Under the pieces are notes generated by a model. That model was given only the letters and a program-made list of their open reading frames with translations, did no database searches and had not been told where the DNA came from. From Trichinella spiralis (lineage: Eukaryota > Nematoda > Enoplea > Trichinellida > Trichinellidae), in NCBI GenBank assembly GCA_000181795.3, contig CM012953.1, forward strand, positions 9,288,893 through 9,352,892: a stretch of DNA of 64,000 bases, in the 5' to 3' direction. Below are positions 1 through 64,000 of this stretch, in pieces (within the stretch, counting starts at the first letter, position 1; every line of letters begins with the position of its first letter). The position numbers and the translations under genes were made by a program.

Positions 1-3000
1 CTGGATTATGAAACTGCAAAAAACTATACCCTAGTTGTTTATGCAAGCGACGCAGGCACCCCAAAATTATCAAGCAGTGTCGTGTTGCGAGTGCTTATCA
101 AACATATTAGAAACAAAATGATTGATATTGGGGAATCTCTACATACTGAAGTTGAAGAAAATGCTCCAGTTGGTGCAGAAATTATGAAACTATCCCCTTT
201 GGATATGGATAATGAAGTTGACAATGAAATTCACTTCACTATTTTGCATCAGTTTCCTGAAGTGAAGTTTCAGATTGATGATACAAAAGGGACAATTTCT
301 ATCTGCGGTTCATTAGATCGAGAAACAGTTGATGAATACAAACTACTGGTTCAAGCAGAAAATGCAAAACACCCGAAGCGTAGTACGCGAAAAACTGTGA
401 CGGTCACGGTAAATGATGTGAATGATCGAGCACCTGAATTTTACAGCTATCATGCATTTTTGTTGCCTCTGTCACCCAGAGCTGGGCAATTCGTAGGAAA
501 GTTATCCGTTCGTGATGCAGACGTCAATAATAATATATCGTTGTCATTGCTTTCAAGTGACAATTCTGATCTGTTTTCTCTCACTGAAGAAGGAGATATA
601 TTTGTCAAAAAGCCGATACTTCGTCCTTTACCCTTCTATGTTCTCAAAGTGAAAGCTGAAGATCAACCAATTTTTGGATCTCCTTTAACTGAGAATGCTG
701 AAATTCATCTGATATGGAATGGAGAACAAAGATCAGAATTTGAATTTGAAAAAGAAGTCTATGATTTTTCACTTGCTGAAACAACACCCATTGGAACCCA
801 GTTGGGAAAACTACATCTCAAGAATGAGAACTCCAGTTTGGGTATGCAGTATTTTGTAATTGGTGATCAAGCAAATCAAGAGTTGTTCGTCGACGTCGAA
901 CAAAATTCTGGCATTTTGTGGATTGCTCGAAATTTGGATTGCAATTTCAATTCAACTGGTCAGTTTATCATTACAGTGGTAGCAATTTCGACACAGGTGC
1001 AGAATAATTACCAGCCACTAATTGCTACTTGCAAGGTAAGCTGAATTTTTGATAAGCGTCAATCAAAAGTAATGTGATCTGAACAATTTATTAATGTATT
1101 TTGTCTGGTGTCCTAGTGATCGGAATCTACAGAGAAATGTGGGAAGTTTCTTTTGTAAAAAGAGAGAATGAAATTAGGCTATGGCCGGGCATCTGTTATT
1201 TATGTCCTGAATTTGGCCTTTTCACCCTGACTGCCCTTTCTATTCAAAGGCGAAGTGTTGCAACAGCTTCCGGCTTTCTTGTCTGTATAGCTCTTTTTGT
1301 TCGTCAATTTTGTCATCGAGTGACAGGGAGTCTGGAATTAATTTAATCTGATTTTTTCTAAGAATTTAATTATTATGTAGTCTAGTTTAAATTTCAATTT
1401 ATTCAAGATTTGTAAAATAATTGTTATTCTTCAATTTTCAATTTAAGCTGATGAATAGTATACTTGTTTTGGGCTTTCAATAAACATAAGCATATTTAAA
1501 GCATACTTCAGAAAGATGCTATTTTATGCATTAACCTTGAGAAAGCTAATTCATGGAAAATTTTTCTTGATTATTTTGCCCTTTTTGTTTGCGTGTGTTC
1601 AGTAGCGAGAAGTTTAAGAAGCATTCTCGATGATTGCAATTATCGTTCATAGTACACTGATCTGTGTACTTTGTTCAGTCTTCGTTTGCTAACACAAGGT
1701 CATCTGTTTGAAGCTTCCAAGGTTTTGTCCAAGCGATAAATGTATATAATTTCAACAAAAACGTTACTGCTTGTTTGCATTTTCTTTAGCCTATACTTTT
1801 TCTCATGCGTATCTATTCAGATTGTGTAAACAAAATCATAGCAAATTTCACATTTGTCCCTGAATTTCAGACTAACTGAATGTATATAAATATATTCATG
1901 TATTTTACATGAAAATATTTCTTTAATTTTAAAAAATTCAATATTTAGTATTATATCTTAAATAGAGTAATATTTTATTTAAAAAATGATATAAAAATAT
2001 GAAATGTATAGGTGTTTTGAAGTTTTGTTAATAAATTATTCAGTTGTACCTTTATAGTGGTAGATCAATTTTATGATGATCAAATTAGAGTAATAGACTT
2101 TCATTTGATGTGTCAGAATTGAAAATTGATAAATGCGATTGCTTTATTTTTGAGCTGGACATTTATTGTATTGACCCATTTTTTGTATTAAAAAAAGGAT
2201 TCTTTCCATCATGTCAACAGTGATTTTGAATGGATCTCATCAATGGCGAAATTTTATTCAGAGGTCAGGTTGTTCCAATAATTTCCGGACAGTGTTAGCA
2301 GTGTGTTGGTGAAAAGGAAGTTGATCATCAAACAGTGTATGGATTTTTGGTCGCCAGTAGTTTGGCGCCACTTGTTTGATCAGGTTGAGTGAGTCAGAAA
2401 AAAGGGACCATATCCAAGGTTGACCCATGCTTAGGTGAATGATTAGAAGCTCCGCCGGCAGTATCCTTCACTTGGCCCAAATATTTTTTTTTCTGCTAGC
2501 CGACCACTTTTTTTTGCAACGTAGCTGTCGATGAGGTCGTGTCGCGGTTCTTCAAGCAGGGCCATTTCAGTTGCAGCCGAGATTCCATTTGGAGATGATT
2601 TTACAGGCTGCTGAGCCTAGACAATAGTTGCAAGGTTTTCTGTGAATGTTGTTCACGTTCTGTTAGCTTTGCAGCATACAGCTGGCCGGCTAAAACAGCT
2701 CGCCCACGCGATCCACCTGTTTGTAACTGCCGACATCAATATGCCGCTATTGTTCTTCGACTTTGGGCGATAATCTTCTGCTTTGGGGATCGAATTTGAA
2801 CGCTGCCAATAAGCTACTTTTAACGATCCGTTGTTTGGAAGCATCAATTTCTGACTGATGAAAAAATATGTCTTAACATAAATTCCGTGAAATAATTCAA
2901 AATTGGAGTCACATTACAATGTAGATAAATGTGATGATTGAGTTTAGAGCCATTGCCCCCCTGGCAGCAGATGTTTCAGAACAAAAATTGCTCGTCGCTG

Positions 3001-6000
3001 TTGTGGCAATGATTATTATTACCTTCGTTTCCTGTCTAAAATTGACGTATTAAGGTCTTTAATGCAGAACAGGTGCTTCACAAAAAGGCAATGCTTTTGT
3101 CATTATCGTGCTAGTACCAAATGTACTTTTTCAGTTTCGATCAATTATTACCCTGATTTGATGGATCATCGAGTAGCAAAATAGAAATGCAACATCAGAT
3201 TGTACATTTTTTTGTGAACAAAAATTATTTTCATGTTTACCCAGTACAGTATTTCAGTTAGTGAACTGAAGGCAAGTTTGAAAGTATTGAATTTGCTTAT
3301 ATGCATGTGAATATAGTCGATAATAAGAACAATGCTGGCCTATTGCGGTACCTTGTCCTCATGGAGTTCAGTGTCCTTAGAGTCGTGTATTTGTTTTGTA
3401 AGAAATGGACTTTCAATTTGGACCATCGCCCAAGTTGACAATGACCAGAACGTGCGAAAGCAAATGAAATCTGAACACTCAGACTGACCTGGCCGGACAA
3501 TTGCATCTGAGCATTGCACATCGACCACCTAGCCAACATTGTAGCCGAAGGTCGCGTGACACTGCCCAAAGCGATTGATTTGGCTTATTTGTTCAGTAAT
3601 CATTCAGTTTTGTCTAGAGAAGATGTCTTGTTTAATCGACCCATTGTCTAAAATTTTATCGAGATTTCCGTTCGTCAATAGTGCCTTTTCCAAAAAAAAA
3701 CGAACATTCTTGTCCTTTTTAGTCACGTTTATTCTGAAAATTCATCAATTCTACAAATGAATCTTTATGAAATGTAATTGTAATGAAATTCAACAAAACA
3801 TACAAATTATTAATTTACAAGTGGCATCCAAGCAGCTAAACATTTCAAATACAGGACTATCAAATTGTCAGTGAAATAAATATTCACATTAAAAACATAT
3901 TAAGAACTGATATATGTCATTTAAAAATTAAGATGTAATTTAATATATTTATGCTATTATTATTATTACTGCTGAAATAATTTCACCTTGTATATACGTA
4001 TCATATATAAATATACAATGCAGTGTTCTATTTTGAGTAAGCAAGTTCCGAAAATGTACATATATACTGGAAAAAAATATATAATATCAGCTTAGAACAA
4101 TATTTTTATTGATTTCATGATTTAATTTGATAAATATAATTATTTTTTAAAGCAGCACAATTGTTAGGAATATAAAATTATACTGAAAAGAATATTCTAA
4201 ATAATATCTTTTCACATAATCTGTTTTTTTAGATAAATATCACCATAACGGATGAAAACAACACTCCTCCGCAATTATCTGAATACTTCTACAAATTCCA
4301 TATTGCTGAGGATGTTCCACCCGGTACAGAAGTTGGATTCATCAAAGCTGTAGATGTTGACAGCAATACAAAACTGTTGTTTTCGATTTTGGAGATGGAA
4401 AATCTATTCACAATTCATCCCAATTTGGGAATAATCACCACAACTTCAAAGCTTGATAGAGAAGAAATGACTTTTCATTATTTTACTGTCCAGATCAGTG
4501 ATGGAATAAATGTAATAACTGCGCCGGTTGAAGTTATTGTAACGGATGTGAATGACAACGCCCCTGTATTTCAAAATGAGACATTTATTTTTCATTTACC
4601 GAAATCTGTTCAAAAAGAGCACATAATTGGAATAATTAAAGCGACTGACAACGATGCTGGAAATAATGGAAAAATAACATATCATCTTCAAGCTCCTGAA
4701 CCACACTTGAAATCCGTTTTAACTCTTGATTCAGTTAATGGATTTATAGGAATAAAATCAACGTGGAATTTTGACAAGGTATGTGCTGAATTATAATTTA
4801 GACGTTTAAAAATGCATTATGCTTAAGAATGCAGTGCAAATAATAAAGAACACGTTCAGTACTATCGTTTAAGATGATTTTATAAAGCCTAAACTATCTC
4901 TTATTATTTTAATTATTGTATTTTTTAAACATAACTTTTACTTCATAGATACCTCTCATACATTTCAAAGTGTGTGCAACTGATAATGGTTTTCCATCGT
5001 TAAAAAGTACTGCACAAGTGATCATTGTTTTTGAAGAGGACAAAAGACTGCCAGTGTTCAAAGATTCCAGTTACATTATATCTGTTCAGGAAAACGTTTC
5101 TGTGAACAGTGAGCTTCTAAAACTCAATTTAGCTTCTGATCAAGGTATGAATAAATCTCATACATGCATATATTATATACTTTTAATAATGTAAATGATT
5201 AAATATATTTAATAATAATTATTATTATCAATTAGTGGAACATTTTAAACTTTTTTGCGTTTAGCCCATTTTTTATTGTGGCTCAATAATAACTATTAAA
5301 TATTATTTATTATTAATTAGCTAAAATACTTACTTATATTATTTAGTAATTTTATTGAAAAAAACAGAAGCGCAGCCAAAAGGCATTATTTTATTATATT
5401 TAAGCATTTCTGCATATATAAATTATGTAATCTTATAGATCTTTACAATTTTTATTAAATAAACTTTAATTTCAGAAAGTAAAATGAAGTTGTTCAGTTG
5501 AATATGCTTTTAATTTAATTTAATTAATGATTGTTTTAGAAAATTTATTTTATTACACAATATTATTTGGTGACCCACTGAATCAATTTTGGATTAGTCG
5601 TAAAGGAATATTGTATGTGAACAAAGCTTTGGATCGAGAAACACGTCATGAGCATCATCTTACAGTTATTGCTCACGATGAAGTGACATTAGAAAAAAGT
5701 CATTTCACAGCTTCAGCTACCATAAAAATTATTCTTATTGATATCAATGATAATGCACCTGTTTTTACATCATCGAACACGGCAATTTTGCATGACAGCA
5801 GTCCAGTTGGCACTGCAGTTATGACAGTTAAAGCCATTGATCCGGATGAAGGCTTAAATGGTCACGTACAATATTTCATAGATTCTTCCAGCGCTGGTGA
5901 CTTTAGTTTAAATCCAGTTTATGGAACTCTTCGTGTAAACGCAATGCTCAATAAAAAAAGTTACAAGTTAACTATTTGGGCTTATGATCAAGGTGAAAAT

Positions 6001-9000
6001 CAGCTGAGAACATCTTCTGATCTGAATGTCGTTCTTCTTGACACTACAGTCAATCACTTTATTCTTGAAGCTGATTCTACTGAAATAACGGTAAATGCAT
6101 TTCTGTTATTTTTACACAAACATGTCTCATTATTTGATTTTTTAAGATTTTTGAAAATGAACCGGTTGGAAAAGTTTTACTGAATGTAAAAGTAAAATAT
6201 GAAAAAGATATTCATGGCGAAAGTGCATTGCTTTGGATTGAGCAGTCTGAAAACAGTGATGACTTTCTTTTATCTCAAAATGGACAACTGACCATTGCTC
6301 GTCCCCTCAGTTATATCCGAAAACCCGTATACATTTTGAAACTTTATGGAAAAGGCACTTTACATTCCAATCCATCTGATGGCAATATCAGTTCTTTAGT
6401 GGTGACTATTCGTTTGAAAGATGTTAATGATAATTCACCAATATTCATCCAAAATCCAATCTATATTGATGTCGTCGAAAATACGGCTATGGATAATCAG
6501 TTTACAATAATTGGCCGCATAAAAGCCATTGACAAAGATCACTCCCACAATAGTCAAATCTTTTATTCAATAGTGCAAGGGAATACAAGCATTTTTCAAA
6601 TAGATTCTGCTTCTGGAGAACTGTTTATGACAGGCATTTTAGATCGAGAAGAATGTGAAAACTACACTTTAGAAATACAAGCTATTGACTCAGGTATTTT
6701 TAAAAAATTATTTACATTTCATAAATATGCAAAAAATAATTTGTTTTAGGATTTCCACCGCTTTCATCAAAAGCAACCGTTTTCATAAATGTTATAGATT
6801 TAAATGACAATCCACCAATTTTTGATCAGTCACATTATCGTGCTTTTTTAAGTGAAAATCAGCCACCTTCTACCAAAGTAGTCCAAGTTCATGCCATTGA
6901 CAAAGATTCTGGAGTAAATGGTGTAGTAAAGTATGAAAATAAAAAGTCAGCTTTCATTAAAATATCATAATAATAATAATATTTTTTGAAGATATAAACT
7001 GTTTGACAATTCTGTACCTTTTGTGATTAATGAAAAAACTGGTTGGCTTTCTACAACTGAAAGTCTTGATCGCGAGACTCAGAAACAATGGAATATTTGG
7101 GTTTTAGCAGAAGACTGCGGTTTGTACAACAAGCACACGTCAAAAGTGGAAATTCAAATAATTGTGAATGATGAAAATGATAACGCTCCTATTTTTCATA
7201 ATCAGCAAGAAAACATATATGTGAAAAATTCACTTCAGTCAGGTAATTGAAAAAGTTTTACTTTGAAAATGTTTTGATAATTTTAGCATAAGTTATTTGA
7301 TTTTCAATAAAATGCAGTGAGTGTATATATATATATGTGTAAATTGTATTTCCTGGTTAATCAAATTAATTATTCATGCTAAAACTATCAACTTGCTTTA
7401 ATTATTATAAAAATATTTGTATAAATGTATGTATTTATGTTGCAATGTATGAATAATGTAATGTTTTTATAGGTGATTTTGTTTATGCAGTTGATGCAAG
7501 CGATTTGGATGAAGGAAAAAACAGCTTGCTTAAATTTTATTTAAATGGAAAAGATGCAGATAAGTTTATTATAAACGTCTCTACTGGAGTGATAGTATCC
7601 AAAGCTGATCTGAAGTTTTGGAATAGTTACCGACTAACTGTCGAAGTATCAGATCATGGTTTTCCAGAAAAGCAATCATTTCTTAGTTTGCAATTTATTA
7701 CTCGACCGCCGTCAGAATTTCCTGTCTTTCAGAGTGATTTTCAGCAAGTTTATTCAATTGCTGAAAACAAGCGAAACACGTTCGTCACCTTAGCTGTAGC
7801 TAGATCATCCAAACAGGCTCCTTTCAATCGTATTCGCTATTCAATAGCATCTGGTAATATTGGACAAGCATTTACCATAGATTCTGAATCCGGTGAATTA
7901 TTCACAAGTGAAAATATTGACTATGAAACGCACTGCCATTACGAATTATGGATTGCAGCCGTTGATAATGACAGTCCTCCAATGATATCATTTTTAAAAC
8001 TTTACATAAATGTAGAAGACGTAAATGACAACTCACCTGTGTTCAACCAATCTATATATGAAGTTTCAATTCCTGAAGAAGAGCCTGAATTTTTTTATGT
8101 CACACAAGTGACAGCTACAGATCTGGACAGCGAAAACAATGGACTGATTGAATATTCGATTGATAAAAATCAAAGTAATGTTTGCGATTTGTTTCAAATT
8201 GACCCAACCAGTGGTATTATAACTACGAAAGTACCACTTGATCGAGAAACAAAAGCACAATATCATTTTGTGGTTGTTGCGAAAGATCAAGGAAAGCCTG
8301 CATTATTTGGATATGCAGTTGTTGTTGTAAATTTAGAAGACAAAAATGACAACGCACCTCGGTTTACGCATCTTTTTTCTGCCCACGTAAGAGAAGATGC
8401 ACCTTTGGATACGTTCATTACACAGATTGTGGCTGCTGACCTCGATGAAGTCTCGGACAATACTTACATTCTGGAAAATGGTGATGATAATACATTCAGA
8501 ATTGAAAAAGACACTGGTAGAATTTTTTTAAATAAAAGCTTGGATCGAGAAACTATATCTGAATATGCGATAAAAGTTTCTGTTCTGGATAGCTTTTGGA
8601 AAGTTATGACATCACTAACAATAAGTGTCGATGACGTCAACGATAATGCGCCAGTGTTTTCTAAGCACAGTTATAGGTATGCTTTTTCTAAGCAATTTTT
8701 AGAGCATATTTATAAATAATGTTCCACTTTTAATCATACTGTACTGCATTATATACTCTATTGCATTGCACTCAACTCTTTTTTATTTTGAATTTAAAAG
8801 TTGATCATAATCATCTAATATTGACATTAAAATAAGAAACTTTACGTAAAGGTGATAGATAAAAATATTTTATGTATTTTTTTCAGTTTTTACGTTCCGG
8901 AAACAAAAAGCATTCCAGTTTTAATTGGACGGTTAGAAGCGACAGACGCTGATAGTCAAGAAAACTCCAGAATTACATATAAAATGTATTCACAGTCGAG

Positions 9001-12000
9001 TCAGTTTTCCATTGATTCCGTTACTGGTGCTATATACTCTCATAAAGAACTCATCTATTATAATACATCGGAATTGAATATACATCATTTGAAAATAATA
9101 GCCCATGATTCTGGTCGTCCTGTTTTGTCAAGCATCACGACGGTTTCCGTTTTTGTTCTACCATGTGATGCTAAACTGATAAATCTGCAGAAGCCATCCA
9201 AGATGATTCCTGTGCAAGTAGGAACACCAGCGTCAACTATGATTTATCAAGTACAGAATAAAGTCAAATGTGCTCATTGTAAGTTAATGGAAATACGCTA
9301 TTCACTGAAGCAAGAAGAAAATTGGTTTGAAATCGATCCAAAAACAGGTAAGCATTTTTTTGGTTTAGTATATTTATGTAGCATATGAATTAATTATGCG
9401 CAGAAATATAAATATTTTTGTGTGAGATCTTTTAATGAGTCATAAATTTAGAATGATAATCAAAAAATAGTTTCATTTTTCATCATACTATGAATTGTTT
9501 TAATGAATTACTAAAATAATATTGTTTATTTGTTTTAATAAAAGCCAAGCAAATGATAATGATTTAATAATTTAGAATGCTAACATAATGATGCTTGTAA
9601 AAGATTATAGGGATTTAAAAAGCATATTAATTATAGTTAATCATAACAGAGGTACTGCAAGTGCTCAAATATTTATTTTTTAATTTATTTCTATGCATAT
9701 CCTGTGATTCTTTTTTATTAAATTTAAGAGCATAATATAAATCAGCAAATATTATCTCAGGTATATGCATAATATTTTCATTGTTTATAATAGGATGGAT
9801 CATGACAAACACTACTATAGCAAAAGATGCTTTGGATAGGAAATTCTTCGTGAAAATAGTTGCTGAACATGAGACAGTTACAGACGAAATTGAAATTGGC
9901 ATCGTCATTACAGAGGAGAATAGATATTCTCCTCGATTTCTATCCTCCAACTACACAATCAACATTTTGAAAAATACAAGCTTAAATGCCACAATCTTCA
10001 CTGCTATTGCACAGGATAATGATTCTGGACTAAATGGTTTGATTCAATATGAAAGTGCCTGCGTTGACGTTTCTCCATGCCCTTTTGCAATCGATTCAGA
10101 CAGTGGTGCAGTAAAACTTATTTCACCACTCAATCTTGATGATCACGACAGTTACGTTTTGAAAATCAAAGCTACTGATTCTGCACATCATCCAAAAACT
10201 TCTCATGCTGCATTGACGGTTTTAACGCAGCGTGGTTACAGCCGTATTCCAACGTTTCCACATCAGAAAGACGACGCATTTGTTCATCCGAGCAGTGGAG
10301 TGAATTTTACTGTGTACACATTTGCGGTAGAAAATTCTGAAAACATGCCGTCCAGCCAGTGTGAATATAAAATAATGAAAGGAAATGAAAAACAATTATT
10401 TTATTTGGATATGTTCAGTGGTCAACTGGTGCTTGTTTCTCCAATTGGAATTGAAGATTACAAAAGTACTATGCCATTATTAGTGCGTTGCATCAATCCA
10501 AACACTTCGATGTTTTCTGAGATGACTCTTTATGTGCATATTGGCACTGTTCATGAAAATTTTAAGCCAACATTTGCCCGTCGAGTGTACAAATTTCACT
10601 CTCATGCAATGGAAAGCTTGATCGGATTTGTAAAAGTGCAACATGAAGCAGATGATTATCAGTATTTTTTGGGAATCAGTGGACTGAAAAGTAATTTAGA
10701 AGTTGATGCAAACTCCGGTGCAGTTATCATGAAAAAACAAATTCCATCAAAAATGGTCGTTACAGTTTTGAGTAGGCGTTCTCAGTTTAAATCTGCGTTC
10801 GACTTTGACGTAGCAACATTAACAGTTAGGCCAGCAGACAATGGCACATTTCCAAGTTTTGATCAGACTGCTTATAATGTGACCATTTCAGAGAACAGCG
10901 CAATTGGAACGAAAGTTATTGCACCTATAATAAATGGTCCATTGGGGCATTATTGTAGAGCAGTAATTGTAGATGGAAATGCTAAAAGTTCATTTATGGT
11001 TGACAGACGTGCAGTTATTACTGTCAAAGGTGAGCTGGATTATGAAAGCCAGTCTGTTTATGAACTACTTTTGGCGTTGGTTTGCCTGGAAGAAGATCAA
11101 TGGTTATCGACCTGTCAGGTGAGGATTGATATTTCAGATGTCAATGATAACGGTCCTCAGCTGCACGAGTCGAACAGAGTTGGCTATGTTATGGAAAATG
11201 ATCCTGCTGGAACGCATGTTCTTACATTGTTGCCTTACGATTTGGATTCTTCTGTAAATCAAGGTCCATTTAAATTCAAAATGTTACATCCTGAACAACT
11301 GCCATTTGATTTGGATCCTCAGTCTGGAATTTTGAAAACCACTCGTCCATTGGATCGAGAATTTCAAGAAGAGTATATTATTGCTGTATCCATAGCTGAC
11401 AACGGAATACCACCTAAAACAACTATAACAAGTATCAAAATAGTTATTTTGGATATGAATGACATGGCACCTGAATCTGAAATGCTGCATGTGACCGTGT
11501 TGAGTGTTCAAGGTGCCCAATTTTATGGAGTTAGTGCCGATGTACATCCCTTAGATATGGATCTCATTGGAAATTATTCTTGTCAGCCAATTCGAACAGA
11601 TCATCCACTTAAAGTGGATGCTAAATGTGCACTTTTGATTGGTAGCATTCCCAGTGATCACGTTCCTGTACTGATGCATCTGAATGGTGATGATGGAAAG
11701 CATTTACCGGTGGATTTTGACCTTTCGATAAAATTTTTAACTTATACAAATTACACTGCTCAAAACAGTGTAATTTTGCATTTCGACTTGATGAAGCAAA
11801 ATTTATTAGAAATGGCCATTCAACCTTTGCAACAAGCCCTAGAAAAGGAAGGCTATTCGAGTTTGTTAACACAGGCCGAATGCAAACAGAGAAACTGTTC
11901 AGCTTGGATGACACTTTATGACTCCAGTCATCATATTATGCCAGCTTCAGAATTAACCGCATCACGCATTCAGCTGATTTGGAATCGCCTTAAACTGAAA

Positions 12001-14699
12001 CTAGACCAAGTGACGCTCACTCACGTTCAGCATGGAATGTGCACGGCAAATTCTTGCCTAAATGGCGGAATTTGCATCGAAATAACTGAATCCAGTGGAT
12101 CATTTTCTTATTTTCGAGAAAATGAAAACATCTTCATATTTCCTAAAATAGTGAAATCCTACCGTTGTGACTGTAGTTCTACGTATACAGGAGAATTTTG
12201 CGAAACTACAGTGGATAGATGCGCAATTAACAGTTGCCTAAATGGAGGTACATGCTTCCATGATGAATTACAGCTGAAGACTCGATGTCTTTGCCCTGAA
12301 GGATATGAAGGAAGTCGCTGTGAAAACGATGTCGATGAATGCACAATTTCAAATCCTTGTCAGAATAATGCGCACTGTGAAAATACGGATGGATCATATC
12401 GTTGCATTTGCGTTGCAGGATATTTTGGTAGCAAATGTGAAATGCCCATAGACAGATGCGCTTCGAATCCTTGTCTGAATGGTGGAACATGTGTTGCAGA
12501 TTTTGACGGCTACAAGTGTCAGTGCAGTTATGCATACACAGGTCGAAATTGTGAAATATCTAGCTACGGATTCCAGGAACTGTCTTATATTGAATTATCC
12601 GGCTTGAACGTTAGAAAAAATGAATTGTCATTCGAATTTTCTACTTTGCGAAGAAACGCACTTCTACTATACTGGAGTGGAACAAGCTACAGATCAAACT
12701 CCAGCTATGTAATTGTGGATATTTCAAATGGGCAACTCAGATTAGCCTGCTCAGCGTCAAATGGGCAAAAGTACTCCTCGACATTACCTCGCAACGTTAC
12801 CAATGCTAGGTGGCACAAACTTGTACTGCGTCATCAACTAAAAGTATTTTATCTTTTGTAACTAGCTCTTGCAACGCTTAATTTCTTCTTTGTTTTAGAG
12901 CATTGGAATTTCAATATCGGAATGTGGGGAAAATAAATGCACTAGTTGTGATACTGGAAATCTTGATTGTGAAATCACTTTTACAACTTGCGACAGGTTA
13001 GTAGAGAATGATTCAGTAGAAAATAGTTCAGACAAAACTTATATATTTATGTTTTTATTCAGTGCTGCAATGTTCGAAGATTTGGACGATTCTTTGTTCG
13101 TGGGCAGTGCTAATTTAGCCAGCAGAATACAGTCAATAGGCTATGAAATAGCATCGCCAAATTTCCTTGGATGCATCCGTGATTTAAGTTTAAACGGTGC
13201 GCCGTTGAACGCTAAAAGCATTCGCAGTAAGTCAAACCTACTAGACCATTGCCCAAGACAAGTAGCTGACCTGTGTGGCCATACGGACATGTGCAAAACC
13301 TCTGAACAGTGTTTGGACTTCTGGGATAGAACAGAATGCATTTGTCGAGGCAATTTCATTTCATCCTCTTGTGAACAAGGTAAAACGCACGACATTGTTA
13401 TAAACTGTTAACTATTTCGTAACAAAAATATTAATTATTATTATAAGAAATAATTTAAAATAAATTTGCTTTTACTAATAAACACTAACAAAAAACAAAA
13501 AAAGCTTATTATTTAAAGTATAATATATCCAAGAGTATAAGGCATTGGCAACTGTTATTTGATATACAAATTTGTATGCAATTACATTTCTGCAAATTAA
13601 TTACATTTTAGCTGAACAAACGTACAGTTTGAATAACGGCTTCATCTCTTACGACATTGGTCCTGGAGTGCATGTGAGGAGCCAATTTCCAACGTTCGAT
13701 GAAAATGCATTTGAAACCTGGGCCGAGAATGAACTGCGTCTGCATCATCAAAGTACACTTCCTGCCCTTTGGCTGAACATTTTATTTCGAACAACAAGCC
13801 GCGACGGTGTATTATTTTTCTCATCTACCGGAGTGCAGTTCTCCTTGATAGATATCGTGGACGGTTTCGTACGTTACATCAGCCGTACAGACGACCTGAG
13901 AACCGTGCAGTTGAATTTAGACGAAGGACCGACTATATCCGACGGCAACTGGCACATGGTATCGCTGGCTAAATATCCACAAGAAGGTTTGGTAGAGTTC
14001 CGCATCGACGATCACGGAAAAGATGCGCAACTTTTCACCGACTTGCACGACTTCTACGAGCAGAAATTGACTTCCTGCTCGTTGGGAGGGACAAGAAATG
14101 TGCTTCGAATTCAAGGGAAACAGCTGAACAATTTCCAAGGCTGTATTCGAAGGTTCATTCTCAACGGTCAGTTGCAGCCGATGGAACCCAGCCACCGGCA
14201 AAGCAACTTTCTCACGGTCCGTGAATCACAGAACGTGCTTTTCAACGTCAGCTGTGCCAACGCCGGTGCCCAAAAAACCGAACTCGAAGCCAAACGTCAA
14301 CGTCCGACACTTCTGATCATCTGCATCACCTTTTCCATCTGCCTGGTCTTGTCGGGCATTGGTTGCTATTTTTTTCTTGTACGTCGATACAGAAAAAGCA
14401 CAAAAGCCAAGCGGATCCAACAGTCGGTGCTGGACAGTCGCCTGGGATTGTTGGACATAATTCGACAAGCGGATTGGAATTTCGGATCAATCAAAGATCC
14501 AGACTATATAACGAAACGGGACCGTACGCTGACAAGACTCAGCGCTACGTGCAGCCGTCGAAATTTGTGCGACTCGGGCATTTCGCTGGATACATCCACA
14601 CTTGGCCAACGAAATCCGACCGACACACTGCCCTCACACGCCGCCGTTTACCACCACTATTCACGGGACATTTCACCCGATGGAAGTTTGTACATTTGA
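1..14699 (+). CDS. Fat-like giant protocadherin, C-terminal part (5' end outside window)
   Basis: Cell-surface adhesion protein of the Fat/FAT4/CDH-4 type. Exons: 1-1035, 4233-4778, 4949-5144, 5540-6090, 6147-6693, 6750-6930, 6992-7242, 7473-8676, 8887-9347, 9794-12843, 12899-12996, 13063-13379, 13612-14699. They sum to 9,525 nt, an exact codon multiple giving 3,174 residues without a stop. About 22 cadherin repeats carry LDRE and DxNDN-type calcium motifs, several of them degenerate. Then come four EGF domains (about 12034-12560, the third calcium-binding), laminin G, a fifth EGF (about 13270-13375), a second laminin G (about 13700-14240), a transmembrane helix (about 14307-14376) and a cytoplasmic tail of about 107 residues. 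Two laminin G domains match Drosophila Fat and FAT4 rather than FAT1-3 (family knowledge). The reading frame is open from base 1, mid-repeat, so the N-terminus is missing. See the reverse-strand cadherin at 26185-30776, which may be its other half. Confidence 0.93.
1036..4232 (+). other. Long first intron of the Fat-like gene with GC-shifted islands
   Basis: This 3.2 kb intron runs from a GTAAGC donor to a poly-T/AG acceptor and is far longer than the other introns of the gene. Most of it is AT-rich. Segments at about 2240-2860 and 3330-3580 are clearly richer in G and C and have scattered open frames on the reverse strand (2653-2847, 3297-3569). I cannot match these to a family with confidence. 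A decayed transposable element is the simplest reading, but no terminal repeats or intact domain are visible. Confidence 0.5.
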
Positions 14700-14836
14700 A
14701 AATTTCTACATTCAAAAATACATCTCATCCTCATTGTTATAAAATTTATTAATTTTGTTTGTTTGTTACTATTTGCTGTTGTTTTTTAATCGAAATATTT
14801 CTTTTCTAATCATATTTTGTTATCATTTAAATGTAA

Positions 14837-14842
14837 AATAAA
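14837..14842 (+). terminator. Candidate polyadenylation signal for the Fat-like gene
   Basis: An AATAAA hexamer lies 138 bp after the Fat stop codon and before the end of the convergent ABCF2 gene. The two stop codons are only 232 bp apart, so the transcripts probably have short or overlapping 3' ends. Confidence 0.4.
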
Positions 14843-14931
14843 ATACTGATGAATGTAATTTTTATTTTCAACTATACTTGTATTTCATGCAATTGTAACA
14901 AAACAAAATTTTTCCATTGTAGAAAAAATCA

Positions 14932-17900
14932 TCAGCCTTTAGATGCTTCGATTTTTTTCCGTTTTTCTTTTTCAATTTGCTTTTTCAAATGTTCTTTGTA
15001 CAAAAATATATCACCATCTAGCTTTGTAATAGTACCTTTGTCGCAAAGCCAAATTTCTTCGGCGACCTGTTGGAAAATTCATAATTTTTACAAAATTGAA
15101 AACTGAGAAGAAGAAGAAAAAGAAGACAAATAAAACAATTTTCCAACCTGACTAACGAGTCGAAAATCATGAGAAACTAGCAACATTCCACCGCCAAATT
15201 CGTTTATAGCTTCAGCTAAAGCGTCAATACTTTCCATGTCCAAATGATTGGTCGGTTCATCCAACAGAAGCAGATGAGGTCTTTGCCAAGCTAACCAAGC
15301 GAACGACACTCGACATCGTTGACCATCGGAAAGCTGTTTCATAGGACAAGTCTAAAATATTCACAATTATTAATATTGTCATACAAATAATTAATTATTC
15401 AAAACAGGCTATTTTCGAACATCACTCACTTGTTGACGACCAGTCAAACCGTAACGTCCGATTATTTTTCTCATTTCTTCCTTTTCCACCACCTCTGGAT
15501 ATGCTTTCAACATATATTCCAATGCTGATAAATTCAGATCCAGTAATTCGTGCAAATGCTAAATTGCAAATTTACATAATAGCACAGAATAAGACAATTA
15601 ATCGAACTGAATAATTTACACACCTGATGATAACGACCGATCTTGACGTGAGAGTGACGTCGAATCAATCCATCGGTCGGCATCAATTCGCCACCAATTA
15701 ATTTCAAAAATGTACTTTTCCCCGCACCATTTGGACCAACAAGAGCTATTCGAGTATTTAAATCAATACCACATTCAAAATTTCGATAAATCCATGGCTA
15801 CAAAGATGAATAAGAAAAAAAAATGCAAATGAGAAAAATACAATCAAAAATGAAAAATACACCTGATCAGGACCGTAACGAAATGAAATATGTTGAACCA
15901 TTATAACTGGAGGAGGTATGTAGCCAGGATCAAAAAAATAAAACTGTTTTACCTGAAATTATGCATTTTTAATTTCACCTAGCAAAGAGATGAAATGTTT
16001 TCAAAAATACCTTCTCTTGTACAACTTTCTCTGTCAAACCTCCAGCAACCATTTTGTTCAAAACTTTTTCTTTGCTCTGCGCTTGTCTGGCCAACTTCGC
16101 ACTGCCATGACCAAATCGAGCAATGTAATCCTGAAAGAAATATGCTGAGCAAGCTTCACCCTAAATTACATCTAATCACCTTCATATGAGCCAATTGAGC
16201 TTGTTCCCAATTGTAACGCTTCATTTGATTTTCAAGTAATTCAATTCGAGTTCTCACAAACTGATCATAGTTTCCCTGTAAAGATGACTCGTATAACAAA
16301 ATTCTGTCAAACGATGAAATAATCATTTTTTTCTTGAATTTATCTAAAATTTTCAGTTCATCGCATTTCGGCATACATCACTGCATGTGTGTGCTTTGAC
16401 AAGGCTTTATATTCATCATTAATATCCCTTCAACCATTGTGACGAACGTTCAAATTTTAATTCAACACTTACCGTGTAATACACTAAACGCTGTTTATTG
16501 AAATGAATGATGTTCGTGCAAACTCCATTTAAAAAATCTTGAGAATGAGACACAATTACCAATATTCGTTTATACCTAAAAACAAAACAAATATTAAACG
16601 CAAATTCACACATGAAACAAATTAAAAAAATATCTCTTAAGGAAATCTAATATTTAATCTTTTATGAATGTAGAGTGAAAAACAAATTGTTTGCAAAATG
16701 AAAATAAAAATCATCAAATAATTTAAGTACTAATTTTGAATCATTAATAATTCGAAATTTACAAAATTTCTAATGAAAAATTATTTTTATCATACATTTT
16801 TACAATAAATGTGATAATTTAATGGCAGAAATTACACAAATGCTTGAAAATTTATAAGCAATATATTTGATAAAAAAGCTGTTCTATAAAATGAAAGTGG
16901 GTACATTAATAATTAATAGTTACTGTTTAAGTTCCTCCTCTAGCCATACACATGCATCCAAATCAAGATGATTCGTTGGTTCGTCAAGAAGAAGAATACA
17001 CGGTTTCAAATACAAAGCACGGGCAAGAGAAATTCGCATTCTCCATCCACCTGTACTTATAAAACAGATTGAACTTTCATTCATTATCAAATTATAATCG
17101 TAATGATTAAACAAGTGAAAAGACAAATGCTTACCGGAAAAATGCTTACACTGCTTATTCATCATCTCAGGTGTAAAGCCAAGACCATGCAAAATTTCAG
17201 CTGCTCGAGTTTCAGCAGTATCAGCAGAAATATCATCCAAGCGGTCATAAATGTCCATTAATTTATCGTGAGATTCTGTAAGAAAAACATATTTCATTCA
17301 TCACCATCTTTTACTTTTTAAATACATTACCAACATCATCAGAATGAGCTAGTTCTTCAGCTTCCTTTTCCAAACGAATACGTTCTTCATCTACATCTAT
17401 CACTGCTTGCAAAGCAGTTTTTTCGCTTGCTGGCATTTCATGAGACAGTAAGTAGACATCCATCGTAGGTGGTACTGGCAATTCTCTACTAGCAATACAA
17501 TTCAAAAAAGTTGACTTTCCTGAAACGAATAAATAATAAACAACAAATTAATTTTTTATAAAGTTTCTAATTTTCTAATAGGATTAAAATAATTTTCATA
17601 CACATTTTGATTACTTTATTTCTGAATAAAACATTACAAATATGTTCTTGACATAGATTAAACACAAGTTTCATACTCACCGCATCCATTTAAACCTATC
17701 AATCCATATCGTCTGCTCCAATTCAGTTCTAGACGAGTATCGCTTAGCATTTCTACACCATAATAAGTCAACGTTATGCTTTCAATCTTTATATCTCTAG
17801 ATTGCTCGTGTGAAGAAAGCACACCAGTGATGGAACGAGCTTTAGCATTTTCCAATTCTATTGCTTTTAATTGTTCGGTCAATTCATCAAATTCCTTGTT

Positions 17901-18099
17901 ACCTAATATAATCATACAATTATTGAAATTCATACAAATTGTTTAATTAATTACTTTCGCCAACTAAAGCTGACTGCTGGTTTTCATTAGATGCTGTTTC
18001 TTTTGATGCTGCGGTGCGATTTCCTTTGGGCATTGCCATACGCTGCTTCGCGAGTTCCTTTTTCTTCGCATCTCTTCGTTTACGAGCATCTGACGGCAT
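14932..18099 (-). CDS. ABCF2: ABC-F family ATPase, ABCF2 orthologue
   Basis: Soluble twin-cassette ABC protein with no membrane domain; ABC-F proteins act on ribosomes and translation. Exons read from the right: 18099-17955, 17902-17681, 17519-17331, 17275-17135, 17050-16924, 16575-16473, 16275-16180, 16130-16011, 15952-15863, 15797-15624, 15558-15430, 15351-15148, 15066-14932. Total 1,875 nt = 624 residues, about the size of human ABCF2. Cassette 1 has Walker A GLNGCGKST, signature FSGGWRMR and Walker [12 protein letters not shown]. Cassette 2 has Walker [10 protein letters not shown], signature LSDGQRCR and Walker [12 protein letters not shown]. The Lys-rich N-terminus starting MPSDARKRR is typical of ABCF2. 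Start chosen from that conserved N-terminus. Convergent with the Fat-like gene and divergent from METTL16. Confidence 0.96.
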
Positions 18100-19558
18100 G
18101 TCTGAAAAATCTTCATAAAAAACAAATAATTTTATATGAAAAAATAAAATGACTTTCTTAATCCATAAAATTTCAGATAAAAAAGTAATGAATTGAAAAA
18201 CAGTTCATTTTAAATCACAGATTTCAATTAAATAAGCAAAAAACTGTAAAAGACAATGTCAAGCAATATTTCAATTAACCAAAGACTGAAAAAAATAATA
18301 GCATATATAATAAAATCTTTAGAATTAAGATTTTATACCTATAAATCTTACCTCAATATAAAAAAAATAATAATAGACAACTACAAACAATCGTATTATT
18401 GCCAACGTCCACCAAATTGCTTCATTACAGTATGTGATAATGAGGATTTTAAATTCATAAAATTCGATTCATCATGGCATATCAAGTAAAAATAGTGAAT
18501 TTAATTTTAAAATTATTATGATAAATAAAATATTTTATTTTAGTTTATAAATCTTTTATTTCATGAATGTTTTAAACAAAATTTGCTACTTTAACAAAAA
18601 TATCTGCTAACTCAAATATTTTTGAGTGGATATGCTATTGATTATATATTAACTCGTACGTAACAGATATGCTGCTAACTTAAAACTGTAAAATTTTAAT
18701 TTCTTACTTTTTCAATTTCTGAAACTTTTCATTTGGATTTCAAGTGTACTGTAAATTACGCTTTCGTTAACATACCATACTGTAAAAGTTGGTAATTTTT
18801 GTTTTATTTAGTAATTTATGATATAATAATTAGGAATATTGTTTTTAATGAGTTGCTTTTGAATCTCCTCATAATCTTTTGAGTATGTTTTAAATTTAAT
18901 TTTAGGTTTCAATCGTCAANNNNNNNNNNNNNNNNNNNNNNNNNNNNNNNNNNNNNNNNNNNNNNNNNNNNNNNNNNNNNNNNNNNNNNNNNNNNNNNNN
19001 NNNNNNNNNNNNNNNNNNNNNNNNNNNNNNNNNNNNNNNNNNNNNNNNNNNNNNNNNNNNNNNNNNNNNNNNNNNNNNNNNNNNNNNNNNNNNNNNNNNN
19101 NNNNNNNNNNNNNNNNNNNNNNNNNNNNNNNNNNNNNNNNNNNNNNNNNNNNNNNNNNNNNNNNNNNNNNNNNNNNNNNNNNNNNNNNNNNNNNNNNNNN
19201 NNNNNNNNNNNNNNNNNNNNNNNNNNNNNNNNNNNNNNNNNNNNNNNNNNNNNNNNNNNNNNNNNNNNNNNNNNNNNNNNNNNNNNNNNNNNNNNNNNNN
19301 NNNNNNNNNNNNNNNNNNNNNNNNNNNNNNNNNNNNNNNNNNNNNNNNNNNNNNNNNNNNNNNNNNNNNNNNNNNNNNNNNNNNNNNNNNNNNNNNNNNN
19401 NNNNNNNNTTTCGTTGTTATTTATATATAATCGGTAGATAATCAAGTTTGTTATTTTATAAAAAGATATTTTTTTAATGAAAACGATATCCTGCTCAGTG
19501 AATAATTTACTGCTTAGAAATATGTGAAGTAAATGTGAAATTATTTTTCTCATGAAAA
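18100..19558. other. Intergenic region between ABCF2 and METTL16, with assembly gap
   Basis: About 820 bp of AT-rich sequence, a run of 489 N at 18920-19408, then about 150 bp before the METTL16 start. It should hold the divergent promoters of both genes. The short forward frame at 18256-18489 is low-complexity (Ile/Lys/Asn) and I do not call it a gene. Confidence 0.6.
18920..19408. other. Assembly gap
   Basis: Continuous N. True length and content are unknown. It marks a scaffold join, so the order and orientation of the sequence on its two sides rest on linking data rather than on read-through sequence. Confidence 0.99.
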
Positions 19559-22080
19559 ATGAGTCATTTTAAGGTTAACTTTAATTTCAAAAATCCCGAT
19601 GCTATTCGTGCATTGACAAATGTGCTTCTCAAAAAGGACTTTGGTCTTTCAATTGAAATTCCACCAGATTCATTAGTTCCAAGAATCCCTGGTCGCTTGA
19701 ATTATATTCACTGGCTTCAGGATTTGGCTGCTTCTCATTTTCCCGATGAGTCTGTGCGATGTATTGATATTGGTATGGTTAATGTTTGCCACGGGTGGTA
19801 CATTATTTTATAAGCTATTTTTAGGTTCTGGTGCATCGTGCATTTATCCATTATTAGGTGCAAAGGTATGCGGCTGGAAATTTATAGCTGTCGAAAAACT
19901 CCCTGATGCTATAGAATGCGCCAGAAAAAATGTGATGAAAAATAATCTTCAAAATTTAATAAGTGGTATATGATTATGATTATTATTATTATTATTAGTA
20001 GTAGTAGTAGTAGTAGTAACGTATGGAACTGCGTGACTTGAAGCGTTTAAATTGTAAGTAAATCACTGACGAAAGGTTTATTTTATTAATATTTTTAGTT
20101 GTTGAAGTTGATGGACCAATTAATTTGTATAATGTCGTGGAACAGTTGGGGGCCGAAATGATATGCAGTTTTTGCATGTGTAATCCACCTTTTTTCGATA
20201 GTCAACGTAAGGAAGGTCCTGGCAATTTGAGTTCTCCGTCTCGTCGACCGGCTCCTCATTCATGCACGGTCGGAAGGCATGAAGAAATGTTTGCTGACGG
20301 TGGCGAGGTTCATTTTGTCAAACGCATTATTAATGATAGCGAGCGTTTAAGGAAAAGAGTTCGGTATCATAAAATTTTTTTATTATTATACATTTTGCAA
20401 GACATAATCATATTACGTTTTGTTTGTTTGTTTTTGGAATCTACACAACAATGCTTGGAAAGAAGAGAAGTTTGTCTATAGTGAAATCAATGCTGCGAAA
20501 TATTAACGTACAATTTTGTTTACTTAAATTATTTATATTTTATTCTATTTTTTTAAAATTATTTACAGGTGACTAGTATGTGCGAAACTGTCTTTTGCCA
20601 AGGGAAAACACAACGCTGGGCTGTAGCGTGGACATTTGATGAAACTATTCATTTGCAAGTAATAACAAAAATTAATAATAGAAACTGGCAATAGATTTTA
20701 TCCATTATGCAAATGTGTTTGTGCAAAGACGACGATGAATTTATTTTTGCTAGTGTTGTTTATTGCTTTAAGAATGATAGAAAATTGGAAAAAATGAAAG
20801 AACCTGTGTTACTTCAAATTCCAAAATCAGTCAGTTTTCACAATTCGGTGGAATGTACTGCTGCTTGGTTAGAAAGTGTGTTTGAAAATTTAAGCGTAAG
20901 AACTTTTTTTTTTACTTGAAAAATTTTTATTTGAATTTCACATTTATACATAATTTTCAGGTGGAAGTTTTGTATATAAATTTTATTTTGCAGTGCAATT
21001 TTAGTAAAATGATATGTTCGATTGCACTGAGATTTCTGTTTTCAGTTTCAGTTATTTTGAATTTATTTAAAGTTTCATCAATTTTGAAGTTCAGGTATTG
21101 AAATTCATTAAAAATTTTTTGTTCATTTAATGAATCATTTAATTTATAATAAAACCAAGCGTAAAGAATCCATTAATTATAATAAAGGTTGTTGATTGCG
21201 TTTTTACTGATGAAAGACGATTTTGAAATGTATGATTGATTTGAAAATATACTATATGGTAATTAATGGGTAGTGATAATATTTAATTTTTTGATATTTC
21301 AGATGTTTTATAAAAGACACGATCCAGTTTGCAATGTGGGCAGTTCTGTACGTTTTGTTGTGGAAGCGTATAATAACACTTGGAGTCATTCTCGACGAAA
21401 GCGTCGAGCACTGAGGCATGCAGAGGGTGAAGCGGATAGTAAAATGTCGAGAAAAAGTAAGAATATTTGATTAATTTTAATAATTTATTGCAGTCAATAA
21501 ATGTAATAATTATTGCTTGATTTTTTATATTTTGCCTGTAGTGCAAGTATATTTTGTTGTGAAATTGAAAATTTATTATACATCTGAATGAAAATTGAGA
21601 AATATGCAAATTATAATGTAATGTTTTCTAATAAATGCATACGTAATAGCAGGCCATTGTGTTACTCATGATGTTGGTGTTAATTGTACAACAATGGTCG
21701 AATTGTTCAGCGATGAAGAGCAGAATTTTAATAGTGATGAGCAGAGTTTGCAAATTATGCAAAATGAACAGAAGCAGAGCAGCAGTTCGACTGGCATTGA
21801 CAAATTCGTTCAGACAGAAAAATCCCAGCCCAGCTTTGCGGTGATAAAATTCGAAGTACTGGTGAAAGAAATGGTGGCCGGCTTGGAAATGGAATTTATT
21901 TTTATCGACGGCAAATCACCCGAAATGCTGTCTCATATTGTTCAGTATTTCAAAAATTCGATGAATGCTTTGGGTTTAATCCCTCTTTTTTGTTCATGTT
22001 CATATTCATGTATTTGTTTATTTATTTATTCATATTTTTTTATGCAAGAAACATTTGTTCCTTTGTGGGATCGCTTTTAA
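19559..22080 (+). CDS. METTL16: METTL16/METT-10 RNA N6-adenosine methyltransferase
   Basis: Class I SAM-dependent methyltransferase; family members methylate U6 snRNA and SAM-synthetase mRNA. Exons: 19559-19772, 19825-19965, 20099-20363, about 20402-20507, 20569-20658, 20695-20895, 21303-21456, 21650-22080; 1,602 nt = 533 residues (human 562). The N-terminal part contains DFGLSIEIP and RLNYIHWLQDL, then the SAM-binding DIGSGASCIYPLLGA and the catalytic NPPF (in CMCNPPFF). Later blocks MLGKK, FCQGKTQRWAVAW and NTWSHSRRKRR match the family. The C-terminal VCR-like segment (FEVLVKEMVAGLEMEF, then VQYFKNSMNAL) resembles the human U6-binding VCR domain. The join between exons 3 and 4 is unsure: it needs a 38-nt intron and leaves an 11-residue insert before MLGKK. 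The final ~34 residues after NSMNALG are hydrophobic, Cys-rich and unlike the family, so a last splice may be missed. Confidence 0.92.
19974..20018 (+). repeat. Trinucleotide microsatellite (ATT)n-(AGT)n
   Basis: Tandem ATT units pass directly into tandem AGT units inside a METTL16 intron. This is a compound simple repeat, likely length-polymorphic. Confidence 0.85.
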
Positions 22081-24013
22081 ATATGCTATGTTAAACAACG
22101 GTGATGTTTCGAATATTCTTTTTTTTTCTTATTTGCGTGTTGCTTCAGATTTGGTTGTATTTGTGTGCATTATTTTGTTTTAACATTTTCTTGCGTGTAA
22201 TGCCTGTGAAAAGTAAGAAGTCAAAATAGTTTAGTGATGCATCTTTTCAGATAGTAAAATAAATATAAAAAATTACTATTTTTATGATTTGAAAAATGGA
22301 CTTAAAAGTTGCAAAATTTTCATTTCTTACAGTGTTGCAATCCATTTGAAAAATTGTCAACAGATTATTCATTTCAAGCATTGTTTGTACAAATGAAATG
22401 TGAAATTCCATCTCTCTTGTATAATTGAGATATTTTTTTGAGCAACATGTCCAAGATGCTGCTGCTGTTATTGTAAGTTAGATTTCTTTTTTCATAATAC
22501 ACAATGCTATTTTTGGTACACGAATTTGAATAAGTTGTTTTAATTGATGCAGTTGCAGTGTCACTGTTTTTGGTTGTTCGACAATATGCTTTCATTTATC
22601 TGTTGATAGAAATATGATTTAATGAAGTTAAAGGTAAAGTTACAACAACATTCAGTGAATAAATAAGTGAAAACATCCGACAGAATTATTAGCTGCTGTG
22701 TAGAAATAATTCTCAGACATTGTTGAGCATACATGGTGAGTTTTTTGAATTTAATATTGTGAATTTTGGTGAGAAGTAATTGAAATTTGGTTGATGACCA
22801 TATGTGCATGATTACAGTCATCAGTAAATTATTATTTGATTTTTCTCTATGCAAAACGATGTGTTGCAAATAAACACTGTATTATGATGTTCAAGTTTAA
22901 TGTACTGTATAAACAATTTTGCAATAACTCAAACTTACTTTATTACCTCGTAACAATCAGCATTAACTCATTTAATACAAGTTCTAATGAAGCAAATAAA
23001 CAGCAACATCTGTATTTCGCCATTTTTCATTAGTCGAAGCACTGAATAATGCACCAGTAATATATCAAACAAATCAACTGTAGAAAAATCAAGCAAATTA
23101 GTTGTTATAATGCCATGACATATGGAAAATAAAGCGATGCCATCTACTCATGCAATGGCAGTGATCACCACTAGAGATAAAGTGGTGGAAGTGACATGAC
23201 AGAAAAATTATAATGTTTTAGATATCGCAACTGGTTGCTTTATTTTGTTCATTGAGTCGGAGATGATTTGAAAAAGTTTCAAATTTGATGAATTATTGAT
23301 AATATTCAAGGTATAATTATGAAAAATAACACAAAAGTAAATGAAAATCATGCAAAAACGAAAATCTGTTGTTGAATTTATGCTGTCAGTAATTAATACG
23401 TGTAACAAAGCTTTCATGTCAATCATAATCATTTTACTTTTTTCCAATTATTAGAATATGAGAATTAGAATATTCAAATTAACATAAACGACGATAAACA
23501 TAAAGGTAAAGCAAAATAAATCAAATATTCTAATGCAGATTGTATTAATGCAAATGCAATAGTCAGAGATAATAAAAAAAATATGAAAGTATAGTTATAA
23601 ACAAAACAATGAATTAATTATTAATAAAAATAGGACTGGAGCTTATATCCAAGTCTTAGAAGTTAAGTGTGCGCAGCTGCATTATCATAATACTCAGAAA
23701 AGAAAGTACAAATTATATTTATAAATTTGCTTAAGACGACAATGTGTAAACACTTAAAATTTCATTTTTTAAGCAAAAGCGATGTTTTGCGAATTTAAAA
23801 TGTCTCTTTAATAATAATGACGATTCATCTTGTTGAAATTACAGTTTTTAATATTTATTTTTCAAAGCATGTTGCTAAAATTGAATGTTATAATTGTGTT
23901 AGCTTTCCAGTTGGAAAAAATTTTCCTTTCCATGTTCTCAGAAACGGACAAAATTTAAGTTTACAAAATGATAAATAAACATTATTAACATTTTAATTTC
24001 GCTTTTAATATAG
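22081..24013. other. Intergenic, nothing recognised
   Basis: AT-rich sequence of 1.9 kb between METTL16 and the CxxxC gene. Only short low-complexity frames occur on either strand. I searched the reverse strand here for cadherin exons (NDN or LDRE motifs) that could continue the cadherin at 26185-30776 and saw none. Confidence 0.5.
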
Positions 24014-24020
24014 TATAAAA
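24014..24020 (+). promoter_or_regulatory. Candidate TATA box of the CxxxC secreted-protein gene
   Basis: A TATAAAA heptamer lies 43 bp before the ATG of the small secreted-protein gene. Transcription starting about 25-30 bp downstream would give a very short 5' UTR and skip most of the two out-of-frame ATGs near 24044. TATA-like words are common in AT-rich DNA, so this is tentative. Confidence 0.3.
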
Positions 24021-24063
24021 GCAATTTCAATTGCAGTAGCAAGATGTCACAGATGCAAAAATC

Positions 24064-25196
24064 ATGCTGATAAAATTTTTCCTGTTCTTTAACATTCTTA
24101 TTTTGCTGCATGCATCTCTGATTGACAACTTTGTAAGTATCACGTTGAGAATAAAAGAAGAAAAAGCACTTTAAAAAAAATCTTCTATTTACACTGAATA
24201 AAAGCACATGTAAATTTTACATAAAATATTATAATATATATGAATTCGAACAGTACGGCAAATTTATTATTGTACACGCATTATGAATAATAACTTGAAA
24301 ACTGTTATTAGTAAATATTTTTTATATTATTTACGTCTTTTAATTATTATTTTCTTTGCTTAAAAATATGTTATAAAATTTATTTACATATAAGTGCTGC
24401 ACTATTTTCTAGATTGAAAATATATTTGAAGCAACTGAATTATGCACTACGCAATGTCAAGACTCCATTTCAGATCTTGCTTGTAAAAGAAAATGCATTT
24501 GGGAAAAAGTAATTTTAAACAATATGTTTTCATTATTTTTATTTTAATTAATAAAGCAGCAAGTTCACGTGTGGTTTATATGATGAACTGCATTCTAAAA
24601 TAATTTATTTTGTTTATTTCAGTTTTACTTACGCGTTAAAAGCTATTGATGCACATGTAAAGGGCTATTTTTAATGCATGCAAATGACGGTTTTTAAAAA
24701 GTCGATTTACTTTAAATTTATTAATATTTTAGGCTCCAGATGAAGTGCTTTATCTTCAGGAATATTTTTGTTATCAGAAATGCTTCAATGCTGTGAAAGA
24801 GCATGATTTGCATCCCAATTCCATGAAAAAATGCATCAAGTTCTGCACTGCAGAGAGGCATGTATTTTATTTTTCTTGATGTTATTTTAATTAACATAAA
24901 ATTGAAATTAAACATTATTAAAAATTAATAAGTTACTTTATGTTTGACATTTATTTGAATTAAATATTTAAATAAAATTATATAAGTTATAATAAATGTA
25001 ATGCTTTGGATACACCAATACTTTATAGCAGAAAATGCAATGTAAATTATTCATCACATTAATCATAAAATTCATTATTTTATTATTTATAAAAGCATGG
25101 ATGAAAATTTATTTCATAAAGAATATATATTATCATTTTTAGAAGTATCAAATGAAAAAAGGCAGTAAATTAACCTCAAAAATGAAGCAAAAGTGA
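24064..25196 (+). CDS. Small secreted protein with four CxxxC motifs, function unknown
   Basis: No family recognised. Four exons: 24064-24132, 24413-24508, 24733-24861, 25143-25196, total 348 nt = 115 residues, all junctions phase 0 with clear GT/AG sites. Exon 1 encodes a signal peptide (MLIKFFLFFNILILLHAS). The mature part has exactly eight cysteines at residues 34, 38, 47, 51, 68, 72, 89 and 93, spaced C-x3-C-x8-C-x3-C-x16-C-x3-C-x16-C-x3-C. Paired CxxxC suggests helices cross-linked by disulphides, as in helical-hairpin peptides or nematode DUF19-like domains (inference only). The 22-residue C-terminal tail is basic and Cys-free. Every short internal frame was too small to appear in an ordinary ORF scan, so the gene rests on splicing logic. 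A TATA-like box lies just upstream. Confidence 0.72.
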
Positions 25197-26184
25197 TAAT
25201 TTGTTGCGTTTTCCATGAATCGTATAATAAAATTTTCAAAATAACACATGATTAAACATGATCATGAAAAGCGTTCAGTTGTGTGAGTTGGTTTTTAATA
25301 AATTGCAAGTTTTATTTATTGACACATTTGAAATGAACATTAAAATGCTGTTTTATTTAAAACTGACGCATTTCAATGAGCATCAACGCATAAAATTAAC
25401 GTAAAATAGTATAATATGAAGAAAAAGTCAAATAGTTTTTTATCATGAAGCAAAAAATAAAGAAGTTATCAGTATAAGAAAAATGAGGTACAACTACTTT
25501 TTATTTTACTTTTCTGTTCAAGAGACTGTAGCTTTCCAAAGCTGCAAAGATGCATTTTTCGTTGAAATGAAAGACCTATGTTGTACCAGGATTGAGAAGA
25601 ATGTCCATTTTATATGCAACTGTTATGTCAGTAATGTGCATTTAATTTCACTTTACACTAAAATTGTGAATATTAAAGATTTTCATTTCTTGTTCAATTA
25701 GTCAGTCCTCTTAGTCAGTTATAATGGAAAATAATAATTGCAAATAAATGAATGCATCATGTGAAAAAAGAAAAATCACGCAAAATTGTATTAGTATTAG
25801 TTGAATTTTTTTAGGAAAAAAGATGCTCTTAAGATTGAGCTTTTTCACTTTTGAAAAGCAAATAATTGCAAGTTCGAAGTTAATACATAATTTATCAACT
25901 GACGGTTGGAAATGCATTATTAACAGTGCATTATTTGAGGCTGCTTGTGTAATTCAAAAGAAGAAGAAAAAAAAACAAATGAAGCTAATTTGCCTAAAAA
26001 ATTTTGAATTATATCCCAAAATCATAAACAAGAATTTGAAATCCCTCCCTGTGCTGTGCGGTGATTTCAAATTCCACCCAATTTTGACAACGTTTGATAG
26101 GGCGGGAAATTGACTTTAAGTTTTTTAATGTAGTTCGGGGAGTAAATTCCAAGTAAAAAAAAGATTGTTGTTGCAAAAGCAATG
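25197..26184. other. Gene-less stretch at the broken end of the reverse-strand cadherin
   Basis: AT-rich, about 1 kb. A forward frame at 25483-25701 encodes a hydrophobic start and five cysteines but has no other support. On the reverse strand, where the next cadherin exon should lie, I see no cadherin motif. Confidence 0.5.
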
Positions 26185-29100
26185 CTAGATAACGAGTACA
26201 GCATGATCTGTCGCTCGAAGAGTAATTCTATAAACAGCTTGAATTTCTCGATCCAATGGTGCTGAAAGTGTAAGTTTGCCCGTATAAGGGTCAAGAGAGA
26301 ATGTGTTGTTCTCATTGCCAGAAGCAATTTCGAATTTCACCATGCTGTTCATATTCATATCTTCATCCCGTGCGCTGACTCTTAGAACTTCTGATCCGAT
26401 ATCTTTGTTTTCTAGTAACGAAGCACTATACATATCTAACGTAAACTGCGGTCGATGATCATTTTCATCCATAACCGTAATGAAAACAGAGCACCGTGTT
26501 GATAGTGGATGAACTTCAGCTAAATCATATGCTTCTATTTGAAGTTCTATCGTAGATTTCTTGTTTATTTTATAAATTTCTTCTCTATCAAACTGGACCA
26601 AAGTTCTTAAAATCCCAGTTTCTGAGTCCAAAACAAAACGGTCTTCTTCTGGATTAGCAAGTCTGAAGCGGACAATACCATTTAATTTTGAATCTGGATC
26701 ATCAGCTTCAACTGTGCCAACATAACTCAGTGGTGGCAAATTTTCAGCAATTTCAAATTGAAATATCTCTTTCAAACATGTAGGTGAATTATCGTTTACG
26801 TCAGTGATGAAAAATTCAGCTTCGATTAAAGACTTCACTTTGCCATTTTGAATTGAAATGGAAAGCTTTTCATAGTTGGTGGTTTCAAAATCTAACGCAT
26901 TTTTTACATAAATCCAACCATCTGGAAATACACCAAACAAGTCATCAGGTGTTGGATCCACAATATAATATTGGTGTAGATATTGTCCAAAACCAATTTT
27001 TGACACCATTTCATTTACAGCTTTATCTTCAGGAATAATGAATTGCAAAGTTTGATTTTGAAATGATTCCAAAATGTTGTTGTCGTGCTTCACTAAAACA
27101 GTAATCTTGGTAGAATCATTCCTTGATGGCATGCCGTTGTCATTAGCGTGGACTGAGAATTCATACTGTCCCTGATTGACTAAATGGCCAGGTCGAGTCA
27201 ATGTGACTAATCCACTATCAGAATCCACACTTAAAAATGCATGTCTTAGATCTGAAACTATATAATAGTTAATTTTTCCGTTCATTCCAGAATCTGCATC
27301 TTCAGCTCGAGTATGCAAAATTGGAAAACCAACAGGCGTGTGATCAGTGATTTCAACAATATTTGCATTATTTAAAAATTTAGGGTCATTATCGTTGACA
27401 TCTTCTAAATTAACTGAAACAAGAACTGAAGTGACAGCCTGCTGACCATAAGCAAGCACTTTGAGTTGGTGCGTCCGTTGCTCTTCAAAGTCTAGTGTTC
27501 TTGTAGAACGAATTTCTCCAGAATATGGTCCAATTTCGAATAAGGACATATAATTTCCATCAACAATTTCATAATGTAATTGTGAGCCAGAATCAAAATC
27601 AGTCGCACTGACTGATCCAATGGGTCTAGCTAAATGTGGACCATTTCCAAAATCCTCTTGGACGACAAATTCATATTTTGGTTGTGTAAATTTAGGGGTA
27701 GCATACAGTGAGTCTATGAAATTCACCTGCACAGTAGCGTTATTCACAGAAGTTTTACCATCTGCATCTTTAGCTTTCACAACAATATTGATACTGTTTC
27801 GACCAAGAGGAATTTTCTTTAGAACTATCTTCCCGAGATTCACATCAAGATCAAATATACCCACCGGACTGTCTTCAAAGTAATACGTCACCAATCCATT
27901 AGAACCTTCATCAAGGTCTCGAGCTTTTACTGTTGCCACTGCACTACCAACAGCAGAAGATTTCAATATATTAACGGCATATTTCGTGGGATAGAATTTA
28001 GGAAGTTCGTCATTTACATCTAATACACGAATTCTGACGGTGGCGAAAGTTTGTCTTTGTGGCAAACCTTGGTCTGTTGCAATAATGTCCAGTGAGTACT
28101 CGGCTTGAATTTCACGATTTAAAGTTTTCATCAGAATCAAATCACCAGTTGTTTCATTTAACTGAAAATTTTCTGTAAATGCAATCAGTTGTACCTTAAC
28201 TACAGCATTCATGCCTGAATCTTTGTCTGTAGTGCGTATGGTAGTTATGTGAGTTCCAATGCTAGCATCTTCTGGTACGGATGCTTCTAGAGAGTCGGGC
28301 AAAAATTCAGGCGAGTTGTCATTCACATCCATGAGTTGAATATAAACTTTTGTTGTGGAAAAGTCTTCAGTAAGTGCAGCGCTTTTGGCAGAGATTATGA
28401 GAATATGCTCAGACTGAAACTCATAATCAAGCTCTGCTGCGGTAGTAATAAGACCAGTTTTTTCAGTTATATGAAACCATCCAAATTCATTTCCAGATAA
28501 AATAGAGTAGAAAATGGGCTTATTTTCCAAATGCGCTTGTAAGGCAATGACTTTAGAACCAACTGGTAAATCTTCAGCTAAGCTAACCTTATAATGTTGC
28601 TTTTGAAAATTAGGTGACATACGTCGACTACCTTTCACAAAAATCTGCAACATTTTGTAAGTAACCTTAGGCTTCAAGCCTAGATCTTGTGCTTTCAAAG
28701 TAAGGTTGTACCAGTGATGTTCACGGTGGTTCAGTGATGCATTGGTTCGTAGAAGACTAAATCCGAGACTGTTGTCTAGACGAAAATGCCCAAGCTCATT
28801 TCCACTGGTAATGTTCAATGTTGTTTTTCCATTAATTCCGCTGTCTTTGTCTGTAACTGAAATGAGCGCTATCACAGAACCAACAGGGTTTTGGTTATTC
28901 ACAATTGCATAACCACCAACATTATTGGTATAAAATCGAATTTGGATTTCAGGTGGGTGATCATTCGTATTTACAACTTGAATTCGAACGAAAGCGCGAG
29001 CTCTCTGAGAAGGTAAGCCGTGATCAGTTGCTTCGACTGTCAAAATGCACTCGCCCACGCATTCTCCACTGGTCTTGCAATAATGCTTATTGCAGTGAAG

Positions 29101-30776
29101 CGGTTTAGTAGTTTCAATTAAGCCAGTTTCTGAATTGATTGAAAAAGATTCTTCTTCATTGTCGATAAGTGAATAACTGAGACGTGAGTTTTCACCTAAA
29201 TCTAAATCAGTTGCTTGTATTTGAAAAATCGGCTTTCCAACAGGCAAACTTTCATTCACTATCACTAAATATTCCGTTTCGTTGAACACAGGCGGATTAT
29301 CATTAGAGTCGAGTACATTCAAGAAAACTGTTGTGTAGCCAGTCAACGGCGGGACACCACCATCGGTAGCGGAAATGTTCAAAATGTACAGATCTTTCTT
29401 TTCTCTGTCTAATGGATTTTTCAAAGTTAATAACAAAACTGAACCTTCATTTTGGCTGAGCAGTTGGCAACATTCGGCATCTGAGCCGATCAGCGTGTAA
29501 TTCACAATTTTCCCATTTATTCCAGCATCTCGATCATTTGCACCGATTAAAACTATTTGAGTACCAATTTTAGCGCTTTCTGGAAGCGAAACATTTTGGT
29601 ATGGGAGTGGAAACTTTGGAGCATTGTCGTTTACATCAAGCACATTAATTGTGACAGTGATAAAATATGCAGGCACTCCTTTACTTACGATCACCAAATC
29701 TATAGTATCCGAGTCACCATCGAGCAGATTTTCACGATCAATTTGCTCAGCAGTAATAATTTCTCCTGTATCAGTGTTGAAGTGGAAATGCACATTTGGT
29801 TCGCTTAACCGGTACTGATAACCATCTAGCTTTGTAATCGAACCAACAACTGTGTTTTTTGGCACGCCTAAATATTTATTTTCAAATTAAAGTATATACA
29901 TAAAAATGGCCCTAAGTTTTGCTTAAAACTGCAAAAACTTAAACCAAAATGAACATTATTGTCAAAATGTATTAGCTGTTTGAATACTTCGAACAATATT
30001 TCATTAAGAAAAACTGGAAATTTAAGCACATATTACATTTTATTTAAAAATATAAAAAAACCGATGCAAATTCATTTCAAAATTAGTAAAAATATTTGAT
30101 GCAACTTCAATGTATTTTATGTACATGTGAAGACAATTCTTTTACAAAACTTCAACACTCAATTACTTAAGAGAATTTTTGTACATTTTAGAGTGCATAA
30201 AATAAATTTGTGCAATTAGCCAACATTTTGTATGTAAATAACCATCATGAGGCTACCACAATGTCAGACAGAGAGAAAAATCAATTTCAACAGCAAAACA
30301 GTTCAAGGACAGTAATGAAACACCTGGTTACTCATCAAGCACTATTAAACTTTTTCAATAGAAAAAATTATTAAAATTGTATCAAGTAAAAAAGATTATC
30401 TATCAAAATTATTGCAGTTATTTTGCATTAGGTTGGTGAGGACGTCATTTTTAGCATATAAATTTACAAATATAGCATAACTTTTCAACGTCACCTTATT
30501 ATACTGCATCATGAATGATAATAAACTTAAAGTTCTGAATGAAAAAGAAAACCTACTGCAATAGGTGATAAAATTTACAAGCAATTGTTTAAAATCTTAT
30601 AAATGCAATTACTGAATAGGTAATGGAAAAAAAACGTTTCATACTGACTAACCTTCAGTAACATTGAGCTGTATGCGCTCTTCTAGAGAAGATGATGCGG
30701 ATAAAGTGAGATAGAGAAAACTGCTTGCACCAAGAAGCAGTGGGAAGAAGATTGTAGCGGGGCAGTGTCCATTCAT
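26185..30776 (-). CDS. Fat-like cadherin, N-terminal part, ends abruptly in repeat 12
   Basis: Exon 1 (30776-30653) encodes a signal peptide (hydrophobic core FFPLLLGASSFLYLTL). It joins in phase 1 to a 3.7 kb exon starting at 29867, so that the first repeat reads LNVTEGVPKNTVVG. About 11 full cadherin repeats follow (DVNDNAPKF, DVNDNSPEF, DENDHRPQF and degenerate linkers). The twelfth stops at ATDHAVLVI followed by TAG at 26187-26185. Repeat 3 carries a four-cysteine insert (about 29060-29100), and the repeat-4 block SGNELGHFRL recalls Drosophila Fat (recollection, not a search). No EGF, laminin G or membrane segment follows. The end may be a weak donor (GTACTC after GATCATGCT) whose partner exons are not in place, a real breakpoint, or a misassembly. 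It is probably the missing N-terminus of the gene at 1-14699. Confidence 0.88.
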
Positions 30777-33005
30777 CTGTATTCATAGAAAAGAAGAGTG
30801 CCTAAATCAAACCATTCGGCTTTTTGTGTCGCTTAAATGTTTGAATGGAAAATCAACTGGCAACCAAGCAACGTCTGCTTTGATTTTTCGATTTCGAAAT
30901 AAGCGCCAGTCCGTCACACCAGCCGACGCCAATCGCGCCAGCTTTTATTGAACAACTGCTGTTCTCCAGCTTTGATTGGACTCCTCTTGGGGATTATTAT
31001 TTGCCTTTGTTGTGCTAAAGGTCACGTCAGCCATTTGCACGACAACCGTAAATAGCAACCAAACACCTGAAGCGACCTCTGCTGGACGGAAAGATCCCCC
31101 ACAACGATTTTCCACCTTCATCATCTTCAGTAAAATAATATTTATCTATAATAATATTAAGTGTAGTCATTTTTTTAATATTCCTATTTTCATGAAGATG
31201 GGAAAAAGGAGATTGAATGAAAAAGAAAATAATTAGGACTTGTTTGAAAATTAATGAACATATGGATAGCAAACAATTGACACTAATGCTAATCTTATGC
31301 TGCAAATATATATTTTTTCATTTTTATAATCATACTCATCGTAAAAATAATTTAATAAATTAAAACATTTTTATTGAAACTTTATGTATCATTTTATAAA
31401 TCACAAGAAAAATTGACACATTTTTAAAAGTTATGTTGTAATAAGAGATATTTATTGTCTAATGCAAATAAAAATATTTTACAATATTTACAATCAGAAA
31501 TAGTGCACTTTCCGCCGTGTTTTAAGAAAAGTTATTCGTTGCTTACAGTGGCATAGAACATCAGCAGGGTTAATTACTGCTTTAGCATACTTTTTAGCTT
31601 TCAGTGCTGAGGGATTTAAACATCAATCAATGAATGAGTAAAGGTTTATTTTTGAACTGTAACAATTGTGACAAAACAATAACAGCAAAAGATAATGTGC
31701 CTGCCCTCGGTCTATTTTTGTATCAAAAGCCTTGCTTTCATGCATGAAAAGCTATTTTTAGGTTTTACTATTCAAATTTCAATCTGACAAGTATTTCCTG
31801 AAATTGCTATGGAATTTCATTAAAGCACATGCATTGCTTTTTCCAAGCAGTTAATTTCTTTCAATATGTTGGTTTTCAAATCTTTTAAGCACAGTTGACT
31901 CTTGAATCATAACTTAGAAGATTTTTTATCATCTGCTGTTGCATTGGAAGAAAAATATTTTATTATCTATTACAATGATAAAAAAAAGAGCGTCAAAAGA
32001 GTCTTGCAAAAATTTAAGCATACAACTATTGTCTATTAAATTTCATTTTGAAAACACCATTCCATTATTAAAATTGCCTTTCCAAACGCTGATGCACTTT
32101 AAACAAGCGCCTAAATGCTGACCGATTGATACTGTAAATTTTCAAGAAAATTCGAATATTGGATACGACCAAAAAGCTTCCTCACGAAATTATTTTATTG
32201 AAACTAATCATATGTTCATTCCAAATATTGATAAGTAATATATTACGGAGGAAATTTAGAAGTTTTGTAAAAATTTGCATGAATTTTGTAAAATTAATCT
32301 TCTAATGAATTAATTATACACATTTAATGCCACAATAGTTTTAGAATTTTATAAATGAAAATTTCTGTAGAAATTTCAACGTTTCATTTCTCAGACAATA
32401 CAATAAATTTTACGTCGAAAGCACACTTAAAAAATAAAAACTATGACCTTCCGTTAAAATATATAAAGCGCAGGTAAACAACAAAGTTAAATATAAGTAG
32501 AGCTATTCAGAATTCAAACAGTTATCATTAATTAATACTGGAATGATATATTTACCGGCAATAACAATATTTGACGTATATTTATCATGAAGTTGTTGAA
32601 TAATTTATAATTGCACACACACACTGATATACGTGGTAATTATTATAAACAGAATAATTTTTATTAAAACATATAAACTTGCGTTTTAATCAAGTACGCT
32701 TTTAAGACATAAAAAATAATAGATGAACGTGAATGGCATAAAAAGTAACTTGAATTTCTTATTCTTTTGTTTTATACTGTAAAACATTGAAGGAATTCAA
32801 TTCCAAAAAGTATTTCTTACTAGTTGTTTAATGTTAATGAATTTTATTATTTTAATAATTTATTTTGTATAATTTATGAAAAGAAAGTTTTTCATGACAG
32901 GTACAGTTATTGTTCTTGCATATTTTAAATTGTCGTTTGATTTGAAGGTTGACGAGCGCCAAGCATCGACGTTGTGATAGGAAATTCAAATATCAGGCTA
33001 CACCG
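30777..33005. other. Divergent intergenic region between cadherin and Kelch genes
   Basis: 2.2 kb. The part next to the cadherin start (about 30780-31110) is less AT-rich and probably holds its promoter and 5' UTR. The rest is AT-rich with no coding signal. An open frame around 30976 reads like a signal peptide but has no ATG and a stop just upstream, so I did not call it. Confidence 0.5.
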
Positions 33006-35776
33006 ATGGCGGATTCTCAAGATGATTTATCGACAACTGCAGAAGAATGTTCACCTGTGAATCAAAATTGCATCTTGATGAGAACAGCCCAACGACTGGA
33101 GGTATTTGAAAAAAAATTTTGAAAAAAAGATTTTCTTGTCTAAATGTTGGTTGATAAAAATAATAAAACAATGGTTGTGACAAAATTTTTTGAAATTTGA
33201 AAAGCCCAATTTTAGGAATTTTACAGAAGAGGGTTGATGTGCGATGTTTGCTTAATTACTGGTCACAAGCGAATTCAGGCTCATCGAGTGGTTTTGGCCG
33301 CTGCTTCGGACTATTTTCACGCCTTGTTTACGACCAACATGAAGGAAAGTTTATCCGACGAAGTGCACATCGGTAGTATTGATCCGGATATTCTCGAAGC
33401 AATAATCACTTACTGTTATTCTGGTGGGTATGGATTTTGTATAAAGGGGAAACGTGAACATTTAAAATTTTCAGGTGTTATTGAAGTGAATGAAATGAAC
33501 GTGGAAAATCTGTTCCAAGGGGCTAGCATGCTTCAGGTACCGTCAGTTGTTGATCGTTGCAGCGAATTGCTGATAGAAAAGCTCCATCCTTCCAATTGTA
33601 TTGGCATTCGCTCTTTTGCTGATAGAAATGGGTGTGACGTGCTGATGGATGCTGCTGAGAAATTTGTCTATGTAAGCAAGTGAAAATAGGTTCGGAAATT
33701 TGTCAGTTTAGAAATTATTTTAAAAATATTTCACGATTCAGTATATATGTATATTTTTTTGAAAAGTATGTTTCATTCAAAAAATAGTATTTCGTTCAGC
33801 AAACAGTGATAACATGAAATATGTTTCAAAAGGGTAGTTCATCGGGGGAAGTTTATATAATGTTTTCAATGAAGGATCGTTTGTATGCAACTTATTTCAG
33901 TGAACGTCATGTAAAGTGATATTCAAGTTCTATTTGAAATAATCTAGTTTGTGGTTTATTTTAGTTTGAATTGATTAATATTATATGAAACAGAATTATA
34001 GCTGAAACAAGGATAATTTCTTTTTCCTTTTTAAAAATGAATTGAAAATAATAGTGAAAAATTGTTTTTTTTTGAGAAATTCAAAGTATATTATGTATTA
34101 TTTTGAGAGAATTTTCAATTATGCGAGTTGAAATTGTAGCAAAACTTTGTCGAAGTGATCAAGCACGATGAATATCTGCTTCTCAATGTTGCCGAGGTGA
34201 TTGAATTGTTGTCCAGTGATTTTTTGAACGTTCCAAACGAGGGTATAATATATGAGGCGCTGATGTTGTGGATAATGCATTCGAAGGAGGAACGTGTGGA
34301 ACATTTGGAGCGTTTGTTCGACGTGCTTAGAATAGCCGTACTGCCGCCCAAGTATATCGTTGAGCAGATCAAAACGAATCCGTTGATAATGAACAGTTTG
34401 GTTTGTTGCAAGCAAATTGTCGACGCTTTGGAATTCCACCTTTGCCCAAGTGCTCGGAGCATGTTCGAACTGGGCATTCGTTGCAGAGCTCGAAAATCCA
34501 CACTGGGCAGTGTGATCTGTTTCGGTGGCACCGACGCTACGAAAAGTGAATAATGTATTTATTAATGTTTAATGGGACAATTGATTTGTTTATTTGTAGA
34601 AGCTTTGATCAGTGAACAGTATGATTTTGTCAATGACCGGTGGAATCCGGTCGTTTATGCCAGCAAGAGGGTACAGTTTGGTGTGGCGTTGTTTGGTGAT
34701 CGTATATTTTTTATCGGCGGTCGTGAGGGCTTGAAAACCCTTTCCGTTGTTGATGTGTGGGATTACAAACGTGACAAAAATGTCTGTTTAACCAGAATTC
34801 CGTCCATGAATACACCGCGGCATGCTCTCGGTGAGTTTTATTGAATATTAAATTTATATTTTTTTTAATATTAAATTGAATTATTTTTTCTAGGCGTAGC
34901 AGTGATGGATGACATGATTTTTGCAATCGGGGGTCATGACGGTTGGACATGCTTGTCGTCGGCAGAACGGTTTGACGGGAAAGAGTGGGTTAAAATTGCC
35001 GACATGTCTACAGCTCGAAGTTCCTTCGGCATTGCAGTGTTGAACGGAAAGTGAATAGGGCAGAAAAATTATATATTATTCATTTTGAGCAACTGTAAAT
35101 TTTATTTTTTCTCCTTCATGCAGAATATACGCCGTTGGTGGACGAGGTGCTGGCAACTGTCACAGTTCCGTGGAATGCTACCATCCGTTGAGAAATTGTT
35201 GGTATCCTTGTGCAGATATGTCCCATCCGCGTGGTAATGTCGCCGTTGGCGTTTTGAATGGTTTCTTGTACGCTGTAGGCGGTGTGAGCAGCGTTATTAG
35301 CAAGCTTGCAATTCGATACACTGCTGTTGAACGGTATGTGAATTTGATTGGCTTTTCCTCTATAATGTCATGCAAAATTGTATATTTCAATTTTGGCGAC
35401 TCTTTTCTCAATTGCATATAATTAGTACAAGTGAAAATTTTTTTAAAGATATAATCCAGAAACGGATGAGTGGATTTACGTTGCTCATCTGTCCTCTGCT
35501 CGAGATGGAATAGCAGTCTGTACTGTTGGATGCTTTCTATTGGCTATTGGTGGCTATTCAGATAAACAGTACGAAAATTGCGTCGAATATTACGACGAAA
35601 TTTCTTGCCGTTGGCATAAAGTAATTTTTTGTTTTATATAAATTATCATGTTTTATGAGATATGAGAATGTATATAAATGAGGACGATGGATTTCTAATT
35701 TCAGATTGCACCGCTGAAGTACGCTCGAGCAGGGGCTTCTGCGGTGGTATTTCCCAACGTTACAGTTTATCCATGA
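33006..35776 (+). CDS. BTB-BACK-Kelch (KLHL) protein, likely Cullin-3 substrate adaptor
   Basis: Exons: 33006-33101, 33216-33423, 33475-33671, 34140-34545, 34600-34830, 34894-35050, 35124-35333, 35449-35620, 35705-35776; 1,749 nt = 582 residues, the usual KLHL length. The BTB domain reads FYRRGLMCDVCLITGHKRIQ, then AHRVVLAAASDYFHALF and VNEMNVENLFQGASMLQVP. BACK domain in exon 4 (LLSSDFLNVPNEGIIYEAL). Six Kelch blades follow, with the diagnostic double glycine in FIGG, AIGG, AVGG, AVGG and AIGG. KLHL proteins recruit substrates to CUL3 E3 ligases (family knowledge). I cannot name the orthologue. The 51-nt intron at 33424-33474 is a multiple of three without stops, so its retention would add 17 residues inside BTB; YSG followed by VIEVNE fits the family only if it is spliced. 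Convergent with EBP2. Confidence 0.94.
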
Positions 35777-35963
35777 TTGTTGGTGTAAATTTTGTTTCTG
35801 ACAACTGTATGAAACTGATCATCAAAAAAAGTATTGTGATCAAAGTGAAATTAAAATTACTGAAACAATATTCCTTTTGTGTTCACAGAAAAAAGACATG
35901 CTTCTAGATACACTTTAATTGGAAAATATGGCAACAAAAGCAAATTCACACATGACATCAATA

Positions 35964-36917
35964 TCAATTTCCAATCTTCACTTTCCTTTTCTTCTTACTG
36001 TTATAAGTCTTCTTTTTCTTCAATTCGTATGTTTTGCTTTTTTTATTTTCCTGTTTTTTACGATGATTTTTTTCTATACGAACGGTGCCAGAATTGCTTT
36101 GCTCATCGATGCTTTGTTCAAACATCATTTCGTTTGGTTCTTTAACTTTGACAGTTTTCTTTTTATCTGTTAATTTTTTGTTTAAATTAGGTTTCAATTT
36201 TCTCTTTTGATAATCCAACAGTTTTTCTCGAATCTGTGAAAAAAACATTAACTTATATAAATATGAAAACACAAATGTATTCAATAAGCATAAAATTGAA
36301 AATAACCGTAATAAAAATAAAAATTAATAATAATGCAATCAGAAATTAACGTATTCTTGTGCATTATACTTTTGTCATGTGATCGTCAGGCTTGACCATT
36401 TCGGCAAAGTAGTCGCTTGGACGAAACGCTAAACTGGGCTCATTATCAATCATAGAAAACGCACTTTTAACACTTTCCTTGGCCTGATTATAGCTAAAAT
36501 ACAAGCATCAAAAAACCAAAATAGCATCAATTTAACTGAAATTACAAATTCATTTCAAGTTGGAAATCATTTGATTTTGCAGCATCATCAGCAGCCTTAC
36601 TGCGACTAACTGTAACGTTCATGCGTTCAATCCAAGGTAAATTTTTATTTAACTCTTCAAGCTTCTTTTTGAGGCCATTCTAAAACTAAACAGAATTAAA
36701 ATAAGCAACAACATTTCATGCTATACCTTGTTGTTTACTGCACTTGATTTCGGTACAGTTATGTTCAATCCAGGCTTTAAATAGCCTTGTTGAAGTGCCA
36801 CTTGAAGCTAAATTTCAAAATGAAAAACTATTTAAAAATGCAAAGTAAAATTACTTCAGTGTCAGAATCTTCATCAGAAGATTCAAGCTCATTATTTCTT
36901 ATCACACTGCCATCCAT
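35964..36917 (-). CDS. EBNA1BP2: EBP2 ribosome-biogenesis protein
   Basis: Nucleolar factor needed for 27S pre-rRNA processing and 60S assembly in yeast and animals. Exons from the right: 36917-36855, 36807-36727, 36679-36546, 36493-36370, 36233-35964; 672 nt = 223 residues (human about 306). Family blocks visible in order: acidic N-terminus with ESSDEDSD, LQQGYLKPGLN, LPWIERMNVTV, FYNQAKESV, and the strongly conserved RPSDYFAEMVKPDDHMTKIREKL. A Lys/Arg-rich C-terminal tail follows (KKRKVK near the end), fitting nucleolar localisation. It is shorter than human because the basic tail is reduced. Stop codon 188 bp from the convergent Kelch stop. Confidence 0.92.
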
Positions 36918-38249
36918 GATTTTAAACCTGAATAATATCAAACCGGTAAAATATGTGATAGAAAATTTGTTAATACTTTTCTTACTTTATTTAAAAATTA
37001 TATTGAAGCAAAAAAACACTCAATAATACATATTCATCAATAAAATTAATTTACTTTTGATATGGAAAAATTTGTCTACAAAAAAATAATTACTGAAAAT
37101 TAGGTTATTTAAAGCAAAAGTACTGTAAATCTGCAAAGCATTAAAAATTAGAAAAGTGATTAAATTGCGTAAAAATTTATTTGTTTGTTTATTTGTTTTA
37201 TTATGGTAGCATATTTTAATCTTGAGAATTATTAAATTTTAGAATTTGGTTGAACTGAACTAAGATGAAGCTACTAAGCTGAATAGGGCATAAATAATTT
37301 ATATTTAAAAAACCAAAGAAAAATATTAACATGTTTGAAATTTTTTCAAATTGAAAAATAATCTTTATAAATATGAACTAAATATATACGTAAATGTTGT
37401 GCAAATTAGCTATTTGCCGTTACAGTTATTGAAAATGAAGTTCACTAGTGATTATAGACCAAAACTTTAAAATTAATTGAAATGAAAATAATCAATGCTT
37501 CAAATATTCTACATAAATCACAGTGCAATAAATTTGACAAATTATTAGAATTGGAAATTATAGCACAAATGAAATTACTTATTTGATAATTTTATGACTT
37601 ATTCTATTATAGATTACTTATAAAATGCTCAAAAAACGAATAAAACAGTATGTTGTAGATACAAAAATTTTGTTTTTTCATACGTGTCAATAACTTTTCC
37701 ATTCTGCTTAAGTTTTTTTCGTATTTTACGTTCACTATTACAGGTTAAACAGTTATTTTTCACTGATTTGAAAATTTCCACCTTACAGTTTATTATCATT
37801 AAATGAGAAAATTTACAAGTTGTAACATGATTGTTTGAGATGTAAGAAATTGACAATTGTGCAAGCAACTTGATCACCTTATCAAATGTTGATGAGCGGC
37901 TTTAATCGATAGCGTGTTGCTGACGTTTTTTCTCAATTGAATTTATTTACTTCAGTTTAGCTGTTGGACAACTCACGCCGCCACAAGGCCAACGCTATGC
38001 AAACGCGTTCAACAATTTTCACTAGTTTGCAGAAGGGGGCCATGGGAGAAAATGATTGACGAAATAGATTGATTAGCAAGCGATTGGTGATCAAGCAAAT
38101 TTTAGCCGTGAAGCGCGGAATTTGCTTCGCTGTTTGATTGATACAACGGCCGTCGGCAACGGTGAACTATAGCTAGCTAGCTGCGGCAGCGTGGGCTAAT
38201 TTTAAATTTCCTTTAAGCTACAAAGTTCTGTGAAAAATTGAATGGAAAA
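36918..38249. other. Intergenic, upstream of the NRF-6-like gene
   Basis: AT-rich up to about 37900. The last 350 bp (37900-38245) is markedly richer in G and C, with a GCTAGCTAGCTGCGG stretch near 38171, and is the likely promoter and leader of the acyltransferase gene. No coding signal. Confidence 0.45.
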
Positions 38250-41200
38250 ATGACAAGTTGCATGTATTTGAAAAATATCCGCCTACTTTGCATTCTGCTT
38301 GCTGCCTGTTTTTTGCCAATTTGGGCGTGTCCTCAGCACCAGCAGCAGCAGCAATTTTCATTTTCAACTCAAATCAAAAATGACCAAATGGATATTTTTA
38401 AAAGATATTATATTGAAAAAATGATCGATTTTGGAAAAGTGATATTTGCCGATTCATACCGATCTCCGGTAGAAAATATTATGGAATATTTGCGTAAGCT
38501 GTTGGAGAAAGTGCAATATTATTGTATGGAAATATCCAACTGGAAGAACACCACTTTAAAAGAGCCCTGTAGGGAAGATTTGAGTTTCATGGTTTGCTCA
38601 TTTTCTGATTTTTTAAATGGAACTGCAACTAAACTGGCGAAACTCTGTGATTCATTGCCAGACGACGCAAAAGTAGCATGTGTTGAAGAATCAAATCAGA
38701 AGATTTATTCAAACCTCTGGGTAATTAAAGGTTAGTATTCATCAATTGGAAATTGTTTTCATTTCACTCATGATATAATATATAGCCTCTTACTTATTTA
38801 AAAAGAAACAAATTTTTTTTAATTTTTAAAGAAGTGGTGGTTATGCACTTTTTGTTGTTACCCATGAGGACGACATTATTTATTTTATATAATGTTGCAT
38901 TTATGTTGACAGACGCTTGAATAATTTATTATTGTTCACTAAGAAATGCAGAAATTAAATGAAGTTCAAAAGTGAAGAATTTCTTTCAAATTTAATTCCT
39001 TTTATGCATATACAATTTGAAACATAACATTCGATATATTTTTAGTTTTGTCAAATTATTCAAACTTTGTTAATTAAAATTAATTTAAACGGCAGTTTTT
39101 ATATTACATATGTAAATTTATGTATACTGAAGTTAACGAGTGTAAAATTAATTAACCCTTTAAGTGAAACGTTTGAAATTTAAGTTGTGGACTCTATTGG
39201 TAAGCTTCCGTCTGGTATCTTTCAAGGAAATTTGCTTTTTCTTGGAAGCTATGAAGAATGCTTAGACATCTCCGTGTCGAGAAACCAAAATCAAAATGCT
39301 GGGTAAATAAACATAGCTGCTTTTCAGTGTTGAATTTCACTTAGTATTTTCAGAGAAGCCAAAGAAGGGACATTTCAAGGAAAGCATTGTTCCATAATGA
39401 TTCACTTACCTCGATTTCACATGAATACAATAAAGAGGCTGCCATTTGCATATTCTGTAAGTTTTCCTTTCTTTTATCTAAATTTAATAATAAAGCTCAT
39501 CGTTGTGTTTAGAATAATAAGTTGAAAAGTGACAGTTTGACCGAGCCGCCGTTGCAATGGGGCATTTGCATGCCTAAAACTTGTTCAGCTGTTGAAACAA
39601 CTAAACTAAGTGATTTGAGTGAGTATTTTATTTTTCAAATATATTAATAAAGAAAATATTAAATGGAATTGTACATTATTTTGTAGCATCTCAAGTGTTT
39701 TTTTTTCAAATTTTATTCATTCAAGTATTTTATTATTTTGTTCATCTTAGTGTTATCTACTTATAATTTATTACTGTTTTTAGATAATGGTATTAAAAAT
39801 GATTTCAGTTTCTTAATAAGTTTTTCATTTTCATATATGTGATTAATTGGTTTTCAGTTTATCCAAATGCTTCTTCGATGATCAAGATTCGTTGTGAAGA
39901 ACCGCAAGCATTGGAAGATGATGCCGGTTCTATTGTAATGGTGTATGCAATTATTTCTATTTTATAACATTTTAATCAAACTTTCATTTTAAAATCATTT
40001 TTATTGCAACTGTATTCAATTTGCCTATTTTTTGTTAATTTAATTTAATTATTTGAATATTTTGAAGTGTTATTGGATGTGCGTTAGCATTTTTGGTAAT
40101 CGTCGGTTCTGCAATGGATTTCTGGTATCAATATAAATCAGACACATCGAAAAAGGTTGTAAAAAATTCTCACAGTTCCAAAAACAACTTGAACATTGTA
40201 AGAATAATTTTATTATATTTTGAAACACTGTTCAATGATTATCTAAGGTTGAATTTGACATGGTCAATCAAGATGGTGCGTCACATCATGCCAACGCAGT
40301 TGTTGAGGAATCATGTACTGTATAATTTGTTTGATTGATTCGATTATTTGACAACCAATAAATATGCTTGTAGATGACTGGAAGAAGTGTGTAATTTTGT
40401 CTTTCTCGATACCGAGAAATTTATCCGAGCTGCAGTTAATAAATCCAGATCACATACAATGCATTGATGGCATTCGTGTGCTTAGCGTGTGTTATGCTAT
40501 TTTTGGATTTAGCGTTCTGTTTGCAATGAACAACATTGGTAAAAGAAAAAAAACACAAGGAAATTCAACAACAGCAATCTGTATTTCAGACAACGCGTTA
40601 CAGGCGATGGACATGATAAGCAAATTTTATGCACAAATAATTAATTCCGCCGCTTTGGCAGCCGATTCATTTTTTGTTCTCAGCGGGTTCCTGGTGTGCT
40701 ACTTATTTTTGAATCGTGCACAACTTCACAATGCCCTTGATCCAATGCATTGGGTACTGTTCTACATACGGCGTGCCATAAGGTAACCGATGATTTCCAT
40801 TTTCCAACGTTGAAACGTTTGAAATAGCTGAAGATTCTTTTTTTTATGAATTTTATTAATTAATATTCTTTTATTAATTTCTTTTTTTATAGACTTGTTC
40901 CTGTTTATGTTGTTTTACTTGGCTTTGTGGCTTTGTTGTTCAAGCACGTTGGCGATGGACCTCTGTGGACGGGTAGTATACCGTCGTTCAGTTCTCAACT
41001 CGGATGTGAATCTTCTTGGTGGACCAATTTATTATTTATAAACAATTTTTTTGGTCAAGAAAATCCAGTTTGTTTATTTTTTGTTTAGTTTTTTAAAAAA
41101 ATATTATTTCATATCTTCTACATTTCAGTGTATGGGTTGGGCGTGGTTTCTTGCTGTAGAAGTGCAACTTTACATATTATCACCTTTATTATTATTACTT

Positions 41201-42598
41201 TATCATTAGTAAGTTTTCTTATGAATATTTTTTTTTGGTAATTTTGGAGAAAATAATTAAAGATGATTAAATTGTTGAAGAAAATTTATATTTACAGTCA
41301 GTTTGTAACATCTCAAGCAATGTTGTGAGATTATTTCTATGTGCATCTTAATAATTGTAGCTCCCCTCGTGTGGCTTTAGCCGCTACGAGCCTGCTGATG
41401 ATAAGTTTTGCAGTTCTTCACGCTGTTATAGTTGTTCTAAATGATTATCCACCTTCATACGTTGCTACAACAAACTTCTCAGAGTAAGCAGCTTGTTTTT
41501 CTTTTGAAAGTTATTCAAATATATTTACTCTTGTTTTTAAGACTGGAAAAATTGGATGCTTATGTGAAAAATGTGTTCGTAAAACCATATTCACACTGTT
41601 GTTCATATTTAGTTGGAATAGCGTTGGGCTATTTTATATACAAAATGAAAAATAAACCCTACAAATTTTCCAAGGTAATATTCTTTTTATTTCAGCGTTT
41701 ACTTTTTTGATTACAATTTATGCTGCAAGTCATTAAAGTTTTAAACAATACCAGCATATATAATTAATTATTATAATCAGATAAAAATTGTGTAAGATTT
41801 TTTAAGCGCACTCGAAAAGTGTTGTGGATTGTTTCATTGCTGTTCAACGCAACGACAGTTTTTGGCATTTACGACTACGCTAAAGGTGCCGTATGTTCAG
41901 CAATGCGATGGTCAAGCACAGCTAAAGGTTTATACGCATGTCTGAGCCGTTTGTCCTGGCCCATCACCATTGCCATGATCATCATGCTATGCTTGAACTC
42001 AAAGAATTGTATGCGATTGTTCTTCAAGCTAGGAAGAATTGTTTTCTTATTCGATCATATTTTTACAGGTTTTGTCAATCGATGGCTTTCCATGAGAATG
42101 TGGAAGCCGTTGAGCAGGCTTAGCTACTGTGCGGCTCTCATTCATCCAATGATCACCGCAACACTGCTTTTAACGCTCAGAGAGTCTTTTCATGTTACTA
42201 TATGCAATGTGGTAATTGTAATTTCTTTTTTTCATAATTTTTGGAACTTTAAAAATTAGCTATTGTATTATAATTTTTTTCATTAGTAAAGATAATATTG
42301 GTAGATTTTAATGTTAAAGCATCTTGAATTATAATCGTTTGTTTTCTTTCTTTTTGAAAAAGTAAAAAAAATCATTTTTGCTTTTGAAAGTAATTTAAAT
42401 GTAATTTTACTATTAGAAAGGAGAACTTCATGTGTTTTTCTTTTTCCATTTTAGATCTACAATGCGGTATCGGTTACGTGCATTACTTATTTAGTAGCTC
42501 TGGTGGTGTATTTGTGCTTGGAAGCTCCACTGAGCAAGTTACGAATCGACATTCTTTCTTACGATAATCTGGCGGATTCATTTACTTTGAAAATTTGA
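38250..42598 (+). CDS. NRF-6-like (nose resistant to fluoxetine) membrane acyltransferase
   Basis: Multi-pass protein of the acyltransferase-3/NRF-6 family, large in nematodes and insects; NRF-6 in C. elegans affects drug and lipid transport. Exons: 38250-38730, 39185-39302, 39354-39456, 39513-39618, 39858-39942, 40068-40197, 40385-40782, 40893-41067, 41129-41208, 41361-41483, 41542-41674, 41807-42008, 42069-42211, 42455-42598; 2,421 nt = 806 residues. Signal peptide (LLCILLAACFLPIWA), then the Cys-rich NRF domain (VDSIGKLPSGIFQGNLLFLG, WGICMPKTCSA), then about ten membrane helices with acyltransferase blocks CIDGIRVLSV, DSFFVLSGFL, RRAIRLVPVY, CMGWAWFLAVEVQLY and PLSRLSYCAALIHP. The start is the first ATG in frame before the signal peptide. 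The boundaries around 40197/40385 are the least sure. Intron 42009-42068 (60 nt) is in-frame and stop-free. Confidence 0.9.
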
Positions 42599-43254
42599 AG
42601 CCCAAATGTCTTTCACGTGAAGCATTGCTGAACAACAATCTCAATGAAAACGATGCTTCATTGATTATATTTTCAAGATTTCAATTTAACAAAAAATTTT
42701 TCAAATTTTAGCATGCGAAATGTGATGATTTTACCATTTTTAACGTCATTCGAATTTACTAAATGCAACTGAAGTTTCTGTAAATGAATGATGAACTTTG
42801 ATCTTTTGTGGAATTCAGTCCATTTTATTAAAAAGAAAAGTTTTTTTTTCTTGATTTTCAGATACAAGTTTACATTGTTGAAGTTTTGAATGAATTGAAA
42901 TTGACCGTCACTAAGTTTTAATAGTATAACAGCGTTATGTAAAATAATTTATTATTTTGTAGATAATATCCTTTACATTGGTAGTAGTTAAAATTTACTT
43001 TAGTGAAAATTTTATACAATATTTTTCTAAAAAATTTATACTTTTAATTAAACGCCCTCTATTTTTCTTAAATATCGTTGTTGCACAAAAATATATAATA
43101 CTGTAAGAATGGAACTTGCACATTACAGAACAATCAATTTTAATTATTCCTCTTTATTTGATTTCATTTTATATGGCATAAGTTAATACCAGTGCTAGCC
43201 TTTGTCGGTGTAAATTACTTTTAAAACGGGATCGCTTTATCACGGTTATCATTA
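42599..43254. other. Intergenic between NRF-6-like and TEX264-like genes
   Basis: 656 bp, AT-rich. It should hold the 3' UTR of the upstream gene and the promoter of the next. Nothing else seen. Confidence 0.45.
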
Positions 43255-43932
43255 ATGGACGCGGTTGTAATATTGTTTCTAATTGCGTTCTTCATTTCGT
43301 TGCTTGCACTGACGGTTTTAATTTTGCTTGTACATTCTGGTCTGCTTTTTGAACCGGTGGTCTCTGAAGGTGAGCCACATCTTTGTGCGGAGGCGAAAAT
43401 AGTATACAAAATTGTAGAAGAGGAACACAGTTCTGAAAATCTCGGATATTATTTCAACGAAATCACATCCATCATTACCAAAGCTTATCCAATGGCGATT
43501 TTTCTCGAATGTCCCACCGGTACTGGTAAATTTTCAAAATGTGCCGTCGGCTGTATAATATCGTTGAAGCATGCGGATGAGGAAGAAAGCGAAATGCTTG
43601 TCACTTATGATGAACTGAAATTGCTTTTTGACAAAGGTTATGTACCATTTGTCTTGCCGAGAATAGAGCGCGGTTTGGTTTCTTGGTTCCCATACAGAAC
43701 TCCGTTTTCCATATGGTTCGCTTCGAGACGTGTTTATAAGAAAATGAATTCATTTATTGAACAAGGAAATATCAAACCGTTCCCATTTTTGGAATTTTAT
43801 AAAGATTGCAAAATTTACTATTTTGCTCCGTTGGAAAAACAAGAACAATGCTTACTGAATGAATTTACGCAGACCTATTCAGATGTGGAAAATAAGCCTC
43901 CTGTTACTGAAGAAACGCACATCAAACATTAA
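43255..43932 (+). CDS. TEX264: TEX264-like ER-phagy receptor
   Basis: Single-exon gene, 225 residues. N-terminal membrane helix (VVILFLIAFFISLLALTVLILLV) followed by a GyrI-like domain. Family blocks: KCAVGCIISL, then FPYRTPFSIWFASRRVYKKM and FPFLEFYKDCKIYYFAPLEKQ, matching the human TEX264 core. TEX264 anchors in the ER and hands ER fragments to autophagosomes through an LC3-interacting region in a long C-terminal disordered tail (established). Here the tail is only about 25 residues. It still contains Y208-S-D-V211, which fits the LIR consensus (aromatic-x-x-aliphatic with an acidic residue). Whether it binds Atg8 proteins is inference. Intronless, unlike its neighbours, which could mean retroposition, though the frame is intact. 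Confidence 0.85.
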   Translation: MDAVVILFLIAFFISLLALTVLILLVHSGLLFEPVVSEGEPHLCAEAKIVYKIVEEEHSSENLGYYFNEITSIITKAYPMAIFLECPTGTGKFSKCAVGCIISLKHADEEESEMLVTYDELKLLFDKGYVPFVLPRIERGLVSWFPYRTPFSIWFASRRVYKKMNSFIEQGNIKPFPFLEFYKDCKIYYFAPLEKQEQCLLNEFTQTYSDVENKPPVTEETHIKH

Positions 43933-45350
43933 CATTTAAATTCGTTTTGTTTATTTTACGCTTTTCTACTCACGATTTCATATGTATACCTGTGGGAATT
44001 GTAGTTAGTTTGCAATGTACTGGTATTGGTATTGCATTTTGCCTTTGTTTACTTTGTTTTAATGTAAATTTATTGACGTATTTAAACAAAAACCTGCACC
44101 AAAAGTAAAACTATTCTGACATTTTGATTTATCTTTTTCTTTATTGATTTTATCGTATGGAGAAACTTTTACTACAGCTGTAGGCGGTCCCAAATTCGAA
44201 TAATCTGTTCTTCAATGAATAATGATTGAATGAATGAAAAACTAATTAACCTTTGTTTTCTGACAAATAAAAAATGCATTTGAATTTTTAATTTAAAAAA
44301 TGATTCATTTTTGAAATTTTCTGTAGAAAAATGTTAAGTAGATTTATTCAAGATCTGATGCAGAATTTATTTTAATATGTCAGCAAAGAATAATGTGCAT
44401 GCATACAGCAATTTTATTTAAATGTTTTAAACATAAATGTAGAAAAATGTATGTGCATTTTTTTCAATTTCAACTTGGAAAAAATCATTTATTGAAATGA
44501 CATCATATGAATTTCGATTAATACAATTTTTTTGCTGAACTTCATTGAATTTTTGAAATCTGTATACATGTCCTTTTGTGAATACATTATTTTTCGGATA
44601 GATTAATTTTCATAAAACATCAGCTAATGATACTTATCAAATGTTTATTTTTAAACATTCTATGAAATAAATATAAAAATTTTGAAAAAATAAAATGTTC
44701 ATGATTATTGGACATATACACATGAAACATATACATTCGACAGTGATTTGAACATAATCCTTCAAATTCAGTAATTCTGAAGTGATATATTAAAATAACA
44801 TTTCGGATCACTCACTAGTTGTTTATTTCATTTTCGTACGTCATCTTTTTAATTACAATTACAGCTTCCATTATAAATATATATATACAATTTTCTACTG
44901 TAATATATTTATGAGTTTTGAAAACATAGAGCACATTGATCGAATTAAAAGCACGAATAATTTTAAAATTTTGCATAATATTCAGCATTACAAAACAAAA
45001 AAATATGATTATCGCAACAATATGATCCTTAAATAGATATCTTTTAAATATTTAGACAATTTTCATTTCATTATGAACAAAAAACGATTCATCTTATAAA
45101 GCATCTAAACAACAATCTGAATTTGCATAAACTCTTGCTAAAGCAGATTTCATGCAAACATCATTTCAAAGCATAATTTATTTAACAAAAATAGTTCACA
45201 CAAACTTCCATTAATTAATTTCACTTATTTATGCAAAATTCAAGAACTGCTTATAAAAATTGTCATATAATTGTTATCTAAAGAAATTCCAAATCAAAAT
45301 GAAAAACCATATCTAATCTTTCAGTGATTCTATTTGAAACGACCACATAA
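43933..45350. other. Intergenic, nothing recognised
   Basis: 1.4 kb of AT-rich sequence between the convergent TEX264-like and RPN10 genes, with 3' UTRs at both ends. No RNA gene or repeat structure recognised. Confidence 0.5.
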
Positions 45351-47790
45351 TTATTTCTTGTTGCTTTCATTGTCTTTTTTTTCTTCTTTCTCTTCTTTTC
45401 CTTTACTAGATGATTTTCCGGATGCTTTCTACATAACACATAACGTTATATTTACATCTGAGCATTTTGAATTCATTATTAAAATATAGATATATTATTA
45501 TTATTGTGCATGTATATACATATATACATATATATAGCAAACCTTATCGTCTGTTTTTGTTTTCTTCGAGTTGGATGCTGCTTTTTCCTATCAATCAACA
45601 AATAAATATTTGTAAAATTTCCATTATGAAAACTTTATCGAATTTTACCTTTCGTTCACTTTTCCCTTTTGACTGTTCAATGCTGGCATTTTTTCCCATC
45701 ATGTCAGCAAGTTGGTGAACTTCTTCCGTCTCAGAAGCCCTTTCTTTTTCGGTCGTCTTCTCAACTGAAGCAGCTGACTTAAAAATATAAAAAGCACAAA
45801 ATAACAAATTATTTATAAAATATCATTTTTATTTTAAAAAAGTGTACTTTCGTCGGGTTTTTCTTGGATTCAGCTGTTTCAGTTTTTTCTTGGCGCGATT
45901 CGCTTCGTCCATGCGAATCTTGAAGCGATAATTGCAAAGCTAACAAAATCTGTTCATCTTCCGTCATTGCATCAACGTTTGCCTGAGACGGGCTGGTGTC
46001 CATCTCTTCGGAAGGCACTTCTTCTGCTGTAACAAAATTAAATTAATTGCATCAACTGATTCAACTCCTTGATGGATAAGAAGCAGAAATTAATTCAGTA
46101 CTTAAATTTGCCTCCGATTTGGCAGCATTTTCTGTGCCACCTTCAGTTGTTTGTTGCGCTTCCGCAAGTCTCGCCTCAGCTTGCTGACGTTGTCGCTGTT
46201 CTTCCAAGCTAACACGCAAAGCCATTGCCAATTCTGGATCCTCATTTGGATCGATGCCAAAATCAAAATTGCTACCGGGTATCATTGGTACATTGGGAAG
46301 CGTACCATCTTCCCGGCGAACTATCGGACTGGATAGCACAGCTTCTTGAAGAGAAGAGCCTTTCGGGACTATCACCAGCTGACAGTTCCTGATGACAGTT
46401 CAATGTACAATAAATGAAAACCGAGTTGATTCGTTTATTATATTTTACTAATATTATCATAACTCATCTATTCATTCATTAATGCAAAATTTATAATAAT
46501 TTATAATTAAATAAAAATTTAAACAAACCATAAATTGATAGTACTTTGTATTACAATTATGAAAAATGTTGTTCACTAATTCGTGAACATGATTGTCATT
46601 ATATACTGTAAAAATAAATGATATTATAAATGTAAAATGTCAAAAAATAAAATTTCATGACAATACTCCCCTAATATTTTACAATATTAACAAATAAATA
46701 AAACTGAATACTAATTGATTTAGAAAAACTGTTACTAAAAATAATCTTGGAATTACCTGAAAAAACTTGATCGAATTTCAAAATCAACAAAAAAAAATAA
46801 AAATATTGCCAAATCAGTTGAATGGAATTTTCAACGTCATGAGAACAAAGCAATAATTATTAATACAAAAACATAAAAAATAATGCACATACTCAGAACC
46901 ACTACTGTTCATGATGGACGCAAACAAAGACAGTTTCTTGCTTTTACGTGCCTCCTCTCCGAACGCAATCACATCTATAGCTATTTTTTCTTTTTTCATC
47001 CTTTGAGCTACTTTAAAAATCTAAAAATTGAAAACCAAATAAAATAACTACAATTATATTAATCTTGGCTTTCAAATTTTACTTCATTATCTGCATTTTT
47101 CAATGGACTTCCTAAAAAAACAATAATTCGCCCTTTATGGGTTCGACCGTAACGATGTTTCAAAGCCAACTGAGAAACTCTTATGCCATTCAAAAAGTTT
47201 GCAGTTCCTCTTGGTATCAGCGTGTGCAACTTCATGTAAATTTTCCCGTCATCTTGAGTTAGTGCATTTAACAAATTCACGCCGCTAAAATAACCACAGA
47301 ATTGCATCATGCACCTTAATTTAAAAAGTTGTAAATGAAAAACTCACTTCGACATAGCAAGAACGCCAACTTGATTTTCCGGATTGCTCCGCAGTTTGCA
47401 TTGGACAATCAGGGTTATTGCTTCTATTTCCGCAAGGAGGCGGGTGGGAAAATAATCCCCATTGCGCATGTAATCTGAACTGTCAACGCTGAAATACGTT
47501 TCGGAAGGAAATTAAAAATAAAGTGTAAAACTAATTTCAAAGAATCAACAAGTAATAATAATAATATTTATATCCGTAAAAACATTAAATTGAAAACCCA
47601 AAACATTTAAATGAGAATGCAAATATTTTCCCTTACAATAAAATTATAAATCGTTAAATACAGTGGAATCCAGAATATAACACTTTTAAAAATAAAAAAA
47701 GAAATCATACACTGCTTTTCATAAGTAGGCATTTCAGTACTCGGTCATTAAAAATATAATAACTCACCAAATAATTGTACTTTCATGCAT
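45351..47790 (-). CDS. PSMD4: 26S proteasome ubiquitin receptor RPN10/PSMD4
   Basis: Ubiquitin receptor at the base-lid junction of the 19S proteasome regulatory particle. Exons from the right: 47790-47768, 47488-47348, 47284-47083, 47020-46893, 46388-46102, 46026-45848, 45777-45649, 45587-45543, 45428-45351; 1,212 nt = 403 residues (human 377). The VWA domain starts MHESTIICVDSSDYMRNGDYF and contains RSNPENQVGVLAMS, FLNGIRVSQLALKHR and IVFLGSP. Two ubiquitin-interacting motifs follow: DPELAMALRVSLEEQ and EDEQILLALQLSLQD. The C-terminus is Lys/Glu-rich and ends in KK, like other PSMD4 proteins. The start is set by a 7-codon first exon whose split Cys codon joins perfectly to exon 2. Confidence 0.95.
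45478..45538 (+). repeat. AT-rich dinucleotide-like simple repeat in an RPN10 intron
   Basis: A run of TATATACATATATACATATATATA-type sequence within the short intron region between the last two RPN10 exons. Simple low-complexity repeat. Confidence 0.5.
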
Positions 47791-48329
47791 TTTGCCCAAA
47801 ACACACTTCCAATAAACAATACATGTAGATGAAGTACCATATGCAATAATCAGGTACATTAAAATTGAAAAACCAAAAATAACAAAAAATGTTGTCTAAA
47901 AATGTGCAGAAAGACAAGCACTTCCTACAAATTACTATTTAACATAAATTAAATAAAACAATTAAACTGATTAATATGATAAAATAGCTGAAACGCATCT
48001 TACTTAAATTTTAAATAATATTTCTTATTTTACACCTAAATATCTTATATTTTACAAATATTAGCAAATATAAAACTGGATGATAGTAAATAAATGAATA
48101 ATATATATTAAGTTAAATATTTTAATGCAGTTAAATATTAAATTAAATATTTTAATGCAGATTTGTGTAGGTTAAATAGAAATTTCCGTTTTTATAATAA
48201 ATGCAGATATTGTATTATATTATATCATATCGTAGCATGAAATCTTAAACAACTGTCAACCGATCAACAGAAGGATTTCTGCATCACTTGATTGTCAGAA
48301 AGGTTACGGTAGACAGTTGGCATAGGAAG
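47791..48329. other. Intergenic upstream of RPN10
   Basis: About 540 bp of very AT-rich sequence. It contains a short direct duplication of a TTAAATATTTTAATGCAG-like unit near 48112-48160. Probable RPN10 promoter; nothing else recognised. Confidence 0.4.
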
Positions 48330-48335
48330 TGACGT

Positions 48336-48640
48336 TGTTGGTTCTAGTGTGCTGGCATTCGTTTGTTTGTTACTCCTGGTGTGGTTAGTTACCTTGATTG
48401 TCAGTAGCACGATTTGATAAATATTTTAATTTATTGTGCTGCTGTTTTCTTTTGTAATCCTGAATGTTTTTGTCGAAACGCAAAAATGTTAAAAGATTGC
48501 AGTGACCGACGTGGTAGTCCTGTAACAGAGTTCCACTGGAAGCACATTATAATGAGGCCCCGTACGAAAGTTGTGCCACTTGGATATGCGACTGCACTGA
48601 TATGACTGACTAATAGATATGATGTGCCACTCCTGCCTGC
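48336..48640 (+). repeat. Upstream LTR-like copy
   Basis: Diverged direct-repeat partner of 51425-51640. Similarity starts around the GTTACTCCTGGTG-like segment and runs past TGGTAGTCC into the sequence after it, so the repeat may include leader as well as LTR. Confidence 0.5.
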
Positions 48641-49069
48641 CCCCGACCTTCCACTCAGAGGTGTTCCCGACAGAATGACTAGAAAAATTTGAAGACTTTT
48701 TCTACACAAGTGACGTACCGGCGTCGAATTACGGTGTAGCTGGACGATACCTGTTGAGCGACACTACCCAGCGTTAGCTGTACCCGGTGGGCACGCCACA
48801 AGACAACTCATTGGACGAACTGAAGAGGAGCACTGCGACACAGAGCAGCATGGAGCGACGTAGACTACCGAAGGCCGACCAACGACGACCTAAGATGGTA
48901 TCGAAACGGATGACAGAGGCAACGACAATTAGATGAACGCTCTTGTCAATGATTCTGAGTTCAAGCAGAGACTCATCGACGATACCAGGACGCAATCTTG
49001 CAGGGAGAAGATGACTTTGGGCAGATGAATTTGGTGAGCCACCGAATTGAGACGACCGGAGCTCGACCA

Positions 49070-49565
49070 ATAAAACAGCCGTTGCGCCGTCTGCACTGAG
49101 GACTGTCGTGATCGAGCTAGTAAAGGAAATGGTGAAGGCAGGCGTGATCGAACCTGCCAGTGGGCCGCGGAGCTACTCTGTGGTCCTAGTGAAGAAAAAG
49201 GATGGCCCCCTTCAATTTTGCGTTGACTACCGCAAGTTGAATGCTCTAACGATGATACATTGGATGGGGCATTGGTGATACACTGGATCTCGCCTGATGG
49301 TTCTGGCAGGTTGAAGTAGCCAAAGTGGACAAGGAGAAGATGGCTTGTGCAACTCCTCAGCTACCTTCCATGGGCTAATGGGAACGATGCTTGCCGGAAT
49401 AACTTGCAACTCTTGCCTTGTATACCTGGACGACATTGCAGTGGACGAGAAGGCTATGGAAGAGCACTTGTAGCGGCTGGCAGAGGTTCTGCACCGTTTG
49501 CAAAGTGTGGGACTGAAGATTTCATCAGAAGAGCGCCAGATGCCAGAAAAAGCGTCGGAAAACTT
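49070..49565 (+). pseudogene. Gypsy-type reverse transcriptase remnant A
   Basis: The forward strand in shifting frames encodes VVLVKKKDGPLQFCVDYRKL followed by NALT, then CLVYLDDIAV (the catalytic YLDD motif, about 49410-49440), then a helix resembling the RT thumb (EHL, LAEVLHRLQSVGLKIS). Frameshifts and stops interrupt it, and the fingers-to-palm spacing is shortened. This is a dead copy of a Ty3/gypsy polymerase. Confidence 0.75.
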
Positions 49566-49739
49566 TTTTTGAAGATCAAAAGCTGCTGTTGATCCTCATT
49601 TAATCAGAAAATACAAAATATAGCATAGTAAAATAGTATGGCGCATTCTGAATAAAGCCTAATGTATAACATTGAATAATTAATATTAATGTGATGATGG
49701 GTTAAAGATGAAATAGCTTCAGCCGGATCGCACCCGCAA

Positions 49740-51320
49740 ATGTCGTTCTCCTTGCCGGTACCAGGGAAACGGACGGCCCGGGACCTCATGGAAGTAGGGT
49801 CCTCGGGCAAACGGGTGCGCTGCCTTTTCTTCGTGCAGGAGAGGAGCTACGGAATGAGTTTCCTTGTGGACACCGGCTCCGAAGTCAGTGTGGTGCCATA
49901 TAATACCACTCTGCGCTGTCAACTCCACGCCGCGGACATTCCACAGCTAACAGCTGCAAACGGCACTCGTATTGATGTCGTCGGTAGTCGCGAGTTGACA
50001 GTGGACCTGGGTTTCACGCGCCCGATGAGATGGAAATTCGTCGTCGCACGAATCGCACAGCCCATCCTCGGTGCAGACTTTCTTCGGCACTTTAACCTAC
50101 TCGTCGACCTGAAGCATCAGCGCCTGGTAGACATGACGTCATGGACCTTCTCGAACGGACTCGTCAAGACCAGCAATACAAAATATGTCAGTTGTTTACG
50201 ACACGGATCAGATCATAACCTTGAAATTTTAAAAAAGTATCCATCCCTAACATCGTGCTTCAGAACGAGTAAGCCGGCCACCCACTCGATTCAGCACCAC
50301 ATCCTGACGCACGGGCCACCGGTTTTTGCAAGACCACGTGGGTTGCCGCCTGACCGGCTGGAACTTGCGCGAAAGGAATTCGACATCCTGCTGGATCTCG
50401 GCATCATACGACCATCTAGCAGCAGTTGGGCATCACCGCTCCACATGGTTCCCAAGAAACAACCGAACACCTGGCGCCCATGTGGAGATTATGGACCCCT
50501 CAACAACGTGACGAAGCCCGACAGATACCCGATCCCCAACATCAACGACTTCGTCACGCAGTTGGGCGGCCGGACGATCTTCTCCAAAGTCGACCTGATC
50601 CGCGCCTATCAGCAGATCCCGGTGGCGGAAGAAGATATCTCGAAGACGGCCATCACGACACCTTTCGGCCTTTTTGAATACGTGAGAATGCCGTTCAGTC
50701 TGCGAAATGCCGCGCAAACATTCCAGCGTTTTATGGACGAAGTGACTAGAGGGTTGCGATTCTGCTTCGTCTACTTGGACGACGTGCTAGTAGCAAGCCG
50801 CAGCAAGGAAGAACACGAAAAACATCTCGCTAATCTTTTTTGACGGTTTGAAAAGTACGGCATCAAGCTGAACCCGGCAAAATGCGTTTTCTTCGCGCCG
50901 GACCTTGAGTTCCTCGGGTTCAAGGTCTGCAACCAAGGCATCAAACCGTTGGCAGAAAAAGTCGAAGCGATACGCAGATTCCGTCAGCCGACGACCATGC
51001 ACGAACTCCGCCAATTCCTCGGATGTGCGAATTTCTATCGCCGCTTCATACCGCGAGCTGCCACGTTGCTGGCAACGCTGGAAAGGTTGACATCTTCGCA
51101 CGATTAACACAAGAAACTTAAACTGCCGGAGGACGTGATTAAGGCTTTCGACGAAGTGAAAGAAGCACTGGCTAACGCGACGCTGTTGAGCCACCTCCAA
51201 GAAGGCGCAGCCTTGTCATTGGTGGTCGATGCGTCCGACCACGCAACTGGTGCGGCACTGCAACAACGACACAAAGGGCGTTGGTCCCCCGTCGCGTTCT
51301 TCTCACGTCGCATCATATAG
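49740..51320 (+). pseudogene. Gypsy-type Pol (protease, reverse transcriptase, part of RNase H), element B
   Basis: One reading frame from 49740 through 51320, interrupted only by stops at 50841-50843, 51105-51107 and 51318-51320, with no frameshift. Domains in order: retropepsin-like protease with active site [10 protein letters not shown] (about 49868-49898), reverse transcriptase with [37 protein letters not shown] and catalytic YLDD (about 50774-50786), thumb and connection (FLGFKVCNQGI, LRQFLGCANFYRRFIP), then the start of RNase H (LSLVVDASDHATGAALQQ). The WRPCGDY...PDRYP form resembles CsRn1/Kabuki-type gypsy elements (recollection) and differs from remnant A. Gag, most of RNase H and integrase are missing. 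The few lesions suggest a fairly recent death. Confidence 0.88.
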
Positions 51321-51424
51321 AAACATCTCAAACTCATCATATAGAGAGAATACCTAACTACAAAGCCTTTTTGAAAGTTTGATTTTTTGATTCCCCTCCC
51401 CTGGAAAAAATACTGGGCACGGGC

Positions 51425-51640
51425 TTGGATGTTGATGCTTTTTGTTTTTGTCGCTCGTGGTGCAGTCAGTTACAGTGATTGCCTGTAGCACGTTCTAATA
51501 AATATTTTAATCTGTTGTGTTGTTGTTTTTGGCATTCTAAATATCTTCGTCGATGCGCGAAAGAGGTAGTGCTCACATGGTAGTTCTTAGACGGAATCTA
51601 CAGCTTCCACAGCCAGATTATGCAGTATAAAAATAAAATA
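51425..51640 (+). repeat. Downstream LTR-like copy
   Basis: Matches 48336-48640 imperfectly, with shared words TAGCACG, AATAAATATTTTAAT, TTGTTGTTTT and TGGTAGT in the same order and spacing. Confidence 0.5.
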
Positions 51641-52008
51641 ACACATTCTAAAAACTGAATATAAATGAAAATCCTTAAAACCAATTTTTTAGACTCAGTT
51701 GGATCCACTACATCTAACGAAACAGTTATTAATCGATATGTAAATGATTACAAATATTAGAGATAAACTTTATGAAATTTTTCATGATAAAAAATCAATT
51801 GTGATCAATATAAATAAGAGCAAATACATTTGCAATGCAAAAAGTGAAAACATCATTTATCAACAAAACTGTAGATAACTGTAGGTCAATAGAAAAAATT
51901 CTAATTCAACAATAGTAATCAGTTATAAATATATGAAGCACAGAAATGAATTAACACTAATAAATATTAATATTATTGAAATAACATTTATATAATACGA
52001 AAGTCTTA
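51641..52008. other. AT-rich flank after the retroelement cluster
   Basis: Very AT-rich, no coding signal. It probably includes the 3' UTR of the reverse-strand membrane protein gene. Confidence 0.4.
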
Positions 52009-52437
52009 TCAAGTTTCATTCATTTGAATGTTTGACTGCTTTTTGACGCGCTCTTCAAGTGGAACTTCTTCAATAAATTTCATATGTCGTTGTAACTTCT
52101 CCAACCGACCAACAGGTGTTGCAGAAAAGGTTGGATAAGTTCTTTGTCGTAATCTGTTCTGTTGTCCAGGTTTGGAACCATAAAGCCCAGCTTCAATATC
52201 TTCTCTATATAACTGGTATAAACAGCAGGAAGTGACCAAAATAAGTACTAAAATGATGATAATCCCAGTGAGGATCATTCCGACAGTAAATGGCAAATTC
52301 AAGAACGTCGCTTCTTCATCTGTTTTTGGAACCTCAGTGGAAGCCATAGTAGTCTTGATCATACTGATTATTTCTGTAATCTGCTCATTTCTGCCATCCG
52401 AATCTTCCATAATTGATAAAGATTCCGCACTCTCCAT
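52009..52437 (-). CDS. Small single-pass membrane protein, unknown function
   Basis: I do not recognise it. One open exon of 142 residues. The N-terminal ~45 residues are acidic and Ser/Thr-rich without a signal peptide. A strong membrane helix follows (about residues 50-73, TVGMILTGIIIILVLILV), then TSCCLY, which could be palmitoylated just inside the membrane. The cytoplasmic-looking tail of about 65 residues is basic and polar (RLRQRTYP, VGRLEKLQRHMKFIEEVP). The topology looks like a type III or tail-exposed adaptor. An acceptor-like TTTCAG lies about 30 nt before the ATG, so a leader exon or trans-splicing is possible. The composition looks genuinely coding, and the reverse complement of this stretch is less convincing. 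Confidence 0.6.
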   Translation of the reverse strand: MESAESLSIMEDSDGRNEQITEIISMIKTTMASTEVPKTDEEATFLNLPFTVGMILTGIIIILVLILVTSCCLYQLYREDIEAGLYGSKPGQQNRLRQRTYPTFSATPVGRLEKLQRHMKFIEEVPLEERVKKQSNIQMNET

Positions 52438-53457
52438 AACAAACAGTTAATGCTTCAGTCAACGTGACTGAAACTTTTAAAATTGTTCATTTTAAACAAT
52501 TTTATATTTAAAAAAATTTTATTTTAAAGAAATTTCATTGTCTTACTTTAAACTGCAGCATTTCTCTATCATTTCATAGGCTATTGAGTAGATGTGATTA
52601 TATTGGTTGATAATTATTGCAATGTTTTATTGGATTTCAAAATGAAATTACAGGCTTAAGTATTATTATATTTTTCTACATTTTCTGTATTAAATAAAAT
52701 GCATTTTTTAAAGTTTTGATCTGACAGAAATGCAAATATATTCAACAAAATCATAATGTTTATAAATTAAAAAACCATATAAAAGTAATTACATATTTTT
52801 TGTAAAATATAAGGCGAGGCAAAAAAAAGACTGCAAAAGAAGAAAGTTGTAACGGGTGACAAAAAGCGGTTATAAGCAGAAAAACACCAAAAAAGCACAC
52901 AAAACTGATAATCATTATTATGATTAAATCATTATAGATCAAAGCCAAAGCGCCACCTATCGACAAAGAAAGAACTCCGCGGAAGTCTGATTGGATAGAA
53001 CGAATAATAGAGAATAATGGAAGAATGCATAATAATAAAATGTATTTATTAAAATGAAAAGATGAGATAGAAGGGATCAGTAGAAAATTTTTTTTCTGAG
53101 ATTTTGCTTTACATTTTTTGAGACATTTTTCAACTGTTCTGTTTTCTTTGTTAATATTTTAAAAACAAACAGTTGTAATTTATGAATTGAATTGTTTCGT
53201 TTGCTTTAATCAAAACATGACAAATCATTTGCAATATAAAAAGAATGCTCCCTTTTTGAAGTCTAGAGTTTGAACCTGCTGACATCATTTATTACAGTAT
53301 GCTGGTATTTTTTCAGGGGTTTTTATTGTTTTCAACGATTTAAGAGTTAAAAAATCTTTTTAAAGAAAAGTGTATAACAGGGAAAAAATTGTGCCGGTGA
53401 ACGTGAATTTTCAAAAATCAAAATCGATTTGAAACAAAATATTCCATTTTGTACAAA
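52438..53457. other. Intergenic, nothing firm
   Basis: About 1 kb between two divergent genes. A reverse-strand frame at 52760-52966 is hydrophobic but lacks other support. AT-rich apart from a small island near 52950-53000. Confidence 0.45.
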
Positions 53458-54003
53458 ATGGCACCAGCCTCACTGCGTCGAGGTTTCTGCAATATATGCG
53501 CAAAAAGTTACAATGTGCTTCATTCGTGGAGATGTTTGTCTTCGAAGTGCGAGGAAAATTTGCAATCTGTATGTCAGCAGAGAATAACTTGGCTAGAAAA
53601 TGATCCTGACGGCAGCGTGACGTTCGACATTTCGTCTACCATCACGGAACAGTTCGGCATGCTGCACGAAACGACCAATCAGTTGTCCGGTGCTTTGAAC
53701 GAAATTGAAGAATATTCATTCAAACTGGATGCTTTGTACAATTTAAGTGTTCAGAGTGGGGATGGTGTTTTGAATAATTTGATTCAAAAAGTAAAATGTG
53801 CTCTTGGTGAAATTATTCCACACTTGAAGATGGATTTGAAGTGCAAAAGAGCAATAATTGAAGAGCTGGGCTTTGCCAGAACGAAATGTATGGTTATTGT
53901 TTGTTTGACTGCGTGGATTCATGAACCGTATTTTCCGAAAATGATGTGCACCAGTTTATTGCAAATATTGCAAAATGTGGACAGTAAATTGTCATCGAGT
54001 TGA
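53458..54003 (+). CDS. CINP: CINP-like protein (CDK2-interacting protein)
   Basis: Single exon, 181 residues, starting MAPASLRRGFC. The N-terminal helix YNVLHSWRCL and the C-terminal segment LKCKRAIIEELGFARTKC with LTAWIHEPYFP correspond to the Trp-containing N-terminal block and the KRTVAKEL...WLHQPY block of human CINP. Between them is a long amphipathic, coiled-coil-like region (LHETTNQLSGALNEIEEYSFKL). CINP is a small helical factor linked to CDK2/CDC7 at replication origins, to checkpoint signalling and, more recently, to an AAA-ATPase complex for ribosome maturation (established for mammals). The match rests on short blocks, so the orthology call is moderate. No intron, unlike most neighbours. 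Confidence 0.7.
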   Translation: MAPASLRRGFCNICAKSYNVLHSWRCLSSKCEENLQSVCQQRITWLENDPDGSVTFDISSTITEQFGMLHETTNQLSGALNEIEEYSFKLDALYNLSVQSGDGVLNNLIQKVKCALGEIIPHLKMDLKCKRAIIEELGFARTKCMVIVCLTAWIHEPYFPKMMCTSLLQILQNVDSKLSSS

Positions 54004-54151
54004 ATTTTTCGTTATTATCGAAAACGGGTAAAGTTGTTGTTGTCATCGTTTATTTGTAAAAGTGAGGCTTATCAGAATTTGCGAAATTTCTTATTTTCTT
54101 TTGCAATTTAAATTAATTTAAATATTCTTTTCCATCGAATTGTTGTAATAA

Positions 54152-54757
54152 TCATGTAAAATAGTGAGAGTTCGTGTACAGTTGAGTGGCAATGTTGAAT
54201 ATGGAAGCAAGTCGTCCGGCAACGGATTTTTTTCCTTTCACCTCCGAGGGTATCTTTTTAGGGTCTTCGGTTTCGGTGGTGTCCATCTCTTCGGCACTTG
54301 GTTGTTCGGCTTCATCTTGTGAATAAAGATCGAACACATGCCTGAGCAGTGTTTCCGCTGAATCCAATGGAACGGACTCGTCGTTGTGGTCAGTGGGCGA
54401 TTGGTCGTCGGGAATTTCATTGGATATCGTCGAAAATGTTGCAAAAGAATCTTCATTTATCAACTCATTCGGCAATTTTGAGATGCTTTGCATTCCAAAG
54501 TCGTCGGTTACAAGAATTGCTTGCAATTCTGCCGGTAAACTAGCGAAGAGTTGTTGTTCATTTTGTATTGTTGGAGGTGAAGCGTTTGCAAATTTCTCAA
54601 CTCCTAAATGCAATAAATACAGCTTTAAATTCAGATCTTGTTTTTTTCATTCATCACAAATTATATAGTATCGTAATTATTATTGAAAGTAATTGTCATC
54701 ATGCTCACCTGACAGTAAAATTAATGTGCAAAAACATATGAACAAATTTCTTGACAT
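54152..54757 (-). CDS. Secreted acidic protein, unknown function
   Basis: Not recognised. Two exons, 54757-54709 and 54603-54152, joined in phase 1 across a canonical GTGAGC donor and a TTTAG acceptor; 166 residues. Exon 1 encodes a signal peptide (MSRNLFICFCTLILLSG). The mature chain has no cysteine. It is rich in Asp, Glu, Ser and Pro in the middle (NEIPDDQSPTDHNDESVP, EEMDTTETEDPKKIP) and ends with a basic-hydrophobic helix-like segment (KKSVAGRLASIFNIATQLY). That charge-split layout could be a propeptide plus an active C-terminal peptide, or an intrinsically disordered excretory protein; both are guesses. The predicted start, signal and splice all agree, which supports a real gene. Confidence 0.62.
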
Positions 54758-55417
54758 GTCGTCTCGTATTTGACAGCAGTGTATAAAACTGAACAGCAGT
54801 CGGCGCGTTTCGCTATTGTTCCATCTATATATCTCTATCTGTCTGTTTGTCTGTGTGTATACATCCGCCTTCGGCAATGTTCGCTTGTACATTGATAATT
54901 GAAGTTGCACAGTTCTAATGAACTAACAAGCCTGCCTAGATCGATGCGTAATAAGAAAAACATTTGATTCAAAATTTCACATCCATTTTGAAGCTGGAAA
55001 AATAATCATTAAAATAAATCATTAGTATGAACCGTGAACCGTTTGTTTGTTAAAGACTGACTTTCTGTGTGTTTGATCTGAACAATATAAATTGCGTGGA
55101 AATTTCATTCAATAAGACAGTGCTCAATTAATAATAATTTTGATGATTTTTTATTTCCAACTTCAGCATCCAACGTGCGCATCTGTATTTGTGCAGCAAT
55201 ACTGAAAATACACACACGGTAGGTACATCGGCAGGGAAATTTCAATTTGAAAACTTTCAATATATTGAATAATAATAATAATAATATCAAAAGTGCATTA
55301 TTGCTGAAAAAGAATTTGCACCTATAACTTCCACCGGACGTTTTGTTCACAAAATTAATTATTGTTCGAATAAAAAAAAAGAAAAGACAAAGAAGAACCT
55401 CTGAAAATGGTCGATTT
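54758..55417. other. Intergenic between secreted acidic gene and Apaf-1 3' end
   Basis: 660 bp. Holds the promoter of the reverse-strand secreted gene and the Apaf-1 3' UTR. A CTGTCTGT simple tract lies near 54837-54856. No gene seen. Confidence 0.45.
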
Positions 55418-58400
55418 TCAACAGTCGTCCGACTCACCACTGGACAATGGTGGAATGGAAGTGGACGCGTTGACACGACCGACTGGCAAGTTGCCGGTGG
55501 AAACAATCTGCATCACGTGGTAGCCTTGCATGTGGTCGACGGTCACCAGCAGATTGTGACCGGGAAAGATGTTCAACGTCTTGGCCGAGTCGGTCGACAA
55601 AAGCCAGTGGCGCATCTGGTTACTTTTCAGCTTCAAATTCCACCATTTCAACTCTGCCGACAGGGTTATCAGCACGTCGTCGTCGTCGTAGAACACCAGG
55701 TCGTAAATATCCGCACTGTGGGCGTAGATTTTCTGCACCAAATCACCGCCCGGCAGTTTGAACAAATTCACCATGCCGCGACTTTCGCACACGGCCAGCA
55801 GATTGCCGCTTTGCGACAATTTGCATTTCGACAAGCTGTTGTTGAAATCGTTCTCTTCGAAAATTGGATTCAAATTATCCAATTCCCACACCTGAAATAG
55901 TTGTTGTTTTTTGTTCTCTTAGTTTGGATTGGTTCGATTTTTACCGCCGCTTTTCACTCACTTTCACCTGCTTTCCACTCCAACAAGTTGCCAGATATGT
56001 GCAATTGGAATTCACGTCAAAGTCGACAATCATGCACACCGGAAGACCAAGAATCGCTTCGACGACAAACGAGTCGATGTTCAATATTTCGAAAGATCCA
56101 TCTTGGAGGCAGATCAGCAGACGGTTCATGTGCGGATGACGGTCGATGAAGATGCATTTCGTGACGGCAGATTCGAAAAAAGCAGTACCGTGACAGTGGA
56201 TTACGGCATCTTGAATCTGAAGCAAAAAAAATTTTGTTTTTTTTTCTCTATACTGATCAATTAATTAATTATTCATTAAGTAAAAGTCCACTTTGATATT
56301 GTCCAACTCACCGCCACGCATCCTTCTTTACAGCCGACAGCAAAGCGATCCGAAACGGTAGAAAAGGCCAAACAACAAGGCGCTTGTGGAGTTTTGAATT
56401 CTTTTTTCAATTCCGACAAACTGTTCCCGTCGAACTGGCAGCTCTACAAGCAAATTATATTTTTGGACCTTTTACAGAAAATGGAATCAATTTTCAACCT
56501 GAATCCAGCCGTTTTCGAAAGCAATCATCAATACGCACTCGTTGGGCGACCATTTCAAGCAGCTGACTCTGTCAAATAGACGTCTCGTCTCGATCACACT
56601 TCCAACGGTATCGGTAATAATAGAAACCTGAATTTCACATTTGAAAAATACAGTTTATCACTTCGAAACTGTACAACGTTCAAATAAATATACCTGCAAT
56701 GTGTAGTCTTGAACCGATGCCAGAAGAAGGGCAGTTTTAATTTCGACAAAATCAATCAAATTGATTTCAGGTATGGAAATGTTCGACTTGTGAATTTCGT
56801 TGAAAATCTGACAAATGAAATTTATTTCAACTTATAACAATGAAAATAAGAAGAAGGAAAAAAAATCTCACTAAAACGGCATTGTCCTCTCTGACAGCCA
56901 GGAGATCTTTGCCTTTTTCTGAAAAGTACAACTGTTTCAAAATTCTACACTGACCAACCAGATAAGTGCTCAATTTGTTCTCCAAATTCCATATCTGTAT
57001 AAAAAGAAAAAATAATTAATGTAGAATAAAATTTAAAGAAAAAATTTTTTTTGTTTCTACAAGCACAGAGAAGTCGGTGAAAGAGGCGGCTAGTAGATTT
57101 TCGGTCGGTGACAACGCAACGCATACAATGCGGACGTGCTTTTGGTCAGGTTGAATTTTTTCCAACAGTTCAACACTGTTGCTCTGCTTCAGGTCATCAT
57201 GATGGTCACGACTGTGGTCAAACTTCCAAAGCAAAATCCGCCGTTCGCAGGCGGAAAAGATGCATTCGACCGATGTGAAACGTCCGGTGAAGGCGCAGAA
57301 CAGCACCGGTCCACTGTGATGGCCGGCAAAGCGGCACCGCAGACCGAAGTCCGCAGGGTTCCAGAGTTCGACCACGCCGTCGGCCCGGCCAATGGCCAGC
57401 AGCGAGTCGTCTCCGTTGAAACCGCAGCTCGTGATGTGCGTCGTTGTCGATCGGTCGTTGCGCCTAGATTGTGGATCCAATCCGCCGGACACCCGACCTT
57501 GGGATATTTCCAAAATTTTCGCCGACCCCTCCATGTCGCAGCACAGTATCCACGGGTAGTGACGAGCCGGCAAGCAGAAGCGCAGCTCGACGCCACAATT
57601 GTCGACTTCGAACTCGCGCACTTGCAACAACTTCGGTCCCAAAATATTTTCGTCCACTTTCTGCTGCTGCTGTTGCTGATCTTGATGCTTTTGGTCTTGC
57701 TGCTCGTTTGCACGAATAAAGCCGAGCCCGTTGCAGAGGTGATTCAAAATTGGAGACGGAGTACGCTGACAATCCAAGTCGTCCATCCCAGTAGTGGTGT
57801 CGTCCTGCTCTGTGGATGATCTCTTCAAATGATCATCCAACTCGAAAACGCCAACATAATTGCCATAAGCAACGAATAATGTACAATTGTTGTCAGAAAA
57901 TGACAAATAATTCGGCACATGATTCAACACCACTCGGTACAACTGCAACCCAGTTGTTGTACAGCAGACCTGAGCGAGATTTGCAATTTTAAATTTATTA
58001 ATTTCTAAACAAACAAACAAACAAATTACCCCCAGGCAAGAATCGAAACCGATATAAATTATTTTCTTCTGCCGTGACATCCAAACGCCAGTCTTTACCG
58101 AATTACAACTGAAAGTAAAATTCGGATCTTTGCCAAAACTTTGCTTACACCTATAAATAAAAGAATATAGATTTAAAATAACAACTATAATATAACACTT
58201 GTCATTTGCAAAAATTTTTACCAAGATTTCAAATAGGGTTTTGCAAAGCCGTCCACCACTGCGCTGCTGTCACTTTCTTGTAATATTCGTTCAGCTTCCA
58301 GATACAATTCACTGAGATTTTTATTCAAAAGAGAAAGATGAATAAGACTCAAATATTTTCCATTGTTCGTAGCTAATTGGAATGAATTATTTTTAATTAA

Positions 58401-60553
58401 TCGTTCAATTTGATCAAACAACGTCGGATGCTGAAAAATTGTTAAATTACATTTAATTAATGACAACACTTTTAAAAATTGTAAAATAACAGAAACGACA
58501 TGCTATATTTTTCTACAATAACAATGGATAATAAAAATACAATTATGAGTCATTACCTAGAACAATATAAAAATAAATCAACCTTTAAATAAATATTTGA
58601 GATTTCATATTAAAAAAACTTCTTTTTATTTTTAATCAAATTACTTTTTACTCAATTCTCGCCCATCAATAAAAATGTAAATGCTCAATCGAAACTCACC
58701 GAATCACGGATAAATTTTCTGTAATAAATCAGATCGTTGAGCACACTGGACGGTCCGCAGAGGGCAATTTTCTTGGCAAGAAATTTCAAATTCAAAAACA
58801 CATCCGAAAAGCTGGCAAATTTATCAGCACGAAACAAATGATAGCCCAAAAAGGTGAATATGTATTCATGGTCGGGAAGCTTGCCCCAACAATCGTCAGC
58901 AACTTTCAAATAATTTCCGAGCAATTTTTGATGAAGAGTCTAGAAATTTCCACCGCATCAAATATGATATCAATCAGCTGACGCAAAAAAAAACAATTAA
59001 ACGAACTTTTCTCAAATCGGAATGGCAACTCATTTTAATAACCCGATGCAACAACGCGTGAATTTGATACGTTTCAACGGCTTCACAGTCACTGGACGAT
59101 TTGATCAAAAGGGATCGTTTGACAAATTCCGCCATAATATCTTCAACTTCGTAAATGCTTTTATTCCAATAAACGGTCAAAACTTGCGAGCTTATTTTAA
59201 CACCGAGAGGAAATATGGCCAATTCGAAGTAGAGCTGTTTCAAATCGTCCGTCAAATCTTCCAAACTCAACAAAGCGGCTTCGTTGAATGTCGCATATTT
59301 GTAATGGGTGACTTTTTTGATGTTGTTCAATTTTTGAGAATGAATCAAACCATAATAAAATTTCCACCTGAAAATAAATCATCGATCGATTCAACCGACC
59401 AATGTGGACATTGGGTTGGGAAAAAGTTCTACCTGGAATTGTGCTCTTTGAGAAGGGCACCGATCAAGGAAATCAGCAGAGGGTGTCCTCTGCATTCGTG
59501 AAATATCTGTAAAGCTTCCAATGGCAAATCACTCTCGTTGCAGTTCAAATAGCTGGCGAACGCTTGCATTGCTTCATCTCTGGTATAACCGGACGGTTCC
59601 ATCAGTACAAAATATTTGCGATTATTGGCCACGTCAAACAAGCTCGCGTTGCGCGTCAAAGCCAAAATACGACACTGCAATTCGTCGAACAGACGAACGA
59701 CACTTTCTGTCCAGACGTCGTCCAAAATTAGCAACGTCCGGGGATAATCGAAAAGCATCAATTCAATGAGTCGGCTGCTCGCCTCTTCGACACTGTCCAG
59801 ACGGTGAAATTCTTTGCCCATTTTGCTGTACAAATCTTGCATCAACGCAAACGAACGAATTCGGTCACAATTTCGACCGGCAGTGATCCAAAAAACTCTA
59901 GAAAATAGCCCGCCCGTGATTTCAGAATCCCGTACAACAGCGGCAGCCAAAACCGACTTCCCACACCCGCCCATGCCTGAATATGAAAAACAATACGGCA
60001 TTTATTAGACAAAAATTCAAAAATATTTAAACAATGGGACAAATTGTCACCAACCGTGCAGTACAATCCAACCGGGTTCTTTGTCGATGCGCATTAAAGC
60101 AGTTTTCAACTTCAGTTTCATTTCTTTACGTTCAACGTACACTTCGGGCTTACGGGGCACTTTTCCATTGATGAGCAAAATGTTCAACGAATGCTTCGAA
60201 TTGGGAACAGCACCACGATCCACTTGACTGACCGAATTGACCAATTCGATTTTCAAATGCCGGTAGCCGGTCTTGTCCAACGCATAAACCAAAGGACCAA
60301 GATCACGAGCTTTGCGTCGATAAATTGTCAGCAATTCAGCAACCCTCTCCCGCCTGGTAACCTGAAACGAGCGATCGAATTGGCGGCAAAATTCCCATCA
60401 AACTGTCCCTACCTTAGCGTTGATTAATTCAATGTCGTCTTCCGAAAAAACCCCAGCCGCTTGCAAATAAGCTGTGATCTCTTTCGGCTCCAAATCGGTC
60501 AACAACGAATGCTGACTGTTCAGCAATTTCAAATTCTGCTCTTCGCTGAGCAT
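55418..60553 (-). CDS. APAF1: Apaf-1/CED-4 apoptosome protein with CARD, NB-ARC and WD40 propellers
   Basis: Caspase-activating scaffold of the apoptosome. Exons from the right: 60553-60413, 60361-60055, 59976-59433, 59367-59007, 58939-58700, 58430-58222, 58150-58030, 57969-57061, 56994-56872, 56807-56694, 56627-56499, 56443-56312, 56216-55962, 55891-55418; 4,059 nt = 1,352 residues (human 1,248). CARD at residues about 1-95. NB-ARC has P-loop GMGGCGKS (K156), Walker B LLILDDVW (D235-D236), sensor-like ILALTRN and GHPLLISLIGALL. The winged-helix block is EVEDIMAEFVKRSLLIKSS. A helical domain follows, aligning with human through LCGPSSVLNDLIYYRKFIRD. From about residue 600 a long WD40 region follows (GVVELWNP, RRILLWKF, VLIWNLEN, KQVKVWELDN), ending ELKWWNL...LLVTVDH like human Apaf-1. 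C. elegans CED-4 lacks WD40. The intron at 57970-58029 is stop-free and in frame. Confidence 0.95.
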
Positions 60554-61900
60554 TATTCGGTTAAATTTGCTCCTCACCCACAACAAAAGATAAACAGCAC
60601 GATCGATTTATCGGATTTCCATACCAATACCGTACTCTCACTTTTAAAAAATTTAAGTTTGAATTCAAATTACTGTAACCTTGAGAAAACTTTTTTTCAC
60701 ACGACAATTCCAACCTAGTTCTGGTGAATGGTGAATGTTCTTTTCTTATCAATTAAGCAAATTACATTTAAATTAAATTATTTTACAATAATAATTGTAC
60801 CGATTTTTTTATTGAAAAATTCTTGCGAAATATTTAATTTTATTTGACAAAAAAGTTTACTAAAGTATCTTTTTTTTGCTTGTTTGAATTGCTTACAAAT
60901 AAATATGATAATTTAATTTGATAATTGAATGAACTGCTATTTCGCATATTAAGCAAATATTTGCAAAAGCATATGCGAAAACCTGTTCTGATAATTTATT
61001 GAAACAGTTTTTCATTTTATAAACAATTCATTATCGTTATCAATAAGAACGTTCAACCAGTTGAGCGTATTTTAATCAAATTTCATCATTGTTTAGCATT
61101 GTATAAATCTTTTCAAAATTAGCATATTTATAAAGAAAAACCAAGCGAGCATTGAAAATAATTTATCTTTCATACCGTAATTTTTCAAATTCTGTCTGCA
61201 ATAGTAAAAGTTGAATAATTTGCAAATGAAACTAAGCAGAGATGGTCAAATTCAAATGATCAAAGTGAATAAAATTTGCACACTGTTCCAGCAGTTATCA
61301 AAGATGAGATGATTGTTTCGCTTTATAAACTTTTCACACTCTCGCATGAAATATACTAGCTTCAAATAGAATTTTTATAAAGATAAATAGAACAATGACT
61401 CATTGGAAGTGTTGTATTGGAAAAGATGTTTCCGTTACCAAGCAACAAGGTGTCAAAAAACAATTTCAAATAATTCAACTATATTTCCAATTTTTTTTGT
61501 AATATTCACTTTTAAATTGCCAATTTTACTGCAAACTGTGCCAAATGTTTTCTGTCCATGCAAAAATTGTAATCTGCTTAGCGAGCAGGCATTTTATTGC
61601 AATACATCAATTTTTTCGAAGATATTCTTGTGATTGCAAAAATCAATGATGTGACATGTTTCAAATCGAACGAATATTTTAAAGAACTTTATTATAATGC
61701 AAATATGTATTTGTTATATTTTTAATGGAAAAAAGTTAAACTAATCGAAACCAGTGATTGAATTCGAAGCTTTCGATAAGTTTTTTTTCAAGTTAGCGTT
61801 GCTCAATATTTGCTTTTAAGAAAATAAAAAAAATTCTATTTTTTTCATTTTTGAAATAATTTTATTTCAACAGAACAACAAATGTTCGACACAGAAGCAG
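60554..61900. other. Intergenic upstream of the Apaf-1 gene
   Basis: About 1.3 kb, mostly very AT-rich. It presumably holds the Apaf-1 promoter next to 60553. No conserved coding motif. The forward frame at 61403-61633 lacks any support. Confidence 0.45.
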
Positions 61901-62013
61901 TTGAGCAACAATTCAGCAACAAGCACGGCACGAATATGCGCACATTGTATTCATGTAGGGTGCTCGATTGCACAGACCAGTATAAGCCCAATATAAGCAT
62001 AATTCATTGTAAT

Positions 62014-62504
62014 CTAAACTTGATTGTTTGTTTCATTTATATATATATATGTATATATACATAAATGGGCTGAATTTATAAAATGCAAATTATTACCTTT
62101 AGCTGTTGGGCATGGACAGAATCGGGGTTGCAAAAGTTGAGATTGCTTTCCATAATGAAGCCTATGCAAAAGCCTAGCAGCAGGATCCACGCCCTGGCTG
62201 AGAAAATCAAGCGGAACTTGTTGCTCAACACCGGGTCTCATTTCTTCTTCTCCTTCTTCCGGTTTTTCTCCTTCTTCTGCTTCTGATGTGGTTTCTTCAC
62301 CTTCTGCTTCCCCTTCCGACTGCTTCGACTGGCAACAGTCACAATTGCTGCAGGCTTTGTTGGTATCAGGCCGTTGACATAATTCTCGCCTCGAACGACA
62401 ACATATTATACACATTGCAGAAATGTAATCACTAGAAGTGTGCGCATCTGACGCTTTCCCTGCTGGCGGCATTCTTAAATCTGAATTTGTGGGCTGTGCT
62501 TGAA
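62014..62504 (-). CDS. Cys-rich/acidic protein, partial model, unknown function
   Basis: Not recognised. The frame from ATG 62472 encodes a Cys-rich block (ISAMCIICCRSRRELC, KACSNCDCCQSK), a strongly acidic Glu/Gly stretch (about 62240-62310), then VPLDFLSQGVDPAARLLHRL and a second Cys pair FCPCPTAK. The open frame extends upstream to an acceptor-like TTTCCAG at about 62505, and a GTTAGT donor at about 63675 could supply a 5' exon or leader. A GTAATA donor right after PCPTAK (about 62098) suggests the coding sequence splices on rather than ending at 62014; the low-complexity tail after it is probably intron. The next exon was not found. Composition is far less AT-rich than the flanks, which supports coding. 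Confidence 0.45.
62036..62062 (+). repeat. (TA)n simple repeat
   Basis: TATATATATATATGTATATATACAT tract just beyond the likely last donor of the Cys-rich gene. Confidence 0.6.
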
Positions 62505-64000
62505 AAAAATCTGGAAATAGGTTTTTTTGTAAAATATTATCCCTAAAAAATCAAATAAAAAACAAACAATACAATGTGATCAGATGATGCTTGATTAAAT
62601 GGGAATCAATTACGCAACTGAAAATTATTCAAAATCTTTATCAAGTAATATGTTTTTTGAAATAATATTTATTGCGGCAGTCATTTTGAATAGCATTAAT
62701 AACATTTGATACAAAATTGAAATATATGCAGAAATGCAAATATTACAAAGTAATTTCAAAAAAAATACTGCTAAGAAATAACAATCAATTAGGTGCAGCT
62801 AAAGACCTGTTGTAATGCACAAGGAAATTAATTAATCATTCATTTCATTTTATTATCATTCGGATTATTATGGTTTGGAAATAACTTACTCATTAATTTC
62901 AACAAAATAATTAATGAAAATACATGAGATATGATGGTCATAAATAATAAATTTTATGATACAGCATGAAAATCTACAAGGAAATGATAAATATGAAAAC
63001 AACTGCCAAAAGTGGTGTCACTAATAATATAACCTAGTTTCTCTTATTGTTATTAATCATACAATGGAATCAAGTTGGTGACATGTGGAATTTGCAAAAT
63101 TTTCAAAAATTTGCAAGTACAATAAATTATTGTTAAATTTTTTTCTTACATCCAATGCAAAATATTGTTGCATTATTATTATTCATGTATGTCTTTATCT
63201 ATTAAATTTCACAAGAAGCTGCTCCTTTATTTATCGTTACAAGACTTTTGCTCCAAAGTTAACAGCAGCATTATTTTGCAAATTAAAAATACAGAATGGA
63301 ATGAATTGAAAAAAAATAAGATGCGACCTAAAAAGAAAATCCATAATTCAAATAACTAATAACAATATCTAGCCAATTTGATTCAATATCTTGCCAATTC
63401 GTGTGCTTCTATGAATAAATAAAATCATTTCACAAATAATTATTAATTAGAATAAAAAATATGAAAATTTTCCAATTGCATATTGCTTGGTTTTGATAAT
63501 GCTTTAAAAAATTCATTCAATTTTAAATAAAAATAAATTTCATAAGAAGTTCATTTATTCAAATTATTATCAATTTAATTCAAAATTATTAAACTAACCA
63601 TAAATGGTATATTTCAGTTTATCAATTTTTGATAAGTACTATTTGAATTTATTGAATTAACTTAAATCAACTAACCTGAATCAATAAGTGGACCTATACG
63701 AATTAAATTACAATTAAGATAACAGACAAGCACACACTTTTTGTGTAAATACTGAGCATGGATTATTTTGACACAAATTTACATTTGTTCTTGTCAGCAA
63801 TTTTGACGCCAATACTGATTTTGTCTTCCTGTCTCATTTTTCAATGTCAAAAAGTCATAAATATCTGGTTCAAATTAGACGCTGTAAATAATTAATCATC
63901 ATTATTACATTAATACATACATGCATACATATATATTAATTTATTTATATGCACATGCAGGCATATAAATAGATATATAAATTCAGAAAAGAGGTTGTCC
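62505..64000. other. AT-rich end of window, no gene recognised
   Basis: Nearly 1.5 kb of low-GC sequence with short low-complexity frames. A possible reverse-strand leader exon ends at a GTTAGT donor near 63676. Tracts of ATACAT and TATATA type occupy about 63900-63985. Confidence 0.45.

Follow-up and report, generated by a model that had tools for sequence, protein, structure and literature searches.

Does a nematode carry an Apaf-1 with a complete C-terminal WD40 half and, if so, would that half still answer to cytochrome c? The question is raised by a gene in a 64,000-nucleotide stretch of Trichinella spiralis DNA (the window), for which a first-pass annotation had proposed a full Apaf-1 with WD40 propellers and a possibly cytochrome c-responsive apoptosome.

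The presence of a WD40 half in clade I nematode Apaf-1 is already published. Young et al. (2020) described CED-4/APAF-1 with WD40 repeats in clade I (Trichuris and Trichinella) and without them in the other nematodes studied (PMC7456325), and WD40 loss in nematode and insect homologues had been proposed earlier (PMC2246300). Because both the WD40 half and its later loss are in print, the premise of novelty fails, as it does for the related point that C. elegans has a reduced pathway if some nematodes kept this half. Added here are the exon-intron structure of the gene, the missing cytochrome c-contacting tryptophans and a probable misannotation of the public models at their 3' end. In a literature search restricted to open-licence papers, tryptophan loss in nematode Apaf-1 was not found in titles or the openings of abstracts.

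Gene structure and domain layout

The predicted gene comprises 14 exons and 1352 codons in a single reading (Table 1), and 13 of its 13 introns are GT-AG, in agreement with the in-frame 14-exon model of the first-pass annotation.

Table 1 Features of the Apaf-1 locus in window coordinates
Feature	Position	Strand	Length	Content
Apaf-1 gene	60553-55418	-		14 exons
Exon 1	60413..60553	-	141 nt	Start codon and first part of CARD
Exon 2	60055..60361	-	307 nt	Remaining CARD, linker, NB-ARC start to HG/MGGCGKS
Exon 3	59433..59976	-	544 nt	NB-ARC core, GMGGCGKS and LLILDDVW
Exon 4	59007..59367	-	361 nt	NB-ARC end, winged-helix domain, helical domain start
Exon 5	58700..58939	-	240 nt	APAF1_C helical domain
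Exon 6	58222..58430	-	209 nt	Helical domain end
Exon 7	58030..58150	-	121 nt	Propeller 1 entry
Exon 8	57061..57969	-	909 nt (303 codons)	Most of propeller 1, Q-rich insertion
Exon 9	56872..56994	-	123 nt	WD40; I962 at human W884, E at D902
I962 codon	56943-56941	-		In exon 9
Exon 10	56694..56807	-	114 nt	WD40
Exon 11	56499..56627	-	129 nt	WD40
Exon 12	56312..56443	-	132 nt	WD40; K/E at human D1023/D1024
Exon 13	55962..56216	-	255 nt	WD40; S, Q, M at human E1045, F1063, T1087
Exon 14	55418..55891	-	474 nt	Final blades and stop; D1256 at human W1179
D1256 codon	55711-55709	-		In exon 14
Counterpart of 164-aa protein, first exon	54757-54709			
Counterpart of 164-aa protein, second exon	54603-54152			

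Profile searches of the protein placed a CARD at residues 13-73 (PF00619, E 3.3e-8, above the cut-off), an NB-ARC domain with Walker A and B at 126-367 (PF00931, E 1.9e-32), a winged helix after it at 372-436 (PF21296, E 1.2e-12) and, between the winged helix and the propellers, the APAF1_C helical domain at 451-580 (PF17908, E 2.3e-19). Beyond the helical region lie about 740 residues of WD40-type sequence that can be aligned to the end of vertebrate Apaf-1. The predicted fold of exon 8 is WD40 and aligns with mouse Apaf-1 641-865, with low confidence in the Q-rich insertion within propeller 1. Profile matches and alignment together bear out the earlier assignment of all these parts to one gene, including the C-terminal blade that had been likened to the end of human Apaf-1; judged from its predicted sequence, the Trichinella protein is a full-length Apaf-1, with the WD40 half, in the Apaf-1/CED-4 group of STAND NTPase apoptosome scaffolds.

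This layout is identical to that described for clade I CED-4/APAF-1, which is likewise single-copy with CARD, NB-ARC and C-terminal WD40 repeats (PMC7456325). Vertebrate Apaf-1 (3sfz, 3j2t and 5juy) shares the domain order, the NB-ARC motifs, the helical domain and a WD40 half running to the end, at about 30% identity, but differs in lacking the Q-rich insertion and in the contact residues considered below. C. elegans CED-4 (2a5y) aligns over the CARD, NB-ARC and winged helix (E 9.8e-30), whereas its chain ends at residue 549 without a WD40 half, as the first-pass annotation had stated.

The public models P0001 and P0002 continue for about 150 to 220 residues beyond the exon 14 stop. We do not count this C-terminal extension as Apaf-1: in T. 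pseudospiralis the corresponding residues make up a separate protein of 164 aa that begins with a hydrophobic segment, and matching exons are found in the window (Table 1). The 3' end of the public models is, on this comparison, likely to be an annotation error. Because a good donor lies inside exon 14, a fusion isoform of Apaf-1 with the downstream stretch is possible.

Relatives and descent

We examined the best 120 of 400 matches to the window protein, 116 of which were non-nematode. The best was the Trichinella sp. T9 'Apoptotic protease-activating factor 1' (98% identity over 100%); among the matches listed, public Trichinella Apaf-1 proteins were 95-98% identical, and the Trichuris muris and T. 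suis proteins reached 41-42% over 98%. The nematode host on which the first-pass reading depended is supported by the T9 match, by 23 Col_cuticle_N (cuticle-collagen) matches in the genome, from a search whose controls were prokaryotic only, and by an assembly with 52.8 of its 53.1 Mb in three contigs. Trichinella has three chromosomes and genomes of 55.3-65.7 Mb (PMC13334664). An 18S gene is also present in the assembly.

The proposal of a WD40 half in the nematode ancestor, lost in later lineages, fits these data and is that of the published account (PMC7456325). A protein search with the N-terminal half gave no match named as nematode among 33 (several nameless), and the absence of WD40 repeats in other nematodes therefore rests on that paper and on the CED-4 chain.

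It is very improbable that the NB-ARC and WD40 halves are two genes or transcripts wrongly joined. The gene model is a prediction from sequence, the 3' end of exon 4 was picked by alignment and has a weak donor (AAA/GTTCGT), and intron 5, within the helical domain, is 269 nt; however, the halves are also joined in the public models of Trichinella sp. T9, T. murrelli, Trichuris muris and T. suis (also predictions), introns 6 to 8, leading from the helical domain to the WD40 part, are only 71, 60 and 66 nt, and the domain order is as in other Apaf-1 proteins. Horizontal transfer from a vertebrate host would suit the PDB matches, which are far stronger to vertebrate Apaf-1 than to CED-4, and the fact that most non-nematode matches among those listed are vertebrates. 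We nevertheless hold it to be extremely improbable given the 14 exons with short introns, the Trichuris proteins as by far the nearest non-Trichinella matches among those listed, and the roughly equal distance of vertebrates, echinoderms and one hemichordate (25-33% identity among the matches listed); moreover, Trichinella and Trichuris share a branch of their own in two trees (98/100 and 88/100), with two vertebrate proteins on a separate branch without the worms (100/100). Improbable, too, is an ancient duplication that would make CED-4 and Trichinella Apaf-1 paralogues and not one gene minus its WD40 half. Nematode and insect proteins have been traced to a different ancestral copy from those of deuterostomes (PMC2246300), and CED-4 is extremely divergent (branch length >5 in NB-ARC trees), pairing in one tree with a beetle protein (85/90) away from the clade I worms. 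Against this, the only NB-ARC match found in the Trichinella genome is exon 3 of Apaf-1, nematode CED-4/APAF-1 genes are single-copy with a gene tree near the species tree (PMC7456325), and in the other tree a constraint joining CED-4, Trichinella and Trichuris was not rejected (p-AU 0.303), which leaves that grouping itself unproven.

Cytochrome c contact positions

Cryo-EM places the cytochrome c contacts of Apaf-1 at E700, W884, D902, E1045, F1063 (backbone), T1087 and W1179 (PMC4691890). We aligned the nematode proteins with 64 non-nematode sequences of 1230-1310 aa (52 shorter or longer of the 116 listed were left out) and found the human residue at 0 of the 7 positions in Trichinella, T. 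muris and T. suis, the Trichinella residues being N, I, E, S, Q, M and D, respectively. Both W884 and W1179 are tryptophan in 64/64 non-nematode sequences, with a gap-free register at both, and are replaced by I and D in Trichinella and by P and P in the two Trichuris proteins. At D1023/D1024, where at least one Asp is stated to be kept generally in all Metazoa (PMC4445527), the three nematode sequences have K/E, S/H and R/H. The suggestion of a possibly cytochrome c-responsive apoptosome is thus not borne out, with the human residue at no contact position and both key tryptophans gone. Human Apaf1 carrying W884D and W1179D, a double mutant designed to lack cytochrome c binding, gave foci in 5% of cells versus 35% for wild type (PMC12552632); the Trichinella Asp at W1179 is the same substitution.

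The WD40 half is broadly diverged. Of 139 positions conserved at >=95% in the non-nematodes, a set that contains no protostome control, 66 were shared by one or more of the nematodes, 33 by all three, and 73 were lost in all three. Among 20000 matched random sets, 4.7% were as poor as the contact set, in a control that scores the commonest non-nematode residue (at 1087 this is A, not the human T). Contact-position loss is barely above general WD40-half divergence, and these two results weaken the contact residues as a clear sign of selective loss. The D902 to E change in Trichinella is mild, the E700 place is badly aligned (Q or gap in one alignment; N, D, D in another), and in five invertebrate deuterostomes only the two tryptophans are strict, the other five contacts being variable or unlike the human residue.

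Partners and a possible mode of release

Six-frame searches of the genome gave one gene each for a CARD-bearing caspase, a BCL-xL-like BCL-2 protein (best PDB matches, BCL-xL) and cytochrome c. The caspase locus lies on one strand of C3, with caspase exons at E 4.2e-34; its CARD exon alone scored E 0.023, below the cut-off, and E 1.2e-9 when joined in the analysis with the neighbouring exon. Compared with the human sequence, worm cytochrome c retains K7, K8, K27, K39, G56, K72, P76, K79, I81, K86 and K87, not K25.

That retention, the alignment of the full WD40 half to the vertebrate end and the conserved D903, D941 and D1064 of Apaf-1 would all suit an apoptosome gated by cytochrome c as in vertebrates, with other worm residues making the same grip. 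We consider this unlikely: both key tryptophans and the D1023/D1024 pair are missing in all three nematode sequences, the retained aspartates may be structural, respiration alone may require G56, K72, P76 and I81, and neither T. suis BCL-2 protein was able to make mammalian cells release cytochrome c (PMC7456325).

The explanation we favour, and hold to be reasonably probable as a whole, is that the Trichinella gene descends from an ancestor with the full CARD-NB-ARC-winged helix-helical-WD40 layout, and that its product is restrained by the WD40 half and released without the vertebrate cytochrome c grip. The WD40 half would fold over the nucleotide-binding core; once released, protomers would come together by way of NB-ARC and bring in the CARD caspase. 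With the contact residues missing, release would be independent of that grip, and the propellers may answer another partner, possibly the BCL-2 protein or another ligand, or release may depend simply on nucleotide exchange and protein level. We infer an apoptosome of this kind from sequence comparison. Release in the worm would be closer to that of Drosophila Dark (3j9k) than to that of human Apaf-1: Dark also bears WD40 repeats and assembles without needing to bind cytochrome c (PMC7456325), a likeness drawn by description, Dark being absent from the 34 PDB matches to the Trichinella protein at E 0.01 or better.

We give an even chance to the broader proposal that clade I nematodes kept the complete WD40 receptor half and lost the cytochrome c grip, their propellers serving another ligand or restraint alone. 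If true, these worms would be a natural intermediate, bridging the gap from an apoptosome gated by cytochrome c to CED-4, which has no WD40 half. Since W884 and W1179 are missing in Trichinella and Trichuris, the role of WD40 propellers where an apoptosome does not bind cytochrome c could be addressed there, and the loss offers a sharp, cheap test using purified worm proteins.

Gene structure, host and prior reports

The 14 exons of the minus-strand gene join to 4059 nt (1352 codons plus a stop), with GT-AG boundaries in 13 of 13 introns (51 to 269 nt), a GC content of 0.263 in introns versus 0.457 in exons, and 71 and 57 stops in the two alternative frames. Two exon ends were placed by better joins to the Trichinella sp. 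T9 protein, giving 1352 aa in place of the earlier 1348. Pfam matches, obtained with the 1348-aa version, ran in the order CARD, NB-ARC, APAF-1 winged helix, APAF1_C helical domain and WD40-type, and in a PDB sequence search human and mouse Apaf-1 matched far better than CED-4. The exon joins and both searches bear out the single in-frame gene proposed by the first-pass annotation, and its identity as Trichinella Apaf-1 is a near certainty.

The presumed nematode host was likewise confirmed. Among the matches listed, the closest protein was 'Apoptotic protease-activating factor 1, partial [Trichinella sp. T9]' (98% identity over 100%), followed by T. murrelli (95%), Trichuris muris (41%) and T. 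suis (42%), and the genome yielded 23 matches to cuticle-collagen N-terminal domains. Three large contigs, C1 to C3 (19.96, 17.53 and 15.35 Mb), hold 52.8 Mb of the 14-contig, 53.1-Mb assembly; all 12 Trichinella species are reported to have three chromosomes, with slightly larger genomes of 55.3 to 65.7 Mb (PMC13334664).

A WD40-bearing nematode Apaf-1, the headline of the first-pass annotation, is already published and therefore not new. PMC7456325 describes 15-17 WD40 repeats in clade I CED-4/APAF-1, naming Trichuris and Trichinella and noting that the other nematodes studied differ, and cautions that WD40 repeats do not necessarily imply cytochrome c dependence. PMC2246300 suggests that WD40 loss was relatively recent and specific to nematode and insect homologues.

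Cytochrome c contact residues

Contacts of Apaf-1 with cytochrome c comprise E700, W884, D902, E1045, F1063 (backbone), T1087 and W1179 (PMC4691890), at which the window protein has N, I, E, S, Q, M and D. None of the seven human residues occurs in it, T. muris or T. suis (0/7 each), and the register around both tryptophan places is free of gaps. W884 and W1179 were tryptophan in 64 of 64 non-nematode sequences aligned, these being the 1230-1310 aa proteins among 116 non-nematode matches listed and including five named invertebrate deuterostomes. A human Apaf1 with both changed to Asp, designed so that it should no longer bind cytochrome c, formed foci in 5% of cells, down from 35% (PMC12552632); Trichinella naturally carries that Asp at the W1179 place. 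At 1023-1024, where at least one Asp is generally present in all Metazoa according to PMC4445527, we found K/E in the window protein and S/H and R/H in the two Trichuris. The suggested cytochrome c-responsive apoptosome is thus not supported.

As evidence for lost cytochrome c sensing, the contact residues are of only moderate strength, because the WD40 half of the nematode proteins is broadly diverged, matched random sets of seven positions were equally poor 4.7% of the time, and only the two tryptophans are invariant across the invertebrate deuterostomes, in which the other five contacts are variable or unlike human. All three nematodes kept 33 of 139 strongly conserved WD40-half positions (66 in at least one); the corresponding figures for the first 589 positions were 83 and 114 of 175. 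The functional weight lies in which residues were lost, not in how many. Worm cytochrome c retains G56, K72, P76 and I81, which may be due to respiration. What remains of interest is a WD40 half retained with its cytochrome c tryptophans lost.

Partner genes, proposed mechanism and origin

Six-frame searches, in which a gene shows up one exon at a time, identified a single NB-ARC, one BCL-2 domain gene, one cytochrome c and four caspase-domain matches at two loci. A CARD beside one caspase locus was weak alone (E 0.023) and clear with two exons joined (E 1.2e-9). BCL-xL topped the best 60 of 144 PDB matches to the BCL-2 protein, whose residues 60-163 align to 104 residues in entries for BCL-xL, 1pq0 among them; judged against BCL-xL rather than CED-9, this fits the missing CED-9 insertion reported for clade I (PMC7456325).

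Given the domain layout, partner genes and lost contacts, we consider it fairly probable that the WD40 propellers would restrain NB-ARC until released in a way that does not involve the vertebrate cytochrome c grip, after which a ring would assemble and recruit the CARD caspase.

NB-ARC trees argue against acquisition of the gene from a vertebrate host, since the Trichinella and Trichuris proteins form one group (98/100 and 88/100) apart from two vertebrates (100/100). The trees gave CED-4 no firm position: in one its partner was a beetle protein (85/90), and in the second a nematode clade including it was not rejected (p-AU 0.303).

Downstream gene and other features

Public T9 and T. murrelli Apaf-1 models extend into the stretch downstream of the window gene. 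This fusion looks like an annotation error, judging from gene models, because the same stretch is a separate 164-aa protein in T. pseudospiralis and a matching two-exon gene lies in the window. Its 166-aa product has a hydrophobic start (MSRNLFICFCTLILL...) and gave no match in a Pfam search; the name of its T. pseudospiralis relative, 'Polyribonucleotide nucleotidyltransferase', looks wrong.

Features of the window and the second caspase-like locus
Feature	Position	Strand	Remarks
Four open frames	5524-14699	plus	Domains of cadherin, EGF or laminin G type; may belong to a single large cadherin gene
1233-aa open frame	26185-29886	minus	10 cadherin stretches; FAT4-like N-terminal cadherin matches
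Retroelement piece	49698-50843	plus	Open frame with reverse-transcriptase domain; weak aspartyl-protease match (below cut-off)
Two-exon gene	54757-54709, 54603-54152	minus	166-aa protein; matches T. pseudospiralis stand-alone protein
Apaf-1 gene	60553-55418	minus	14 exons
Apaf-1 exon 8	57969-57061	minus	
L015	C3:2130436-2133606		Second caspase-like locus, on large contig C3

The six-frame CARD search found no match adjoining L015; a neighbouring frame looks Ig-like by eye, so this locus may be a MALT1-type paracaspase. Within propeller 1, residues 51-109 of Apaf-1 exon 8 form a low-confidence insertion that contains a Q-rich run and is not equally long in the window and T9 proteins.
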